A DNA stretch of 64,000 bases from Balneolaceae bacterium (GTDB lineage: Bacteria; Bacteroidota; Rhodothermia; Balneolales; Balneolaceae), in the NCBI GenBank assembly GCA_034521495.1, contig JAXHMK010000010.1, positions 496,001-560,000 of the forward strand. Direction: 5' to 3'. Made by a program: the position numbers and the translations under genes. Position 1 is the first letter of the stretch; the number at the start of each line of letters is the position of its first letter. Of this stretch, positions 1-64,000 are shown one piece after another. The notes under the pieces are model-generated. The model saw only the letters and a list, made by a program, of their open reading frames with translations. It was not told the origin of the DNA and searched no databases.

Positions 1-436
1 CCAGTTTCTGTTTCCAGCCCAATGGAAGTGAACCAACCCGGCTATTCATGGATCCCTCAAGACCCACTTTTTCCAGGATTTCGACATACTTATCGCGAAG
101 TGTTTCGCGATTTAAACCATAGACTCCGCCGTAAAACCGGATATTCTCTTTTACAGTCAAATCGTCGTACAGGGAAAAACGCTGACTCATATACCCGATC
201 TTTTTTTTAATCGCTTCGGATTCAGTATAAATATCTAACCCGGCAACATCTCCTTCTCCGGATGTGGGAGAAAGTATCCCTGTCAGCATTTTAATGGCTG
301 TGGTTTTTCCAGCTCCGTTAGCTCCCAGAAAACCAAATATCTCCCCTTGTTTTACCTCAAATGAAACCTGATTAACCGCTGTAAAATCACCAAATTTTTT
401 GGTCAGATTTCGGGTTTGAATGGCAGCTTCATACAT
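1..436 (-). CDS. ABC transporter ATP-binding protein, partial (YbhF C-half type)
   Basis: This is the N-terminal part of an ABC ATPase; the C-terminus runs off the left edge. It would hydrolyse ATP to drive export through permeases encoded further left. Starting at 436 it reads MYEAAIQTRNLTKKFGDF, with Walker A GANGAGKTT at about residues 38-46 and a Q-loop-like YMSQRFSLYDDL. The signature at the edge reads LPLGWKQK rather than LSGGQ, a variant I associate with the second nucleotide-binding domain of YbhF-type exporters. The start overlaps the end of the upstream ATPase by 8 bases, so the two are translationally coupled and probably form the two halves of one ATPase pair. Walker B lies outside the window. 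Confidence 0.9.
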   Translation of the reverse strand, partial: MYEAAIQTRNLTKKFGDFTAVNQVSFEVKQGEIFGFLGANGAGKTTAIKMLTGILSPTSGEGDVAGLDIYTESEAIKKKIGYMSQRFSLYDDLTVKENIRFYGGVYGLNRETLRDKYVEILEKVGLEGSMNSRVGSLPLGWKQKL

Positions 437-1355
437 GGCTCTGCTCCTTTTCCATCAATTCCATGAATGTATCTTCAATGTCTGATTCTATTTTCCGAAT
501 CTCTGCATCTTCAATACCACGGCTATTCAGGTGGTTCAAAATTTCGCTTGTATCTGGATCTTCTCGTTGATCAGAATAATGAACAGAATCACCGAACGGA
601 TGAACTGATTTTACAAACTCGTAATCGCGTAGTGCCTGGATCAATCGGAACCTCTGTTTTGATTTGATGCCATAAAGATCTGACGAAAATGATTTTGCTA
701 CATCACCTGGTGTGTTAATTTTCAAAATCTTTCCATTTTGAATAAGGGCTACCCGGTCGCACTGATCAGCTTCATCCATATAGGGAGTAGACGCCATAAT
801 GGTAATACCCTGCTGTTTTAGGAGGTGAAGCATCTCCCAAAACTCTTTTCGTGAGACCGCATCAACACCGGTTGTAGGTTCATCCAGAATCAGCAGTTCC
901 GGTTTGTGTATAAGTGCACAACTCAATGCCAGTTTCTGTTTCATTCCACCGGAAAGTGCACCGGCCAATCGGTTTTTAAAGGGCTGCAGTTGTTTGTAGA
1001 TCGGTTTGACAAGATCGTAATTTTGTTCAAGTGTAGTTCCAAATACTGATGCAAAAAATCGAATGTTCTCTTCAACGCTTAAATCCTGGTAGAGTGAGAA
1101 CTTCCCGGGCATATAACCAAGAATCGGCCTGATTTTCCTGTAATCATCAACTACATTCATTCCCAGTACATGAGCTTCTCCGGCGTCCGGCACAAGTAAA
1201 GTAGTAAGAATTCGGAAGAGAGATGTTTTTCCGGCTCCATCCGGTCCTATCAAACCAAACAATTCTCCCCTTTCTACCTCAAAAGAGATCTCCCGCAGGG
1301 CTTGAACATCCTCATAAGATTTACAGATATTTGATATTTCTACTGCGTTCTTCAT
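429..1355 (-). CDS. ABC transporter ATP-binding protein (YbhF N-half type)
   Basis: A 308-residue ABC ATPase of a probable drug exporter. Walker A GPDGAGKTS lies near residues 37-45, the signature LSGGMKQK near 134-141 and Walker B LLILDEP near 154-160, followed by TTGVD. All catalytic motifs look intact. The C-terminal 80 or so residues after the ATPase core resemble the accessory domain of DrrA/CcmA-like ATPases. It sits between the small ORF at 1461-1568 and the second ATPase, on the same strand. In E. coli YbhF both ATPase domains are in one chain; here they are two adjacent genes. The substrate cannot be read from the sequence. Confidence 0.92.
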   Translation of the reverse strand: MKNAVEISNICKSYEDVQALREISFEVERGELFGLIGPDGAGKTSLFRILTTLLVPDAGEAHVLGMNVVDDYRKIRPILGYMPGKFSLYQDLSVEENIRFFASVFGTTLEQNYDLVKPIYKQLQPFKNRLAGALSGGMKQKLALSCALIHKPELLILDEPTTGVDAVSRKEFWEMLHLLKQQGITIMASTPYMDEADQCDRVALIQNGKILKINTPGDVAKSFSSDLYGIKSKQRFRLIQALRDYEFVKSVHPFGDSVHYSDQREDPDTSEILNHLNSRGIEDAEIRKIESDIEDTFMELMEKEQSHV

Positions 1356-1425
1356 GAATCTCTAATTTGAAGCCATGTAGTGTCAGTATTTTGTTTTTGG
1401 CCCTGCAATCACGTTTTGAGGAGTT

Positions 1426-1441
1426 CCCCCTTCGAAGGGGG
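1426..1441. repeat. Perfect 16-bp palindrome CCCCCTTCGAAGGGGG
   Basis: A perfect GC-rich palindrome lies in the gap between the 35-residue small ORF and the ABC ATPase within the efflux operon. It would form a stable hairpin in the transcript. There is no T-run after it on either strand, so a terminator is unlikely; attenuation, mRNA processing or a dispersed palindromic repeat are possible. Confidence 0.6.
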
Positions 1442-1460
1442 GAAGCCTTGTTTCAACTTT

Positions 1461-1568
1461 TCACTCACTTTGGTAAGTCTTTTCCAGTTCATCAACTGTT
1501 TTACTGACAAATTCTTCAATTGCCTGATCGACTTCTTGAATGATCCTTTTGAAAGTATTCCAATTCAT
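1461..1568 (-). CDS. Small 35-residue protein in the efflux operon
   Basis: A small ORF reading MNWNTFKRIIQEVDQAIEEF and ending in KTYQSE. It is preceded by AGGAGA six bases before the ATG, a much better Shine-Dalgarno than most genes here have. It is acidic and predicted to be one amphipathic helix. It lies 24 bases after the adaptor gene and before the ATPase genes, all on the minus strand. I do not recognise a family. It could be a small accessory subunit of the exporter, a leader peptide coupled to the palindrome just downstream, or a chance ORF. The strong ribosome site and position favour real translation. Confidence 0.5.
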   Translation of the reverse strand: MNWNTFKRIIQEVDQAIEEFVSKTVDELEKTYQSE

Positions 1569-1592
1569 TATTGTCTCCTAAGTGTTTAATTT

Positions 1593-2507
1593 CTATTCAT
1601 TTTCAATTTTATCTGATGCAAATCTGACCTCACCGGGCATGCCTATCTTCAATTTTCCGTCCGGATTATCCACCCGGACTTTTACGGCATACACCTGTGT
1701 AACTCTCTCCTCTTTGGTCTGAATCATTCGGGGAGTAAATTCTGCTTCAGATGCAATCCAGCTTACACGTCCCTCTCTTCGTTGATTCTCTGTTACATTC
1801 TTATCAAACAACACTTCTGCTCTCTCCCCAAGTTGAATCTGCGGCAGCTGTGCCCCAGAGATGTATACACGCAGAATCATCTCATCCAGGTTGGCAATTC
1901 TGTACAAAGGTTTACCTTGCCCAATCAATTCATGCTCCTCTGCAAACTTGTTCAACACCGTTCCGTTCACTGGGTTTGTTATCATAGCCCGATTGATCTG
2001 ATCGTCGATCTGTGCAATCTTCTTTTCAATCCGGTTGACCTCCGCCGCGACTGAACTCTTCTCCACATCAATGGATTCAATCTGTTTTTGGAGGGTATTC
2101 ACTTTACCTTCGGCCGAATCGATCTGTTGTTGAGTTGCCGCATTCTCTTTTTGGAGAGATCGAAAGCGGTTCAGCTCTTTCTGAGCCGTTTGAAGCTGGG
2201 TTTGCAGCACTGCTTTTTGTGCGTCCAGTTTGTTCAGATTCGTTTGTATTGAGAAGATGGAAGCTAACAGTTCTTCTTTCTGCAGATGAAGCTGAGTCGT
2301 ATCAATACGTCCAACTTGTGCTCCTTCTTCTAATCGCTGGCCTTCTTCAATATCGAAATTAAGCAGACGTCCGTTTACCTCTGCCGAGATGATGACATCA
2401 TCTGCTTCAAACTGTCCAAATGCATCTGAGCCGTTCTCTTCCGAACAGGAAATTAAAACCATCAAACCTAAAAGTGTGAGTGACCATTTTTTCAGTTCCA
2501 TCTCCAT
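1593..2507 (-). CDS. HlyD-family efflux adaptor lipoprotein (YbhG-like)
   Basis: Periplasmic adaptor that would link an inner-membrane ABC exporter to the TolC-like channel encoded just upstream. It is 304 residues with an N-terminal signal and a lipobox (VLISC, Cys at about 21), so it is probably a lipoprotein. A biotinyl/lipoyl-like segment (VIISAEVNGRLLNFDIEEGQ) is followed by a long coiled-coil hairpin at about residues 70-170, then the returning barrel (MITNPVNGTVLNKFAEEHE) and a beta domain. It overlaps the end of the TolC gene by 16 bases. Gene order matches CecR-YbhG-YbhF systems. Confidence 0.9.
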   Translation of the reverse strand: MEMELKKWSLTLLGLMVLISCSEENGSDAFGQFEADDVIISAEVNGRLLNFDIEEGQRLEEGAQVGRIDTTQLHLQKEELLASIFSIQTNLNKLDAQKAVLQTQLQTAQKELNRFRSLQKENAATQQQIDSAEGKVNTLQKQIESIDVEKSSVAAEVNRIEKKIAQIDDQINRAMITNPVNGTVLNKFAEEHELIGQGKPLYRIANLDEMILRVYISGAQLPQIQLGERAEVLFDKNVTENQRREGRVSWIASEAEFTPRMIQTKEERVTQVYAVKVRVDNPDGKLKIGMPGEVRFASDKIENE

Positions 2508-3775
2508 CCCTGTTCTGTTTCGTAATTAATAATTGCTTGTATTTTCTGAATTTTTCGCAGCTCAAGCTGCAACTGAGCCCGGATATATTCATTCAATTCC
2601 GTGATATATTCTGTAACGGTTGCGCTCCCCTCTTCAACCAGGTATTTCTTCTCTTCAGCTACCTGATTTCGCAGTTCCACGATCTCTTTATCCCTTTCAA
2701 TCTGCTCCTCAAATCCATTAATATCCTGCTTAAGACGGCTTAGTGCAGTATTCTGTTGTCGTTTAAAGAGCGTTCGATCCTCTTCAAGATTCTTTCTTTG
2801 GAGTTGAAGCAGATCCGTTTTTACAGAGGCATTTTGAGCCGTTTTCAAACTCCATCGGGCCTGTACTCCTACAATCCAGTTGAATTGAAGATTATCCTCA
2901 AACAGGTTGAATCCCGGACGCCCATAAAATGGCCGGGCAAACAGTGACACTTGTGGGAGTTTACTTGCATTCGTGAGTTGCTCCTGAGTCTCAAACAGAT
3001 CTTTTCTGGCATCAAGAATTTCCAGTTCCGGACGTGTTGATATTAAATCCTGCTCCCGCCAATTTTTCTTTTCAGGCAAAATCAATGTGGGAATAAGTGG
3101 TGTTTCACCTCCTAAAATTTCATTGAGTGCTTCATATCCCGCGACTATGTCGCGCCCAATTTTTGTGAGTTGTTGTTCTCTATTTAGAATCTCGGCCCTG
3201 AGCGTAGCTTCATTTCCCGGAAGCAGTACACCATTTTCAACTTGGCTTTGAACTATTTCAAGCTGTTCTTTCATATCTGAAACAGCTAATCCTACAATTT
3301 CCCTCTGCTTTTCGAGAATTAAGATTCCAAAATAGATCTGATCTACTTGTTCCTTTAGTCTCAACAAGTCCGACTCAAGCGAGGCTTCTGTAATTTCCCC
3401 GTTATCATCCTCAAGCTGTTTGGAAGCCCGGGTTCGCCCACCATCAAAAATGGGTTGGGTTATATTCAGTGAAATGTTGTAATGATCTTTACTGAAAGTG
3501 GGTATATCAAAACCGGGAGACTCAAATGGAAATTCTACGACCTCTGATTGATAGCTTGCACTGGCGTTTAGTTCTACATCCGGATACCAGCCAGTTTTTG
3601 CAATTTGTTTATTCAGATCTGCAATCTGTCGGCTCGTCCTTATTTTATTCACTACAGGATTCTCCCTGTATAAGATTTTGTAGCAATCCTCCAGGGTCAG
3701 TGTATCACGTGGTGATTGGGCATTCAAGTGTGAGCCGAACAACAGCGGCAGGATTAAAATTAATGACCATTTCAT
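2492..3775 (-). CDS. TolC-family outer membrane efflux protein
   Basis: Outer-membrane channel component of the exporter. The 427-residue protein starts with a signal peptide (MKWSLILILPLLFGSHLNAQ) and has the TolC pattern: a TLEDCYKILYRENP opening, long helical segments rich in Q, E, L and K, and two internal repeats with the beta-strand sequence YNISLNITQPIFDGGRTRA in the first and WIVGVQARWSLKTAQ in the second. The length is typical. Its ATG overlaps the stop of the TetR gene by 4 bases, so regulator, channel and adaptor are co-transcribed. Confidence 0.92.
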   Translation of the reverse strand: MKWSLILILPLLFGSHLNAQSPRDTLTLEDCYKILYRENPVVNKIRTSRQIADLNKQIAKTGWYPDVELNASASYQSEVVEFPFESPGFDIPTFSKDHYNISLNITQPIFDGGRTRASKQLEDDNGEITEASLESDLLRLKEQVDQIYFGILILEKQREIVGLAVSDMKEQLEIVQSQVENGVLLPGNEATLRAEILNREQQLTKIGRDIVAGYEALNEILGGETPLIPTLILPEKKNWREQDLISTRPELEILDARKDLFETQEQLTNASKLPQVSLFARPFYGRPGFNLFEDNLQFNWIVGVQARWSLKTAQNASVKTDLLQLQRKNLEEDRTLFKRQQNTALSRLKQDINGFEEQIERDKEIVELRNQVAEEKKYLVEEGSATVTEYITELNEYIRAQLQLELRKIQKIQAIINYETEQGWRWN

Positions 3776-4377
3776 GGCTGCACCCCGCTAAATATAATTT
3801 TTGGAACAAGTTCCTTTCTCTCCTCCAGAAAGTTATCAAATTCATCATCATCAAGCGAGAAGAGAGTTTGTACCATCGTGCGGGCGATGACCGGCATCAA
3901 ACAGAGTGATACAATATTGATCAAAAAATGGATCGGCTTCATGGGCAACACTCTTCCCTTCTCAATCTCTTGATTTAACTGTTCAGCAAACTGATGTGGT
4001 ATTTCAATGTCCAGCGAAGAGATAAACTCTTTAAAACGTTTTGGATGCTGATTCATCTCGTGAATAACAAATGACGGCAAGTAGGGATTTTTTCTGAAGG
4101 TGTTGTAATAGAACTCTACCACTCTTTTCACTTTAACGTCCAATTCATCATCCGAAGAAAGGATGGCAATGAGTTGAGGAAAGATCTTCTTTACGCTTGA
4201 CCGGAATACCTCTAAAAACAACTTCTCTTTACTTCGATAATAGTAATGAAGCATCGACTTGTTAATCTCCGCTTCATCGGCAATCTCCTGCATCCGGGCT
4301 CCAGCAAATCCTTTCTGCTGGAAGACTCTTTGCGCAGCTAAAAAGATCTGTTCCTCTGTCTGTTTTTCTATTGGCAT
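3772..4377 (-). CDS. TetR/AcrR-family transcriptional regulator
   Basis: A 201-residue one-component regulator and the first gene of the efflux operon. The N-terminal helix-turn-helix is clear: EEQIFLAAQRVFQQKGFAGA, then MQEIADEAEINKSMLHYYYR, with the usual KEKLFLEVF continuation. The C-terminal ligand domain is helical and variable. Being first in the operon, with 4-base overlap to the tolC-like gene, it probably represses its own operon and releases DNA on binding a substrate of the pump, as CecR does. The operator would lie in 4378-4555; I could not define it. Confidence 0.92.
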   Translation of the reverse strand: MPIEKQTEEQIFLAAQRVFQQKGFAGARMQEIADEAEINKSMLHYYYRSKEKLFLEVFRSSVKKIFPQLIAILSSDDELDVKVKRVVEFYYNTFRKNPYLPSFVIHEMNQHPKRFKEFISSLDIEIPHQFAEQLNQEIEKGRVLPMKPIHFLINIVSLCLMPVIARTMVQTLFSLDDDEFDNFLEERKELVPKIIFSGVQP

Positions 4378-4558
4378 AACACTTTTTTGTGATTACTACA
4401 GAAGTAATGTAGAACGTCTATCTATATATTTCAACCATTTGGTTTAACTTTATAGTTATAACATATTTTATATATCTTATTATATTGGTTTATATCTATT
4501 TACGGATTAGTTGAAATGTTTTATTTAAAATACCGAAGGGCCATAATATTGGCCAATT

Positions 4559-6295
4559 TGTCGTTTAATTTTGGTGAGTATTCAAGAATTAAAGCGGTGT
4601 ATTTTTAGATATTTCGAGGTCTATTTTGTATATTCTAACTTCATAAATAACAGTTAGATACTATGTTTAGAAAATCTCCAAAACACCCTCAGATTGACCT
4701 GTTATCCTCGGCTGGCCAGCATCTCGATGAGCGCCGCCAGCGTCAGCTTCGCGATCCCCATCGATGGCATAACTCCTTTTACGAACACGTATTCAGCCAA
4801 ATCGATGAATCGATCTTCCATGTTTTGTTTGACGATCAGATGGGCGCACCCAACGCCCCGGTCCGGCAGCTGGTGGGGATGATGATCCTTAAAGACGGAT
4901 TTGGATTCAGCGATGAGCAGCTCTTTGAAGCCTGCCGGTTCCACCTGCTGTTCCGCCAGGCCCTGGGACTTGTCAATCTCAACGACCCACCTCCCACCGA
5001 ATCTACCTATTACCTGTTTCGAAAGCGTATCTATGAGTATGATCGCGAGCACGGCACGGACCTGCTTGGCCGGGTGTTTGGGGCCATGACCAGTGATCAG
5101 CTGCTTGAGTTTGATGTTGGCGGGCAGAAAATCCGTATGGACAGCAAACTGATCGGCAGCAACATCGCCAGTTTTTCCCGCTTTGAGCTGGTCTGCCGGA
5201 CGCTGAAGGTGTTTTGGCGAAGTCTTTCCGAACAGGCTCAGGAAATTGCCCCCCAATCGGCCTACCAGGCGATGCAGGAGCTGGCCGCCGAGGACGCTCA
5301 GAGCACCGTTTACCGCTCCACCCACCAGGAGATTCAACAGCGGCTGGAAGACCTTGGAGGCCTGGTGGCCAGTCTTCTGGATACGTACAGCTGCGAGGAC
5401 AGTTCTACATACGATCTTTTGAAGCAGGTTTTTACCGAACAATATACGATCGATGAGGATGATGATGATTCAGGGCAGGTGAGCGCACGGGATACCCAGC
5501 AGATCACCGCCGACAGCATCCAGTCGCCTGATGATCCGGAGTGCAGCTACCGGCGTAAAGGCGGCCAGGCGGTCAAAGGCTACACCGTGAACCTGACCGA
5601 GACGATTGACGAGGAACAGGAGTTACAGTTGATTACCGATGTGCACCTTGCCCCGGCCGATTGCAGCGATACAGACATGTTGGCCCCGGCCATTGAGGCC
5701 ACCGAACAGCGTACCGGCCGCCAGGTGGACACCTGCTACGCCGATGGAGCCTATAATCGAAGCATAGACAAAGACCAGGAGGCTGACCAGCAGCACGTTG
5801 AGATGGTATTGAGTGGTATTCAGGGCGCCCCCTCCCGCTTTGAGCTTACCGAAACCGAGCAGGGAGTAACCGTGTATGATACGAAAACCGGTAACACCCA
5901 TCCCGCCGAGCCGGCTCGCCGCCAGAAAAACTCCACCGAACAGCGATGGAGGATTCGGCTGGACGAGAGCCAGCCCTGCAGGTATTTCGGACAATCGGCC
6001 ATTCGGGCCTCGGCCCGACGGCAGGCAATAGCCGAGCGCCCGGCGAGCGAACGCAACAAACGTAATAATGTGGAGGCGAGTATCTGGCACCTGACCCACA
6101 CCTTGCGTTCCGATAAAACGTGCTATCGGGGATTAATCAAACATAAATTATGGGCATGGTGTCGGGCCATATGGGTGAATATGAGGCGTATTCAGCGATA
6201 CATAAGCCAATTGGATGAATCAGGCGAACAAACCCAGCACTATACCCCGAAAACTGCTCAAATAGCCTGATCGAAGCAGGCTCAACAAAATGACA
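4559..6295 (+). mobile_element. IS1182-like insertion sequence
   Basis: A complete insertion sequence with one transposase gene. Both ends have related, imperfect inverted repeats: the left starts TGTCGTTTAATTTTGG and the right, read inwards, TGTCATTTTGTTGAG. Each is flanked by AATT (4555-4558 and 6296-6299), a likely 4-bp target duplication. A GGCCA/TGGCC dyad lies just outside the left end and a GCCTG/CAGGC hairpin just inside the right end. The body is visibly GC-richer than its surroundings, which suggests recent arrival from another genome. Exact ends are judged by eye and could be off by a few bases. Confidence 0.75.
4663..6270 (+). CDS. IS1182-family transposase
   Basis: A 535-residue DDE transposase. 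The N-terminal part (about 1-130, including VRQLVGMMILKDGFGFSDEQ and LFEACRFHLLFRQALGL) is DUF772-like. Candidate catalytic residues are the Asp in IRMDSKLIGSN, the Asp in CYADGAYN and the Glu in RNNVEASIWHL; the C-terminal region matches the IS1182 type DDE domain. The middle (about 250-300) is acidic and low-complexity (DEDDDDSG). The frame is intact, so the element may still be active. Codon use is GC-rich and unlike the neighbours. Long antisense frames across the gene are artefacts of that composition. Confidence 0.93.
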   Translation: MFRKSPKHPQIDLLSSAGQHLDERRQRQLRDPHRWHNSFYEHVFSQIDESIFHVLFDDQMGAPNAPVRQLVGMMILKDGFGFSDEQLFEACRFHLLFRQALGLVNLNDPPPTESTYYLFRKRIYEYDREHGTDLLGRVFGAMTSDQLLEFDVGGQKIRMDSKLIGSNIASFSRFELVCRTLKVFWRSLSEQAQEIAPQSAYQAMQELAAEDAQSTVYRSTHQEIQQRLEDLGGLVASLLDTYSCEDSSTYDLLKQVFTEQYTIDEDDDDSGQVSARDTQQITADSIQSPDDPECSYRRKGGQAVKGYTVNLTETIDEEQELQLITDVHLAPADCSDTDMLAPAIEATEQRTGRQVDTCYADGAYNRSIDKDQEADQQHVEMVLSGIQGAPSRFELTETEQGVTVYDTKTGNTHPAEPARRQKNSTEQRWRIRLDESQPCRYFGQSAIRASARRQAIAERPASERNKRNNVEASIWHLTHTLRSDKTCYRGLIKHKLWAWCRAIWVNMRRIQRYISQLDESGEQTQHYTPKTAQIA

Positions 6296-6318
6296 AATTC
6301 GATTTTACAGGAGAGTAG

Positions 6319-6660
6319 ACCATCGAATCGTACAGGATAATCACTGAAATTGATAATGAAGTTATCAATGATCAAACCGCTGAGGACGCCGGGTTCTTTC
6401 GATTTATGAATGAAGGATCTGGTTTAGTTACAATTCTTGTACCGGGAGTTTCACTGGTAGACAATCCAATCACCTGGAATTATAAACAAAAAAATGAGGA
6501 GTTGATTATTGACTATCAAACCGGACAGGATCTGTTTAATTACCAGGTTTCCTTTCATGAGGGGGATCATGTAACCCTTCGATATGAAAAAATTACACAA
6601 TCCAAAGAATCTTCTTCCCTGTTCAGAAATACAATTGAGCTAACAAAGACAAAGAGTTAA
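6319..6660 (+). pseudogene. 5'-truncated lipocalin-like protein remnant
   Basis: Coding-like sequence runs from just after an in-frame TAG at 6316 to the stop at 6660, but no start codon occurs before the ATG at 6406. The reading (YRIITEIDNEVINDQ, FFRFMNEGSGLVTILVPG, ITWNYKQKNEELIID, YQVSFHEGDHVTLRYEKI) resembles the strand pattern of Bacteroidota lipocalin-like domains, with a gap where the signal peptide and first strands should be. The insertion sequence ends only about 20 bases upstream, so the 5' end was probably lost with that insertion. The part from 6406 could still yield an 84-residue product. Confidence 0.5.
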
Positions 6661-6882
6661 TTCATTTAGAAATTGGTTTCATCATTTTAAACACCGTTTA
6701 AAAAATGATCTCACTCATATACAACTGAGAGACACCTAAAACCTTTCTCTTAAAAAAGTCCAAACATTTCTGCTAAAAGTACAAGACTTTTCCCTGTCCC
6801 AATCCCATCTTCACTTAAGTAAAATTGGACGAAGCCGAAAATCCATCTCTAAAGAGTAGGCTAATAAAAAACTATAGATATT

Positions 6883-7665
6883 ATGATCAGACTAAAGATT
6901 GGTAAATGGGCAATTCAATTTGTGATGTGTGCATTTCTGTTTGTGGGAATGGGTACAAATTTACAGGCACAGGACGATTCTGAAAATAAACCGATGCTGT
7001 TGAGCATAACTGAATTCCATGTGAAATTAGGTGAAAATTTAGCCTTCCAGGAAGGAGTAAAAGCATGGAAATCTTGCTACCTGGAAAATGATGGGGAATG
7101 GACCTGGAATATGTGGAATCGAATGAACGGGGAGGGTACGGTTTACTACCTGACATCATACTCTGCAAGTTGGGCTGAATTCACCGCTGAAGATCCGGCA
7201 GGCCAAGCATGTTACCGGCAAGCGGCAGAACTGATCTACCCGGCAGTTGAAAGCTATGAAGATCACTTCTCCTGGACCAAACCGGAATGGAGCATGACTC
7301 CCGGTGAATCACAAAATACGGTTGTGGAAGTTGCCTTCTTTCGGGTAAACAACTGGGGATTATTCAATTCACTGGCCTCCGAAGTGATGGAAATTATTGA
7401 AGAAGCAGAAGGCAGCAAACGGTCTTTATGGTATGAATCACACGGCGGTGGGCCGGATGGTTTTCACTATATGAATGTGTTTCCATATGAAAACATGGAA
7501 GCATTGGATGATCCTTATGAAAGTGCGTGGTCTATTGTTGCCGAAACAGAAGGCGAAGATAAACGTGGCGAACTCCTGGAAGATTACAGAAACTCTGTAG
7601 AAAATTCCTGGATGTATATTATGAGACTCAATGAAGAGATGAGCCATTCTGGCGGGGACGAATAA
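6883..7665 (+). CDS. Exported two-repeat protein of unknown function
   Basis: A 260-residue protein with a signal peptide ending near NLQAQ (about residue 29). I do not recognise a named family. After the signal it appears to hold two similar halves (about 38-140 and 145-250), each beginning with a beta-strand (MLLSITEFHVKLG; VVEVAFFRVNNWG) and carrying aromatic strand segments (WTWNMWNRMN; SLWYESHGGG), as in ABM/dimeric alpha-beta barrel folds. It is Trp- and Glu-rich. The exported protein at 12840-13634 has the same layout. It stands alone and is followed by a strong terminator. Confidence 0.7.
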   Translation: MIRLKIGKWAIQFVMCAFLFVGMGTNLQAQDDSENKPMLLSITEFHVKLGENLAFQEGVKAWKSCYLENDGEWTWNMWNRMNGEGTVYYLTSYSASWAEFTAEDPAGQACYRQAAELIYPAVESYEDHFSWTKPEWSMTPGESQNTVVEVAFFRVNNWGLFNSLASEVMEIIEEAEGSKRSLWYESHGGGPDGFHYMNVFPYENMEALDDPYESAWSIVAETEGEDKRGELLEDYRNSVENSWMYIMRLNEEMSHSGGDE

Positions 7666-7697
7666 TTAATAGCAGAAAACAAATCAAGAGATATCAC

Positions 7698-7731
7698 AGC
7701 CCCGCTTTGTTTTGGTTAGCGGGGCTTTTTT
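7698..7731 (+). terminator. Rho-independent terminator
   Basis: A 9-bp perfect stem AGCCCCGCT/AGCGGGGCT with an 11-base loop, followed by six Ts on the plus strand, 32 bases after the exported-protein gene. It also separates that gene from the convergent glucokinase gene. Confidence 0.92.
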
Positions 7732-7744
7732 ATTAAAAATATAC

Positions 7745-8488
7745 CTATATCTCCTGTTTTACCGAGGCAGCAAGTGCAGCACCAATAATACCCGCATGAT
7801 TACGACTTTGGGCCGGGACAACTTCGGTATCCAAATCAAGATAATTTTTATAATTCTTAAATTTTTTACTGACACCGCCACCGATAATGATCAAATCCGG
7901 CCAAAACAGGAATTCAATTAACTGCAAGTATTCATTGACTCTTCCACCCCACTCCTTCCAACTTAAATCTTCTTTTTTCCTGACTGAATTTGCTGCATAC
8001 TCTTCTGCCGCCATACCATGCATCGGTATATGCCCTAATTCCGTATTTGGTACCAACTGTTGATTGTGATAAACAGCTGTGCCAATACCGGTCCCAAAAG
8101 CAGCTAAAAATATAGTCCCGTAACGATTCTCCCCCGCTCCAAACCCCACCTCTGCATACCCGGCAGCATCTACATCATTCACAAGGTGGGTGGGGCAGCC
8201 TGTACCCTTCTCAATTTTTTCGGAGGCGTTTACACCAATCCACGAATCATCGATATTTGAAGCTGTTTTAACAATTTCATGTTTCACAGCAGCTGGAAAT
8301 CCACAACCTACCGCTCCCTGCCATTTAAAGTGATTAATTATCGCTTCAATAGTTTCAAGTACAGCTGAAGGTGTTGCCGGCTTTGGAGTTGGAATTCGAT
8401 AGCGTTCGGTAATCATTTCACCTCGTTTTATATCTACAATTCCTCCTTTAATTCCTGATCCACCGACATCTATTCCTAAAATTTCCAT
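7745..8488 (-). CDS. ppgK: Polyphosphate glucokinase (ROK family)
   Basis: Phosphorylates glucose to glucose 6-phosphate in the cytoplasm, in PpgK proteins using polyphosphate (and often ATP). The 247-residue length fits. Seen: phosphate-1 motif LGIDVGGSGIKGGIVD at the N-terminus, the catalytic Asp in VNDVDAAGYAE, phosphate-2 motif AAFGTGIGTAV, ELGHI for sugar binding, and LIIIGGGVSKK in the C-terminal lobe. The Cys-rich zinc motif of ordinary ROK kinases is absent, as in PpgK. Single gene, convergent with the upstream transcript. ATP-glucokinase activity alone cannot be excluded from motifs. Confidence 0.82.
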   Translation of the reverse strand: MEILGIDVGGSGIKGGIVDIKRGEMITERYRIPTPKPATPSAVLETIEAIINHFKWQGAVGCGFPAAVKHEIVKTASNIDDSWIGVNASEKIEKGTGCPTHLVNDVDAAGYAEVGFGAGENRYGTIFLAAFGTGIGTAVYHNQQLVPNTELGHIPMHGMAAEEYAANSVRKKEDLSWKEWGGRVNEYLQLIEFLFWPDLIIIGGGVSKKFKNYKNYLDLDTEVVPAQSRNHAGIIGAALAASVKQEI

Positions 8489-8668
8489 ATCTGAATAATT
8501 AATAATTGATACATGTTTTTTTTATGTGTTATTCAACAGATGCCAATTTAATAAACTAAAACAGTTCATCAAGCAAATAAACACGAATTAAATGCTCAGC
8601 CTTCACCAACTTTTGCTTTTCTCCAGCTAATCACTGATAATATTAAAACTAAAAAGAATGAGGGATTT

Positions 8669-9367
8669 ATGAACAGGGTAAGGCTGGATTACACAAATTC
8701 AAGCATTGTGTTTGTTGGCTTATTGCTCATCTCTATTGTGGCATTCTGGCCAACCTATTTTGCTGTTTTCTTTGATAGTGAATTCTACATCCATCTTCAT
8801 GTATTCTTTGCGGTTCTTTGGTTTGGCATGTTGATTGTTCAACCCTATCTCATTAAATCCCGGCGGCTTGATTTGCATCGGTTTGCAGGTAAGATCTCAT
8901 ACCTGATAGCACCCTTTGTAGTAATTAGTATAGGCCTGCTCGCTCATAACAATCTTATTCATGCTTCTGAATCTTTCTATCCTATTCAAACATACATCCT
9001 CTATTTACAGCTCTCATTGGCATTTTTGTTTGCTATCACCTATGGATGTGCAGTCTATTATCGAAAAACAAAAGCAATCCATTCGAGATGTATGATTGCA
9101 ACATCCTTTACATTTATTGACCCAATATTTGCTCGGCTTTTCAATATAGCAGATCTAAATACTCCTTTTAGCAATCAGGTGATTACATTTATGCTTGTCA
9201 ACCTCATCCTGGTTGTTCTTTCCATCCTGGATCGCAATAATAGAAAAGCAAAATGGGTGTATCCGAGTCTCTTGATTCTTTACCTGATTATAGAAATACC
9301 CATCTTCTTTAACCTGACCGGAATGAATTGGTGGCAATCGTTTGCTGAATGGTTTGGTTCATTGTGA
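8669..9367 (+). CDS. Multi-pass inner-membrane protein
   Basis: A 232-residue hydrophobic protein with about six or seven membrane helices (for example SIVFVGLLLISIVAFWPTYF, LAFLFAITYGCAVYY, LILVVLSILDRN). Several His residues lie near helix ends (YIHLHVFFAVLWFGML, LDLHRFAGKISYLIA, KAIHSRCMIA), a pattern seen in DUF2306-like proteins. No catalytic motif is recognised. It is monocistronic, with 80 bases to the next gene. Confidence 0.7.
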   Translation: MNRVRLDYTNSSIVFVGLLLISIVAFWPTYFAVFFDSEFYIHLHVFFAVLWFGMLIVQPYLIKSRRLDLHRFAGKISYLIAPFVVISIGLLAHNNLIHASESFYPIQTYILYLQLSLAFLFAITYGCAVYYRKTKAIHSRCMIATSFTFIDPIFARLFNIADLNTPFSNQVITFMLVNLILVVLSILDRNNRKAKWVYPSLLILYLIIEIPIFFNLTGMNWWQSFAEWFGSL

Positions 9368-9447
9368 AATTATCTCAAAAAAGAGGTAACCTACCGAACG
9401 GTTTGATCATAAATAGTGCTTATTCGGATGAACAAAAATGAATTCTT

Positions 9448-9750
9448 ATGAGCACGGATTACAAAGAAAAGTACAGCATCGAGCCTCACGAAGCTGATCG
9501 AATCATAGGCATGGCATGGGAAGATCGAACTCCCTTTGAAGCGATTGAAGTCCAGTTTGGCTTAAGCGAAGATGAGGTAATCGATTTTATGCGTCGTAAT
9601 CTCAAAGAGAATAGTTTCAGGCGATGGAGACGCAGAGTTTCAGGACGAGAGACCAAACACAGAAAGCTTCGAAAAAATGAGGTTAACCGCTTTGTCTCCC
9701 CGGCTCAAAACCCGATTACGAATAACCGAATTTCCAAGAAGAGGTATTAG
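9448..9750 (+). CDS. TIGR03643/DUF2805-family small protein
   Basis: A 100-residue basic protein. The N-terminal 60 residues (HEADRIIGMAWEDRTPFEAI, FGLSEDEVIDFMRRNL, SFRRWRRRVSGRETKH) match the family of small conserved proteins known as TIGR03643/DUF2805, which has a helix-turn-helix-like start and an Arg-rich centre. The function of the family is not known to me; the charge and the fold suggest nucleic-acid binding. The C-terminal 35 residues are basic and probably disordered. Confidence 0.75.
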   Translation: MSTDYKEKYSIEPHEADRIIGMAWEDRTPFEAIEVQFGLSEDEVIDFMRRNLKENSFRRWRRRVSGRETKHRKLRKNEVNRFVSPAQNPITNNRISKKRY

Positions 9751-9753
9751 ACA

Positions 9754-9782
9754 CAAAAAAAGCGCTGCTATAAGACAGCGCT
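9754..9782 (-). terminator. Rho-independent terminator for the TPR-protein gene
   Basis: The stem AGCGCTG/CAGCGCT with an 8-base loop is followed by a run of seven Ts on the minus strand (As on plus, 9754-9761). It lies 20 bases after the stop of the minus-strand gene and directly after the converging plus-strand gene. Confidence 0.85.
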
Positions 9783-9802
9783 CGTAGAGTAACTCGGTAT
9801 TT

Positions 9803-10939
9803 TTACATTTTCGGTAATCCATCCCCATCCGGCATGGGGGCAAAATTGGAGTGAACCAGCTTCCAACCGCCATCTTCCAACAGCCAAACCTCAGATGCCC
9901 GGGTGTGATAATCCACATCATCTCCTGAATCATTCATTGTATAATTTCCGGTGCTTGTGTAGGTGGTAATAGCCATATCCATGGCTTGATTAAAGTAAAC
10001 GTTGATTCCATCCACTTCCCATTCATTCCACGTAAAACTTGTGTTATCCATAGGTTCATTAATAGCCATACATGGATTCATATTAGAATTACATCCAATC
10101 ATGGTCATTCCCTCGGGCTGGAATTTTTTCGCACCCTCGGTATCATTCATCATTGTGTAATGAATGCGTTCTTTTGTATAAGTTTTGATTGAATCTGTCA
10201 AAGCTTCTTGATTGGACGTCCGCCAGTAAATTCCCGCATTTCTTTGATACGCAGAGGGACCGGCCGCATAATTCATTGCTTGTAATTGACTGTCGAGAGC
10301 TTTTTCAAAATCACCGGCTTCTGCATAATGTTCAGCCCTGGAATCGTATGCGTTAGGTCCGTCATGCATGGCAATTGCTTTTTCGATGGTTTCAATTGCC
10401 ATATCCAAATCTCTTTCCACTTCATCATCCCATGTATATGCATACGAAATCATGTTGTACGCAGGAGATGCATAATTAGGAAATGATTCTGCAAACTCCT
10501 CAAAAGCTGGTAACTGTTCATCACTGGCCATTGCTCCCCATAATTGAAATAACGGAACATCCGGATGGTCATTTGCTGCGCTCATTCTAACTTCCTGCCA
10601 ATCATCTTGCTCATTGACCATAATTGTGTACCACGCCATTTCACTTTCTGAAAGGTTTGATGTATCTAAATTTTCAAGCTGCTCGGCCCGATTTCCAAAG
10701 TTACCACCCATGGCTGCATTAATTTTTAATAGTTTGGCTGCACCACAATTTGGATCAACCATAAGAGCGGCATTCGCCATGCCCACTGCAAATGGTGTTT
10801 CAAGATTTACCATGTGTGCAATGGCCTGGTCGGTGATATTGGATGCTGTTGAATTACACGATTTACCCGGTAACCATTGTGCATAAACCGTGCTTGAACA
10901 TAGAAAGCATATAGCAATGGTTGTCATCAATTTATTCAT
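9803..10939 (-). CDS. Exported TPR-like protein with C-terminal SnoaL-like domain
   Basis: A 378-residue exported protein (signal peptide MNKLMTTIAICFLCSSTVYAQ). Residues of about 35-260 are helical repeats of TPR type (YNMISYAYTWDDEVERDLDM; AYDSRAEHYAEAGDFEKALD; AYQRNAGIYWRTSNQEALTD). The last 80 residues (VYFNQAMDMAITTYTSTGNY, then ASEVWLLEDGGWKLVHSNFA) resemble the NTF2/SnoaL fold with its usual ending. Function is unknown; a periplasmic or surface role is likely. It is monocistronic with its own terminator. Confidence 0.72.
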   Translation of the reverse strand: MNKLMTTIAICFLCSSTVYAQWLPGKSCNSTASNITDQAIAHMVNLETPFAVGMANAALMVDPNCGAAKLLKINAAMGGNFGNRAEQLENLDTSNLSESEMAWYTIMVNEQDDWQEVRMSAANDHPDVPLFQLWGAMASDEQLPAFEEFAESFPNYASPAYNMISYAYTWDDEVERDLDMAIETIEKAIAMHDGPNAYDSRAEHYAEAGDFEKALDSQLQAMNYAAGPSAYQRNAGIYWRTSNQEALTDSIKTYTKERIHYTMMNDTEGAKKFQPEGMTMIGCNSNMNPCMAINEPMDNTSFTWNEWEVDGINVYFNQAMDMAITTYTSTGNYTMNDSGDDVDYHTRASEVWLLEDGGWKLVHSNFAPMPDGDGLPKM

Positions 10940-11307
10940 AACTTGTTCCCCTTTTTATGCCGTAAGAAATGCAAGGCATAGTTTATATTTGCAGAAATCA
11001 AGGTTTGATACCACAAAAACTTGATCTCTCTGTTATCATAAACATCAATTAACGCTAAATCTGTATAATATCCTAATCCACTGTATTTATTAAGGTTATT
11101 CTAATCTATAATTTTTAAAAACTACATTTACTCTTAATTCCTCTGTTTAATTCAGAATCGCTTCTCTCTATCAATTGCTGGTACCACAAATACTGATAAA
11201 GTAGATATCAGGATATATGTCGATTTTTTACAATCATTCTGCCCTGTCAGCTCATAGCTTCTCTATAAACAAACACAAATAGAAATTAGAACTAAACAAT
11301 AAAGATT
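10940..11307. other. Intergenic region with no gene seen
   Basis: An AT-rich 368-base gap between two divergent genes. No ORF with coding character and no strong hairpin was seen. A short, imperfect direct repeat occurs: TACCACAAAAACTTGAT near 11011 and TACCACAAATACTGAT near 11182. The gap probably holds both promoters, but no clear TTTG/TAnnTTTG pair was found. Confidence 0.6.
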
Positions 11308-11754
11308 GTGGACAACCATCAAACTTCAAGAAAATTAAAATTTTGGGGGATGGTGCTATTCCTCTTCGGGTTAATAACCGGCTTTGCTATCATGGCTTTT
11401 ACAAACCCGAGACAAGGGTTAGCCGCTCATCTGGAAGGAGTAATGAATGGGATGTTTTTAGTAATTGCAGGTTTTGTATGGTCTGAATTAATGCTTTCAC
11501 AGCGATTCAGGAACGTTTTGTACTGGACACTCCTTTATGGAACGTTTGCAAACTGGGGTTTCACTATTGTAGGAGCTATCTTCGGTACCTCAGAAACCAC
11601 TCCAATAGCGGGTGCAGGATACTCCGGAACAGAACTGCAAGAAACTATTGTGTCTGCAGGTTTACTAACTGTGGGCCTGACTATGGTTTTCTCGTTGATT
11701 GTTATTGTCTATGGACTTCGGGGTAAAATGAAAGTAAAGAATGAGAGCAATTAA
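11308..11754 (+). CDS. Small four-helix membrane protein, hydroxylaminobenzene mutase-like
   Basis: A 148-residue protein with four predicted membrane helices. The opening after the first helix, TNPRQGLAAHLEGVMNGMFL, resembles what I recall of hydroxylaminobenzene mutase (HabA/HabB), which rearranges hydroxylaminobenzene to aminophenol. Small membrane proteins of this family are common in genomes with no nitrobenzene degradation, so the real substrate may differ. The start is a GTG at 11308; no better ATG precedes the conserved part. The AraC regulator gene follows after a 139-base gap. Confidence 0.6.
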   Translation: MDNHQTSRKLKFWGMVLFLFGLITGFAIMAFTNPRQGLAAHLEGVMNGMFLVIAGFVWSELMLSQRFRNVLYWTLLYGTFANWGFTIVGAIFGTSETTPIAGAGYSGTELQETIVSAGLLTVGLTMVFSLIVIVYGLRGKMKVKNESN

Positions 11755-11893
11755 CGAGAATATTATTGCAGTATCTTGAACCGAAATCCCGTCTTAAAGA
11801 AATCTCGCTTTTTAGATTCGATTTTATTTGCTTGTAGTAAGCTTATTATCAGCTTCAGCTGATCTCTATGCTTTAAAACAAACTACAATCAAC

Positions 11894-12712
11894 ATGTCTA
11901 TATCAATTCTTGAGTACCATCCGGGTGAACCGCTTCAGCCATTTGTAGAACTATTTTGGGAAGGCCGATTTAATATCAGTCAACATGGTATTTTGAAACA
12001 GAGAGTGGTGCCAAATGGGTTTGTTGAATTAATTATTCACTTCTCAGATCTTCACTGCGATCTTAAACGAAAAAGAGCCTGGTCTCAATCACCCGATTAT
12101 ACAATTATTGGCTTGCATTCCAAGCCGTATGAAGTACAATTCAGTGATCTGGTACATGCGTTTGGCATCCGGTTCAAACCGGAGGGAATCTACAACCTCT
12201 TTGGCATCCCGGCATCTTTGTTTCGGGAGGGATATGATGATATGAAACTTATCCTGGGGCCAACATTTCATTACTTTTGTGAAGAGTTAAGGGATGCTTG
12301 TAACGGCAGGAAACGTTTAGATTTAGCCAAGCAATATCTGATCACACAGCTTCAAAAGAATAACCCAGAACTGACCTATGTGAATCGGGCGGCAGAGTTG
12401 ATTCGAAACACCAATGAGTTTGATAAAATTGAAGAATTACCCAATATAGTTTATGTCAGCTTACGTCAATTAGAGCGGGAGTTCAAAGAAAAAATTGGAA
12501 CAACTCCCAAAAGATATATGCGGATTAACCGGCTCAACGAAGTCTATAAAATGCTGGAGAATCAAAAAAAGCTGAATTATTCAAAAGTGGCCTATGAATG
12601 CGGATATTCTGATCAATCTCATTTTATCCGGGACTTTAAAAGTATCATGGGAGTTAAGCCTACAATTTTTGTTAAAAACAGGCACCAATTTCTCGTTTCT
12701 GGCACAACGTAA
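11894..12712 (+). CDS. AraC-family transcriptional regulator
   Basis: A 272-residue regulator when started at the ATG at 11894 (MSISILEYHPGEPLQPFVEL). A TTG at 11828 would add 22 residues of poor quality and is not preferred. The N-terminal domain (about 1-150) is of the DUF6597 type common in Bacteroidota. The C-terminal 100 residues have two helix-turn-helix motifs: IVYVSLRQLEREFKEKIGTT with PKRYMRINRL, and KVAYECGYSDQSHFIRDFKS with KPTIF. The target is unknown; neighbouring genes 11308-11754 and 12840-13634 are candidates. Confidence 0.88.
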   Translation: MSISILEYHPGEPLQPFVELFWEGRFNISQHGILKQRVVPNGFVELIIHFSDLHCDLKRKRAWSQSPDYTIIGLHSKPYEVQFSDLVHAFGIRFKPEGIYNLFGIPASLFREGYDDMKLILGPTFHYFCEELRDACNGRKRLDLAKQYLITQLQKNNPELTYVNRAAELIRNTNEFDKIEELPNIVYVSLRQLEREFKEKIGTTPKRYMRINRLNEVYKMLENQKKLNYSKVAYECGYSDQSHFIRDFKSIMGVKPTIFVKNRHQFLVSGTT

Positions 12713-12741
12713 ATAATAAAATATCATTCAAATTTATTCTA

Positions 12742-12757
12742 AAAAAAGCGCTTTTTT
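12742..12757 (+). terminator. Possible terminator AAAAAAGCGCTTTTTT
   Basis: A 16-bp perfect palindrome 30 bases after the AraC gene, ending in six Ts. The stem is mostly A-T, so it is weak, but position and T-run fit a terminator for the plus strand. Confidence 0.45.
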
Positions 12758-12793
12758 ATAATTCTGAGTAAGATATTTTACAATTTGTTTGAA

Positions 12794-12801
12794 TAATTTT
12801 G
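12794..12801 (+). promoter_or_regulatory. Candidate Bacteroidota-type -7 element TAATTTTG
   Basis: TAATTTTG matches the TAnnTTTG -7 consensus known for the Bacteroidota primary sigma factor, 39 bases before the ATG of the exported protein at 12840. The expected TTTG 19-21 bases upstream is only approximate (ATTTTA near 12775), so this is a moderate candidate. Confidence 0.4.
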
Positions 12802-12839
12802 TTAATTAAGGTAAACCCAAATAAAAAGGGAATACTGGT

Positions 12840-13634
12840 ATGAAAAAGATAACTCTCTTCTCAATTCAACTGTTTCTGCTCGTAATTATATCGCAACCCG
12901 GAATCGCTCAATCAACTGAGGGATATTACATGCATATTGATTATGTAAATATTGACAAGAATGAAATCCCAACGTTCGAAAACCATATTTCTAATTTTCT
13001 CAAACCTGTACAAGAGTCACGTATAAATGAGGATATTATAGACGAATGGTATTTCTATAAAGTAGCCTATCCCGGTACTCAAGAACCAAAATATAATTAC
13101 GTGGTTGTATCTATCAGTGAGGAACTGACAGATTTTGATGATTCAAATGAAAGGATATTTGATCGGATATCTGAGATGTCTGATGCTCAAATGACCGAGA
13201 ATTTCAAAAAAATGTTAATCCCTTATCGCTCGGAATTATGGCGGGTTAATAACAGTGTATTAACGGATGAATCCGCGAAGATGAGCAAATACTTTATAAT
13301 GGACTATATGGATGTCCACCTTGGAATGGAATATGCTTATCAAATGATGGAAGACGAGGTTGCCCTGCCTATTCACGAATACCGAATGGAAATTGATCAG
13401 ATGAACGGTTGGGAACTTTTCAGCCTCATTGTTCCGGGGGGTACTGAATATGGATACAATTTTGCAACCGGAAACTATTACTCAAATCTCAGGCATTTTG
13501 AATTTGGCTTCACGGAAGAGATCATTCGCCAAAGCCACGCCGATACTGACGTTAACGAGATAAATGAAACCTTTTCTGAAACAAGGGATTTGGTACGCTC
13601 GGAAGTTTGGGAGCTCATTGAATATGTAAATTAA
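12840..13634 (+). CDS. Exported protein with an internal duplication
   Basis: A 264-residue exported protein (signal peptide to about residue 24, GIAQ). It has two clear repeats. The first holds YYMHIDYVNIDKNEI, EWYFYKVAYPGTQEPKYNYV and RSELWRV; the second holds YFIMDYMDVHLGMEY, GWELFSLIVPGGTEYGYNFA and RSEVWELI. The order of matching segments is the same in both, so the gene arose by duplication of a domain of about 110 residues, probably an alpha-beta barrel type. I do not know the family. The exported protein at 6883-7665 has the same layout. A terminator follows. Confidence 0.72.
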   Translation: MKKITLFSIQLFLLVIISQPGIAQSTEGYYMHIDYVNIDKNEIPTFENHISNFLKPVQESRINEDIIDEWYFYKVAYPGTQEPKYNYVVVSISEELTDFDDSNERIFDRISEMSDAQMTENFKKMLIPYRSELWRVNNSVLTDESAKMSKYFIMDYMDVHLGMEYAYQMMEDEVALPIHEYRMEIDQMNGWELFSLIVPGGTEYGYNFATGNYYSNLRHFEFGFTEEIIRQSHADTDVNEINETFSETRDLVRSEVWELIEYVN

Positions 13635-13663
13635 ACGAACGTCTCTCATAGAGAACACAATTT

Positions 13664-13698
13664 CCCTCCTCATCTTTAATCCGTGAGGAGGGTTATTT
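13664..13698 (+). terminator. Rho-independent terminator
   Basis: A 9-bp stem CCCTCCTCA/TGAGGAGGG with an 11-base loop, followed by TTATTTAA on the plus strand, 29 bases after the exported-protein gene. The T-rich tail overlaps the stop codon of the convergent nuclease gene. Confidence 0.8.
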
Positions 13699-14937
13699 AA
13701 TATAACTCATCTTTTGTGTACGGCTCTCACCTGTTCCCAATTCCAATCTGTAGATATAAATTCCGCTGCTTAACCCGGATGCGTCAAATGTAAGTGTATG
13801 TTCTCCGGCGTTATATGGCTCTTGATCGGTTACAACAGAAATGGTACGCCCCATCATATCATATACACTCAGGCTTACAGTAGTTGGGGAATTTAGTTCA
13901 AAAGGAATGGTAGTTGCGGGATTAAACGGATTGGGATAGTTGGGGCCAACCGCAAATTCATCCGGAAGTTCAACAAATGTATCTTCGAAATTTTCTGTAA
14001 AATCAAAGCGTGTCCACACCGGGGCATGATCGGACGTTGTTGATTCAAAATTTTGGATATAACTGATATCTGCAACCTGTTGAGCTCCCTGAATATGGAT
14101 CTTTTTTAATGTGTTCGTTGCAATAATATGATCGATAAAACTTCGGAACTGTTCTGACAGATAGGAGGCTTGGCCATCTTCTTCGAGCGGTAAGGTAATT
14201 GGCAGATAGAAATCATCCTCTACAAAAGGAGAATAGGGTGATGGTTCATTTTGATATGTGGATTCGGTTAAACCATCATTAAAATCACCCAAAACCAGTA
14301 CACTTGCATTACTTCGGGATCGATCAAGATAGTTTTTTAATGATGCGGCAGAATTACTGCGCTGATTGTATGCATTTTGATCAGCGAAGGCTTTCGAGTG
14401 AAGATTGTAGGTGAACGTACGCAAAGTTTTTTCACCAATACTCAAATCGAATTCAAAGAATAAAGGAAAACGTCCACCTGCCCAATCATCTTCATCTTGT
14501 TGGGCCTCAAGCAAACCGGAGTCCAACGAATCTATAACTGATGTTCTAAACAGATAGGCTGTTTTCTGTTGTTGAACATAACTTGCGAAGAAACCGCTAA
14601 ACCCTTCAAGGCTGTCTCTCAGAGCAAAGAAAAGCGGCTTATTTACAATCTCCTGGAAAGCATAGAGATCTGCATCGATTGTCCGTATGACCTCAATCAC
14701 ATTTTGCAGTTGAAGTTGATCATTATCAGGCCCTCTTTCAGAATCTCCAAACCACTCAATATTCCATGTCACAACATCAAACGTGCTGTCTTTAGAGATC
14801 TCCTGGAATGAAAATTCGGGTCTATCCTGGGCATGGATGGAATACACTGTAGAGAAAATCAACAGAATCAGAAGGGCTGCTTTCGGAATCTGTTGCCTGC
14901 AAAAAAGTCGTTGAATCATAGTCTTTAAATTGTGCAT
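13693..14937 (-). CDS. Secreted endonuclease/exonuclease/phosphatase with T9SS sorting domain
   Basis: A 414-residue secreted protein of the DNase I-like/EEP fold. Motifs in order: VTWNIEWFG, FQEI (metal-binding Glu), LGDFNDG, IDHIIAT and TSDHAPVW, which is a complete active site. The last 85 or so residues, opening NYPNPFNPATTI and ending in RTQKMSYIK, are a type A C-terminal sorting domain of the type IX secretion system. I place the start at 14937 (MHNLKTMIQRLF, then a signal peptide ending in SIHAQ). The frame stays open to 15201, but the extra 88 residues have no signal-peptide logic. Probable role: extracellular nucleic-acid or phosphate scavenging. Confidence 0.85.
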   Translation of the reverse strand: MHNLKTMIQRLFCRQQIPKAALLILLIFSTVYSIHAQDRPEFSFQEISKDSTFDVVTWNIEWFGDSERGPDNDQLQLQNVIEVIRTIDADLYAFQEIVNKPLFFALRDSLEGFSGFFASYVQQQKTAYLFRTSVIDSLDSGLLEAQQDEDDWAGGRFPLFFEFDLSIGEKTLRTFTYNLHSKAFADQNAYNQRSNSAASLKNYLDRSRSNASVLVLGDFNDGLTESTYQNEPSPYSPFVEDDFYLPITLPLEEDGQASYLSEQFRSFIDHIIATNTLKKIHIQGAQQVADISYIQNFESTTSDHAPVWTRFDFTENFEDTFVELPDEFAVGPNYPNPFNPATTIPFELNSPTTVSLSVYDMMGRTISVVTDQEPYNAGEHTLTFDASGLSSGIYIYRLELGTGESRTQKMSYIK

Positions 14938-15233
14938 AATTTTTAAATAACCGGCTGTCGATTTCAACTCGACTGCCGAATTTGGGGCAATGATGCGGTA
15001 TTTGACAGACACTTTAAAAGAGCTTTCCAGAAAACCAAACCGCCGATGCCTTGTCTGCAAGAAGGAATCGCCAGCCCAAAAATTCAATGGGCAGGGTACT
15101 CCCGGTAAAGTATAAAACAAGCTGAATATAAAGCGCAAAAACAGTTTGTAAATTCTCTTCTTTCTGTTTTGATTCGAGCAGGATATATTCCACCTGTTCA
15201 ACCAATCCCGAAATTTGTAGGCTAAAAAATTAT

Positions 15234-15875
15234 ATGATTAATGAACCGTCTTTTCTGCCCAACCACGCGGGGTGGATAGAAGTTGTTTGCGGCGGGATGT
15301 TTAGCGGAAAAACTGAAGAACTTATTCGCAGGGCGAGGCGTGCTCATATTGCAGGGCAAAAAGTAGTAATTGTAAAACCTGCGCTTGATAACAGATACAG
15401 TGATTCTGAGGTTGTATCTCACAATGAGAACACTCTGCCGGGATTAACAGTAGATACCGCCGATCAAATTATCTTGTTAACATCATCCGCAAAAGTAGTG
15501 TGTATTGACGAAGCACAGTTTTTTGATGATCGCTTAATTGAGGTGGTAAATACGTTAGCAGACGACGGCAAGCGGGTCATCATCGCCGGGTTAGATATGG
15601 ATTTTGAAGGCCGCCCTTTTAAACCGATGCCTCAATTACTGGCCATTGCGGAGTATGTTACAAAATTACATGCCATCTGTGCAGAAAGCGGAATGATGGC
15701 AAATTTCTCTCAGCGTGTTGTTGAGAACGAAGACCGGCTTCTCGTCGGCGAAAAAGATTCCTACGAACCTCGTGCCAGGCACTGCTTCCGCCCTCCTGTT
15801 GACAAAAAGCGTGGTAAAGCACTCCCGCCTTTAAATCAAACTTCACCTGATACAACAAAAGAAGAAAAATCTTAA
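15234..15875 (+). CDS. tdk: Thymidine kinase
   Basis: Type II thymidine kinase, which makes dTMP from thymidine and ATP for salvage. It has 213 residues. The P-loop is GGMFSGKTEELIRRARRA, the Asp-Glu motif is CIDEAQFF, and GLDMDFEGRPF is the conserved loop. The C-terminal zinc site is odd: family members usually show CxxC in two places, but here the first is ICAESG and the second RHCFRP, so only one Cys of each pair remains. It overlaps the transporter gene by one base (TAATG), and the two form a nucleoside-uptake operon. Confidence 0.93.
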   Translation: MINEPSFLPNHAGWIEVVCGGMFSGKTEELIRRARRAHIAGQKVVIVKPALDNRYSDSEVVSHNENTLPGLTVDTADQIILLTSSAKVVCIDEAQFFDDRLIEVVNTLADDGKRVIIAGLDMDFEGRPFKPMPQLLAIAEYVTKLHAICAESGMMANFSQRVVENEDRLLVGEKDSYEPRARHCFRPPVDKKRGKALPPLNQTSPDTTKEEKS

Positions 15876-17203
15876 TGGATATACTCAGAGGCGTTATTGG
15901 GATGGTTGCGATTATTGGTATCGCAGTAGCTTTCAGCAATAATCGAAAAGCGATCAACTGGAAACTTGTTGGAACGGGACTTGGTATTCAATTTGTATTG
16001 GCTGTCTTTATTTTGAAAGGCTCAAATATGGCTGAATACTGGGCTCCCCTTGGTTGGCCAAAAGCCTTTTTCAGCTGGGTATCAAGCTTTTTTGTGATTG
16101 TTCTGGATTTTACAACTGAAGGCGCTGAATTTATTTTTGGTGATCTGGCTAAAAGTCCCGGTATGGAAGGCAGCCTTGGAAATTTCTTTGCCTTCCAGGT
16201 TCTCCCCACTATTGTCTTCTTTGCATCGCTGACCGCCATTCTATATCACTATGGAATTCTGCAAAAAGTTGTGAGCTGGATGTCATCCGGAATGCAGAAA
16301 CTGATGGGAACATCCGGGGCTGAATCACTTTCGGTAGTAGCCAATATTTTTGTTGGTCAGACAGAATCTCCCCTTGTAATTGAGCCTTACATCAAAAAAA
16401 TGACAAAATCTGAACTACTGACTGTTATGACAGGCGGAATGGCAACCATTGCCGGCGGTGTAATGGCTGCTTACGTACAGATGCTTGGCAATTCATATAG
16501 TACAGCTCAGGGAGTCCCATTGGATGTGGGACGGCTGATGTTTGCCGAGCAGCTCTTGGGAGCCAGTTTAATGGCCGCTCCGGCTGCCCTCGTTATTGCG
16601 AAAGTAATTTTCCCCGAAACATCAGAACCGGCTACCAAAGGTGATGTAAAAATGAGTGTAGAAAAAACCGATGCAAACGGAATTGATGCTGCGGCAACCG
16701 GTGCCGGTACCGGTCTGAAATTAGCTGCAAATGTTGGTGCTATGTTACTGGCATTCATTGCATTACTTGCAATGGGAAACTATTTTTTGGCTGAGATTGG
16801 AAATCTTGTGGGGTTGAATCAAGCACTGGGTTTTGAATTGACGATCGAAACAATACTGGGCTGGGCAATTGCACCGATTGCTTTTATTGTTGGTGTACCC
16901 TGGGCTGATGCGATCAACATGGGCTCACTTATTGGCACAAAAGTTGTCTTGAATGAATTTGTTGCCTATTTACAGCTTGCCGATATGGTTGAGCAAAATG
17001 TGCTGTCTCCTAAAACCATTACCATGGCCACATTTGCTCTTTGTGGATTTGCTAATTTTTCATCTATCGCCATTCAGATTGGAGGCATTGGCGGCCTGGC
17101 TCCTACCCGAAAGTCTGAGCTGGCAAGCTTTGGTCTTCTCGCTGTATTGGCTGGTACACTTGCCAATCTTATGACGGCCACAATTGCCGGCATGCTCTAC
17201 TAA
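15875..17203 (+). CDS. Concentrative nucleoside transporter (CNT/NupC family)
   Basis: A 442-residue inner-membrane cation-coupled nucleoside importer. Family motifs seen: GQTESPLVIEPYIKKMTKSE, TGGMATIAGGVMAAYV, and near the C-terminus CGFANFSSIAIQIGGIGGLA with PTRKSELASFG. About ten membrane segments; the length is normal. A hydrophilic insert (about 245-275, SEPATKGDVKMSVEKTDANG) separates two membrane blocks, as in other CNTs. Coupled by a 1-base overlap to tdk, so uptake and phosphorylation of nucleosides are co-expressed. Confidence 0.93.
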   Translation: MDILRGVIGMVAIIGIAVAFSNNRKAINWKLVGTGLGIQFVLAVFILKGSNMAEYWAPLGWPKAFFSWVSSFFVIVLDFTTEGAEFIFGDLAKSPGMEGSLGNFFAFQVLPTIVFFASLTAILYHYGILQKVVSWMSSGMQKLMGTSGAESLSVVANIFVGQTESPLVIEPYIKKMTKSELLTVMTGGMATIAGGVMAAYVQMLGNSYSTAQGVPLDVGRLMFAEQLLGASLMAAPAALVIAKVIFPETSEPATKGDVKMSVEKTDANGIDAAATGAGTGLKLAANVGAMLLAFIALLAMGNYFLAEIGNLVGLNQALGFELTIETILGWAIAPIAFIVGVPWADAINMGSLIGTKVVLNEFVAYLQLADMVEQNVLSPKTITMATFALCGFANFSSIAIQIGGIGGLAPTRKSELASFGLLAVLAGTLANLMTATIAGMLY

Positions 17204-17336
17204 TCAACTCCTAAATATTCATTTTGAAGACGTACAATAAGGAATCATGAGAACTAAGACTCACAATTCACGCAAATTAGGAACTTGTGCGATCCAACGT
17301 TCAATTTACAAACTTAAACCCGTTAGAAAATTTATA

Positions 17337-19235
17337 ATGAGAACAAGGGCTTTTTTGATATGTGGGTTTGTATTGATTTTGAATCTGTCTTGCCAAACCA
17401 CTCAAGAGATCACAAATAAGGAAGTTTCTGATGATGTAATTGCAACGATTGGAGATGAACAAGTAACAATCGATGAATTGCTAACTAACTTTAATCGAAA
17501 CCGCAATGCAGAAGAGATTGATTCTACTGATATTCAGGAGTTCTATCCCTCCTACATTAATTACCGTTTAAAACTATATGAAGGGTACCAGCAAGGGTAT
17601 CATAAAGATTCTACTATTCTTGCTGAGTTCAATGAATACGCCACAGATATAGCCAACCGGTATTGGATTGAAAATAAAATTAAAAATGATAGGATTGATA
17701 CGTTTAAAAACCGGTTTCAGTATGAATTGAAAGCTTTTCATATCCTAAAGGAACTTCCCGAAAATGCCCTGCCCAAAGACACTGCCGAGGTATACAACAC
17801 ACTGATTTCTGTTCGGGATTCCTTGCTGAATGGAGCAAGTTTTGAGGAAATGAACGAGCGGCACTCCTCAAAACGAGAAGGGCGATCAATCGGTGGCCAG
17901 CTTTCCTGGATTACAGCCGGAAGTACAATTGAGCCGTTTGAGAATGCAGTGTACAGTCTTGAACCGGGTGAAATCTCCCCTCCCATACGTTCCCAATTTG
18001 GGTATCACCTGATTTTATTACAGGAAATACGCCCAAGAACTCCTCACAGATTGGTAAAACACATTTTTGTTCGCAAGAAAGATGATGGCTCCGGTCAGTC
18101 AAAAATTGATGAAGCATTCCAGGCATTAGAAGCAGATAGCTCCTGGAGCGATGTTTTACAGAATTACACGGAAGACCCTTCCACCAAAAACAGAGATGGT
18201 TCGCTGGGCTGGGTTGGATATGGTGCAAGATTTCCCCAGGAGTTGATTGAATTTGCCATTAAAACTCACCCGGATAGTTCTTATTCTATTCCCTATGAAG
18301 CGGGTTACGGCTATCACATTATGAAAGTGGACTCGGTTCGAACCTTTAAAAATGAAGCCCAAGAGGAAGAGTTCATTACAAATCGACTGGAAGAATTGGG
18401 ACGGCTCAACCCGGATCAAAAAGATCTCTATAATCGCATCGCTGCAGAAAGTGACATTAGTATCTACCGGGAGAACTTTTCGAAACTACTTCTTGGCGAA
18501 ATTGAAGAATCAGACAGCACTGAGGTCCAGCCTGGATTGAACCTGATTCAATTCAACAATGAAATGTATCGTTCATCTGATTTTCAGTATTGGCTGAACA
18601 ATATTTCGTCGGCTGATGATGTGATGCAATCGGGCAATATTATTGAATCGTACCGCGATTATATCATCCAACAGAATCTTGTTGATTTTACCCGAAACCA
18701 ATTCCCGGAATTTGCAACCCAGGTTGATCACTTTCTTGAAGGCCTGATTGTGTTTAAAGTAAATGAAGAAAATATCTGGAACCCGGATAGGGTTGATCGC
18801 TCTACATTGAAGGCTTTTTACGAGTCAAACCAAAATGATTACAGAAAAGGGATAACCTATCACTACACCGAAATTTCAGCACCATCGGATAGTATTATGC
18901 AAATGGTTCAGAAGGAATTCACTGACGGTTCAACCAAGAATGAAATTTCTAAGCAATTTGAAGAAGTAGTGATGGACGAAGATTCAACCAGTTACCCGCA
19001 AGATCCCGCATATTCCGTTGTTGAAAAACTTGAATTGGGAGAATTTTCCAAGCCTGATTCCGTTAATGAAAAAGTATCTATTTATCGTTTGGATGATGTT
19101 AAGGATGAGCGGATTCTTTCTTTTGAAGAGGCGTATAATCAGGTATTTACAGATTATCAGCCCATTCGTGAAGAAAACTATATCAATCAATTAAAAAGTA
19201 AGTATAACCTGCAATTGTATCCCGAAAATCTATAA
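17337..19235 (+). CDS. Parvulin-type peptidyl-prolyl isomerase lipoprotein
   Basis: A 632-residue periplasmic lipoprotein and the first gene of a five-gene envelope operon. I start it at the ATG at 17337 because this puts a signal peptide and lipobox (MRTRAFLICGFVLILNLSCQ) at the front; an ATG 90 bases upstream adds 30 residues with no signal character. There are two PPIC domains: one around 180-240 (ISVRDSLLNGASFEEMNERH to FGYHLILLQEI) and one around 240-330 (VKHIFVRKKD to AGYGYHIMKVDSV). The C-terminal half looks like a third, degenerate copy. Likely an outer-membrane-protein folding factor with SurA, two genes downstream. Confidence 0.86.
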   Translation: MRTRAFLICGFVLILNLSCQTTQEITNKEVSDDVIATIGDEQVTIDELLTNFNRNRNAEEIDSTDIQEFYPSYINYRLKLYEGYQQGYHKDSTILAEFNEYATDIANRYWIENKIKNDRIDTFKNRFQYELKAFHILKELPENALPKDTAEVYNTLISVRDSLLNGASFEEMNERHSSKREGRSIGGQLSWITAGSTIEPFENAVYSLEPGEISPPIRSQFGYHLILLQEIRPRTPHRLVKHIFVRKKDDGSGQSKIDEAFQALEADSSWSDVLQNYTEDPSTKNRDGSLGWVGYGARFPQELIEFAIKTHPDSSYSIPYEAGYGYHIMKVDSVRTFKNEAQEEEFITNRLEELGRLNPDQKDLYNRIAAESDISIYRENFSKLLLGEIEESDSTEVQPGLNLIQFNNEMYRSSDFQYWLNNISSADDVMQSGNIIESYRDYIIQQNLVDFTRNQFPEFATQVDHFLEGLIVFKVNEENIWNPDRVDRSTLKAFYESNQNDYRKGITYHYTEISAPSDSIMQMVQKEFTDGSTKNEISKQFEEVVMDEDSTSYPQDPAYSVVEKLELGEFSKPDSVNEKVSIYRLDDVKDERILSFEEAYNQVFTDYQPIREENYINQLKSKYNLQLYPENL

Positions 19236-19241
19236 TAACTG

Positions 19242-20138
19242 ATGAAAATCAACTTTGTTTTTTGTATTTCATTGTGCCTGATATGGAGCACAGTGAGTTG
19301 TACAAGCCAGCAGCAGTCGTCTGGCAGTGTAACTATTGCATCAGTTGACGGAGCGGAACTTTCGCTTGAAGATGCACTGAGTGAAATACCATCATTTGTT
19401 TTCGAAGAAGATTCTACCCGGGCCATACAACGTTATGCAGAACAATGGGTAAGAAAACAGATTACTCTGCAGCATGCTGAACGCGAGGGTGTTCATAAAA
19501 CAGAACAGTTCAGGCAAAAAATGGACAGATATTATAACCAGGCACTCGATGCTCATCTGAAGGAATTAATTCTTGAAGAAAATAGCGAAGAGCTTGAAGT
19601 ATCACGTGAGGAAGCACAAAATTACTACCAGGCGAACAAAGATCGCTTCGTGCTGGATGAATCGTATTTGCAATTTCGCCATCTTACAACTGCTACACGA
19701 ACAGAAGCAGATAACGCAAACCGTGAATTAGCAAATGGAGTACCCTGGGAAGAAATTGTTCAGAAGTACAGCGTTCAGCCCGGTCAGCAACTAAGAGAAT
19801 CGAACATGTACTGGCCTATTTCGATGGCAGCAGCCGATATACCTGCATTAAATGAGTATCTGAGCGTAATGGGAATCACCGAGCGGTCTCCTATTCACTT
19901 TTATGAAGGGCAATATCATTTTGTACAGTTGGTGGATATTAAATCTGCCGGAGAGTACCCGGAACTGGATTGGCTCATCCCACAAATACAAGAATGGCTG
20001 AAGCTTGAAAAATCCAGAAGAATAACAAATGCTTACATTCGAAATCTTTATCTTCAGGCAGAAGCGAATAATGAAATTGATTTGGCTAACGTTAGTGAAA
20101 TCAAAACCATTCTATCTGAAAAATTTAGAAATCAATAA
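19242..20138 (+). CDS. PpiC/SurA-like lipoprotein
   Basis: A 298-residue lipoprotein (signal MKINFVFCISLCLIWSTVSC, lipobox TVSC). The N-terminal helical domain resembles the chaperone part of SurA (AIQRYAEQWVRKQITLQHAE); the following YLQFRHLTTATRTEADNANR to QYHFVQLVDIK resembles one parvulin domain with weak active-site conservation. It is probably a chaperone rather than an active isomerase. It begins 6 bases after the upstream parvulin gene and ends 12 bases before surA. Confidence 0.78.
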   Translation: MKINFVFCISLCLIWSTVSCTSQQQSSGSVTIASVDGAELSLEDALSEIPSFVFEEDSTRAIQRYAEQWVRKQITLQHAEREGVHKTEQFRQKMDRYYNQALDAHLKELILEENSEELEVSREEAQNYYQANKDRFVLDESYLQFRHLTTATRTEADNANRELANGVPWEEIVQKYSVQPGQQLRESNMYWPISMAAADIPALNEYLSVMGITERSPIHFYEGQYHFVQLVDIKSAGEYPELDWLIPQIQEWLKLEKSRRITNAYIRNLYLQAEANNEIDLANVSEIKTILSEKFRNQ

Positions 20139-20150
20139 TAACTGATTTTA

Positions 20151-21554
20151 ATGAACACGTTTTTGAAAGGACTCACAACATTTCTTTTACTACTCATCTT
20201 CTCAACGCCGGCACTCTCGCAAAATGCTCAAGTGTCTGACAAAATCGTTGCAATTGTTAACGATCGGATTATCCTGAAATCGGATGTGGACAGTGAAGTA
20301 CAAAATTACCTTCGGCAGGCAGGAGTTGAAAACCAGGAAGTAAATTTTTCCAAAGGCCTTTGGTACAGTGCCTTGCAAAGCATGGTTGATAATTATGTGC
20401 TGCTTCAAAAAGCTCAGATCGACTCGATTGTTGTGAGTGATGAACAGGTGAACCGAATGATGGATCAGCGGATTCAGCAACTTACACGACAAGCCGGAAG
20501 CGAAGAAGCTCTTGAAAATGCTTTTGGACAAAGCCTTGTTGAAATTCGGGCAGAATTCAGAGAACAATTTCGGGATCAACTGACTGCACAACGTGTTCAG
20601 CAAACAAAAATTCAGGATATTAATATTACACGACCTGAAGTTCAGGAGTTTTTTAACCAGATACCTCAAAACCAGGTTCCCATGATTCCGGAACAAGTGG
20701 CTATTTCCCAAATTGTAGCTATTCCTCCCCCGCTTGACGATGCCCGTGAAGCAGCTTTACAAGAAGCATTAGCACTGCGGGATTCCGTTACAACCGGCGG
20801 AAAGAATTTTGAAGAGATGGCCCGGAAATACAGCGATGGACCAACCGGTGCAAGAGGTGGACTTTTACCACTAATGCCGCTCGACGACCTTGTAGCAAAT
20901 TACTCAGCAGCTGCATCAGCGCTCCAACCCGGAGAGATATCAGAAGTTGTTGAAACGCAATTCGGTTTCCATGTTATTCGACTAAACCGCCGTGTTGGAG
21001 ATGAAATTGAGACCAATCATATTTTGATAGAAATTGGTGATGAAAGTGTGGATGAAGAGGCTGCTATTAACAAACTTGAAGCATTACGTGATAGTGTTTT
21101 AAATCATGATGAATCATTTGCAGATCTTGCCCGAAGGCATTCAGAAGATGAACAGACAGCTCCGCTTGGAGGAAAAATTTACAATCAACAAAATGGAGCC
21201 CGGCTTATTCCGCTCGATCAATTAGATCCGGCATTATACAGAATTGTATTACTTCTGGATGAAGAAGGTGAGATCTCAGAACCAAAAACATACAATCCAA
21301 ACAATCCGAATGTGAGCCGGGCATTTCGAATTGTACGGCTCGACCAACATGTACCGGAACACAGAGCTAACCTGGATGATGATTATGACAGGATCAGGCA
21401 GATTGCTTTGCAACAGAAACAAGCACGCATCATGCGTCAGTGGATCGATGAATTAAGGGAAGAGGTTTATGTTGAATTCAAAATCCCAATTCCAGACGAC
21501 CTGAATACACCACAGATGGCTCCGGGAGACGTCACTCCAGAAGCAGAAATTTAG
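20151..21554 (+). CDS. surA: Periplasmic chaperone/peptidyl-prolyl isomerase SurA
   Basis: A 467-residue periplasmic protein that escorts outer-membrane proteins. Signal peptide to about residue 24 (PALSQ). The SurA N-terminal signature VSDKIVAIVNDRIILKSDVD is very clear. Two parvulin domains follow: VAISQIVAIPPPLDDAREAA to TQFGFHVIRLNRR (about 180-280) and ETNHILIEIGDESVDEEAAI to FRIVRLDQH (about 285-405). Middle gene of the envelope operon; spacing to moxR is 9 bases. Confidence 0.92.
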   Translation: MNTFLKGLTTFLLLLIFSTPALSQNAQVSDKIVAIVNDRIILKSDVDSEVQNYLRQAGVENQEVNFSKGLWYSALQSMVDNYVLLQKAQIDSIVVSDEQVNRMMDQRIQQLTRQAGSEEALENAFGQSLVEIRAEFREQFRDQLTAQRVQQTKIQDINITRPEVQEFFNQIPQNQVPMIPEQVAISQIVAIPPPLDDAREAALQEALALRDSVTTGGKNFEEMARKYSDGPTGARGGLLPLMPLDDLVANYSAAASALQPGEISEVVETQFGFHVIRLNRRVGDEIETNHILIEIGDESVDEEAAINKLEALRDSVLNHDESFADLARRHSEDEQTAPLGGKIYNQQNGARLIPLDQLDPALYRIVLLLDEEGEISEPKTYNPNNPNVSRAFRIVRLDQHVPEHRANLDDDYDRIRQIALQQKQARIMRQWIDELREEVYVEFKIPIPDDLNTPQMAPGDVTPEAEI

Positions 21555-21563
21555 AGTTTATAT

Positions 21564-22559
21564 ATGCAGCATTCAATTCCAGAAGCACCAGAAGAAGCCG
21601 CTCAATTTTTCAGTGATTCATTTTCAAACATCAAAAAAGAGATTGCCAAAACCGTAGTTGGACAGAAAGATGTGGTCGACCAACTTCTTATTTCTCTTTT
21701 CTCCCGCGGACACTGTGTACTGATAGGTGTACCCGGATTGGCGAAGACACTTCTGATCCAAACTCTTGCTGAAACATTAAACCTCTCTTTTAACCGAATT
21801 CAATTTACCCCCGATTTGATGCCCGGTGATATTACCGGAACGGAAGTCATTGAGGATGATAAAGAAACCGGCCGAAAAGCATTTAAATTTATAAAAGGCC
21901 CTATTTTTGCAAACATTGTTCTGGCTGATGAGATCAACCGGACTCCCCCAAAAACACAAGCCGCATTACTTGAGGGCATGCAGGAATATAATGTTACCGC
22001 CTCAGGCCAAACCTTTAATCTCGACCGGCCATTTTTTGTATTAGCTACTCAGAACCCGATTGAGCAGGAAGGAACCTACCCCCTGCCCGAAGCCCAGCTC
22101 GACCGGTTTATGTTCAACATCTGGCTGGATTATCCATTGTTTGATGAAGAGAAACAGATTGTTAATCAAACCACTGCTCCGAGAGATGTGAATATTGAAT
22201 CCGTTCTCGAAAAAGACCAGATTATTGATATTCAGAATCTTGTTCGGGAAGTACCTCTCCCCGATCATGTTCTGGATAAAACTGTAAAGCTGGTTACGCA
22301 ATCTCGCCCTAATACGGAGCACAGTCCCGAATTTGTAAATAAATATCTGAGCTGGGGTGCCGGACCGAGAGCGTCTCAATATCTTGCTTTAGGAGCAAAA
22401 ACAAGAGCGCTGTCTAAAGGGCGATACAACGTGGAGATGGAAGATATCGAAGCTCTCGCCGTTCCCGTTTTGCGCCACAGAATTGTTACCAATTACGCCG
22501 CCGAAGCAGAAGGATTATCAACGGTTGACATTATACATAAACTGTTGAAAAACATTTAA
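21564..22559 (+). CDS. MoxR-family AAA+ ATPase
   Basis: A 331-residue MoxR ATPase, a chaperone-like factor that usually works with VWA-domain proteins. Walker A GVPGLAKT near 60-67, Walker B IVLADEINRTPPKTQAALLE with the conserved MQE, sensor 1 ATQNPIEQEGTYPLPEAQLD, and the family's LDRFMF. All ATPase motifs are present. It sits 12 bases before the VWA-like gene. The DUF58 gene usually found between moxR and the VWA gene in Bat operons is missing here. Confidence 0.93.
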   Translation: MQHSIPEAPEEAAQFFSDSFSNIKKEIAKTVVGQKDVVDQLLISLFSRGHCVLIGVPGLAKTLLIQTLAETLNLSFNRIQFTPDLMPGDITGTEVIEDDKETGRKAFKFIKGPIFANIVLADEINRTPPKTQAALLEGMQEYNVTASGQTFNLDRPFFVLATQNPIEQEGTYPLPEAQLDRFMFNIWLDYPLFDEEKQIVNQTTAPRDVNIESVLEKDQIIDIQNLVREVPLPDHVLDKTVKLVTQSRPNTEHSPEFVNKYLSWGAGPRASQYLALGAKTRALSKGRYNVEMEDIEALAVPVLRHRIVTNYAAEAEGLSTVDIIHKLLKNI

Positions 22560-22571
22560 AATCGGAACTCT

Positions 22572-24692
22572 ATGAACGTTGCGTTTATCCAGGGTTTTAG
22601 TCCGGTTCTGCCGATTTTTCTTATCATACTCCTCGCAATTACCTCCCTTTTCTTCTCGTGGTGGAGTTATAAGCATATTCAAACAATCGCAGATTTCAAG
22701 AAGTATTCACTTATTTCTCTTCGTGCCTCTTCACTTTTTATTCTGCTTTTTCTTTTGCTGAATCCATTTTTTGTCAGAGAGAATACGGATTCCGAACAAC
22801 CCACAATTGCTGTTTTCCTCGATGACACCCAAAGTATGACAGTTGAACGGGGCGATTATTCCGGGTTAGCCTCGTATAATGAAATTCTTACTCAATTTCG
22901 CAGTGCTGAATCTGACAATTTTGACTACGAATATTTCTTGTTTGATGATGAGGTTACCACCGGGGAAGATCTGAACGGAAATGGATTTCGAACAAACCTT
23001 AACTCCCTGGTTGATTACATCCGGGAGCGTGAAACCGATTATCGCGCATCCATTATTTTTTCTGATGGCATCATCACTAACGGACGGAATCCGGTTTTTG
23101 CTGCACAAAATTTATCGATTCCTCTTATAACCATTCCCATCGGTGACACTACAGATGTACAGGATATTGCCATTACAAATGTGGATTATATTCAAACCGT
23201 CTATACTCAAACCAGGCAAACTTTCACTGCCGAAATACAACAAGAAGGGTTTGAAGGGGACGAAACAACCATTCAACTATTTAGAGATGGCGAATTGGTT
23301 GAAACCCGGAATCTCACATTCACCGCTCAAACAAGCAGCCAAACGGTAGAATTTGAACAGGAATTTACAGAAACCGGTTTCTTCGACTTTGAAATCCGGG
23401 TCCCCGTTAAAGATGAAGAGTTTACAGACCAGAACAACAACTACCCGTTTACAGTCGAAGTACTGGAAGACAAAACAAATATTCTCTCACTTGCTTTTGA
23501 TGTACATCCTGATGTCGGTTCAATACGGCGGATAATCGGCACAGATCAACAAAATGAGCTATTCAGTTCAACCTATTTGGGAAATAATCGTTTTGTGGGA
23601 CAAAATCCCCAAGAGATAGATGAACAGATGGACCTGATTGTGCTGCATGGACTTCCCTCGATAGGATCTCCTCTTTTTGAATGGATACAGAATCAACAAA
23701 CACCCCTGCTGTATATCGCTACTCCAAATACTTTCCAGATTCTTCGAAGCTCTGATATTACAGAATTGACCGCTTTTTATATGACAAATATTGGCTTTCA
23801 GAAGATTGATATTCAGCTTGAGCCGTTTCAAACATCCGTTTCCCATCCAATCCTGGAGATACCACAGACTGGCCTTCAAAGATTTCCAACGCTGAGTACG
23901 TATCGTGGCAGCTATCAAACCTCTTCTCTTTCTCAAACTCTTTTGACTGGTACATTCAGAGGAATGGAGACTGAAATTCCAATTTTAATTTCAGAGGATG
24001 CAGCCACTCACAGAAGAGCATCTCTTTCGGCTTTTGGATGGTACAGGTTTGAGCAGAGTCTGAACCCGGATACCCGTCAGTTTTTTGAACTACTGATAAC
24101 AAATCTCGTTTCCTGGACATCTACTTCTCCTGACCGGGAAAATTTAACTATTCAGCCTGCCAAGACTGTTTTTTCTGAAAATGAATCTATTGAACTCCAG
24201 GCAACTCTGTTTAATGAACGCGGCGAACCAGAACCAGATGCAGTGATTGAAGTGGAAGTTATTTTTGGGCAGGCTCAGGAAGAAAGAACTGTTTTTAGAA
24301 TGACCCATCGCCAAAACGAATCCTACTATGCTGATATTGGTAACTACCCGCAGGGAATTTACCGTGTAGAAGCAACAGCTACAAAAAACAACAGAACTAT
24401 TGGAACGGCTGAAACAAGAGTTCGCGTCAGTCAATCATCTGCTGAATTTTTGAACACAAAACGAAATGATGCTCTGTTGAACCGTCTCGCTGAATTTACC
24501 CAGGGTTTATTCCTGGCTGATTACGACATGAATCGTTTGAATGATTTTTTACAGGAAAGCGGCAGTATTCAATCCCGGGAAAATGTTACCGAAGAGATTG
24601 AATACCTGTATCATTCATCGTTATGGTTCTTTATAGTATTGCTTCTTCTCTCAGCTGAGTGGTTGTTGCGCAGATCGGTATCTCTCCCATAA
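22572..24692 (+). CDS. Large VWA-like membrane protein
   Basis: A 706-residue protein with two N-terminal membrane helices (about 10-30 and 45-65), a von Willebrand A-like domain starting IAVFLDDTQSMTVERGD (MIDAS-type DxxxS, with T in place of the first S), several Ig-like or beta segments, and one C-terminal helix (SLWFFIVLLLLSAEWLLRRS). The layout resembles membrane proteins of MoxR/Bat operons and glutamine-amidotransferase-like VWA proteins. Most of the protein faces the periplasm. Last gene of the parvulin-surA-moxR operon. Confidence 0.82.
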   Translation: MNVAFIQGFSPVLPIFLIILLAITSLFFSWWSYKHIQTIADFKKYSLISLRASSLFILLFLLLNPFFVRENTDSEQPTIAVFLDDTQSMTVERGDYSGLASYNEILTQFRSAESDNFDYEYFLFDDEVTTGEDLNGNGFRTNLNSLVDYIRERETDYRASIIFSDGIITNGRNPVFAAQNLSIPLITIPIGDTTDVQDIAITNVDYIQTVYTQTRQTFTAEIQQEGFEGDETTIQLFRDGELVETRNLTFTAQTSSQTVEFEQEFTETGFFDFEIRVPVKDEEFTDQNNNYPFTVEVLEDKTNILSLAFDVHPDVGSIRRIIGTDQQNELFSSTYLGNNRFVGQNPQEIDEQMDLIVLHGLPSIGSPLFEWIQNQQTPLLYIATPNTFQILRSSDITELTAFYMTNIGFQKIDIQLEPFQTSVSHPILEIPQTGLQRFPTLSTYRGSYQTSSLSQTLLTGTFRGMETEIPILISEDAATHRRASLSAFGWYRFEQSLNPDTRQFFELLITNLVSWTSTSPDRENLTIQPAKTVFSENESIELQATLFNERGEPEPDAVIEVEVIFGQAQEERTVFRMTHRQNESYYADIGNYPQGIYRVEATATKNNRTIGTAETRVRVSQSSAEFLNTKRNDALLNRLAEFTQGLFLADYDMNRLNDFLQESGSIQSRENVTEEIEYLYHSSLWFFIVLLLLSAEWLLRRSVSLP

Positions 24693-24722
24693 AAAAAGCC
24701 ATCCCGTAAAACCGGGACGGCT
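24690..24722 (-). terminator. Minus-strand rho-independent terminator of the structured RNA
   Basis: The stem AGCCATCCCG/CGGGACGGCT pairs without a break only in the minus-strand RNA, where the A/C mismatch becomes a G-U wobble. The seven As at 24691-24697 become a U-run directly after the stem on the minus strand, while the plus strand has no T-run there. It therefore ends a minus-strand transcript and overlaps the stop of the plus-strand gene. Confidence 0.85.
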
Positions 24723-24965
24723 TGAATAGAACTAAAGTAACGTCAGTTCGACATAAGAAGTTGGCAAAAGAGTTTCCCCTCCTTCGGTACATGTTTAGCG
24801 GTTTGAGTCAAACAACCTGACAGAGCACCGTGCTTTTCGGTTCCTGTCAGAGTTGTGGGATAAGGCATTCCCCTCGAAAACCGACCCACGCGACTCTGGC
24901 AGGAGCTATCGCACTCTGCCAGGGCGCTAAACAGATACCTCCTTCGTAAGGACGGGCTGGAGGTG
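24691..24965 (-). ncRNA. Unidentified structured non-coding RNA
   Basis: A region without ORFs but dense in stems, ending at a minus-strand terminator. Stems by plus coordinates: P1 24786-24800 with 24925-24939 (13 of 15 pairs); P2 24896-24902 with 24916-24922 (CTGGCAG/CTGCCAG); P3 24855-24859 with 24885-24889 (GTGGG/CCCAC); P4 24817-24823 with 24844-24850 (CTGACAG/CTGTCAG) with an inner ACCG/CGGT; P5 24801-24813 (GTTTG AGT CAAAC); and a 5' hairpin 24937-24942 with 24958-24963 (ACCTCC/GGAGGT) that shares three bases with P1. P1 encloses P2 to P5, so the fold is a multibranch junction. It lacks the RNase P, SRP and tmRNA landmarks I know. The 5' end is a guess. Confidence 0.6.
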
Positions 24966-25021
24966 GTTCTCGTTCATTACAAATGATTTTAAGTTACAAA
25001 AATGGAACCTGATTTCGTTTA

Positions 25022-25057
25022 AACCTCCCCTAAATCCCCTCCTTAGAAAAAGAGGAG
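25022..25057. repeat. Bacteroidota-type intergenic palindrome
   Basis: The sequence CTCCT-TAGAAAAAG-AGGAG, preceded by ACCTCCCCTAAATCCC, is of the kind found as a dispersed intergenic palindrome in many Bacteroidota genomes. It lies between the structured RNA and the coiled-coil protein gene. Whether it is repeated elsewhere cannot be seen here; only the unrelated-length palindrome at 1426 is similar in style. Confidence 0.35.
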
Positions 25058-25116
25058 ACATCTTCGTGGCTATTTTGAATGCCTTATCTCGAACTCACGA
25101 TAAAGTTTATGTTTTA

Positions 25117-26352
25117 TCAGGCTTTTGACCCTGAGCCAGATTTTCTTGTCAGCAGCAGTACAACCAACCCGATAATGACGGCAACACTCACAATTAACAG
25201 AATGAATGTGAGGTTTGAAGTGGGGGTAGCCTCATCCCGCCAGTTATCCAGTTTTATATCAATAGCGGTAATTTGAGCCTGGCTCAGAATATCGCCTTCA
25301 ATAAACATTTCACCCCATTCGGCTTTAACAGTATCATTCCAAAATGAGTTGAAATTGCGATAGATCTGGTAATCTTCCTCACTATTTGCTCCTACACTTG
25401 TTTCAAATGCACTGTCCAGATAGCTGTGGATTGCTTCATTAAACTCATCAGAGGAACTGAATTCCGTAAGCTGTATTCCATTTTCTCTGAATGCATTTTG
25501 AAGCGAAGCCCAAAGATTTGTATTGATTGAATTTTGCCAGTTAGATAACAGTTGTTCAATATTTTCTCGCGCCTGGTCAGAATTTTCAGGAGAAAAAATA
25601 GATGTAAGGCGCTCTCCTATTTCGTTCCATACTTCAACAAAGTAACCGTGTTGCGCTCTCATTGAAACAAAATCCGGGGTTTGTAAGCCCTCTGCTTCTT
25701 CCATCATTGTGATGTACTCATTAATCACATTCTGGATTACATCAACAGGATTTTCTTCCAGTCTGCCGGCAGCTTCCGAAATTTCCTGTCTCTGAGCCCG
25801 GTCCATCGACTGATACTTCGACAGCAAATCACCCAAAAAGTTAGATACAAAAAGATTTCTCTCCTCGATATTTTCCCTGTATTGCCGAATTAATGCAGCT
25901 TGTCTCGCTTCATTCTGGGTTGATTCCTCAATCTTCTGTTGCAGATCTGCTGTTTCCTGGTTCATCGCCTCGAGGCGGGATCTGAAATTGTCAATCTCAT
26001 TCTCAAGATTTGAGATCTGTTCATTCAATTCTTCAATAGTTGAAACTTTTTCTACTGCTTCAGCATGATTATTTCGAAGTGTTGAAATGGCATCTTGAAA
26101 AGTCTGGGGATAGAGAGAAGCATTTATAATATCAGAATATTCCTGATAATCAGATTCCAGGTTATTGATCGCCTCCTCAATCTCAGAGAGTGCCTCCGTT
26201 GTTCCGGCCTGATCAATTCTCTGAAGCAATTCGCTGTACTCAGTTTCAAAATCCTGCTGAATTTGGTAATCAGACTGTTGTGCAATGGCTGAAATTCCCG
26301 TGAATAGGGTCAGTAATACAAATAGAGATACCTGTTTTATTAATGTATTCAT
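25117..26352 (-). CDS. Exported coiled-coil protein with C-terminal membrane anchor
   Basis: A 411-residue protein with a signal peptide (to about 24, SAIAQ), a long coiled coil at about 30-150 (IEELNEQISNLENEIDNFRS, RLEAMNQETADLQQKIEEST), a helical domain, and one C-terminal membrane helix (NLTFILLIVSVAVIIGLVVL) followed by a basic tail. It should be periplasmic, anchored in the inner membrane with the C-terminus in the cytoplasm. No named family is recognised. Its start overlaps the preceding lipoprotein gene by 4 bases, so the two are coupled and probably interact. Confidence 0.75.
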   Translation of the reverse strand: MNTLIKQVSLFVLLTLFTGISAIAQQSDYQIQQDFETEYSELLQRIDQAGTTEALSEIEEAINNLESDYQEYSDIINASLYPQTFQDAISTLRNNHAEAVEKVSTIEELNEQISNLENEIDNFRSRLEAMNQETADLQQKIEESTQNEARQAALIRQYRENIEERNLFVSNFLGDLLSKYQSMDRAQRQEISEAAGRLEENPVDVIQNVINEYITMMEEAEGLQTPDFVSMRAQHGYFVEVWNEIGERLTSIFSPENSDQARENIEQLLSNWQNSINTNLWASLQNAFRENGIQLTEFSSSDEFNEAIHSYLDSAFETSVGANSEEDYQIYRNFNSFWNDTVKAEWGEMFIEGDILSQAQITAIDIKLDNWRDEATPTSNLTFILLIVSVAVIIGLVVLLLTRKSGSGSKA

Positions 26353-26810
26353 TCTGTTTCCTCCTCTAAAATTCCTTCTTCATTTAACCTGTAGCTTTCT
26401 CCGTCCGACAGATCAATCAGTTCTATGTAGTCGGTACGTTGATTAAAGGCGGGTTCTTGTAAGGGATTCTCTGTAAACTCAATTGTATGTTCAAGTTCCA
26501 ATACACCCTGGCCCGGAGCAAATACGTAGACATTTTGAAAGTCATTTGCTGTCACAAAATAGTAACCGGCGGTATTTCGGATTAAACGGATCTCGTTTAC
26601 AGATTCCCTCCCTTCAGTCTCAAGAATAGGGGAAACTGAAAACTTAATGGCATAGCGCTGATCATGTACAACATTCTCGCCGTTAGGTGTAAGAACGCTC
26701 TCCAGCGGCTGTGAATAATCAACGTTTTGAATGACCAACGAAGAACCGCAAGAAACTGTGCCGATCATAAGTGTACACAGTAAAATTGCATGTAGTGTTG
26801 ATTTAATCAT
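26349..26810 (-). CDS. Small lipoprotein of unknown function
   Basis: A 153-residue lipoprotein; signal peptide with lipobox GTVSC at about residue 21. The mature part is beta-rich and acidic (RYAIKFSVSPILETEGRESV, NTAGYYFVTANDFQNVYVFA) with no known motif. It overlaps the coiled-coil gene by 4 bases (ATGA) and begins that two-gene unit. Confidence 0.72.
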   Translation of the reverse strand: MIKSTLHAILLCTLMIGTVSCGSSLVIQNVDYSQPLESVLTPNGENVVHDQRYAIKFSVSPILETEGRESVNEIRLIRNTAGYYFVTANDFQNVYVFAPGQGVLELEHTIEFTENPLQEPAFNQRTDYIELIDLSDGESYRLNEEGILEEETE

Positions 26811-26868
26811 GGTATTTGTTGGATTAAGGTTTCAAATGCTTAGATGTTTAAAATATATTTTTGTTCCA

Positions 26869-27420
26869 TCATACAGATAGGAGTGAAAAACAGGGTGCGT
26901 CATTCTCAAGTTTTGTATGTCCTTCAAGTGCGTCAATTTCCATAACGAACGAGTATCCTATAATCTCTCCACCCAATTTTTTTATCAAATCAGTAGCGGC
27001 TTTAGCACTTCCGCCGGTGGCTATTAAATCATCGTGAATTAATACTTTAGCACCGGGTTTAATGGCATCACTGTGAATCTCCAGGGAATCGGTGCCGTAC
27101 TCCAATTCATAATTAATCTCTTCTGTATCTGCGGGAAGTTTCCCCGGTTTCCTGATGGGAATAAAACCGGCATGCAGATCTTGTGCTAAATTCGTACCAA
27201 ACAAAAAACCGCGGGATTCAAGTCCGGCTACATGATCAATTTTTAGCCCCCTAAATGGCTTAGCAAGAAGCATTGATGTAAGTTCAAGAAGATAGGTATC
27301 ATTCAGAAGTGGCGTAATATCTTTAAAGATGATTCCCGGTTTTGGAAAATCCTTAACTGAGCGAATATTATCCAACAATAATGATTTTATAGACTGTTCA
27401 ACATCCGTAAATTCTGCCAT
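26869..27420 (-). CDS. apt: Adenine phosphoribosyltransferase
   Basis: Makes AMP from adenine and PRPP in the cytoplasm (purine salvage). It has 183 residues. Seen: FPKPGIIFKDITPLL at the N-terminus, VAGLESRGFLFG, RKPGKLP for the substrate loop, and the PRPP-binding VLIHDDLIATGGSAKAATDL. Length and motifs are complete. Divergent from tadA, sharing a 57-base gap. Confidence 0.95.
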   Translation of the reverse strand: MAEFTDVEQSIKSLLLDNIRSVKDFPKPGIIFKDITPLLNDTYLLELTSMLLAKPFRGLKIDHVAGLESRGFLFGTNLAQDLHAGFIPIRKPGKLPADTEEINYELEYGTDSLEIHSDAIKPGAKVLIHDDLIATGGSAKAATDLIKKLGGEIIGYSFVMEIDALEGHTKLENDAPCFSLLSV

Positions 27421-27477
27421 CGAATATATTTGGTTATCAAGCTTGATTAATAATTAACTTAACACTTTTCTGGTCGA

Positions 27478-27939
27478 ATGTTTAACGGAAAAAATATCCA
27501 TCAAAATTATATGATGCAGGCTTTTAAACAAGCCGAAATTGCATTTGAGAAAAAAGAAGTACCCGTTGGAGCCGTTGTGGTACATGAAAACAGGATTATT
27601 GGGAGAGGTTATAACCAGGTAGAAATGCTGCAAGATTCGTCAGCCCATGCAGAAATGATTGCGGTATCGGCTGCCTGTTCCACTCTTCAAAACAAGTATC
27701 TTGAAGATTGCACATTGTATGTAACCCTTGAACCCTGCCCGATGTGTGCGGGTGCACTCGTGTGGAGTAAAATAAAACGGATTGTTTTTGGTACTATTGA
27801 TGAAACTGCCGGCTCTTGTGGTTCTGTGTTTAACATCTCATCAAATAAAAAACTAAACCACAGCATTGAGGTGATCCAGGGAGTCATGGAAGCTGATTGT
27901 AAATATCTGTTGCAAGAGTTTTTTAAGTCAAAGAGATAG
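27478..27939 (+). CDS. tadA: tRNA-specific adenosine deaminase
   Basis: Deaminates A34 to inosine in the tRNA-Arg anticodon. The 153-residue protein has the zinc and catalytic motifs SAHAEMIAV (His and the proton-shuttling Glu) and TLEPCPMCAGALVWSKI (two Cys). Length fits. Cytosine or guanine deaminases share these motifs, but the N-terminal MMQAFKQAEIAFEKKEVPVG is typical of TadA. Confidence 0.92.
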   Translation: MFNGKNIHQNYMMQAFKQAEIAFEKKEVPVGAVVVHENRIIGRGYNQVEMLQDSSAHAEMIAVSAACSTLQNKYLEDCTLYVTLEPCPMCAGALVWSKIKRIVFGTIDETAGSCGSVFNISSNKKLNHSIEVIQGVMEADCKYLLQEFFKSKR

Positions 27940-27988
27940 ACCGTGTTTCTATTTTGACATGATGTCACTGAAATAACCAATACTCACA

Positions 27989-28085
27989 GACTTCCGAAGT
28001 CTTTCGGAAGAATTTGAAAGCTCCGGCTATTGAATCGAATGGTTAACTTTAGCAAAGATTACAAGAGATTTCGGAAGTCTCTTGT
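27989..28085. repeat. Two related hairpins between tadA and the hydrolase-DedA gene
   Basis: A GACTTC/GAAGTC palindrome nested in CTTCCGAA-GTCT-TTCGGAAG (27991-28010), and a second stem ACAAGAGA/TCTCTTGT (28061-28068 with 28078-28085) whose loop repeats TTTCGGAAG. Both lie between convergent genes; there is no T-run, so they may act as mRNA 3'-end stabilisers or be a dispersed repeat. Confidence 0.5.
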
Positions 28086-28095
28086 CAATTCAAAA

Positions 28096-29682
28096 TCACT
28101 TCTCCCCAAAATACCTCTCTCTAAACCGGCTAAACTTAACCATTACTTTCCGCCTTCCTGTTGGGGTTGATACAAGTGTAACTCCTTTCACAACGATGTA
28201 AACCATTCCTAAAATTATTGGTATAAGCCAAAGAGCGTAATCCTGATAAGATGTGAGGTAGGAGATCATCGGCTGGCCAACAAGGGCTGATACCCACACC
28301 AGTAACGGTGCCCAAATAATCATCGCCAGGATAAAATAGAAGAGAAAAAAACTGAATTTAACGCTTATCATCCCTGAAACCAGGTAAACCGGCAATCGAG
28401 TACCGGGCAGGAAACGAGTAGCAAAAATAATCTCAACACCTCTCATACGATACATCTGTTCGGCTTTTACAATATCCTCTTGTTTGATGAACCATCGGAA
28501 TGGAATCCATTTTAAAATAGGATTGCCAATATATCTTCCAAGAGCGTAGAGTATTACATCAGGAATCAAAACGCCAAGACATGCTGCCAGAACAGCGAAC
28601 CAAAAATCTATAATACCACTGGCTACCAGTAGTCCCCCGGCAATGCATGCCAGATCTTCGCTGAAAATGGCAATCATAATAATCAAAAACATAATAATGA
28701 CCAGCGTCCATCCCCCGATCGTTTCAAAGTTTTCAGTATCAAATGGGGCCCTGGAATCCTCTACCCTGCTTTTTTCAGCATTCTGACGGGTTTTTGCAAA
28801 ATTTTGATCGACTCTTGAAATAAATTCTGTAATACTCGAATCCAGTAACGACGGATTTTCCTTTGTTGTGAGGTGATCTCCATCAATTACAAACAGTGAG
28901 CTATGCGGCACCAGCCTGTAGATCTCCTCCGCAATGGCCAATGAGACATACCGATCATCTACGGGCTGAATGATATGGACAGGCATTTCAATATTACTCA
29001 GCTGTTCACGAACGGGTCGCTGATCAAGAGCTGTAAGGGTTTTTGCAAAATCAAAATTAACAGGTTGCTCATAATACCAGCCCATATGCGGAATCAAATA
29101 TTTGAAGACCGTAACTGCCGGGTAAAGCATGGAATAAAGAGAACGGTTTGTCAGATGGTTTCCAAGAAATTGCAGCTCCTGCGGTCCATAAGAAGAGATC
29201 AATGTCAAGCTTTGGAATCGATTAGTTGTTTCTTCAGATGCAAGATTGATCCCAATCAGACCTCCATAACCATGCCCAACCAAGTGGACATTTTGTACAT
29301 TCAGGGAATCTAATAAAACATTAACGTAATCTGAGCGGCTTTCAACTGAATAGGGAATAGATCGATCAGAAGTTGTTGATGTAGGAAACTCAGGAATAAT
29401 CACATTGACTGAATCCTGTAGCTCCCGGGCCAGTGGTATGAGGAATTCCGCCCCCCCAAACAGATCCGGAAGAAGTACCAATGTCTGCTCCTTACTCTTT
29501 CTGTCCAGTGAATAATATGAATGACTAATCTGCTTACCTGATACTTCTATATTCTTCTCTTTCTGGTACAGGTTGGGTTTATCTGACGTGGGAAAGAAAT
29601 ATTGTACACACCATGAGAGAAGCAGCGCCCCCACATAAAGAATTGCAATAATTTTCAGTGACTTGGTAAGATTGTGCGCCAA
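28096..29682 (-). CDS. Alpha/beta hydrolase-DedA fusion membrane protein
   Basis: A 528-residue fusion. An N-terminal membrane helix (about 10-30) leads to an alpha/beta-hydrolase domain (about 60-300: TLVLLPDLFGGAEF, NVHLVGHGYGGLIGINLA, a DDRYVS acid loop, DGDHLTTKENP with His). The C-terminal 200 residues are a DedA/SNARE-associated domain (IFSEDLACIAGGLLVASGII, GRYIGNPILK, FATRFLPGTRLPVYLVSGMI). The hydrolase nucleophile position reads GHGYGG where family enzymes have GxSxG, so the Ser is missing. DedA proteins move or sense phospholipids; the acyltransferase gene next door fits a lipid role. Confidence 0.85.
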   Translation of the reverse strand: MAHNLTKSLKIIAILYVGALLLSWCVQYFFPTSDKPNLYQKEKNIEVSGKQISHSYYSLDRKSKEQTLVLLPDLFGGAEFLIPLARELQDSVNVIIPEFPTSTTSDRSIPYSVESRSDYVNVLLDSLNVQNVHLVGHGYGGLIGINLASEETTNRFQSLTLISSYGPQELQFLGNHLTNRSLYSMLYPAVTVFKYLIPHMGWYYEQPVNFDFAKTLTALDQRPVREQLSNIEMPVHIIQPVDDRYVSLAIAEEIYRLVPHSSLFVIDGDHLTTKENPSLLDSSITEFISRVDQNFAKTRQNAEKSRVEDSRAPFDTENFETIGGWTLVIIMFLIIMIAIFSEDLACIAGGLLVASGIIDFWFAVLAACLGVLIPDVILYALGRYIGNPILKWIPFRWFIKQEDIVKAEQMYRMRGVEIIFATRFLPGTRLPVYLVSGMISVKFSFFLFYFILAMIIWAPLLVWVSALVGQPMISYLTSYQDYALWLIPIILGMVYIVVKGVTLVSTPTGRRKVMVKFSRFRERYFGEK

Positions 29683-29707
29683 TGGATGATAATATTATTT
29701 TAGATAA

Positions 29708-30481
29708 TTAATCTAACATATTGATGTTCATCGGAATAAACATTTTTTCAGCTTCTTTTTGAAGATCTCCTGCCAATTCTTTTCTGTCGTCATTTTTTAG
29801 ACTTTTCCTTCCAAAAGTTACGGTAGCCGTAATGGATCTGTTAGAAGCCAACCCGATGAAGTGTTTCATCAAACTCACATCCTGCCACCATGAAACCGTA
29901 TCGCGTGCAGGTGGATCATTTTTACCTGTTTCATAGCGGATAACAGCATAATGAACATCAAAAGCTGCTTCCACAGGATGCTGAAGCAGAGAAGGCCTGA
30001 ATGGCTTAATCTCATCACCGGGTGACGTTCGGCCCTCCGGAAAAAGAACTACTCCCTGATGTTCATTAATTTTATCTGCTATCATCGAATTCACTCTGTG
30101 AACATCTCTTTTCCGTGATCTGTCAATAAAGATAATTCCGAGTGTTCTGGCCATAAATCCTAAAACCGGCCAATATTTAATTTCTGATTTGGCCACAAAC
30201 GTTGTTTTCAATGCATAGTAGTATACAGGAATATCAATATAACTTAAATGGTTGCTCACCAGGAAAAAAGGTGGTTCGGGCGGAGTTCCTTCAATTTCTA
30301 TCTTCGCACCAAGACATTTCATTGAGTGTAATCCCCAAAATTTTAAACACCGATTTCGCCATGGCTCATATTTTTTACCGAATAGCTTGGCAACAATCAA
30401 ACCAACTGCAAAAAAGATGTAGTTTCCAACAGTGAATACGATGAATATGAAAATCTTAATAACTGCTATACTTTTCCTCAT
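29708..30481 (-). CDS. 1-acyl-sn-glycerol-3-phosphate acyltransferase (PlsC family)
   Basis: A 257-residue membrane-bound acyltransferase. Seen: one or two N-terminal helices, the HX4D motif in SNHLSYIDIPVYYY, RSRKRDVHR, and the FPEGRTSPG substrate motif. It should transfer an acyl chain to lysophosphatidic acid or a related lysolipid. It lies 25 bases upstream of the hydrolase-DedA gene on the same strand, so the two are probably one unit. Confidence 0.88.
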   Translation of the reverse strand: MRKSIAVIKIFIFIVFTVGNYIFFAVGLIVAKLFGKKYEPWRNRCLKFWGLHSMKCLGAKIEIEGTPPEPPFFLVSNHLSYIDIPVYYYALKTTFVAKSEIKYWPVLGFMARTLGIIFIDRSRKRDVHRVNSMIADKINEHQGVVLFPEGRTSPGDEIKPFRPSLLQHPVEAAFDVHYAVIRYETGKNDPPARDTVSWWQDVSLMKHFIGLASNRSITATVTFGRKSLKNDDRKELAGDLQKEAEKMFIPMNINMLD

Positions 30482-30668
30482 GGCACATTTTTTTTAGTCC
30501 AATTGTCAAGATATAAAAGAAATTGAATTACTTCTTTACCATTTGATTTCGTGTTGTGTGGAGGTTGATCAGTGCTTTTTGTACATATTCAATCTCTCCG
30601 AATCATTTTCGTATATTTTTTCGTTATCAATTATGATATAGTCAATCTTGAGGCAATTCTTAAACCGA

Positions 30669-31478
30669 ATGCTTTACACAAAAACATATTTAAACTCTCC
30701 CGATAAAGATTGGGTAGTATTTATTCATGGAGCCGGTGGTTCATCTGCCATCTGGTTCCGACAGGTAAAAGCCTATCGTGAGGAGTTTAATGTTCTCCTG
30801 GTAGATCTTCGCGGCCATGGAAAATCTAAAGAGATGAGCTCAATACAGGCTCACTATAAAGAGAAGTACACCTTCAAAACAGTCAGTAAGGATGTTATTA
30901 AAACCCTGAACACCAATAATATTGAAAAAGCCCATTTTGTAGGTGTTTCTCTCGGAACCATTATTATTCGAACCATTGCAGAAATGGAACCCGACCGGGT
31001 GATATCATCCGTAATGTGCGGAGCCATAACGCGGCTGAATATCCGCTCCAGGATCCTTGTCTGGCTGGGACACACGTTTAAAAAAATTGTGCCATTTATG
31101 TGGTTATACCAGCTATTTGCGTGGATTATTATGCCCAAAAAGAACCACGAAGAGTCCAGGAGTCTATTTGTACAGGAAGCAAAAAACCTGGCAAGAAAAG
31201 AGTTTCTCAAGTGGTTTCGGCTTACCTATGATATAAATCCACTACTGCGATATTTTAAGGAGCGAGAGATGGACACTCCGACTTTGTATGTGATGGGCGA
31301 AGAAGATCATATGTTTTTGCCCCCTGTTAAAAAGATGATTCAAGATTTTGACCACTCCTACCTTGTGGTTGTGAAGGGAAGCGGCCATGTTGTGAATGTT
31401 GAACGCCCGGAAGAGTTTAATGAAGTCTCTATGGAGTTCCTGATGAACCACAAAAGATATCTTCAGCAAACGGCTTGA
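30669..31478 (+). CDS. Alpha/beta hydrolase
   Basis: A 269-residue alpha/beta hydrolase. I start it at the ATG at 30669 (MLYTKTYLNSPDKDWVVFIH); a TTG 21 bases upstream is less likely. Oxyanion segment FIHGAGGSSAIW, nucleophile elbow GVSLGT, acid Asp in MGEEDHMF and His in GSGHVVNVERPEEF form a complete triad. The cap region is helical and basic. The substrate is unknown. Unlike the fusion protein at 28096 it keeps the catalytic Ser. Confidence 0.86.
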   Translation: MLYTKTYLNSPDKDWVVFIHGAGGSSAIWFRQVKAYREEFNVLLVDLRGHGKSKEMSSIQAHYKEKYTFKTVSKDVIKTLNTNNIEKAHFVGVSLGTIIIRTIAEMEPDRVISSVMCGAITRLNIRSRILVWLGHTFKKIVPFMWLYQLFAWIIMPKKNHEESRSLFVQEAKNLARKEFLKWFRLTYDINPLLRYFKEREMDTPTLYVMGEEDHMFLPPVKKMIQDFDHSYLVVVKGSGHVVNVERPEEFNEVSMEFLMNHKRYLQQTA

Positions 31479-31562
31479 TAATCCTATCACAAAAATTTTG
31501 ATGTCTACCAATAAGGTTTTATTACTATCGAATACCCGTCTTCGATTTTACAAATTCGGCAG

Positions 31563-31682
31563 ATGAACTGGATTCAGCAGCCGATGCACTCTTCGCCTGC
31601 CGATTGGGTTTTTCGGCTGGTGAATATTTTGACTGCCTTAAACAAATTCCAATTATACAATCCTGAATTTTGTTCTAAATAA
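31563..31682 (+). CDS. Possible 39-residue small protein
   Basis: A short ORF reading MNWIQQPMHSSPADWVFRLV and ending in PEFCSK, in the 276-base gap between the hydrolase and rpiB genes. The composition is protein-like (an amphipathic helix with Trp and Phe) but there is no clear ribosome site. It may be a real small protein or a decayed gene fragment. Confidence 0.25.
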   Translation: MNWIQQPMHSSPADWVFRLVNILTALNKFQLYNPEFCSK

Positions 31683-31754
31683 AGCATAAAGTGGCTTTCC
31701 CGTCACTGTTTTTTTCAGGATATTTAATGACTCCTTAAATAAAACCAAAGTATT

Positions 31755-32195
31755 ATGATTGTGCCGATTGCCAGTGATCATGCCGGGTTTAAAGCCAAAG
31801 AGATCACAAAGAAACTGCTCAAAGAGATGGGACATATGCCTGTCGATTTTGGAACACATTCTGAGGATTCTGTGGATTATCCTGATTTTGCCATCCAGGT
31901 GGCGGAAAAAATTAACTCCGGCGAACACGAAATCGGTATTCTAATCTGCGGCAGCGGACAGGGAATGTGCATGACAGCTAACAAATACCCAAAAGTTCGG
32001 GGAGCTTTGGTTTATTCCCCCGAAGTTGCTAAAATCACGCGGACTCATAATGATGCCAATATCCTCTGCTTACCGGGCAGGCAATTAAACGCCGATCAGA
32101 TTAAAGAAATTCTTGAAAGCTGGTTTTCTTCTGATTTTGACGGCGGCCGACATGAACGCAGGATTAATAAAATTCAATCACTAACCGATCAATAA
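31755..32195 (+). CDS. rpiB: Ribose 5-phosphate isomerase B
   Basis: Interconverts ribose 5-phosphate and ribulose 5-phosphate. It has 146 residues. Seen: [18 protein letters not shown], the catalytic Cys in [16 protein letters not shown], and the phosphate-binding [16 protein letters not shown]. It lies 7 bases before glyA, linking pentose phosphate and one-carbon metabolism in one transcript. Confidence 0.94.
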
Positions 32196-32202
32196 TTATT
32201 AT

Positions 32203-33501
32203 ATGAGCGTATTGAAAAGTCAGGACCCTGAACTGTACAAATACATAGAACAGGAAACAGAAAGAGAGAACAATAATTTTGAGCTGATCGCCTCAGAAAA
32301 TTTTGTATCCAGGGCAACTATTGCTGCAATGGGAACCGTTCTGACGAACAAGTATGCAGAGGGATATCCGGGCAAAAGATATTATGGCGGTTGCGAACAT
32401 GTTGATAAAATTGAAGACCTTGCCCGGGACAGAGCTAAAAAACTATTTGATGCCGATTGGGTAAATGTTCAACCCCATTCGGGTGCATCAGCCAATGCCG
32501 CAGTCTATTTAGCATTTATGAACCCCGGAGACACCTTGCTCGGACTGGATCTATCACACGGCGGACACCTGACTCACGGATCTCCCGTAAATTTTTCGGG
32601 GATCACGTATCACCCCGAATTTTATGGAGTTGAGGAAGACACCGGTCGTATTGATCTCGATAAAGTCCGCGACAAAGCCAAAAAAGTTCAGCCAAAAATG
32701 ATCTCCATCGGTGCCAGTGCCTACCCCCGGGACTTTGATTACCAGGCATTTCGTGACATTGCCGATGAAGTAGGCGCTTTCTTATGGATGGATATGGCAC
32801 ACACTGCGGGACTGATTGCTACAGGACTTCTGAACGATCCTCTCCCCCACACCGATGTCATTACCACAACAACGCATAAAACTTTGCGTGGTCCGCGTGG
32901 CGGAATGATTCTTCTCGGGAACGACGGAGAAAACAAACTGGGCGTTAAAGCCAGAAAATCCGGTCGTGTAAAGAACACGAGTGAGGTATTAGACTCAGCA
33001 GTTTTCCCCGGTTCACAAGGCGGCCCTTTAATGCATGTGATTGCCGCGAAAGCTGTTGCCTTTGGAGAAGCGCTCAAGCCGGAGTTCTCAACCTATCAAA
33101 AACAGGTTCAAAAAAATGCCAAACATATGGCAGATGAGTTCAAAAATCGCGGGTACAATTTAGTAAGCGACGGAACAGATAATCACCTGATTTTGGTTGA
33201 TTTGAGAAATAAAGATTTGACGGGTAAAATTGCTGAAGAATCGTTAGACCAAGCCGGAATTACCGTAAATAAAAATATGGTTCCTTTTGATACAGAAAGC
33301 CCCTTCGTTACATCCGGAATTCGTTTGGGAACCCCCGCACTCACAACAAGAGGTTTCAAAGAAGATCAATTTACAGAAGTGGTTCGTTTGATTGATACTG
33401 TACTTCAAAATCCAAATGATGAATCGACGTTAAACTCGGTTAAAGGTCAAGTACAGGAAATCTGTGCAGAATTTCCACTTTATGATTTCGTTGAGGCCTA
33501 A
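32203..33501 (+). CDS. glyA: Serine hydroxymethyltransferase
   Basis: Interconverts serine and glycine, feeding methylene-tetrahydrofolate. It has 432 residues with PLP lysine in [40 protein letters not shown] at the N-terminus, [20 protein letters not shown], and [21 protein letters not shown] normal full-length enzyme, downstream of rpiB. Confidence 0.96.
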
Positions 33502-33635
33502 GTTACATTTCAGAAAATTTGTTAGCGGTTTATTGCTACTTATTTGATAACTTTCAACGCTTAAAGACACTCTTTTAAGTCTACGATGATAAAAGTAATA
33601 TGTCAGTTTATTGGTTTAGAGCAGGGTTAGGATAA

Positions 33636-34496
33636 ATGAGCGATTCTACAGATAGTTCCAAAAGAAGTATAATGGGTTCCATCCTTCCAAAAGCCAAACC
33701 CCCACAAAAAGATCCGACAGCAGCTATGTCTTTTTTAGACCACCTTGAAGAGTTACGTTGGAGAATTCTAAAGGGTTTAGCCGGGGTATTTGGCGGCGTT
33801 ATTATAGCTTTCATTTTTTCGGATTTCTTTATCAACGAATTTATTCTTGGGCCGGCTAAAGAAACCTTCTTCATGTACCAAATAATGCCGATTGATGCGG
33901 TTCCCCTTGAATTGATTTCAAGACGGCTGCCCGGCCAGTTTTTTACATATTGGGGTACGTTAATCATTATAGGTGGTATTATTGGTGCGCCCTTTTTTAT
34001 CTATCAAATGTGGGCGTTTATTGAGCCTGCACTTGAATCCGGTGAAAAAATTAAAACCTTCCTGAATTCATTATTCATCACATTCTTTTTCTTTCTTGGC
34101 GTATCATTTGGATACCTGATATTGGTTCCCTTTGCCGTTCAGTTTTTTACACAATTTGTGATTGCAGATTTTATTAACAACGAATTTGATATTAATGAAT
34201 ACTTTACATCCGTAGCAGTTTGGACTCTGGCCTGTGGTGTTATTTTCCAGGTTCCGGTTATTAGTTGGTTCCTCTCAAAAATTGGACTTGTTACACCTGA
34301 AGGGATGAAAAAATTCCGCCGTCATGCTATTGTTGGTGCCCTGGCTCTTTCTGCTTTTTTAACACCACCAGACCCGGTATCCCAGGTAATGATTGCAATC
34401 CCTCTTATTTTATTATACCAACTTTCTATACTGCTTAGCAGAATTGCTACCAAAAAACGCAAGAAAGAGATGGAAGCTGCGTTTTCTAATCAGTAA
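33636..34496 (+). CDS. tatC: Sec-independent (Tat) translocase subunit TatC
   Basis: The 286-residue TatC subunit, which receives twin-arginine signal peptides. Six membrane helices. Conserved features: MSFLDHLEELRWRILKGLAG at the start of the core, a Glu-bearing IEPALESGEK loop, and SAFLTPPDPVSQVMIAIPLI in the last part. An N-terminal tail of about 30 residues precedes the core. No tatA gene was seen in the window. Confidence 0.94.
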   Translation: MSDSTDSSKRSIMGSILPKAKPPQKDPTAAMSFLDHLEELRWRILKGLAGVFGGVIIAFIFSDFFINEFILGPAKETFFMYQIMPIDAVPLELISRRLPGQFFTYWGTLIIIGGIIGAPFFIYQMWAFIEPALESGEKIKTFLNSLFITFFFFLGVSFGYLILVPFAVQFFTQFVIADFINNEFDINEYFTSVAVWTLACGVIFQVPVISWFLSKIGLVTPEGMKKFRRHAIVGALALSAFLTPPDPVSQVMIAIPLILLYQLSILLSRIATKKRKKEMEAAFSNQ

Positions 34497-34615
34497 ATAA
34501 AAGTTTATACCATTTTAAAACACAATATTTCTGTTTAAACAGTCGTCAAATACCGCTATTTTATTGGCTTAATCAGGAATTGAATTCAAATGCTAACAAG
34601 TTTCTCATTTTTTTA

Positions 34616-35164
34616 ATGATACAATCCAGACTATCAATTTTAGCACTCTTATCACTTCTGTTTGCACTGTTTATTTCCTGCGATACAGAAGATCCATTTT
34701 CAATTCCCCCGCCGGATTTTTCAACAGTACCTGAACCCTATGATACTGCAAACGTTGAATCCGTTGAACTGCGGGAAGGAGTAAAAGTCTATATCCTTGA
34801 CGAAGGATATGGTGAGTTCAGTGTATCACCAAGAGATCAGGTGTCCGTTTTTATCAGTTTACGTACCGATGAGGGCAAGGTAATTTACAGTTCATTTTCA
34901 AGTGATCGAACGAACCCTGTTACGGTTACGATGAGCGTTGCCGGAGAAACCCAGCTGATTCAAAATTATAGACTTGAAATGGCCTATACACCTGGATTTA
35001 AAATAGGACTGCTTGGAATGAAAGAGGGAGAACGTCGAACAATTGTGGTGCCTCCGGAACAAGGATATCAAGGTCTTCGGGAAGGCCATCCTAATTATCA
35101 GTACAGGAATAATACTCTTATTTATGATGTAAGAGTTTCCGCTATCGGTCCGACTAAACGTTAA
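34616..35164 (+). CDS. FKBP-type peptidyl-prolyl isomerase lipoprotein
   Basis: A 182-residue lipoprotein, started at the ATG at 34616 so that MIQSRLSILALLSLLFALFI leads into a lipobox Cys; a TTG 36 bases upstream is less likely. The C-terminal part is FKBP-like: VSVFISLRTDEGKVIYSSFS, GLLGMKEGERRTIVVPPEQG and the YDVRVSAI end. Periplasmic folding helper. The end overlaps the end of alr by 11 bases, convergently. Confidence 0.82.
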   Translation: MIQSRLSILALLSLLFALFISCDTEDPFSIPPPDFSTVPEPYDTANVESVELREGVKVYILDEGYGEFSVSPRDQVSVFISLRTDEGKVIYSSFSSDRTNPVTVTMSVAGETQLIQNYRLEMAYTPGFKIGLLGMKEGERRTIVVPPEQGYQGLREGHPNYQYRNNTLIYDVRVSAIGPTKR

Positions 35165-36227
35165 TAAATTCTCTTTGTACTCTTTCCTGAATATTGGTCA
35201 TAATTTCATGGACATTCGTATTTCCTTTATCAGCCCAGTCATGAGCTGTCCATGAATTTTTTCCCATCAGAATAGCTTCCTGGTCTGTTGTAATCTGATC
35301 CTGGCCCAAATAAACCATAATATAATCCATCGTTACGTTTCCTACTTGTGGGTACATATTATCGCCTATTCGTACCCGTAGTTTATTGCTGAGAGAACGA
35401 GGTACTCCGTCCCCATAACCAACAGGCAGTGTAGCAAGAAACCCATCTTCAGGGCATCTCCATGTCGAGGAGTAACTGACCACCTCTCCTTTTTTTATGG
35501 AACGAACCTGTGCGATAGTTGATCGCCATGTCAGCGCAGGAATCAACCAGTCGTGACGCGTAACCCCTGGATTATAGCCAAGCATCCCAAGCCCGGTTCG
35601 AATCATATCAAAGTGATCGAGTTCCCGGTAATTTGCAACAGCACCGGTATTACTCATATGTACCAACGGAACCTCTTTGAAATGCTCTAATATTTTTTTG
35701 AACCGATCATGTTGAGTTTTTACAAATTCAGAGCCGGGGTCATCGGATGTAGCATAGTGAGAATAAATCCCTGTACAAGTTAACCGCTGATTTGCCACGG
35801 CTAACTGTCGTACTTCTTCGGCTTGATTGGGTTTAAAGCCAAGGCGCCCCATTCCTGTATCAAAATTAATGTGATAGAAAGTTCCATCCATCAAAATGGA
35901 AAAGTGAGTTTGATGACTGATGGTTGCCGTTAAGTTATGTGTCTGATAAGCCGCCGCATTATTATAGGTAGGAACCCCAAGAATTAGAATCGGTTTTTTG
36001 ATTCCTCCCATTCGAAGTTCAATTCCCTCATCAACATTAGCAACTGCCAGGTAATCCACCCTATTCTCGATATATGATGAAACCTTCACTGCATTATGAC
36101 TGTAGGCATCACACTTTACAACTGCCAGTATTTTTTTGCCACCGGATCGTTCTTTAATAGATGATAGATTTTTTGTGATGGTTGAGAGGTCAATCTCAGC
36201 GGTAGAATTGGGAAAGTGAATTTTCAA
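35154..36227 (-). CDS. alr: Alanine racemase
   Basis: Makes D-alanine for peptidoglycan. It has 357 residues. PLP lysine in ILAVVKCDAYSHN, FDMIRTGLGMLGY, Tyr in VVSYSSTWR, the GYGDGVPRSLSNK motif and GNVTMDYIMV. The length is a little short of the usual range. Its ATG overlaps the preceding oxidoreductase gene by 4 bases. Confidence 0.92.
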   Translation of the reverse strand: MKIHFPNSTAEIDLSTITKNLSSIKERSGGKKILAVVKCDAYSHNAVKVSSYIENRVDYLAVANVDEGIELRMGGIKKPILILGVPTYNNAAAYQTHNLTATISHQTHFSILMDGTFYHINFDTGMGRLGFKPNQAEEVRQLAVANQRLTCTGIYSHYATSDDPGSEFVKTQHDRFKKILEHFKEVPLVHMSNTGAVANYRELDHFDMIRTGLGMLGYNPGVTRHDWLIPALTWRSTIAQVRSIKKGEVVSYSSTWRCPEDGFLATLPVGYGDGVPRSLSNKLRVRIGDNMYPQVGNVTMDYIMVYLGQDQITTDQEAILMGKNSWTAHDWADKGNTNVHEIMTNIQERVQREFINV

Positions 36228-37831
36228 AATGATACTCCAAAAAATTTCTTATTACGTTTATTCAAAATAACTTGAGCGGCGTTATATCCGGCTGCACCAA
36301 AAACTCCTCCTCCCGGATGGCAAGATGCACTCGATAAGAACAGATTTTCAATCGGAGTTTCGTATCGGCTCAGTTCAGGTGTAGGCCTGAACATAAACAT
36401 TTGATCAAAATTCATCTCAACGTGCATCACATTTCCCCGAAGCAGTCCGTGTTTTCGCTCAATATCCAAAGGGCTTTGAATATACCAATCAATCAGCTTT
36501 CCTTTCATATTTGGGGCATATTTTTCTACCACCGAATAAATTTTTTCCGCTTCTCTTTCTCTGATCTCATCCCACTGCAGTCCATCAGCCAGTTCATACG
36601 GGTGCCACTGCGCCCAGGCAAACAGGGTATGATTTCCATCTTTGGCTACTTCAGGATCAATTTTGGAAAATGTCATTGCCAACACAGCGGGATCTTCAGG
36701 TGGTAACTTTTTCATATAGTCGCCAATTGCCCGGTTCATATACTCGGTGGATGGAGCCAAAAGCTGCATACCATTGTGAATGAGCGGATCATCAGGAGCG
36801 GCAGTATAATTTGGTAATTCTTCAACTGCACATCGAATTACCATGCCAAATCCATTGCCTACTTGTATATTTTCCACTTTTTTGAAGAGGGATGAATCCA
36901 GGTTTTCACGCCCAACCATTTTCAACATGGTAGTTTGTACGTGCGCGTTCGAGACAATCAGATCCGATTTAAAGTAGGTATCATCTTCTGTAATCACCCC
37001 GACTGCTTCTCCATCTTTGACATCTATCTTTTTTACAGGTTGATCCGTAAACACTTCACCTCCATGATCTTCAATCAGTTTTTTCATGGCCTGCGTTAAC
37101 ATTCCGCTTCCCCCCTTTGGGTGCTTAGCTCCGCTCTCGTGCAACATCGCCTGCCAGCCGGCAAAATCACCTGTAGCTGACTGATCCGGCAGCGGACCCG
37201 ACTGAGCGGCAAACCAGGTTAATGCCGCTTTCATGTGCGGGCTTTCAAATGAGTCTTCAACCACTTTCCCATAACTTCCGAGGATTTTTTGGAGACCATC
37301 CATCTGCTCTCCCTTTTTGAACATGGAGCCATCTTTTAGCTGTCCTTTCAACATTTCGGTAACAATTTTTTTACCGGTTGGCGGATTCATAAAAGCCTTC
37401 AACACATGCCGGTTGATGCGCCCCCAAAAATCAACAAACTCTTTATAGTTCTTAACATCTTGGGGGGCTACTTTAGAAATTGAATCCAGGGTTTTGTCCA
37501 GATCTTTAAAAAAATGGATTACTCCCTTTCCATCCGGTACAGGGTAACTCATAAAGGGATCCAACTCGATATATTCCAATCCATATTTTGTTAATCCCAG
37601 CTCCTCTATAATTCCAGTCTGATGGATCATGATATGAACCGATGAACCGACATCCATTCGAAACCCATGAGGGTTTTCAGGTGATTTGAACATTGTTTCC
37701 GTGCAAACAGCACCTCCTATTGTATCCCGCCTCTCTAAAACTCCCACCTTGTAACCGTTTTTTGCCAAATAACAACCCGTGATAAGACCATTGTGTCCGG
37801 AGCCAATAATAATTGCATCAAATGATTTCAT
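36224..37831 (-). CDS. FAD-dependent phytoene-dehydrogenase-like oxidoreductase
   Basis: A 535-residue flavoprotein. N-terminal dinucleotide fold AIIIGSGHNGLITGCYLAKN with GVLERRDTIGGAV; C-terminal FAD segment NLFLSSASCHPGGGVFGAAG. This is the CrtI/PYROXD2-type amine-oxidase-like family. True carotenoid desaturation is not certain, because the squalene/phytoene synthase gene lies 18 kb away and the PYROXD2-like branch has no established substrate. It overlaps alr by 4 bases, an unexpected pairing. Confidence 0.82.
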   Translation of the reverse strand: MKSFDAIIIGSGHNGLITGCYLAKNGYKVGVLERRDTIGGAVCTETMFKSPENPHGFRMDVGSSVHIMIHQTGIIEELGLTKYGLEYIELDPFMSYPVPDGKGVIHFFKDLDKTLDSISKVAPQDVKNYKEFVDFWGRINRHVLKAFMNPPTGKKIVTEMLKGQLKDGSMFKKGEQMDGLQKILGSYGKVVEDSFESPHMKAALTWFAAQSGPLPDQSATGDFAGWQAMLHESGAKHPKGGSGMLTQAMKKLIEDHGGEVFTDQPVKKIDVKDGEAVGVITEDDTYFKSDLIVSNAHVQTTMLKMVGRENLDSSLFKKVENIQVGNGFGMVIRCAVEELPNYTAAPDDPLIHNGMQLLAPSTEYMNRAIGDYMKKLPPEDPAVLAMTFSKIDPEVAKDGNHTLFAWAQWHPYELADGLQWDEIREREAEKIYSVVEKYAPNMKGKLIDWYIQSPLDIERKHGLLRGNVMHVEMNFDQMFMFRPTPELSRYETPIENLFLSSASCHPGGGVFGAAGYNAAQVILNKRNKKFFGVSF

Positions 37832-37864
37832 GGTGCGTATGGTTTAAAAGTTCGTGGAATGAAT

Positions 37865-37880
37865 CTTACTTTTTAGTAAG
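37865..37880. promoter_or_regulatory. Dyad CTTACT-TTTT-AGTAAG, candidate operator
   Basis: A perfect 6-bp dyad with a 4-base spacer in the divergent gap between the FAD oxidoreductase and sppA. It resembles a regulator binding site more than a terminator, since no gene ends here. The regulator is unknown. Confidence 0.35.
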
Positions 37881-37944
37881 TTCAGCAAACAAATCTAAAC
37901 GGCTGGTCATTCGGTCACAAAATAACACTATTTAAGAATTAGCT

Positions 37945-39729
37945 ATGCAATTTTTTAAAACTTTCCTGGCATCTGTACTGGGAACCCTCATTGCTTTACT
38001 GGTCATTTTTTTGATATTTCTTGCCATTTTGGCCAGCAGTTCATCCCAACCTGAACCTTATATCAGAACTAATACTGTTCTGAAAGTCGATCTCTCCGGC
38101 AGTATTCCCATGCAGATTCCATATGATCCTTTCCAGGAGTTATTGAATCCACAGATGATTAATATGGTATCTGTTACGGGATTAAAAGAAAACCTGAAAA
38201 AAGCCTCAGCCGATGATAACATTTCAGGTGTCTGGATTGAAACCAATAATGTAACTGCATCATGGGCAAATCTGGAAACCGTGTACCAAGACCTGCAGGA
38301 GTTTAAAGAGAGTGGAAAGTTCATCTATTTTAGTACGGATGATATCGGCATGAATGAAAAAGCCTATTTTCTGGCAACAGCAGCAGACAGCATATTCTCA
38401 CCACCCGAAACACTTTTTCAATTCGGTGGGTTTACGGCACAACTTACATTTTACAGAGAACTACTTGATAAAATTGGCATTGAACCTGAGATGCTGCGTG
38501 CCGGCCGATATAAATCAGCGGTTGAACCCTATCTGAACAGATCAAGTTCACCGGAATATCGAGAACAGATCAATGATATTCTTGAATCCTATTCGGGTAC
38601 ATTTGTTGATGCTGTCAGTAATAGAATTGGAAAAACGCCCGCCGAAATTAACGCCATGTTAAATACACCGCCAATCAACCGGTTACAATTTGCGGTGGAA
38701 AATGGTTTGATAGATTCCCTGGCATATAGCGATCAGGTAGTAAATATTATCAAACAGCGGATTGGTATTGAATCCGAAGAAGATCTTAAAACTGTAGATT
38801 ATGGCAGGTATAGCAGGGTTTCAAAAAGCAGTGCAGGTGTCGAAACTACAGAAACATCAAATAAGATAGCTGTTATCTATACTTCTGGAATGATACTTCC
38901 TGAGATTGCAGAATCACCTTTTAATACAAATTCAGGAATCACTGCAGGCAAGTTTAAAGAACAGTTGGACGACGCTATCGAGGATGATGATATCAAATCT
39001 ATTGTTCTTCATATCAATAGTCCGGGAGGAGCTGCCACTACTTCGGATATTTTGTGGCATTATGTGAAACAGGCTTCCGGGAAAAAGCCGGTCATTGCTT
39101 CCATGGGCTCGGTTGCAGCTTCAGGTGGATATTATATGGCAATGGGTGCTGACACTGTACTTGCGAATCCAAATACCATTACAGGTTCTATTGGAGTAGC
39201 AAATATGCTCTTTAATTACCAGGAGTTAATGGAAGAGAATATTGGTATCAACTATGAGACTTTAAAAACTCACGAATATGCCGATCTTTTTGATCTCACT
39301 TCTCCGCTTTCAGATGACGAACAGGCCATATTTGAAGCAAATATTGAAAGCAGTTATAACACATTTTTAAGAGTAGTTGCAGAAAACCGGGGCATGTCGA
39401 TTGAGCAAGTTGATTCAATAGCACAGGGTCGTGTATATTCTGGTGATGCAGCACTTGAAGTTGGATTGGTTGATGCAATTGGCGACATTGACGACGCTTT
39501 GAGAATTGCTGCTGAAATGGCGGAAATTGATGATTATAAGATCGAAACATATCCTAAGAAGAAGGATATTTTTGAAGCCTTTTTTGGGGGAGCTAATACC
39601 CAGTTGAAAAACTGGATGTTTGGATGGATACCACGTGAGACGCAATCAAATATGAATGATATAAACAATCTTCTCAATCAAAAAGGAATTCAACACTGGA
39701 CGATACTGCCCTATAAAATTGACTCCTGA
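37945..39729 (+). CDS. sppA: Signal peptide peptidase SppA
   Basis: A 594-residue membrane-bound serine protease of the long, two-domain type, which degrades cleaved signal peptides. N-terminal helix (LGTLIALLVIFLIFLAILAS), catalytic Lys in AGRYKSAVEPY and Ser in SVAASGGYYMAMGADTVLAN, preceded by HINSPGGAAT. All residues are intact. Five bases separate it from the next gene. Confidence 0.94.
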   Translation: MQFFKTFLASVLGTLIALLVIFLIFLAILASSSSQPEPYIRTNTVLKVDLSGSIPMQIPYDPFQELLNPQMINMVSVTGLKENLKKASADDNISGVWIETNNVTASWANLETVYQDLQEFKESGKFIYFSTDDIGMNEKAYFLATAADSIFSPPETLFQFGGFTAQLTFYRELLDKIGIEPEMLRAGRYKSAVEPYLNRSSSPEYREQINDILESYSGTFVDAVSNRIGKTPAEINAMLNTPPINRLQFAVENGLIDSLAYSDQVVNIIKQRIGIESEEDLKTVDYGRYSRVSKSSAGVETTETSNKIAVIYTSGMILPEIAESPFNTNSGITAGKFKEQLDDAIEDDDIKSIVLHINSPGGAATTSDILWHYVKQASGKKPVIASMGSVAASGGYYMAMGADTVLANPNTITGSIGVANMLFNYQELMEENIGINYETLKTHEYADLFDLTSPLSDDEQAIFEANIESSYNTFLRVVAENRGMSIEQVDSIAQGRVYSGDAALEVGLVDAIGDIDDALRIAAEMAEIDDYKIETYPKKKDIFEAFFGGANTQLKNWMFGWIPRETQSNMNDINNLLNQKGIQHWTILPYKIDS

Positions 39730-39734
39730 GGAAT

Positions 39735-40580
39735 ATGAATATCGGAGATTTTACGATTGAACAGCTTAGCGAAGGTTTCTTTGAACTGTTCGAAGACGGA
39801 TCATTCCAAAAAATGAAATCCTCTCGGCTGGACAATTTGAAAGACGATCCAAACATCGGAAAGTTTACATCCGCTATTGGTATTGATCCCCTTCTGATTC
39901 AAAAGAATGGAGTAAATATTTTGGTTGATCCCGGATTGGGATGGGGATTGGATTCCGGCAGTAAGTATAAGGACGCTTCGAACGTCGTAACTAATCTGGA
40001 TATTTTTGAACTGACTCCGCAGGATATCGATATAGTAATCCTCACCCATCTGCATTTCGATCACGCTGCCGGAATCTCCTTTGTGTCAGAGGAATTAAAA
40101 ACAGAGCCAACTTTTCCAAACGCAGAATATTTTGTTCATCAGGATGAATGGGACTATGCTCTAACACAGGTAAATAGTGATAATAAATTACCCGGAGCCG
40201 GTTATAAGTTAGATGAAATTTACAGGCTGGTAGCCCGGAAACAATGTACCTTTTTAAAAGAGGAAATTTATGAACCGGTTGAGGGAGTCTTTGCCATAAA
40301 AACAGGCGGCCACACCCCGGGACATATGATTGTTAAGCTAAAGAGTGAAAAGGAGACGGCTTATTTTATGGGCGATCTGATACCGACTGAGTATCATCTC
40401 AATCACTATTCTATGAGAGATATTGATGTAGATCCGCTTCAATCAAAGAAAGCAAAAACGCTACTCTTAAAACAGGCACTGAAGGAAAAGGCTCTCATGT
40501 TCTTTTATCATTCCCTTTTCAAAAAGTCAGGTCAGCTGTCAAGAGATCCTCAGAAGAAATATATTTTGGTCAATCCTTAG
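39735..40580 (+). CDS. Metallo-beta-lactamase-fold hydrolase
   Basis: A 281-residue zinc hydrolase. The metal motif is LTHLHFDHAAG; further ligands are GGHTPGH and YFMGDLIPTEYH. This set of motifs fits the MBL quorum-quenching lactonase or alkylsulfatase-like group rather than beta-lactamases. The substrate is unknown. Probably co-transcribed with sppA. The stop codon's last base is the first base of the repeat that follows. Confidence 0.87.
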   Translation: MNIGDFTIEQLSEGFFELFEDGSFQKMKSSRLDNLKDDPNIGKFTSAIGIDPLLIQKNGVNILVDPGLGWGLDSGSKYKDASNVVTNLDIFELTPQDIDIVILTHLHFDHAAGISFVSEELKTEPTFPNAEYFVHQDEWDYALTQVNSDNKLPGAGYKLDEIYRLVARKQCTFLKEEIYEPVEGVFAIKTGGHTPGHMIVKLKSEKETAYFMGDLIPTEYHLNHYSMRDIDVDPLQSKKAKTLLLKQALKEKALMFFYHSLFKKSGQLSRDPQKKYILVNP

Positions 40581-40726
40581 TACGCCGGACAGCTTGTCCG
40601 GCTCTTCGAATTGTAATTTTGATGAAAACAGGAATTTGGGATACCGTAATGTATTCAGGCAGCCTGTTCCACATACTTCAACAGAACTGAGTGCAACAGT
40701 ATCGGGCAAGCTGCCCGATGTACATG
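40580..40726. repeat. Tandem repeat unit 1 (147 bp, two hairpins)
   Basis: First copy of a tandem duplication. The unit starts GTACGCCGGACAGC, holds one hairpin GCCGGACA-GCT-TGTCCGGC at its left end and another ATCGGGCA-AGC-TGCCCGAT at its right end, and closes with GATGTACATG. The two hairpin stems are unrelated. The region between convergent genes has no coding role; frames that cross it read through the repeats. Confidence 0.9.
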
Positions 40727-40873
40727 GTACGCCGGACAGCTTGTCCGGCTCTTCAAACTGTAATTTTGATGAAAACAGGAGTTTGGGATACCGAATTGTA
40801 TTCAGGCAACCTGTTCCACATACTTCAACAGAACTAAATGCAACAGTATCGGGCAAGCTGCCCGATGTACATC
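40727..40873. repeat. Tandem repeat unit 2 (147 bp, two hairpins)
   Basis: Second copy, differing from unit 1 at about 8-10 positions, none of them in the two hairpin stems. Changes such as CAGCCTG to CAACCTG and GAACTGAGTGC to GAACTAAATGC lie between the stems. The copy ends three bases before the stop of rho. Confidence 0.9.
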
Positions 40874-40875
40874 TT

Positions 40876-42405
40876 CTATTGCTTATTCATTGAGATAAGA
40901 AACTCTTCGTTTGACTTAGTGCCTTTCATCTTGTCGAGCAGAAACTCCATCGCCTCAAATGCATTGTGATTGTTGAGGTAACGACGAAGCAGAATTACTT
41001 TCTCATGCTCTTCCTCGGCAACAATAAGCTCTTCGCGGCGGGTTCCACTCTTGAAAACATCAATAGCAGGAAAAATTCGCCGCTCAGCAAGACGCCTGTC
41101 GAGTACAAGTTCCATGTTACCGGTTCCTTTAAACTCTTCGAATATCACATCATCCATTCGGGAGCCGGTTTCTACCAGCGCTGTGGCGATAATCGTCAGA
41201 CTTCCGCCTCCCTCAATATTTCGTGCCGAACTGAAGAGCTGACGCGGTGCTTTCAACGCCTCAGAATCTACACCACCGGTCATTGTTCTGCCCGAGCTAC
41301 CCGTAGCAACGTTGTAAGCGCGTGCAAGACGAGTAATGGAGTCCATGAGCAGCAATACATCATGACCGCTCTCTACAAGCCTCTTGGCTTTTTCAAAAAC
41401 TATTTCAGAGAGTCCAACATGGTTTTCAGGCTTCTCATCAAATGTAGATGCAACTACTTCGGCATCTTTCACTGTTCGCTGCATCTCAGTTACCTCTTCC
41501 GGGCGTTCATCAACCAGAAGAATGATAATCTTTGTATCGGGGTGATTCTTGTTAACAGCATTAGCCACATTTCTTAGAATAGTAGTTTTACCCGTTTTAG
41601 GCTGAGCTACTATTAATCCCCTCTGCCCCTTTCCAATTGGAGTAAACATATCCATAATTCGGGTTGTGTACCCTGCAAAATGGTTTTCCAGTTTGAACCT
41701 GGCATCGGGATAGATTGGCAGAAGGTCTTCAAAATCCTCTCGGTTATCCATGTCACGAGGAATTTTTCCATTCACTCCTTCAACCCGGAGCAATGCGAAA
41801 TATCGCTCGCCTACTTTTGGAGGACGAATAATTCCAATCACACAATCCCCTTGTTTTAAACGAAATCGTTTAATTTGAGATGGTGAGACATAGATATCAT
41901 CCGGACTGGCTTTGTAGTTGTAATTTACAGATCGTAGAAATCCATAACCATCCGGGAGAATTTCAAGTGTTCCTTCATTCAAAAGAAATTTACCCAGTTT
42001 CGGACGAATCTCTTTTAGTTTCTCTTCCAGTGAATCTGCATCCGATTCTGGCAGCACATTACTCACATGCTTCTTGTTCTTTTTATGGTTATTCCGGTGC
42101 TGGCGCCTTCCGGAACCAGACGATGAAGATTTTCCCCGTTTAGGCTTCTCATCGTACGTTTGTATATGAGATTGTTGACCGTAATTCGAACTCTGAACCT
42201 CTTTAGGTTTTGCAGAGTCTTTATGATTTTTTGAGCTTTTTTGATCAACACTATCTTTAATACGGTCGATAATGCCTTGTTTCTTTAGAGTGGAAACTCC
42301 TTTTAGACCCATTGCTTTTGCAATAGCTTTCAGATCTTTAACGTTTTTTTGATGTAAAGTTTCCAGGTCGATTTTAAAATCGTTATCGGTTTGATTCTCC
42401 GACAT
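40876..42405 (-). CDS. rho: Transcription termination factor Rho
   Basis: A 509-residue hexameric RNA helicase that ends transcription. N-terminal Rho_N helices ([20 protein letters not shown]), a low-complexity Lys/Ser/His/Asn-rich insert at about 55-120, then the cold-shock RNA-binding domain ([13 protein letters not shown]), Walker A in [15 protein letters not shown], Walker [17 protein letters not shown], and the QRGLIVAQ and Q/R-loop regions. The insert makes it longer than the E. coli protein; many Bacteroidota Rho proteins have one. Confidence 0.96.
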
Positions 42406-42501
42406 AATGAAAGTTTAGTTCTAATATTTAATTCATGTAGAAAAGCGAACAACTTAGTCTTAGTAGCACGCCGAGGGTAAAAACTTATAGTGCGGAAGGA
42501 T

Positions 42502-43791
42502 TTAATTGATTTGATCAGCAGAAGCTATGGAACCCATCCAATTGCTGACAACACTGTAAAAGTAAAAACTTCCGCTAAAAATTACTAATTCTGATTGAAA
42601 TTGATTGGACTGTAATTTATCGGGGGAATCTAACACATTTGCTGATGGAAAATAAGATTTCATCTCATCTAATGCAGCCGCCCTCTCTCCTTCCATTGCA
42701 TAAAGATAGATGTTTCCAAATTTATTCCAAAGCTCTGCAACTTCAGTACTCAATTTATCATTCATAAAACTTAAAATAACAATCCAATTTTCGGGCGGAG
42801 CAATCTCTGCGAGATGCATGGTTAACTCTTGAATGGATTGAGTGTTATGAGCTCCATCAAAATACCAGTCATAATCTGGCGATAATTTTTCAAATACCGC
42901 TCGTCTTTGAAATCTCTTTTGAACGTTCTCAATACCTTGTTCAAATTGTTCCTTGCTAACAGAATACTCATCATTTAGAAGATCCGTCACCCTGTGCACA
43001 ACTGCAATATTCTTTGCATCAACTTTTTTCCAGTTCTTGCCATCAATCACAATTTGGGAGCAATTCTTCTTTATTATGATGCTATCATCCTGATACACAG
43101 TGTCCATTAAATTTATTGTAAGTAGTTCTCCAGATTTTTCTTTCGCAATATTTTCAATAACTGTTTGAGCTTCAGGCTCTAAATCCCCAATTACTACCGG
43201 CTTATTTGGTTTGATGATACCGCCTTTTTCCTTTGCAATTTCTGAAATGGTATTACCCAAAATATTAGTATGATCGAGACCGATGGAGGTTATAACACTA
43301 ACCAATGGATCCACTACATTTGTAGCGTCCAATCGTCCGCCTAAACCGACTTCGAGCACGGCAAGATCTACTTCTTTTTTGGAGAAATACCAAAACGCTA
43401 TAGCAGTTGTAATTTCAAAATAGGTGAAATTTGACTGACGAATATATTCACCATAGGAATTAAAAAATTTCAGAAGTTCATCACTCTCAATGAATGCTGC
43501 GTTAATCTGAAATCGCTCTCTGATATCAATCAAATGAGGTGATGTATATAACCCAACTCGATATCCACTTTCTTGGTAAACGGATGCCAGCATCCTGCAT
43601 ACGGTACCCTTTCCGTTCGTGCCTGCCACATGGATGGATTTAAAATTGTTTTGCGGATTTCCCATTTGATTGCAAAACCTGACCATACGGCTCAGGTCGA
43701 AATTAGCAGCAGCTTTACCTTTTGAACTAAATTTTGGAATTGAATTCAGATACTCCTCTACCTGTTGCAAATTCGTAATCACTTCAGACAT
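42502..43791 (-). CDS. folC: Folylpolyglutamate synthase/dihydrofolate synthase
   Basis: Adds glutamate to dihydropteroate and folates. It has 429 residues. P-loop HVAGTNGKGTVCRML, SPHLIDIRERFQIN, LEVGLGGRLDATNVVDPLVS, and FDGAHNTQSI. It overlaps the aminotransferase gene by 8 bases, and that gene overlaps the thioredoxin-like gene by 8, so the three are translationally coupled. Confidence 0.93.
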   Translation of the reverse strand: MSEVITNLQQVEEYLNSIPKFSSKGKAAANFDLSRMVRFCNQMGNPQNNFKSIHVAGTNGKGTVCRMLASVYQESGYRVGLYTSPHLIDIRERFQINAAFIESDELLKFFNSYGEYIRQSNFTYFEITTAIAFWYFSKKEVDLAVLEVGLGGRLDATNVVDPLVSVITSIGLDHTNILGNTISEIAKEKGGIIKPNKPVVIGDLEPEAQTVIENIAKEKSGELLTINLMDTVYQDDSIIIKKNCSQIVIDGKNWKKVDAKNIAVVHRVTDLLNDEYSVSKEQFEQGIENVQKRFQRRAVFEKLSPDYDWYFDGAHNTQSIQELTMHLAEIAPPENWIVILSFMNDKLSTEVAELWNKFGNIYLYAMEGERAAALDEMKSYFPSANVLDSPDKLQSNQFQSELVIFSGSFYFYSVVSNWMGSIASADQIN

Positions 43792-44656
43792 AAGTGGTAT
43801 TCTCCTTTTTATATCTCTCTAACTCTTTTTCTAACAGAGTAAAGAAATCAGCCTCAACCCGAAAAGAAATATTTTCTATATCTGAAACCGGTATCACTTC
43901 AAGCACACTGTTTGTGAGCCATACAAAATCGGCATTCAGCAGATCATCCATATTGAATTGCCCCTCTTCTGCATCAATTTGTAGTTGATCATTAAGGATT
44001 TCAATAATCGAATTTCGCATGATTCCCGGCAGAATATCACAATGAACTGAAGGAGTAAATACTTTTCCATCCTTCATCCAAAAAATATTGGCTATGGAAG
44101 TTTCCGCTACAGATCCCTTCACAGTCAACATAACCGCATCATCCGCTCCTTTCTTGTTGGCTTCGCGAAAAGCCTGGCGGTAGTGTAATGTGTTACTCAG
44201 TTTCAATTCACTTGGACGGGCTTGTGACGGCACAACAATGGTTTCTGAAAGAATAAGTTTTTTTGGGTCAGATTTTTTTTCGGCTATTTGCGATGAAATA
44301 ACAGTAATCAATGATGATTCATCTCTCTTTAAATAGCCGCCTTTTTCATTTAATGAAACCTGCACCCGAATTCGGCTTCTATTATTAGATAAACCATTCT
44401 TTTCTAATAGTTCCTTTACTTGTTTAAGAATCAAATCTTCATCTACCCAATCTTTGCCCGAAACGCCAAGATATTTTAAACCGCGATTTAACCTCTCAAT
44501 ATGCGCTTTAAACTTAAAAATTCCACCATTTTCAGCAATAAACGTCTCAAAACAACCAGCACCATAGTAGAGTCCCGAGGAAACTGCCGGAATTTTAGCT
44601 TCATCTTCCGCAATAATGGAACCGTTCAATATGATATATTTATCAGGCTTACTCAC
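43784..44656 (-). CDS. pabC: Class IV aminotransferase, probable 4-amino-4-deoxychorismate lyase
   Basis: A 290-residue PLP enzyme of fold type IV (SSGLYYGAGCFETFIAENGG, the PLP lysine in KLSNTLHYRQAFREANK, SVAETSIANIFWMKDGKVFT, PSVHCDILPGIMR). Branched-chain and D-amino-acid aminotransferases share these motifs. The coupling to folC argues for PabC, which makes p-aminobenzoate for folate. The PLP lysine within KLSNTLHYRQ is unusual, since ADC lyases often have YLKT; the assignment is thus moderate. Confidence 0.65.
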   Translation of the reverse strand: MSKPDKYIILNGSIIAEDEAKIPAVSSGLYYGAGCFETFIAENGGIFKFKAHIERLNRGLKYLGVSGKDWVDEDLILKQVKELLEKNGLSNNRSRIRVQVSLNEKGGYLKRDESSLITVISSQIAEKKSDPKKLILSETIVVPSQARPSELKLSNTLHYRQAFREANKKGADDAVMLTVKGSVAETSIANIFWMKDGKVFTPSVHCDILPGIMRNSIIEILNDQLQIDAEEGQFNMDDLLNADFVWLTNSVLEVIPVSDIENISFRVEADFFTLLEKELERYKKENTTYV

Positions 44657-45179
44657 TGTCTAAAAGGCGAACTAACTTTGTTTTGATTTCAGTTGTATCG
44701 TTGCCAACATGAGTATCAAAAATCTGTTTCCTGCGATCGATGAAAATCTGTGTTGGAAGTCCGGGAGCCATCAATGATTGGAACAGATCAGTCCCTTCAA
44801 CAAAATGAAACGCGAGAGCCTGATTACGGATATAGTTCTGAACTTGTTCATCCCCATCCCGAACGGCAGCCGCAATTACAATCAAAGCGTTCTCCTCCCT
44901 GTATCTCTGCAAATATTCTCCCACTTCTTTCGACTTATCGGACCAGGTGGACCAAAAGTGAATGATTGTCGGTTCTGCAGGCAAATCAGCCACGAACAAA
45001 GAGTCCTGTTCCGAAAATGAGCGAAATGAGAGTGTATCCGCTTGCACATTCGATACATTATTCTGGAATTCAGTGACTTGATTATGAAAATAACGAATGG
45101 TGCTGTATATGATTACCACCACAGTTATCGCCGCACAGATCCCTATAAAACGATTAAAATATTTTGGGTCGATTCTCAT
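44649..45179 (-). CDS. Thioredoxin-like (TlpA-type) membrane-anchored protein lacking CxxC
   Basis: A 176-residue protein with an N-terminal membrane helix (FIGICAAITVVVIIYSTIRY) and a TlpA-like thioredoxin fold facing the periplasm. The cis-proline motif is present (APGLPTQIFID). The expected WCxxC is replaced by WSDKS in FWSTWSDKSKEV, so both redox cysteines are absent. Either a pseudo-enzyme with a binding role or a decayed thiol reductase. First gene of the unit with pabC and folC. Confidence 0.8.
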   Translation of the reverse strand: MRIDPKYFNRFIGICAAITVVVIIYSTIRYFHNQVTEFQNNVSNVQADTLSFRSFSEQDSLFVADLPAEPTIIHFWSTWSDKSKEVGEYLQRYREENALIVIAAAVRDGDEQVQNYIRNQALAFHFVEGTDLFQSLMAPGLPTQIFIDRRKQIFDTHVGNDTTEIKTKLVRLLDSE

Positions 45180-45410
45180 CTAAAGAAATTATAATTCAAC
45201 AACAAGCAGAGCGAATAAGAAAGAATGGCATTGATGGAAAATAATGGCTTTATGATTGGAATTCACTCCTCCTGCAAGAAATTAGATCCCTTCGACAGAA
45301 GAGTTTTATTTAAAGAGAAAGAAGATGATAAAATCTTCGGATAAACATTGAAAATATCAGAGGATAAGTCTATCAATTTTTAAAAACCGGGGAATCATTA
45401 AATTCTCAAA

Positions 45411-45995
45411 TCAAGTGGCCCAGGCTCTTCCAACCTCTTCAAACGGCATGCAGCCATTATACATTCCGGGAACAGGCTCATATCGAAGTACTTCAGTAGC
45501 ACCCACTTCGGATGTAAAATATCCAAGAATGGTTAGCTCTTTGAATCGAAGGAAAAACGGTACATCCTGGTCTCGTTGAATTTCTAATGAGTTCTGATTT
45601 TCGCTGTAGGTGAACTTATAGCGATCCTCCTGAGTACTATCATAGAAATCACCATCAAGTTCAAGTCTCGATTTTTCAGCAAAGGCGTCCAATCCCTCAA
45701 GGAATTCTGCCTGCTGTTCATCTGTATAAACATCATTAATCATTGACTCGATAAATGCAGGGACACCGGCTTCGCTTGCTGAGGGATACTCATCCGCAGG
45801 AATGATCACATCTGCCAATGCCGTAGTCATTTTGGCTTGCTCATTTGTAAACAGCACAGGGTTCCAATCCACGCCCGGTTGAGCTGTACAGCCCTGTAAA
45901 ACTCCTAAAGCATTTGGAGCAAATACTGCGCCGCCAATCAGAAGTGCCGTTCGTTTTATTGCTTCTTTTCTGTCAATTTTGTTTGATTCGTCCAT
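45411..45995 (-). CDS. Gluconate 2-dehydrogenase subunit 3-family protein
   Basis: A 194-residue exported protein. N-terminal segment DRKEAIKRTALLIGGAVFAP resembles a twin-arginine signal with one Arg replaced by Lys. The body (TTALADVIIPADEYPSASEA, GVPAFIESMINDVYTDEQQA, FLRFKELTILGYFTSEVG) is typical of subunit 3 of gluconate or glucoside dehydrogenases. It is 4 bases downstream of the GMC gene and should form its small subunit. Confidence 0.85.
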   Translation of the reverse strand: MDESNKIDRKEAIKRTALLIGGAVFAPNALGVLQGCTAQPGVDWNPVLFTNEQAKMTTALADVIIPADEYPSASEAGVPAFIESMINDVYTDEQQAEFLEGLDAFAEKSRLELDGDFYDSTQEDRYKFTYSENQNSLEIQRDQDVPFFLRFKELTILGYFTSEVGATEVLRYEPVPGMYNGCMPFEEVGRAWAT

Positions 45996-45999
45996 AGTA

Positions 46000-47697
46000 T
46001 TACAAGTTACCTTTTTTTAGTTGATCGGCAGCGAAGTTGGCTGCCCGTGCTGTTAATGCCATATATGTGAGCGAAGGATTTTGGCATGCGGCCGAGGTCA
46101 TGCAAGATCCATCCGTTACGAATACATTTTTTACGGCGTGAACCTGGTTCCACTTGTTCAGAACAGATGTTTGTGGATCACGTCCCATCCGCGCAGTTCC
46201 CATCTCATGGATACCTAAACCGGGACCGCCCGGGTCGTCGAATGTTTGGATATTTTTTGCACCCGCTGCTTCCAGCATTTCGGCTGCATCATTCATCATG
46301 TCTTCACGCATTCTGTACGTATTCTCACTAAATTCAACATCAAAAACAAGAATAGGTTGACCCCATTTATCTGTTTCTGTATCACTGAGATACACTTTAT
46401 TGTTGTGATCTGGCAGCATCTCACCAAAACCACCCATTCCGAGAGTCCAGGATCCAGGCTCCCGGAGTAAATCTTTCAGATCTAAACCAATGGCCAGTTC
46501 CCGTACACCACGCTGCCAGGCTTCCCGGCTTGCACCACCTTGGTAACCAAAACCGCGAATGTAACCCCGGTCATTTTTATTAAGATTTCTGTAACGTGGA
46601 ATATAGAACCCATTTGGACGGCGGCCCCAGTAATATCTGTCCTCAAATCCCTCAATATCACCGCTGGCACCAACTCCCAAATGGTGATCCATAATGTTAC
46701 ACCCTAATTCGCCGGAATCATTTCCAAGTCCGTTTGGAAAACGGTTGGATATAGAGTTCAACATAATCAGGGTGGAATTCATAGTCGATGCATTCAGGAA
46801 TACCAGATCAGCGTAAAATTCTTCTGTCTCAAGAGTCTCAGCATCAATAATTCTCACACCTGTAGCTTTCCCCTGCTCCTCATCATAAATTATTGAATTT
46901 ACGATGGAATGAGGGCGTAGTGTCATATTCCCGGTTGCTGATGCTGCAGGAAGGGTGGCAGAATTACTGCTGAAATATCCTCCGTAAGGACATCCACGAA
47001 TACAAAGATCGCGAAACATACATGGTCCCCTGCCCTCATGTTGCTGGGTTAAGTTGGCAACACGGCCAATTGTAAGCACCCGTCCAAAATTTTCAGCCAG
47101 GGATTTTTTAAACTCTTTTTCAACACAGTTCAGCTCCATTGGAGGAAGAAATTTTCCGTCTGGTAACTGCGGAAGTCCTTCTGCCTGACCGCTGATTCCG
47201 GCGAACTCCTCTACATAATCATACCACTCAGCCACATCTTTGTAGCGGATGGGCCAATCTACAGCAATACCATCCCTGAGATTTGCCTCAAAATCCATTG
47301 GAGACCAACGGTAACTTTGGCGTCCCCACGTTATGGAACGTCCGCCAACGTGATATCCGCGCATCCAATCGAAGCGATTTACTTCTTTGTAGGGTTGATC
47401 TGTGTCTTTTACCCACCAATGCTTGGTAGACTGTCGGACCGTATAGCCGGTACGCATCTGTTTTTGATAATGCTTCGCTTCCTCTTCCGTAAGTTTATCG
47501 GCATAAGGAAGTTCCCATGGGTCCTTTAGAGCAGTTGGATAATCTTCTATGTGTTTAACATCACGCCCCCGCTCCAGGACAAGAGTTTTTAGGCCATTTT
47601 CGGTGAGTTCTTTTGCTGCCCAACCACCGCTAATACCTGTACCAACTACAATGGCATCAAAAGTATTTTTCTTTTTAGCCTTAATGTTGAGATTCAT
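46000..47697 (-). CDS. GMC-family FAD sugar dehydrogenase
   Basis: A 565-residue flavoprotein. FAD fold AIVVGTGISGGWAAKELTEN near the N-terminus, the Cys-rich segment MFRDLCIRGCPYGGYF, the active-site HEMGTARMG, and SAACQNPSLTYMALTARAAN near the end. Bacteroidota homologues oxidise sugars or glycosides at C3. No signal peptide is visible, so export may depend on the small subunit. Next to that subunit, and near a sugar isomerase/epimerase. Confidence 0.88.
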   Translation of the reverse strand: MNLNIKAKKKNTFDAIVVGTGISGGWAAKELTENGLKTLVLERGRDVKHIEDYPTALKDPWELPYADKLTEEEAKHYQKQMRTGYTVRQSTKHWWVKDTDQPYKEVNRFDWMRGYHVGGRSITWGRQSYRWSPMDFEANLRDGIAVDWPIRYKDVAEWYDYVEEFAGISGQAEGLPQLPDGKFLPPMELNCVEKEFKKSLAENFGRVLTIGRVANLTQQHEGRGPCMFRDLCIRGCPYGGYFSSNSATLPAASATGNMTLRPHSIVNSIIYDEEQGKATGVRIIDAETLETEEFYADLVFLNASTMNSTLIMLNSISNRFPNGLGNDSGELGCNIMDHHLGVGASGDIEGFEDRYYWGRRPNGFYIPRYRNLNKNDRGYIRGFGYQGGASREAWQRGVRELAIGLDLKDLLREPGSWTLGMGGFGEMLPDHNNKVYLSDTETDKWGQPILVFDVEFSENTYRMREDMMNDAAEMLEAAGAKNIQTFDDPGGPGLGIHEMGTARMGRDPQTSVLNKWNQVHAVKNVFVTDGSCMTSAACQNPSLTYMALTARAANFAADQLKKGNL

Positions 47698-47812
47698 ACG
47701 TAATACTTCCGGGGTTTATGAGTAAGTCTGTAAATTACTTTCGGTAAGTGCCATTAAAAAGATTTAAAACTCTTTTTATTGTGTAATTATTATGATTTAC
47801 TCATTTCCAGAC

Positions 47813-48760
47813 TTATTCGGTAAGCTCAGTTCCTACTCTTTCGAGAAGTGCTTTTGTAGCTTTAATACCTTCATCCTCGGATAACCTGTTCCCTTCATAT
47901 TCAATACCTACATAACCGGTGTATCCAGCATCTCTGACAATTCTCATAAGACGTTTCACATCGAGAGTTGTCTCATTACCATTCTCGTCAAAATCATACG
48001 TTTTGGCACTAACACCTTTCGCATGTTCCATCAGCATTTCAGTACCCTTATATTTATTGAATGATTCGTCTTCAGAGATATCAAAATTTCCAAAATCTGG
48101 TAAGGTACCGCAGTTGGGGTGATCAACCATCTCAATCGTACCTACCAACCAATCGGCATTACTCGATAGTCCTCCATGATTTTCAACAACAACACTGATT
48201 CCCTCATCATCGGCATATTCAGTTAAACTCCTGAGACCGTCTGCTGCGCGTTGCATCTGTTCTTCGTACGTACCCTGGCTCGCTGCGTTTACTCGAATTG
48301 CATGGCATCCCAGGAAACTGGCCATGTTCACCCATTTGTAGTGGTTTTCAACGGCTTGTTGTCGGGCGGATGAATCGGGATCTCCGAGATTCCCTTCCCT
48401 ATCACACATAATCAATACACTCTCAACACCTTCGTTATCAGCAATATTCTTTAGTTCATTCAGATAGCTTTGGTCCTCAGCTTTCCCAAAATAGAACTGG
48501 TTAACATACTCAATTGCGCCGATATCATATCGCTGCCGAGCATGTCTGGCAAAATAGAGTGGATCGATCTCTCCCTGACCAACTTCGCGAGAAGGTCCAA
48601 AATAGCTTCTGTTGAGAGACCACTGAGCTAATGAGATATCAAAAAACATGTGGTCAGATCTGTTTTTTTCTTGAGCAATTGATGAAATGGGCAATCCTGC
48701 TGCTGTAACTCCGCCGATTGTGACGGCACCTAAACTTTTAAGAAATTTTTTTCTATCCAT
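47813..48760 (-). CDS. Exported sugar phosphate isomerase/epimerase-like TIM-barrel protein
   Basis: A 315-residue protein of the xylose-isomerase-like TIM-barrel family (AP endonuclease 2-like). N-terminal signal MDRKKFLKSLGAVTIGGVTA to about 29, Tat-like but with RK in place of RR. Metal-binding regions: VVVENHGGLSSN, LPDFGNFDIS, YVGIEYEGN. These proteins act on keto sugars with 3-keto-glycoside dehydrogenases. It lies 115 bases upstream of the GMC gene, same strand. Confidence 0.85.
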   Translation of the reverse strand: MDRKKFLKSLGAVTIGGVTAAGLPISSIAQEKNRSDHMFFDISLAQWSLNRSYFGPSREVGQGEIDPLYFARHARQRYDIGAIEYVNQFYFGKAEDQSYLNELKNIADNEGVESVLIMCDREGNLGDPDSSARQQAVENHYKWVNMASFLGCHAIRVNAASQGTYEEQMQRAADGLRSLTEYADDEGISVVVENHGGLSSNADWLVGTIEMVDHPNCGTLPDFGNFDISEDESFNKYKGTEMLMEHAKGVSAKTYDFDENGNETTLDVKRLMRIVRDAGYTGYVGIEYEGNRLSEDEGIKATKALLERVGTELTE

Positions 48761-48809
48761 GATACTTTACTTTTTATTTAATAATCATTCAAAAATACAA
48801 GAAACAGAG

Positions 48810-48865
48810 AACTCTCAAAGCAGATTTAATTTTTTTTGCAAAAACAAGCATATTAGCTGAGAGTT
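48810..48865. promoter_or_regulatory. Inverted repeat AACTCTCA ... TGAGAGTT in divergent promoter region
   Basis: Two 8-bp half-sites, 48810-48817 and 48858-48865, are 40 bases apart in the gap between the isomerase/epimerase and PfkB genes. The spacing would suit a looping or tandem-dimer regulator that controls both genes. Weak evidence. Confidence 0.25.
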
Positions 48866-48906
48866 TCTTCATTTAGTATAACTAATATAACATCTAAAGA
48901 AGTTTT

Positions 48907-49776
48907 ATGTATAAAACATTAAGTGTGGGAGAAGTCCTCTGGGATATTTTTCCCGATTATAAAAAGCCCGGTGGATCACCGGCAAATGTTGCCTATCATT
49001 TGCATTGCCTGGGCACTGAATCTCTCTTGTTGAGCCGCATAGGTGATGACAAAAATGGAAAAGAGTTGCTGGACTTTTTAAACAAAAAGGGAATTGACTG
49101 TAAACTGGTACAAAAAGATACAGGTCACCCTACCGGAATTGTGAACGTTGAATTTGATGAAGATGAACCCTCCTATTCTATTGACATGCCCTCTGCCTGG
49201 GATTTTATAGAATTGACAGATGAACTGAAGAAAAAAACTAACGTATTGGATGCCATATGTTTTGCGTCTTTATCTCAACGAAATGACAAGACCAAACAAA
49301 CCATTCAGCACCTGATTTCTGCAGTTCCGGAACAATGTCTTAAAGTGTTTGACTTAAATCTCCGTCCTCCATATGTAGACAGAGAACTGATTCTGTCGTC
49401 CATTAACAAATCAGATATTATTAAGATTAATGAACACGAACATAAAATATTAACTGAATGGTATGGAAACCCTCACTTTGCAGATGAAATTTTGAAGAAT
49501 GATCCTTCAAAAATCATTCTATTAACGGAGGGAGAAAGGGGAAGTACAATGCTTACTTCTGAACAGTCAATTCAGGAAGATGCACACCCTATTTCCGGAG
49601 AGGGGGACTTTGTTGGTGTTGGAGATGCATTCCTGGCCTGTTTCACTTATCTGAGATTAAATAATACGGCAGATGACAAAATTCTTTCCCTATCCAATCA
49701 ATATGCCGCATTTGTTGCTTCAAACAGAGGTGGTATGCCGGATATTCCAAAATCAATACTTGAACAAATTCAGTGA
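48907..49776 (+). CDS. PfkB-family carbohydrate kinase (fructokinase-like)
   Basis: A 289-residue sugar kinase. GEVLWDIFPDYKKPGGSPAN near the N-terminus is typical of fructokinase-like PfkB proteins; the catalytic Asp lies in FVGVGDAFLACF (usual form GAGDAF). Divergent from the isomerase/epimerase and followed by a membrane protein gene, overlapped if that gene uses its GTG start. Confidence 0.9.
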   Translation: MYKTLSVGEVLWDIFPDYKKPGGSPANVAYHLHCLGTESLLLSRIGDDKNGKELLDFLNKKGIDCKLVQKDTGHPTGIVNVEFDEDEPSYSIDMPSAWDFIELTDELKKKTNVLDAICFASLSQRNDKTKQTIQHLISAVPEQCLKVFDLNLRPPYVDRELILSSINKSDIIKINEHEHKILTEWYGNPHFADEILKNDPSKIILLTEGERGSTMLTSEQSIQEDAHPISGEGDFVGVGDAFLACFTYLRLNNTADDKILSLSNQYAAFVASNRGGMPDIPKSILEQIQ

Positions 49777-49781
49777 AAATC

Positions 49782-51548
49782 ATGAAGAGACTGTTTTTTA
49801 CAATTCTGCTTACTGTACTCATTTTATTTCAAGGCTTTGCGCAGGATAGAGAGTATCAGATTCCCGATATCGAGGTAGATGTTGAAATTCTTGAGGATGG
49901 AATCGTTCAAATCAGTGAGCATCGGACATATCAATTTCAGGGTTCTTATAGCTGGGCAGATTATCGCCTTCCAAAAAATGGATTTGCAGAGATCAGGAAT
50001 ATTCAAGTGCTTGAACAAGATCGCTATTTTGTTAATGAGAATAGCGAGGAGGCTGGTACGTTTAGCGTATCCGATGATGACGATTCGATTGTAATTAGAT
50101 GGAATTACAATGCTGTTGATACAACCCGAACATTCTCAATTATATATGAGTTGACGGATGCCTTATCCATTGGGCCTGAATGGACTGAATTCTTTTGGAA
50201 TTACATCGCCTCCGGACGCGAAAAACCGACAGAGAACCTGAACATACAAATTAGCCTGCCTCAACAGATCTCAACGGATTCCCTCCATACATGGATTCGT
50301 TCAGAATCAACCCAAATCGAGAGCACTCAACAGCCAGGGCACTTTTCAATTTCGGCTGATGAAATCACGACAGATCAATCGTTACAAGTTCGGTCTGTAT
50401 TTCCAACTCAAATTTTCGATGAAAGTGCTGTTTCAATAACCAACCCTGACCTATCTCTCGAATGGATCCAAAACGATGAGAAAGCCTACATTGCTGAGCA
50501 GCAGCGCATTGAGGAAAGAAACGCATACTATGAGTCCATCACTCCGGAAATTATAATATTGATCTGTGTAGTGAGTATAGCTGTTTTCTTGCTGTTCTAC
50601 CGAAAATATGGAACCCGGTTTTCAACAAGCACAATTTCTGATCGGGAAACTGTCCTGATTCCCGACTCTACCCCGCCCGCAATAATCGGTCAACTATTTG
50701 GAATGGGTACAGCCACGGGAAATCACCTGTCGGCAACAATTTTTGATTTAGCAAGGCGGGGTTGGTTCAAAATCCAGGAAGAGAAGAAAGAGAAAGAAGG
50801 CTTTTTCTCATCAGAGGAGGTTTATTTCAAAATCAAAAAATCTGAACCGCAACCGGATAATACCCTTCCAAAATGGGAACAGATGATTGTTGATCACCTG
50901 AATCAGCAGATCAGTCGCGGAATAGATCGTTTTAACAAACTCTTCGAGAATAGCGATGATTTCGATATGTCAAAATGGTTTTCGGAATGGAAAAAAGAGG
51001 TGAAAAAAGTTTATGATGAAAAAAATTGGATTGACCAAAAGAGCACAAAAGGGGTTATTTATAATTTCATAGCTCAATTTATACTCACGGCAATATCGTT
51101 TGTCTTTATGATTTATGGAGCGACAGGAATAGCCATCATAGGTTTGATATTTACAAGTTTGATGTCTTTCGCGTCTTTCTTTATAAAAAGAAGAACCCGT
51201 GAAGGTGAACAGACTTATAAACGATGGAAAGCATATAGAGATGGCTTGAAAAATGCAGATAAACGCACCATTCAAATGGAGATGATGGATAGACATTTTG
51301 TATATGCTATGGCGCTATCATTGTCAGGAAATCAAATTGAGAGTTTGGTAAAACAGGTAGATGGCCGTAGTGAGACAATCTTTCCATGGATTGTCTTGAT
51401 GCCCGGTTCAAATCATACACCTGCATCTGTTGCGTCCACTGTTTCTGCATTGGCCGCATCCAGTAGTTCTACATTTTCCGGAACTGCAGGAGGAGCCGGA
51501 GCAACTGCGGGCAGTGCCGGTGGTGGAGCATCTGGCGGGGCTGGTTAG
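49782..51548 (+). CDS. DUF2207-domain membrane protein
   Basis: A 588-residue membrane protein. I start it at the ATG at 49782, giving a signal peptide (MKRLFFTILLTVLILFQGFA); a GTG at 49773 is also possible. The N-terminal beta domain (about 25-230) is of DUF2207 type (DVEILEDGIVQISEHRTYQF), followed by a membrane helix at about 260, a cytoplasmic region and two helices at about 435-475, then a Gly/Ala/Ser-rich tail as DUF2207 proteins have. Function unknown; envelope-located. Confidence 0.83.
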   Translation: MKRLFFTILLTVLILFQGFAQDREYQIPDIEVDVEILEDGIVQISEHRTYQFQGSYSWADYRLPKNGFAEIRNIQVLEQDRYFVNENSEEAGTFSVSDDDDSIVIRWNYNAVDTTRTFSIIYELTDALSIGPEWTEFFWNYIASGREKPTENLNIQISLPQQISTDSLHTWIRSESTQIESTQQPGHFSISADEITTDQSLQVRSVFPTQIFDESAVSITNPDLSLEWIQNDEKAYIAEQQRIEERNAYYESITPEIIILICVVSIAVFLLFYRKYGTRFSTSTISDRETVLIPDSTPPAIIGQLFGMGTATGNHLSATIFDLARRGWFKIQEEKKEKEGFFSSEEVYFKIKKSEPQPDNTLPKWEQMIVDHLNQQISRGIDRFNKLFENSDDFDMSKWFSEWKKEVKKVYDEKNWIDQKSTKGVIYNFIAQFILTAISFVFMIYGATGIAIIGLIFTSLMSFASFFIKRRTREGEQTYKRWKAYRDGLKNADKRTIQMEMMDRHFVYAMALSLSGNQIESLVKQVDGRSETIFPWIVLMPGSNHTPASVASTVSALAASSSSTFSGTAGGAGATAGSAGGGASGGAG

Positions 51549-51683
51549 CATTATCATAACTCAACCGCTGTATGCCTATACATATTATTGGCTTCGGAAT
51601 TCATCAAGCTAATGGTGTACTAAAGAGATGTTAAATTTATACATAACCAAATGACCGGACTTCAAAATTTTTAAGCCAAAAAT

Positions 51684-52373
51684 CTAATAGTTAAACCGCT
51701 GCCGCGTAAAAGCTTTTACTGGTTCCCCGTTTTGTTTGGCAGGGCGGAATTTCCACTGCATGGCAGCTTTTATTACAGCATCCATCAACCCGTATTGAAC
51801 GAATTCCAGTTGTTCGTAATCACTCCCTCCTCTTTCGTAAAGGCGAATTTCCATGATGCTTACCTCTTCTACCTCTCCCTCTTCATCTACTAAAAAATTT
51901 ACAATCATCTCCAACCGGCCTTCGTACTCATCGGGTACTTGTTTTGGTGCAGTTGCCTCTACAATACGAACGACAGATGGCGGAATTTGAGGATTCCCTA
52001 CAATTCGAGCCTCATCACCGGTTAAGCCGGTGCCAACCCCCTCTTCAGGTAGTGGTAGTGTTTCCAGATCCAGCTCTGTTTCAAAATCAATCTCTTCCTC
52101 AATTATCTCTTCATTGGGAACGGGAACCGGAGCCTGAGGCTTGGGTGGCGGCGGCGGAGATGACTGCTGCCGGGTCACCTGAATATCTTCCAAAGCTACA
52201 ACTTCCTCCTGCTGAACCTGCACATCTATTTCAGGCTCATAAACAGATTCCGGCCAGAGGCGTATCAACAAAATGAACCCGAGCTCTACAAGAATGATGG
52301 ACGTTAGGACCAAATTGCGATAGTTCCAGTCTGAGAGCCGCCTGTTTTTTTTCTGATGATTGTTCTTAGCCAC
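51684..52373 (-). CDS. TonB-family energy transducer
   Basis: A 229-residue protein with one N-terminal membrane helix (NLVLTSIILVELGFILLIRL), a Pro-rich periplasmic spacer (SSPPPPPKPQAPVPVP, then an acidic stretch), and a C-terminal TonB domain (YEGRLEMIVNFLVDEEGEVE, AVIKAAMQWKFRPAKQNGEP). It would transmit proton-motive force to outer-membrane receptors. No exbB/exbD in the window. Confidence 0.88.
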   Translation of the reverse strand: MAKNNHQKKNRRLSDWNYRNLVLTSIILVELGFILLIRLWPESVYEPEIDVQVQQEEVVALEDIQVTRQQSSPPPPPKPQAPVPVPNEEIIEEEIDFETELDLETLPLPEEGVGTGLTGDEARIVGNPQIPPSVVRIVEATAPKQVPDEYEGRLEMIVNFLVDEEGEVEEVSIMEIRLYERGGSDYEQLEFVQYGLMDAVIKAAMQWKFRPAKQNGEPVKAFTRQRFNY

Positions 52374-52471
52374 CGCTTATGCCTGCTTGGTTCTGATAAT
52401 CGTTCTAATATACATTTTATTTACGCATAGAACGGATAAGGAACCGAATCCTGATAATGATTTGATTAATT

Positions 52472-53419
52472 TTATTGGTGTTGCTGCAGTGCCCGTCTGA
52501 TAAATCCGTCATGCTCGTATAGCTTTTTTCGGGCAGTATCTTTATCGACATCGGTCAGTGCCATTAATAAAGCCGTTTTTACATGATTATCTGCTTTATC
52601 TAAAAGATTCGATGCATCATCATATGTAACATCAGAAAGGCTCATTACAATCCTTTTGGCACGCTCTTCGAGTTTTTTATTGGTGAGCTGGAGATCAACC
52701 ATTACATTTTCATACACTTTACCGAGCCGAATCATCGCCCCGGTAGTAAACATATTGAGAATCATTTTTTGAGCAGTGGCACTTTTCATTCGGGTGCTTC
52801 CCATCAAAACTTCGGGGCCCACAGGAACAGCTACCATGTAATCTACATCAACTTCTACCTGGTCCTCAGAAACAGTGGTAACCATAATTGTAACACAACC
52901 GATGGAATTAGCCTGCTTGAGTGCTCCGTGAACGTAAGGTGTTCGGCCGCTTGCAGCTAATCCAATCACCACATCCTTGTCGGTAATGTTCAATCGTTTT
53001 ACCTCATTCATCCCGATCTGTTCGCTGTCTTCAGCCCCCTCCTGCGCGACAAACATTGCTTTTTCGCCTCCTGCAATAAATCCCTGAACAGTCTCGGGAT
53101 CGGTTCCGAACGTTGGTGGGCATTCGGCAGCATCCAGTACCCCAAGCCGCCCGCTTGTTCCGGCACCGAAATAGAGAATTCGTCCCCCGATTTTTAATTT
53201 TTCAACGATGGAGTCGATCGCATCTGCAATCACATCCAGTTTTTCTTCAACAGCGTATGCTACTTTTTTATCTTCATCGTTGATGATTTTTACGATGGTA
53301 CGTGAATCAGCAAGGTCAATCTCACTGCTGTTTGGATTACGCTGTTCTGTAAGTAATTTTTCGAGTTGATTAAATAATTTTTGGTTTGATTTCAATGAAC
53401 TGCTTTTCTGTTTTTCCAC
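52472..53419 (-). CDS. murQ: N-acetylmuramic acid 6-phosphate etherase
   Basis: Cleaves the lactyl ether of MurNAc 6-phosphate in peptidoglycan recycling. It has 315 residues. SIS domain motif YFGAGTSGRLGVLDAAECPP, GFIAGGEKAMF, LAASGRTPYVHGALKQA, and MGSTRMKSATAQKMILNMFT. A normal enzyme. Its start overlaps the accC-like gene by 28 bases, so the two are co-transcribed, an odd pairing of functions. Confidence 0.94.
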   Translation of the reverse strand: MEKQKSSSLKSNQKLFNQLEKLLTEQRNPNSSEIDLADSRTIVKIINDEDKKVAYAVEEKLDVIADAIDSIVEKLKIGGRILYFGAGTSGRLGVLDAAECPPTFGTDPETVQGFIAGGEKAMFVAQEGAEDSEQIGMNEVKRLNITDKDVVIGLAASGRTPYVHGALKQANSIGCVTIMVTTVSEDQVEVDVDYMVAVPVGPEVLMGSTRMKSATAQKMILNMFTTGAMIRLGKVYENVMVDLQLTNKKLEERAKRIVMSLSDVTYDDASNLLDKADNHVKTALLMALTDVDKDTARKKLYEHDGFIRRALQQHQ

Positions 53420-54891
53420 CAGACACTTTCTTCAATAACCGAACCTGATGGCTTTGATTTTGTTGCTGTTTGTTGATCTTTTAATCTAAGTACGGAAGAT
53501 ACAATGGCAGCCAGTTTATTGTCAGTGAAATCTGAAATTTTCTCAGGTGTAAAATGATCGGGCACAAAATGGGTATCGTATTGACCTTCTCTGAACTGTT
53601 TGTGCTTTAACGTGAATTGACAAAATGGGATAGTTGTACGAACCCCTGAAATTTCATACTCATCCAGTGCCCGAAGCATTCGTTCTATCGCTTTTTCGCG
53701 ATCTTTAGCAAACGCACAGAGTTTGGAAATCATCGGATCATAATGGATAGATACTTCCTGCCCCTCCTCAATTCCCGCATCCACGCGAATACCAGGACCC
53801 GCTGGAATTCTGTGCCGCTGAAGTGTACCGGTACTTGGCAGAAACTTATTGGCGGGATCTTCTGCATAAATACGGCACTCAATGGCATGTCCCCTCTTCT
53901 TAATATCTTCCTGTTTGAAGGGCAGCTTTTTACCTTCGGCAATATCAATCTGTAAGGAAACAAGATCCAGGCTCGTAATTAATTCAGTAACGGGATGTTC
54001 TACCTGCAACCGGGTATTCATCTCAAGAAAGTAGTAGTTCATGTGCTTGTCTACAAGAAATTCAACAGTTCCGGCTCCAACGTAATTACAGCTTTTGGCA
54101 ACTGTACATGCGGCGTCTCCCATACGCTTACGGAGGTCATCCGTCATAACAGCAGAGGGTGCCTCCTCAATTACTTTTTGATGGCGTCTCTGCACCGAAC
54201 ACTCCCGCTCAAACATGTGAACTACATTACCGTGTTCATCGGCAAATACCTGGAACTCAATGTGTCGGGGTTCTTCAAGATATTTCTCAACAAATACACG
54301 ATCATCTCCAAAGGCACTTCTCGCCTCAGATTTTGCAGCTTTTACGCTGTTTTCAAATAGATCTTCATCGTGTACAATTCGCATTCCCTTTCCGCCACCA
54401 CCTGCCGCTGCTTTAATTAACACGGGATAGCCAATCTCTTTTGCAACTTTCTTTGCCTGCTGGATATCATCCATCGCTGATTCCGTTCCCGGTGGAAATG
54501 GAACATCAGATTTTGCCATTAACTCACGAGCTTTTGTCTTATCGCCCATTGTTTCAATGGCGTAAGCTGTCGGGCCAATAAAATTAATTCCATTTTCTTC
54601 ACAAAGATTGGCAAAAGTGGAGTTCTCACTCAGGAAACCGTAACCCGGATGTATAGCATCTGCACCGGCCTCTTTGGCTACCTCAATCAGTTTATCCATC
54701 CTCAGGTAACTTTCAGAGGATGCTGCCTCGCCAATATGGTACGATTCATCTGCTGCAAGTACATGGGGAGCTGTTTTATCGGGAGTAGAGTACACACTGA
54801 CTGTTTCAATTCCTCTTTCTCTGCAAGATCGTATAATTCGAACTGCAATTTCTCCCCGGTTTGCGATCAATACTTTTTTTATAGAAGCCAT
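53392..54891 (-). CDS. accC: Biotin carboxylase (AccC-type)
   Basis: The ATP-dependent biotin carboxylase, which forms carboxybiotin on a carrier protein. It has 499 residues, longer than the usual 445-450. Seen: KVLIANRGEIAVRIIRSCRE, IHPGYGFLSENS, the ATP-grasp AAAGGGGKGMRIV, FVEKYLEEPRHIEFQVFADE, and YFLEMNTRLQVEHPVTE. The C-terminal 45 residues are extra and end in ESVWWKNRKAVH. The biotin carrier (accB) is not next to it, so the partner is elsewhere; it may serve acetyl-, propionyl- or methylcrotonyl-CoA carboxylase. Confidence 0.88.
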   Translation of the reverse strand: MASIKKVLIANRGEIAVRIIRSCRERGIETVSVYSTPDKTAPHVLAADESYHIGEAASSESYLRMDKLIEVAKEAGADAIHPGYGFLSENSTFANLCEENGINFIGPTAYAIETMGDKTKARELMAKSDVPFPPGTESAMDDIQQAKKVAKEIGYPVLIKAAAGGGGKGMRIVHDEDLFENSVKAAKSEARSAFGDDRVFVEKYLEEPRHIEFQVFADEHGNVVHMFERECSVQRRHQKVIEEAPSAVMTDDLRKRMGDAACTVAKSCNYVGAGTVEFLVDKHMNYYFLEMNTRLQVEHPVTELITSLDLVSLQIDIAEGKKLPFKQEDIKKRGHAIECRIYAEDPANKFLPSTGTLQRHRIPAGPGIRVDAGIEEGQEVSIHYDPMISKLCAFAKDREKAIERMLRALDEYEISGVRTTIPFCQFTLKHKQFREGQYDTHFVPDHFTPEKISDFTDNKLAAIVSSVLRLKDQQTATKSKPSGSVIEESVWWKNRKAVH

Positions 54892-55073
54892 AATTTTTAG
54901 AACAGGTTATTTTAATTCTTCAGAGCTTATTTAATGGAGTCATCGTGATTTGTTTGATCTTCTTCGAAGTCAACATAATGTAGTCCATTACAATTCTCAC
55001 TCTCTTTATTGAAAAATAGTAAAAAAAAGCTGAACTGTTAGGATTTCTGTAAAAAAAGATGAGTTCTGCTAAA

Positions 55074-56060
55074 TCAGGAGTTTGTATTTAGCTGAAATAG
55101 AATTTTAGGTAAAATCGAAAATTTTTCAGTTGCATTCAGATAGGCACGTTGATTGAATACCTGGTATCCGTTTTCCTCAATTTTATTCAGAATTCGACTG
55201 TAATTTTCCCTTGCCAGAAGAACGGGTAGCCGGCTATCACGATTTAACATCGATATTCCCTTATCCGCCTCTTTGTAGTAATAGCGGGCTCGTTGTATCT
55301 GGAATTTCATCAAATCAATAAATCTGTCTGAGATTTCATTCTTGAACATCTCTTCCTCGGTCACCTGAAATTTTTCTAAGTCTTCTGCGGGAATATAAAC
55401 TCGATCTCTTTCGAGGTCTTCTCCAATATCTCTCAAAATATTTGTTAGCTGCATAGCAATCCCCAGTTCAACAGCATGGTTAATAGCCTGCGGATTACTA
55501 TACTCAAATATTTCAGCGGTCATTAATCCAACAACTGATGCAACCTTATAACTATATTCATAAAGTTCATCAAACGTTTCATAACGGTTTTTAACAAGAT
55601 CCATCTTCACACCGTCAAGTAGCGTCAAAGGGTATTCAAGCGAGATGTTATAGCGATTTAATACATCCGCAAATGCAATAAGAACACTGTTGGTTTGTTC
55701 AGCACCGCGATAGGCACTAACCAACTGGACTCTGAATTTTTCAAGTTTACCTATAATTTCATCACGGCTTCTTCTTACTTGATATGGGTTATCCTGGTTC
55801 TCATCAACAATATCATCAAGAGTTCTGCAGAGTCCATAAATAGCAAATATTCCTCTCTGTTTATGATATGGAAGGAAACGCGTGGCCATATAAAAAGTTT
55901 TCGCATGCTTACGCGTAATATTTCTGCAATGAGAGTAGGCAAATCTCAGCCTGGTATCATCTATTTCGGAGATAACCGCCTTATGAAAGCTGGTTTTCTC
56001 GTAAATAGGCCGAATAAATGAGTATGGAATTTTTATTAGGTCTGTCATAGCTATTGACAT
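55074..56060 (-). CDS. Squalene/phytoene synthase
   Basis: A head-to-head prenyl transferase of about 328 residues. The two Asp-rich metal motifs are DDIVDE and DIGED (in LRDIGEDLERDRVYIP). The start is uncertain: ATG at 56060 (MSIAMTDLIKIP) or 56048 (MTDLIKIP), and a GTG 27 bases further up. Whether the product is phytoene (carotenoids) or squalene (hopanoids) cannot be told from motifs. No other isoprenoid gene is adjacent; the FAD desaturase-like gene at 36224 may be related. Confidence 0.85.
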   Translation of the reverse strand: MSIAMTDLIKIPYSFIRPIYEKTSFHKAVISEIDDTRLRFAYSHCRNITRKHAKTFYMATRFLPYHKQRGIFAIYGLCRTLDDIVDENQDNPYQVRRSRDEIIGKLEKFRVQLVSAYRGAEQTNSVLIAFADVLNRYNISLEYPLTLLDGVKMDLVKNRYETFDELYEYSYKVASVVGLMTAEIFEYSNPQAINHAVELGIAMQLTNILRDIGEDLERDRVYIPAEDLEKFQVTEEEMFKNEISDRFIDLMKFQIQRARYYYKEADKGISMLNRDSRLPVLLARENYSRILNKIEENGYQVFNQRAYLNATEKFSILPKILFQLNTNS

Positions 56061-56222
56061 ATGTTCACAACGATAATGCCAAAACACTCATAAAAAGTTC
56101 CTCAAAATTAATAATTACGTTAAATATCTTTTTTTCCTTTATTTTAAGCCTACATGAAATGCACCTCAACTTTTACAGTAATGTGCAGTTTTTACCATTT
56201 TTATTAATTGAATTGGGGAATA

Positions 56223-57248
56223 ATGAAATCAAAAAATAAAAAGATAACTATATACCAGGTTGCACAGCGGGCAGGAGTTGCAATCTCTACGGTATCAAGA
56301 GTTTTAAATAATTCTCCGAATGTTTCCGAAAAAACAAAAGAAAAAGTTAACGAAGCGATCCGGGAGTTGAATTTTCGGCCTCAAGTAAGTGCCCGTAAAC
56401 TTGCCAGCCGGGAACCCCAAATGCTGGCTATCGCTGTCCCCTCGTTTACCACTCCCTATTACAACGAAGTTTTAAAAGGCGTGAAGGATGAGATCGGGGA
56501 TATGGATCTTGATATAGTGATTTATAACACGGGTTCAAAAAATCCTAAAGAAGGGATTGAAAACTTCTTTGATCGTGGTACCGCCGATGCAGTAATTACC
56601 ATCAGTATTGATATTACGGAGACCGTTCATCGTCAACTGCAATCGTCCGAGATACCCGTTGTGTTGATTGGAAGCTCCCACTCATCCTACAATTATTACG
56701 AACTAAATAACCGAAAAGGCGGGTTTTTAGCCGGAGAACACCTAATAAAACATGGCTTTTCAAAGTTAGGAATGATCAAACCCGTATTTAATAATAAATC
56801 TTCCCAGGAACGGGAAGCCGGATTCCTGGAAGCATTGAGAGAATTTAAAATGCCCATCGAGAAAAAATTCTTTATTTCTGGCGAAAGTACAAAGCATGCC
56901 GGTTATACAGAGGAGGCCGGTTTTGAGGCCATATACAAATATGAAAAGATGGGAGAGTTTCCAGATGCTATTTTTTGTGCAAACGACACCCAGGCGATAG
57001 GCGCCTATCATGCTTTAACAAAAATTGGAATGAGAATTCCTGAAGATATCGCCATTATGGGATATGATAACATCAAGTTCACAAAATACCTGGATCTTAC
57101 TACAATCGATCAAAAAATGTATTCAGTGGGTGTATCTGCAACAAAACGCCTGGCTGAAATTATTCGACATAATCCTGACGAAAAAATTCAAAAAGTGATC
57201 GATCCAATCCTCGTTCCAAGAAACTCCACTAAAAATCCGAATGCTTGA
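56223..57248 (+). CDS. LacI-family transcriptional regulator
   Basis: A 341-residue regulator, started at the ATG at 56223 after GGGGAATA; a TTG five codons earlier is less likely. The N-terminal helix-turn-helix is ITIYQVAQRAGVAISTVSRV with LNNSPNVSEKTKEKV and NFRPQVSARKLASR. The effector domain is of the periplasmic-binding-protein type (LAIAVPSFTTPYYNEVLKGV; AIFCANDTQAIGAYHALTKI). Such regulators in Bacteroidota control sugar genes; the sugar genes at 45411-49776 or 58327-59196 are possible targets. It lies 6 bases before purC. Confidence 0.9.
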   Translation: MKSKNKKITIYQVAQRAGVAISTVSRVLNNSPNVSEKTKEKVNEAIRELNFRPQVSARKLASREPQMLAIAVPSFTTPYYNEVLKGVKDEIGDMDLDIVIYNTGSKNPKEGIENFFDRGTADAVITISIDITETVHRQLQSSEIPVVLIGSSHSSYNYYELNNRKGGFLAGEHLIKHGFSKLGMIKPVFNNKSSQEREAGFLEALREFKMPIEKKFFISGESTKHAGYTEEAGFEAIYKYEKMGEFPDAIFCANDTQAIGAYHALTKIGMRIPEDIAIMGYDNIKFTKYLDLTTIDQKMYSVGVSATKRLAEIIRHNPDEKIQKVIDPILVPRNSTKNPNA

Positions 57249-57254
57249 TTCAAG

Positions 57255-58208
57255 ATGAACCAGCAGCAAGCACTTCAGCATTGTATTGTATCTACGAACG
57301 CAAAAAACGCCGGAAAGCCTTACAGGGGAAAAGTACGGGATGTGTACTCTCTTGGCGGTGATGTTCTCGGAATTGTAGTCTCTGATCGAATCTCTGCATT
57401 TGACCATATCATGAAACAGGCGATTCCGTTTAAGGGACAAATTCTCAATCGATTGTCTGCGTTTGGATTCGCAAAAGTGGAAGATATTATTCCAACTCAC
57501 GTGATAGACGTTCCCCATCCAAATGTGATGATCTCTAAAAAGTGTGAACCGATTCCGGTTGAAATTGTGGTAAGGGGATATCTGACTGGTCACGCCTGGC
57601 GTGTGTACAAATCAGGAAAACGAGAACTTTGCGGGGTCACTTTACCGGCAGGAATGAAAGAACACGATCAATTTCCCGAGCCAATCCTGACCCCAGCTAC
57701 AAAAGCGAAAGAAGGGCATGATGAAGATATCTCAGAAAATGAGATCCTGGAACGCGGAATTGTTGATGAAACCCGTTGGAATGAGATTAAAGATAAAGCC
57801 TTTAAACTTTTTAGAAGAGGAACTGAAATAGCTGCAAAGCAGGGGCTTATACTTGTTGATACTAAATATGAAATGGGTTTGAATAACGGAACACTGACGC
57901 TGATTGATGAGGTTCACACCTCGGATTCCTCCCGCTATTTTTACCTTGAGGGTTACGAAAAAAGACAGAAACGAGGTGAGCCACAAAAACAGCTATCCAA
58001 AGAGTTTTTACGAGAATGGCTGATGGAAAAAGGGTTCCAGGGAAAAGAAGGACAAACGCTCCCCGACCTTCCCGATTCATTCAGATGGAGTATCTACCAG
58101 CGATATGCTGAACTATTTGAGACTCTTACCGGACAAAATTTTGAACCTGTGATTATTGAGAATATTGATGAGGATTTGGAGGAGATTTTCGAAGATTACT
58201 TGAAATAA
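57255..58208 (+). CDS. purC: Phosphoribosylaminoimidazole-succinocarboxamide synthase
   Basis: Purine pathway step 8: joins aspartate to CAIR with ATP. It has 317 residues, the longer form also found in yeast Ade1, rather than the 240-residue bacterial form. Seen: GKVRDVYSLGGDVLGIVVSD, RISAFDHIMKQAIPFKGQIL, EIVVRGYLTGHAWRVYK, and LILVDTKYEMGLNNGTLTLI. Only 6 bases after the LacI gene. Confidence 0.94.
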   Translation: MNQQQALQHCIVSTNAKNAGKPYRGKVRDVYSLGGDVLGIVVSDRISAFDHIMKQAIPFKGQILNRLSAFGFAKVEDIIPTHVIDVPHPNVMISKKCEPIPVEIVVRGYLTGHAWRVYKSGKRELCGVTLPAGMKEHDQFPEPILTPATKAKEGHDEDISENEILERGIVDETRWNEIKDKAFKLFRRGTEIAAKQGLILVDTKYEMGLNNGTLTLIDEVHTSDSSRYFYLEGYEKRQKRGEPQKQLSKEFLREWLMEKGFQGKEGQTLPDLPDSFRWSIYQRYAELFETLTGQNFEPVIIENIDEDLEEIFEDYLK

Positions 58209-58326
58209 TCCCACTTGATGATAAGTGTCGGGTGATGATTGTACTCTTTTTACCTCCAATCATTCAAATAATATAACCAGTCAGGTTTACACCCATCGGA
58301 AGGCTTAAACTCTTACAACCTGAGTT

Positions 58327-59196
58327 TTACATTATTTCATCCGGAATTCCATCAATAGATTTTATCTCAATATTTCGATAAAAGATTTCGGCACCTTCCG
58401 ATTGAAGTTGAATTTTTCCTTTTTTTAAAGGATAATTTTTGCCGTTTTTAAGGTATTGCGAATTATAGGTGCGCATGTTCACTTTCCCGTTAACAACATG
58501 AACACTATTGCCATCAAACGTATATATTTCCATTGTATTCCATTCCCCAACAGGTTTCTCAAAATCTTCACTGTGATTACAAACGGCATTTTCAACATCA
58601 AATAACTGGCGGCTGGAATTATCATTATAGATAAACTCATCGCCACTCTTTTGAGCTGGAATTCTTACACTTGTCGTATCTACCGCAATAAAATCACCAC
58701 TGTTTCCAACCATTACCTGGCATTCAAGTGACTGCATCCAAACACCACCCCAGGAACCTTCTTCTCCAATTGAATGGTACAATATTCCGCTGTCCATTGG
58801 CAGATTCTCTCTCGGAGGATATTTCTTATTCCCCCACTTAAACTGTAATCTTAAATGATAGTTTTCATATTCTTGATCGGTAACTAAAATCCCAAAAGTT
58901 TCACCGGAAATTCTTATTGCAGGCTGACCATCCTCTTGGGTTACAGTAAAAACATTAAGCGGATCATTATTCAAGCCAATCGGTTCCAGGTAGTTCCCCT
59001 CTTCATCTTTTGGAATTCCTTCAACTTCTGAGGTAGGTTCGGGTTCTCTTTGATAAGTGTACCAACCGGAGAGATCTTCACCGTTGAATAGTTGAACCCA
59101 ACCGGACTGAGTACGTTGGTATTGATCTGTTGAAATGATACCGGCTGATACCGGTACAACCATAGCAATGACAGTTAAAATTATAATATTTTTCAT
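58327..59196 (-). CDS. Exported DUF1080 (3-keto-disaccharide hydrolase) protein
   Basis: A 289-residue exported protein with a signal peptide to about 18. The DUF1080 fold (GWVQLFNGEDLSGWYTY, YENYHLRLQFKWGN, DSGILYHSIGEEGSWGGVWM, EWNTMEIYTFDGNSVHVVNG) is a concanavalin-like jelly roll. Members of this family have been shown to hydrolyse 3-keto-glycosides, the products of GMC-type 3-dehydrogenases, so it may work with the genes at 45411-48760. Monocistronic. Confidence 0.85.
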   Translation of the reverse strand: MKNIIILTVIAMVVPVSAGIISTDQYQRTQSGWVQLFNGEDLSGWYTYQREPEPTSEVEGIPKDEEGNYLEPIGLNNDPLNVFTVTQEDGQPAIRISGETFGILVTDQEYENYHLRLQFKWGNKKYPPRENLPMDSGILYHSIGEEGSWGGVWMQSLECQVMVGNSGDFIAVDTTSVRIPAQKSGDEFIYNDNSSRQLFDVENAVCNHSEDFEKPVGEWNTMEIYTFDGNSVHVVNGKVNMRTYNSQYLKNGKNYPLKKGKIQLQSEGAEIFYRNIEIKSIDGIPDEIM

Positions 59197-59789
59197 ATCT
59201 CAATATGTATTGAATGAAGATTCTTCCAAGTAATTTAACCAAAAAATGGTACGAAAGAACTATTCTTAGACTTAACCCGGATTATGCACCAAGAAATTTG
59301 GTTGTGCACAAGGCGAAGAGGAAATGGTGACGGAAGGGTACCTGAGTACCCTGAGTAAAGCTTTTCAACTTCAACGCAGTGCACGGGCAAATTTCGTAGC
59401 CATTTGCCACAACACTCAAAATTGAGCTACCATCATTTTCCGATACATCTAATAATATCTGTAACTTAACTTCTATTTTATACTTTTTCGTGAATAATTC
59501 GGGTTAAATAACTATCAAGATTTAGTTTTGATAAATACAGTACTTGTAAAAAAGGCTCTTTCCAAATGATGAGATAATGGTAAAACCAACGATTTGACGG
59601 GTTCTGCAAAACACCGATATCAAGCTTGTTTATTTGAAATAAATAACTCTTTATCCACGCATTCGACAGCTGAAGGAATTTCAGCTGCTTATTCTTACCC
59701 ATCGCCAGATGATATCATTTTTCGTCTATCCAATCGCTCAATCATCTTTTACAGTTTTAGCTGAAGTCGGCTCAACATAGAATGAATGC
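59197..59789. other. 593-base intergenic region with an inverted-repeat element
   Basis: No gene could be supported. The first half holds the inverted repeat described at 59293-59395. The second half (59478-59702) has a minus-strand frame of 74 residues that is AT-rich and without recognisable motifs or a ribosome site. It may be a decayed gene. No tRNA, terminator or strong promoter was seen. Confidence 0.6.
59293..59395. repeat. Imperfect inverted repeat with nested hairpin
   Basis: Arms 59293-59309 and 59379-59395 share GAAATTTG and GTGCAC separated by three mismatched bases, and are inverted. Inside lies a perfect GGGTAC-CTGA-GTACCC hairpin (59336-59351). Each GTGCAC is itself a palindrome. 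Together this makes a stem-loop of about 100 bases. It could be a small non-autonomous mobile element (MITE-like) or an RNA structure. Confidence 0.6.
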
Positions 59790-61070
59790 TCAATAAACAT
59801 CCTCAATCAATGATTTAAGCTGCCGGTATACCCAGCCAAGTTCCTCCTCAGTAATACAGTAGGGCGGCATCAAATAAACCGTATTTCCGAGCGGACGAAT
59901 TAACAGGCCATAGTCATGACTCTTTGTTTTAATCTCCTGTGCAATTGAATTCAGGTATCCACCCTCCTCTTTAGTAGTAAGATCAAATGCAGAAATTGTA
60001 CCTTTAACCCGAACATTTTCAATGATCGGCAGTTCTCTTAGGTCAGCCAGGTGAGTGTGATGTTCTGACTCCATTTTGTGAATTCGTTCCTGCGATTCAG
60101 CCAGGATCTCCATTGAAGCTATAGCTGCCGCACAACCAAGTGGATTTGCCGTATAACTGTGTCCGTGCCAGAATGTTTTGTGAGGATCCTCTGAATAAAA
60201 CGTTTCATACACGGCATCACTACTCACGGTAATTGAAAGAGGGAGGAAACCGCCTGTTAATCCCTTGGCAAGGCATATAATATCTGGCTCAACCTGCGAT
60301 CGTATAGAAGCAAAATTTTTCCCGGTTCGCCCAAATCCGGTCATCACCTCATCAAAAATCAAAAGTGTTTCAAACTGGCGGTTCACCCAGTGGAGCCGCT
60401 GTAAAAACTCTTCACGGCAGATGCGCATCCCTCCCGCTCCCTGGATAAGTGGCTCGATGATAATAGCGGCATATTCATCGGGGTTTTCAACAAGTAGTTT
60501 TTCAATCTCCTCAATAACCCGGTCCTCTTTTTCAGCAATATTTTCATCGCCTTCCCATGTATGCGGGTAATCCACGAAGTCCACTTCAAACAACATATTT
60601 TCAAAAACTTCACTGAAGATTGTGCGGGCTCCGGCAGACATCGCTCCAAACGTATCTCCGTGGTATGCTCCTTCAAAAGCAATTATTTTGTTTCGCGTTT
60701 TTCCAAGATTCTGCCAGTACTGAACGGCCGTTTTTATGGCAACCTCAACTGCAGTCGAACCGTTGTCTGAAAAGAATACCTTGTTGAGTTTACCCGGCAA
60801 CATATTTGTAACCACATCAGCAATCTTTTCGGCCGGATCGTGAGTGAAATTGGCAAAGATGACATGCTCTAATTTTTTTGCCTGTTCATGTATTGCCTCT
60901 GTTATAACCGGATTGGTGTGACCGTGAATATTTACCCACCAACTTGAGATACAATCAACAATTCTCGTTCCATCGTCAAGCTCCAGCCAAATACCCTCGC
61001 CTGAAACAACTTTTTTAGGCTCCGGACTATTTTTCTGAATGGTAAAGGGGTGCCAAATGTGTGGATTCAT
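59790..61070 (-). CDS. bioA: Adenosylmethionine-8-amino-7-oxononanoate aminotransferase
   Basis: Converts KAPA to DAPA in biotin synthesis, using SAM as amino donor. It has 426 residues. Seen: HPFTIQKNSPEPKKVVSGEG, SSWWVNIHGHTNPVITEAIH, FFSDNGSTAVEVAIKTAVQY, LLIFDEVMTGFGRTGKNFAS, and the PLP lysine in CLAKGLTGGFLPLSITVSS. Six bases after bioD. Last gene of the biotin operon in this window. Confidence 0.95.
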   Translation of the reverse strand: MNPHIWHPFTIQKNSPEPKKVVSGEGIWLELDDGTRIVDCISSWWVNIHGHTNPVITEAIHEQAKKLEHVIFANFTHDPAEKIADVVTNMLPGKLNKVFFSDNGSTAVEVAIKTAVQYWQNLGKTRNKIIAFEGAYHGDTFGAMSAGARTIFSEVFENMLFEVDFVDYPHTWEGDENIAEKEDRVIEEIEKLLVENPDEYAAIIIEPLIQGAGGMRICREEFLQRLHWVNRQFETLLIFDEVMTGFGRTGKNFASIRSQVEPDIICLAKGLTGGFLPLSITVSSDAVYETFYSEDPHKTFWHGHSYTANPLGCAAAIASMEILAESQERIHKMESEHHTHLADLRELPIIENVRVKGTISAFDLTTKEEGGYLNSIAQEIKTKSHDYGLLIRPLGNTVYLMPPYCITEEELGWVYRQLKSLIEDVY

Positions 61071-61076
61071 AAACGC

Positions 61077-61718
61077 TTAACTTTCTGTATAGATCGGTTT
61101 TTTTAAAGAAGAGTGGAAGGCTTCATGTATGGTTGTTGGAGTCAGATCTGGTAAAAGAGGGAGTCTGAAAAGGCGCTCAACTTTTCCATATGTAATAATC
61201 GCCTCTTCGTTTGAATTGTGCCTCTCGCCCACTAAGACCACACCAAATACCGGGATATTCCTGTTCCGCATCGCTTCGAGACTGAGCAGGGTGTGATTGA
61301 GCGTTCCCAAACCCGACTTAGCCACCAGTAATGCCGGATATCCAAAATGGGCAATCAGGTCAATCACGTATTGATGATCGTTAATCGGTACAATCAGTCC
61401 ACCGGCTCCTTCAATAATTAGATGTTCCTGATGAGTTTTTGGTTCCGGAATCTCATCAAACCGAATGGTAACACCATCGATCTCAGCTGCAGCATGAGGG
61501 CTCATCGGTTCCGTCAAATTAAAACTCTCTTCGTAAAAATGATCATCAGGAAGACCGGTACTTTTCTTTAGAAACTCTGTATCTGTTATGGGATCGCGAC
61601 CCGCCTGGATCGGTTTCCAGTACCCCGCTTTTAATCCGGAGACAAGTATAGAACTTACCACAGTTTTCCCGATGTCTGTGTCGGTGCCGGTAACAAATAG
61701 TTTTTTGGGATAGGTCAT
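61077..61718 (-). CDS. bioD: Dethiobiotin synthetase
   Basis: ATP-dependent ring closure of DAPA with carbon dioxide. It has 213 residues. P-loop FVTGTDTDIGKTVVSSIL, substrate region YWKPIQAG, EGAGGLIVPI, and PALLVAKSGLGTLNHTLLSL. It overlaps bioC by 4 bases. Confidence 0.94.
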   Translation of the reverse strand: MTYPKKLFVTGTDTDIGKTVVSSILVSGLKAGYWKPIQAGRDPITDTEFLKKSTGLPDDHFYEESFNLTEPMSPHAAAEIDGVTIRFDEIPEPKTHQEHLIIEGAGGLIVPINDHQYVIDLIAHFGYPALLVAKSGLGTLNHTLLSLEAMRNRNIPVFGVVLVGERHNSNEEAIITYGKVERLFRLPLLPDLTPTTIHEAFHSSLKKPIYTES

Positions 61719-62503
61719 GATTCTAAATCTCGTTTTGCCGCAATAAAAGCCGTGTGATACTGGACCTTAATTCCTCCTTTTTCCTGCTCCAGCCAGTAAT
61801 CATTCAACAGTTTTAATTGTTTCAGTGAAAGTGTTTTATGATTCATGTTTGTTGATGTACCCAGTTGTTTTAAATGTCGAAAAAAATCATAAACATTGTC
61901 GAATCTTTCAACCATATCATCTTCGTAATAATCTACCTGGAAAGGCCCCATTGAGAGATCTATTACCACTTTTTCAAGATCCGGAAGTGTATTCCCCGTG
62001 TATGGAATTCCAAGATCAAGACAATATTGTCGCCAGTTTGAAAATGATTCACTTGCCGGAAAGGAGATCAGAATTATTCCACCCGGTTTCAACGAAGAGG
62101 CAATATTTGATAAAGTTTGTGCAGGATGTTTAAACCATTGTGAAACATAATTTCCAGCTATCAGAGCATATATTGACTCCTCAAATTCTGCCTGTTCGGC
62201 ATCCAATGTTTGAAATGATATAGAACCTGTCTCTGAAAATTGTTCTTTGCAATATTCAATCATTTCTTTCGACAGATCCGTAATCATTAACTCTCTATCA
62301 CTAAACATTTCATAAAGATATTTCGTGAAATAGCCGGTTCCCGCACCAATTTCCAGAATGGGTCCCTCGGGAACAGAATACTGCCACGGTTCCAGTGCCT
62401 TTGCAAGCCGATCCGCAATATTTTTTTGGAGATCTGCATGCTCATGGTAATAGTGAACTGCACTGGAAAAATTATTTCTGATATTCTTTTTCAAATCAGC
62501 CAA
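61715..62503 (-). CDS. bioC: Malonyl-ACP O-methyltransferase
   Basis: A SAM-dependent methyltransferase of 262 residues that caps malonyl-ACP so that fatty-acid synthesis makes pimeloyl-ACP. Motif I is PILEIGAGTGYFTKYLYEMF, followed by LMITDLSKEMIEYCKEQF and the FQTLDAEQAEFEESIYALIA region with WFKHPAQTLSNIASSLKPGG. The position between bioH-like and bioD supports the call. 28 bases separate it from the upstream gene. Confidence 0.92.
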   Translation of the reverse strand: MADLKKNIRNNFSSAVHYYHEHADLQKNIADRLAKALEPWQYSVPEGPILEIGAGTGYFTKYLYEMFSDRELMITDLSKEMIEYCKEQFSETGSISFQTLDAEQAEFEESIYALIAGNYVSQWFKHPAQTLSNIASSLKPGGIILISFPASESFSNWRQYCLDLGIPYTGNTLPDLEKVVIDLSMGPFQVDYYEDDMVERFDNVYDFFRHLKQLGTSTNMNHKTLSLKQLKLLNDYWLEQEKGGIKVQYHTAFIAAKRDLES

Positions 62504-62531
62504 AATGTAGCCTGTAGTAATAAAATAGTTC

Positions 62532-63215
62532 TTAATTAAATTTTAGCAGAGAGTTTAATATCTCAAATATTTTTGAACTGTGAGTATATGGAACACCGTG
62601 CCCCGCTTTTTTTATCTCAAAATATTGACTCCTCAAACGGAGCTTTGAAAACATATACCGGGCCAATTCATTATTAACAATTTTATCCTCACTCCCATGG
62701 ATAATTGTAATGGAATTTGTATCAAAGATATCTGCATTCTGTCGATTATCATGATCCAGGTCACCAAGATCGGAAAGTAAGAGGTCGTGTTGTAAATTCT
62801 TGGGCAGATCAAGTTCGGGTTCCTGAGGATAAAAGACGCGCTCATAAAACTTCTGAAGTACTTTTCTTGGTGAGTCTACAAATTGCGATTGCATCTTCCT
62901 GAGTGCAAATTTGGATCTCTTGTACTCTTTTCCTGATTCAGGATGAAATTTTAGAAATCCACTGATAATTACAAGATGATCAGCTTTTTGAAGTACTTCG
63001 GAATCACACCAGTGGAGTCCGTATGAATGGACCAACAACAGTTTTTCTGAGTTCAAAGATTCATCCCAGGAAGGTAACATTGAACCGGAGAAGTAGCCTC
63101 TGTCAGCTGCCTGGAAATGAGCCGATGGAGTCATTTTTTCTTGCAGTGGCTGCCAAATAGATGGGTCAAATCCCCAGCCATGATATGCGATTACCTGGTA
63201 CTTCTTATCACTCAT
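62532..63215 (-). CDS. Pimeloyl-ACP methyl ester esterase-like alpha/beta hydrolase
   Basis: A 227-residue alpha/beta hydrolase when started at the ATG at 63215, which overlaps the bioF stop by 4 bases; a longer form from 63248 lies inside bioF. The oxyanion/opening segment is AYHGWGFDPSIW, the nucleophile elbow LLVHSYGLHW (HSYG; the first Gly of GxSxG is His-flanked), acid Asp in HGSEDKIV, and His in KAGHGVPY. Its place between bioF and bioC suggests it removes the methyl group, the step done by BioH, BioG or BioK. It is divergent in sequence from E. coli BioH. Confidence 0.8.
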   Translation of the reverse strand: MSDKKYQVIAYHGWGFDPSIWQPLQEKMTPSAHFQAADRGYFSGSMLPSWDESLNSEKLLLVHSYGLHWCDSEVLQKADHLVIISGFLKFHPESGKEYKRSKFALRKMQSQFVDSPRKVLQKFYERVFYPQEPELDLPKNLQHDLLLSDLGDLDHDNRQNADIFDTNSITIIHGSEDKIVNNELARYMFSKLRLRSQYFEIKKAGHGVPYTHSSKIFEILNSLLKFN

Positions 63216-64000
63216 GAGTTTGATAACAGCTCCAATAATTTGTTGCAATCTTCTTTGCGATGTGCAGTTGTTAGTGAGATTCTAAATCTGGACCTGTTTT
63301 CCGGTACTGTTGGAGGGCGAATGGCCGTAACAATCATGCCTGCTGCCTTTAATTCGTCGCTTTTTTTGAGAACTGCTTTATCCTCCCCTTCGATAATTGG
63401 AAGAATATGAGAGGGATTTTCACTTGTCTCAAAACTATTCTCTTTTAGTTTTTGATGAAAAAATTTCGACAATTCGTGTAAATACCTTCGTTCTTTCTCC
63501 ATATCCGGAATCAAATCGAGGGCAGCTTCAATCGAGCCGACTATTGAGGGCGGCGGAGCCGTTGAGTAAATAAAACCACTGCAATAATTGATCAAAGCTT
63601 CAGTAATTATTTTGGATGAAGCTACAAAAGCTCCAAACGATCCTGCAGCTTTACCAAACGTTCCGATTAGCAGATCGATCTCCTTATAGTCTTCACCAAA
63701 ACCCAATCCATTTTCTCCATAAACTCCAAACGCATGTGCATCATCTACATAGAGTTTCGCTCCATACTTCCTGGATAATTGAATAATTTTATCCAATGGC
63801 GCCCGATCTCCATCCATACTAAAAAGTGACTCGGTTACAATCCAAACTTCTGAAGATTTACCATTGGATTTTCGTTTTAAAAAAGTTTCAAGATGATCCA
63901 TGTCATTATGCCTGAACCGATAAAAATCGGCTTTTGATGCCAGGCAACCAGTTAAAATACTGTTGTGGCATAGCTGATCCGTTATGATCACATCATTTTT
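63212..64000 (-). CDS. bioF: 8-amino-7-oxononanoate synthase, partial
   Basis: C-terminal part of a PLP enzyme that condenses pimeloyl-ACP with alanine; the N-terminus lies beyond the right edge and the frame stays open to 64000. Visible: DQLCHNSILTGCLASKADFY, WIVTESLFSMDGDRAPLDKI, YVDDAHAFGVYGENGLGFGE, the PLP lysine in GTFGKAAGSFGAFV, and PTVPENRSRFRISLTTAHR. First visible gene of the biotin operon. Confidence 0.93.
   Translation of the reverse strand, partial: KNDVIITDQLCHNSILTGCLASKADFYRFRHNDMDHLETFLKRKSNGKSSEVWIVTESLFSMDGDRAPLDKIIQLSRKYGAKLYVDDAHAFGVYGENGLGFGEDYKEIDLLIGTFGKAAGSFGAFVASSKIITEALINYCSGFIYSTAPPPSIVGSIEAALDLIPDMEKERRYLHELSKFFHQKLKENSFETSENPSHILPIIEGEDKAVLKKSDELKAAGMIVTAIRPPTVPENRSRFRISLTTAHRKEDCNKLLELLSNS

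Follow-up and report, generated by a model that had tools for sequence, protein, structure and literature searches.

An apparent pseudo-hydrolase domain fused to a DedA-family protein and encoded beside a PlsC-like acyltransferase in Balneolaceae

DedA proteins are probable lipid flippases, the substrates of which are mostly unknown. A gene in the 64,000-nucleotide stretch of DNA of the salt-loving Balneolaceae that was analyzed here (hereafter, the window) raises the question of what an alpha/beta-hydrolase (ABH) domain without its nucleophile serine does when it is fused to a DedA domain and encoded next to a PlsC-type acyltransferase. In a preliminary description of the locus, made from its sequence, the domain was read as a pseudo-hydrolase that may sense a lipid or position a phospholipid flippase. 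The features of the locus are as follows (coordinates are positions in the window; residue numbers are those of the fusion protein).

28096–29682, minus strand: whole gene, 528 aa, TTG start, coding for a transmembrane (TM) helix, a pseudo-ABH domain, and a DedA/VTT domain (open reading frame, Pfam, AlphaFold2 model).
29596–29664, minus strand: N-terminal TM helix, residues 7–29 (model helix 7–29, with basic residues before it).
28798–29574, minus strand: pseudo-ABH domain, about residues 37–295, predicted to be periplasmic (Pfam, Foldseek, VIA-align).
29464–29469, minus strand: former oxyanion-hole HG pair, now Pro72-Asp73 (residue counts in homologues).
29260–29277, minus strand: GHGYGG nucleophile elbow, G136-H-G138-Y-G-G141, with the Gly138 codon GGT at 29269–29271 (sequence, alignments).
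29008–29187, minus strand: lid region, residues 166–225, with G166, E169, G174, N179, P198, G201, D220, R222, and R225 (kept in the Ser and non-Ser groups of the site table).
28954–28956, minus strand: Asp243, acid position of the triad, present (residue counts in homologues).
28873–28875, minus strand: His270, triad His, present in the window protein and eroded in relatives (residue counts in homologues).
28168–28725, minus strand: DedA/VTT domain, about residues 320–505 (VTT_dom match, model helices).
28654–28659, minus strand: Glu342-Asp343 of the first re-entrant segment (64 of 64 alignment rows).
28396–28416, minus strand: R423-FLPGT-R429, with both basic residues of the second re-entrant segment (each in all 64 alignment rows).
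28099–28167, minus strand: basic C-terminal helix, cytoplasmic as judged by charge, at the point where an ATP-grasp domain comes in long homologues (K+R versus D+E means).
29708–30481, minus strand: PlsC/OlsA-like acyltransferase, 257 aa, with NHLSYID and FPEGRT motifs (PF01553, 74.3 bits, cut-off of 23).
30648–31478, plus strand: stand-alone divergent alpha/beta-hydrolase with a GVSLGT motif, an internal control and possible separate hydrolase (Pfam, orthologue motif).

In Pfam searches, residues 67–164 matched Abhydrolase_1 (PF00561) with 49.3 bits (cut-off of 25.8), and residues 351–464 matched VTT_dom (PF09335) with 55.8 bits (cut-off of 33.9). The AlphaFold2 model of the window protein has a mean pLDDT of 91.7 and a pTM of 0.82, and residue 138 is located between a strand (residues 132–137) and a helix (residues 139–149), i.e. 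at the nucleophile elbow. Comparisons of the ABH domain with solved esterases gave a Foldseek E-value of 6.6e-12 and VIA-align Z-scores of up to 25.5 (rmsd 3.0, 252 aligned residues). This was in agreement with the earlier statement that GHGYGG stands in place of GxSxG in a domain that keeps its fold and its His, as seen from the Pfam match, the model, and His270. The lists of structural matches were filled by the ABH part, and the DedA fold was barely probed by these comparisons; a sequence search for a solved DedA homologue gave none at E ≤ 1.

The topology of the protein can be predicted from the distribution of basic residues and from the helices of the model. Over 64 aligned rows, the 14 residues ending at position 8 contain 2.64 K+R on average, and the C-terminal helix has means of 6.86 K+R versus 1.09 D+E. 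Basic residues also fill the loop of residues 388–400, and the loop of residues 471–478 has almost none. The first helix is thus likely oriented with its N-terminus in the cytoplasm, the ABH domain would face the periplasm, and the C-terminus would return to the cytoplasm, where the ATP-grasp domain of the long forms would also be located.

The loss of the active site extends beyond the nucleophile. In the window protein, Gly138 occupies the position of the Ser of GxSxG, and the oxyanion-hole HG motif is replaced by Pro72-Asp73, which adds to the preliminary description, in which the loss of Ser alone had been noted. A search of 92 Balneolaceae genomes gave matches in 80, and the loci were fetched and the homologues aligned. 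Ser is absent from 52 of the 53 ABH-bearing family homologues that were scored, with Gly in 46, Arg in two, Ala in two, Asn in one, and Lys in one; five loci of genus g19 were left out of this count because their N-terminal part is too eroded to score. The partial copies L071 and L072, which are outside the 53-row count, also have Gly. The single Ser-bearing row (L035, from genome G074) keeps HG, Ser, Asp, and His. The remaining catalytic positions follow the same division between the non-Ser homologues and the Ser-bearing ones: the oxyanion pair is P in 38/52 and D in 37/52 versus H/G in 17/18, position 243 is D in 38/52 versus 18/18, and position 270 is H in 21/52 versus 18/18. Judged from these alignments, the ABH domain is a lineage-wide pseudoenzyme that derives from a catalytic ancestor, and the earlier reading of it as a pseudo-hydrolase is upheld for nearly the whole family.

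An error of sequencing at the Ser codon, or an artefact confined to one genome, which the preliminary description had raised, is rejected as practically inconceivable, as Gly GGT is only one base away from Ser AGT but Gly is common to 46 of the 52 non-Ser homologues, among which each of the four Gly codons occurs, the nearest relative (Rhodohalobacter sulfatireducens, of the window's genus, 75% identical) also has GHGYGG, and the adjoining hydrolase of the same genomes keeps its Ser. It is also very unlikely that the domain is still catalytic, with water or another residue replacing Ser or as a lyase-like variant. Some ABH proteins function without Ser, and the window copy has retained both Asp243 and His270, but the oxyanion HG is gone as well, His is absent from 31 of the 52 non-Ser homologues, and the nucleophile position is variable, so the homologues share no substitute set of catalytic residues. 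Gly may be favored at residue 138 because the turn at the nucleophile elbow is strained.

The origin of the Ser-less state was apparent from the relatives of the family. A search of the class, which comprised 244 genomes, gave 19 further genomes with a homologue, in three other families (f10, f13, and f19). These proteins are about 860–920 aa long. Ser138 is kept in 18 of the 19, the nineteenth (L121) having a gap there, and these 18 all have Asp243 and His270 as well. The objection anticipated in the preliminary description, namely that most homologues have Ser, thus fails within the family and is correct outside it, where retention of Ser indicates that the Ser-less state is derived and not original. 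The proteins of the other families and of several Balneolaceae genera also have an ATP-grasp-like domain of ∼330 aa at the C-terminus, as judged from weak RimK/ATP-grasp Pfam matches and the alignment. The protein lacks this part in the window's genus, and the window's own genome contains weak generic ATP-grasp matches only.

In a tree built without the catalytic columns, the Ser-bearing L035 is nested among non-Ser rows in a clade of 12 (support 99/97). This position, together with the joint retention of HG, Ser, Asp, and His in L035, favors several parallel losses of Ser. A tree with all non-Ser rows in one clade was not rejected by an AU test (p = 0.077, lnL difference of 12.7), and parsimony on the Ser state gave two changes, with loss and regain indistinguishable. 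The tree was built without the ABH-less or strongly eroded forms of genera g4 and g19 and without rows that were cut, split, or doubtfully placed. The copy of genome G060 (L071) is split into two ORFs, and that of G232 (L122) has an in-frame stop. When 395 genomes drawn from the phylum were searched, no ABH-DedA match at E ≤ 1e-25 fell outside the class; the scores of the DedA part were at least 256 bits in the class and, after a gap, at most 84.5 bits for ordinary DedA proteins.

The PlsC gene lies 25 nt upstream of the fusion gene on the same strand. Its product belongs to the PlsC/LPAAT superfamily by the PF01553 profile and by its HX4D and EGT-type motifs. With the OlsA equivalog (NF052553) it scored 119.9 bits, below the cut-off of 300 bits, so its substrate is not fixed as that of OlsA. 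A PlsC/OlsA-like gene adjoins 65 of the 70 family loci, often with an overlap or a gap of a few bases. Both the DedA fusion and the acyltransferase neighbor that had been pointed out earlier are real and widespread. The gene is absent from four of the 70 loci, in which at least 1.3 kb upstream was read, and one further locus is cut off. A second recurrent neighbor of the PlsC-DedA unit is the stand-alone hydrolase, which keeps GVSLG[TS] in 53 of 54 orthologues. The loss of Ser from the ABH domain can therefore not be put down to sequencing or to general decay. The stand-alone hydrolase could have taken over a hydrolytic step.

Upstream genes in the loci of f10, f13, and f19 and of several Balneolaceae genera code for OlsB-like, OlsA/PlsC-like, and DinB-like proteins. 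Among the 19 class loci outside the family, 16 contain an OlsA-like ORF and 16 an OlsB-like ORF, with three loci cut by contig ends. The OlsB-like and OlsA-like genes of the relatives score below the NCBIfam equivalog cut-offs. In the window's own genome, OlsB is located next to a second OlsA-like gene on a different contig (L154:6447–8243, minus strand). The ATP-grasp domain was considered as proof of a link to aminolipids, and this argument is weakened by the occurrence of the ATP-grasp part alone in many genomes outside the class, as seen in the 395-genome draw. No OlsB- or OlsA-like ORF was found in 20 such loci (L155–L174), and a DinB-like ORF is near the ATP-grasp gene in 14 of them. These loci are from Bacteroidota-type genomes. 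Their ATP-grasp protein is ∼350 aa long, has a hydrophobic N-terminal helix, and is widespread among the 395 genomes. On inspection by eye, its recurrent neighbors include NRDE/TANGO2-like and YHS-type proteins, and a single ORF covers both the NRDE-like part and the ATP-grasp in L165 and L168.

In the DedA part, Glu342, Asp343, Arg423, and Arg429 are each conserved in 64 of 64 rows. For DedA proteins of COG0586, acidic positions at the first re-entrant helix (Glu39 and Asp51 of YghB) have been described, and Arg130 and Arg136 of YghB have been tied to binding of the substrate, undecaprenyl phosphate (UndP) (PMC10127716). The window protein resembles this group in its match to the VTT profile and in its two Arg residues, which are six residues apart, as are those of YghB. 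In a five-row alignment with the other DedA proteins of the genome, Glu342-Asp343 aligned to one of the two acidic YghB positions. Characterized precedents for DedA transport comprise UndP flippases (PMC10127716) and a phosphatidylethanolamine (PE) transporter (PMC12893004). The reported share of single-domain proteins in COG0586 is 93%, and rhodanese and PAP2 are the only fusions named in the cited part of that work (PMC10127716).

These likenesses allow for a reading in which the DedA part is a UndP flippase and the ABH domain and PlsC neighbor are unrelated to its substrate. UptA (NF052604) is indeed the best NCBIfam DedA match, and both basic residues associated with UndP binding (PMC10127716) are present in all 64 rows. 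However, the match of 65 bits is far below the UptA cut-off of 250 bits, and the window protein differs from UptA in its fusion to an ABH domain and in its first re-entrant segment, which is SEDLxCI, with Glu and Asp side by side, and not of the ENIFPPIPSE type. The genome also carries two more, ordinary DedA proteins, and the PlsC/OlsA-like gene is adjacent in 65 of 70 loci, which makes the UndP reading quite unlikely.

Whether the dead domain is kept for a purpose was approached through its evolutionary constraint. Pairs with dS above 1 are saturated, so the values quoted are those of close pairs, and the window gene, which has no close enough partner, is not among them. In non-Ser pairs with dS under 1, omega was 0.11–0.30 for the ABH domain and 0.03–0.21 for DedA; in close Ser pairs, for which dS was mostly above 1, it was 0.10–0.17 and 0.05–0.23, respectively. 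The ratio of ABH to DedA omega was about 1.4–4.4 in non-Ser pairs (dS under 1) versus about 0.6–1.9 in close Ser pairs. The omega of the dead ABH domain is low yet above that of DedA, which indicates that the domain is under purifying selection yet relaxed relative to DedA. A comparison of 18 Ser rows with the non-Ser rows (27 short, 25 long) showed that S158, G166, E169, G174, N179, P198, G201, D220, R222, R225, E253, R256, and S261 are kept in both groups, with the active site lost in the non-Ser group. Most of these residues are located in the lid or in the helix after the Asp strand of the model.

Two genera have gone further. In the nine loci of genus g4, the ABH part is wholly gone and PlsC-DedA is kept; therefore, the ABH domain is dispensable. 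In the five loci of genus g19 (L066–L070), the proteins are 522–529 aa long, but their N-terminal ∼300 residues are eroded, and the one member that was scanned gave no Pfam ABH match in this part. These forms apparently represent a late stage of ABH erosion. The scanned member still shows LLGGYYLNN, which resembles the lid motif.

The strongest rival explanation is accordingly that the ABH domain is a decaying remnant, which has been jobless since catalysis was lost, persists because it folds and links the first helix to DedA, and is heading for loss. The ABH-less and eroded forms (nine and five loci), the higher ABH/DedA omega ratio of the non-Ser pairs, and the loss of His from 31 of 52 homologues are what would be expected of such a remnant. 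Less readily explained by it are an omega that stays well below 1 (0.11–0.30 in close non-Ser pairs), the retention of a specific residue set in both short and long non-Ser rows, and a reading frame that is intact in nearly all copies. We regard this explanation as possible, though on the doubtful side. The complete loss in g4 and the g19 member that Pfam does not recognize suggest that the dead domain may not serve a function that is worth retaining, and the retention of PlsC-DedA in g4 and the faster evolution of ABH than of DedA argue against a strong role for it.

Building on the observed domain content, catalytic loss, lineage distribution, operon, and purifying selection, we prefer, tentatively and with close to an even chance of being right, to view the window protein as a pseudoenzyme-transporter fusion, i.e. 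an inner-membrane DedA lipid translocase with a tethered periplasmic dead ABH domain that is kept as a non-catalytic lipid-binding, docking, or structural module. The ancestral form, which survives in other families of the class, would have had a Ser-Asp-His triad outside the membrane, DedA in the membrane, and ATP-grasp inside, and would have been encoded together with OlsB-like and OlsA/PlsC-like acyltransferases. Most likely, a membrane lipid would have been deacylated or cleaved at the periplasmic face, and the product would have been moved inward and rebuilt inside, in a Lands-cycle-like recycling of an amino-acid-type lipid or a phospholipid. In Balneolaceae the hydrolytic step would have been lost. 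In the window form, DedA would translocate a (lyso)lipid that the adjacent PlsC acylates on the cytoplasmic side, and the dead ABH domain, with its lid and charged residues kept, would serve as the non-catalytic part of the transporter.

We infer transport, its direction, the substrate, the coupling, and whatever role the dead domain may have from the PlaF and LplT-Aas analogues discussed below, the adjacency of PlsC, the conserved DedA residues, and the predicted topology, which together suggest that in the ancestor a lipid was hydrolyzed outside, translocated, and rebuilt inside. The case for amino-acid lipids is least strong in the window's own genus because the ATP-grasp part is absent and OlsB is located elsewhere, beside a second OlsA-like gene. 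Type strains of Balneolaceae (Fodinibius) are reported to show unidentified aminolipids (PMC12260241), which fits, without proving, an amino-lipid substrate. A bolder version of the proposal, which we consider conceivable and yet unlikely, is that the class has a one-chain lipid-recycling machine in which a phospholipase-like hydrolase on the periplasmic side, a DedA flippase, and an ATP-grasp ligase in the cytoplasm are joined, and which carries out, with OlsB/OlsA, a bacterial Lands cycle of an amino-acid lipid. This machine would have been converted in Balneolaceae, perhaps repeatedly in parallel, to a flip-and-reacylate device in which the dead hydrolase is the lipid-capture domain of the flippase.

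The conserved fusion and operon bring together DedA, a (formerly active) lipid hydrolase, PlsC/OlsA, and, in relatives, an ATP-grasp ligase, and they thus provide a direct guess at the substrate and direction of a DedA protein. The natural series from active ABH to dead ABH to no ABH would allow the contribution of a pseudoenzyme domain to a transporter to be studied. Among the open-licence PMC papers searched, none was found that combines ornithine lipid with DedA or that joins DedA, Bacteroidetes, acyltransferase, and ATP-grasp, and the ABH-DedA fusion was absent from the titles listed.

Among known systems, the OlsB/OlsA pathway of ornithine lipid synthesis is resembled by the loci of the relatives, in which OlsB-like and OlsA-like genes share an operon with the gene; the window locus, in contrast, adjoins an OlsA/PlsC-like gene only. 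LplT is a major-facilitator transporter and is not known to be related to DedA. The LplT-Aas system of Escherichia coli is nevertheless the precedent for flipping a lysophospholipid and then acylating it, and it resembles the window locus in having a flippase and a PlsC-type acyltransferase as a working pair, a pairing that is putative here (PMC11416262). It differs in that it has no hydrolase part, and the transporter of the window is a DedA protein. PlaF (PDB 6i8w), an inner-membrane phospholipase A1 of Pseudomonas aeruginosa, has the same order of one N-terminal TM helix followed by a lid-bearing ABH domain, which faces the periplasm in PlaF (PMC9132575) and is predicted to do so here. Residues 9–294 of the model aligned with PlaF with a Z-score of 23.9 (rmsd 5.7, 272 aligned residues). 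However, PlaF is catalytic, with Ser, and has neither DedA nor ATP-grasp, whereas Ser and the oxyanion HG are both missing from the window protein. PlaF may serve a Lands cycle, for which, according to its authors, the partner acyltransferase is still to be found, and the operon type described here would make the hydrolase-acyltransferase pairing that they seek testable (PMC9132575). In summary, by analogy PlaF is the nearest counterpart of the TM-plus-ABH part of the window protein, and LplT-Aas is the nearest counterpart of its putative flip-then-acylate function.
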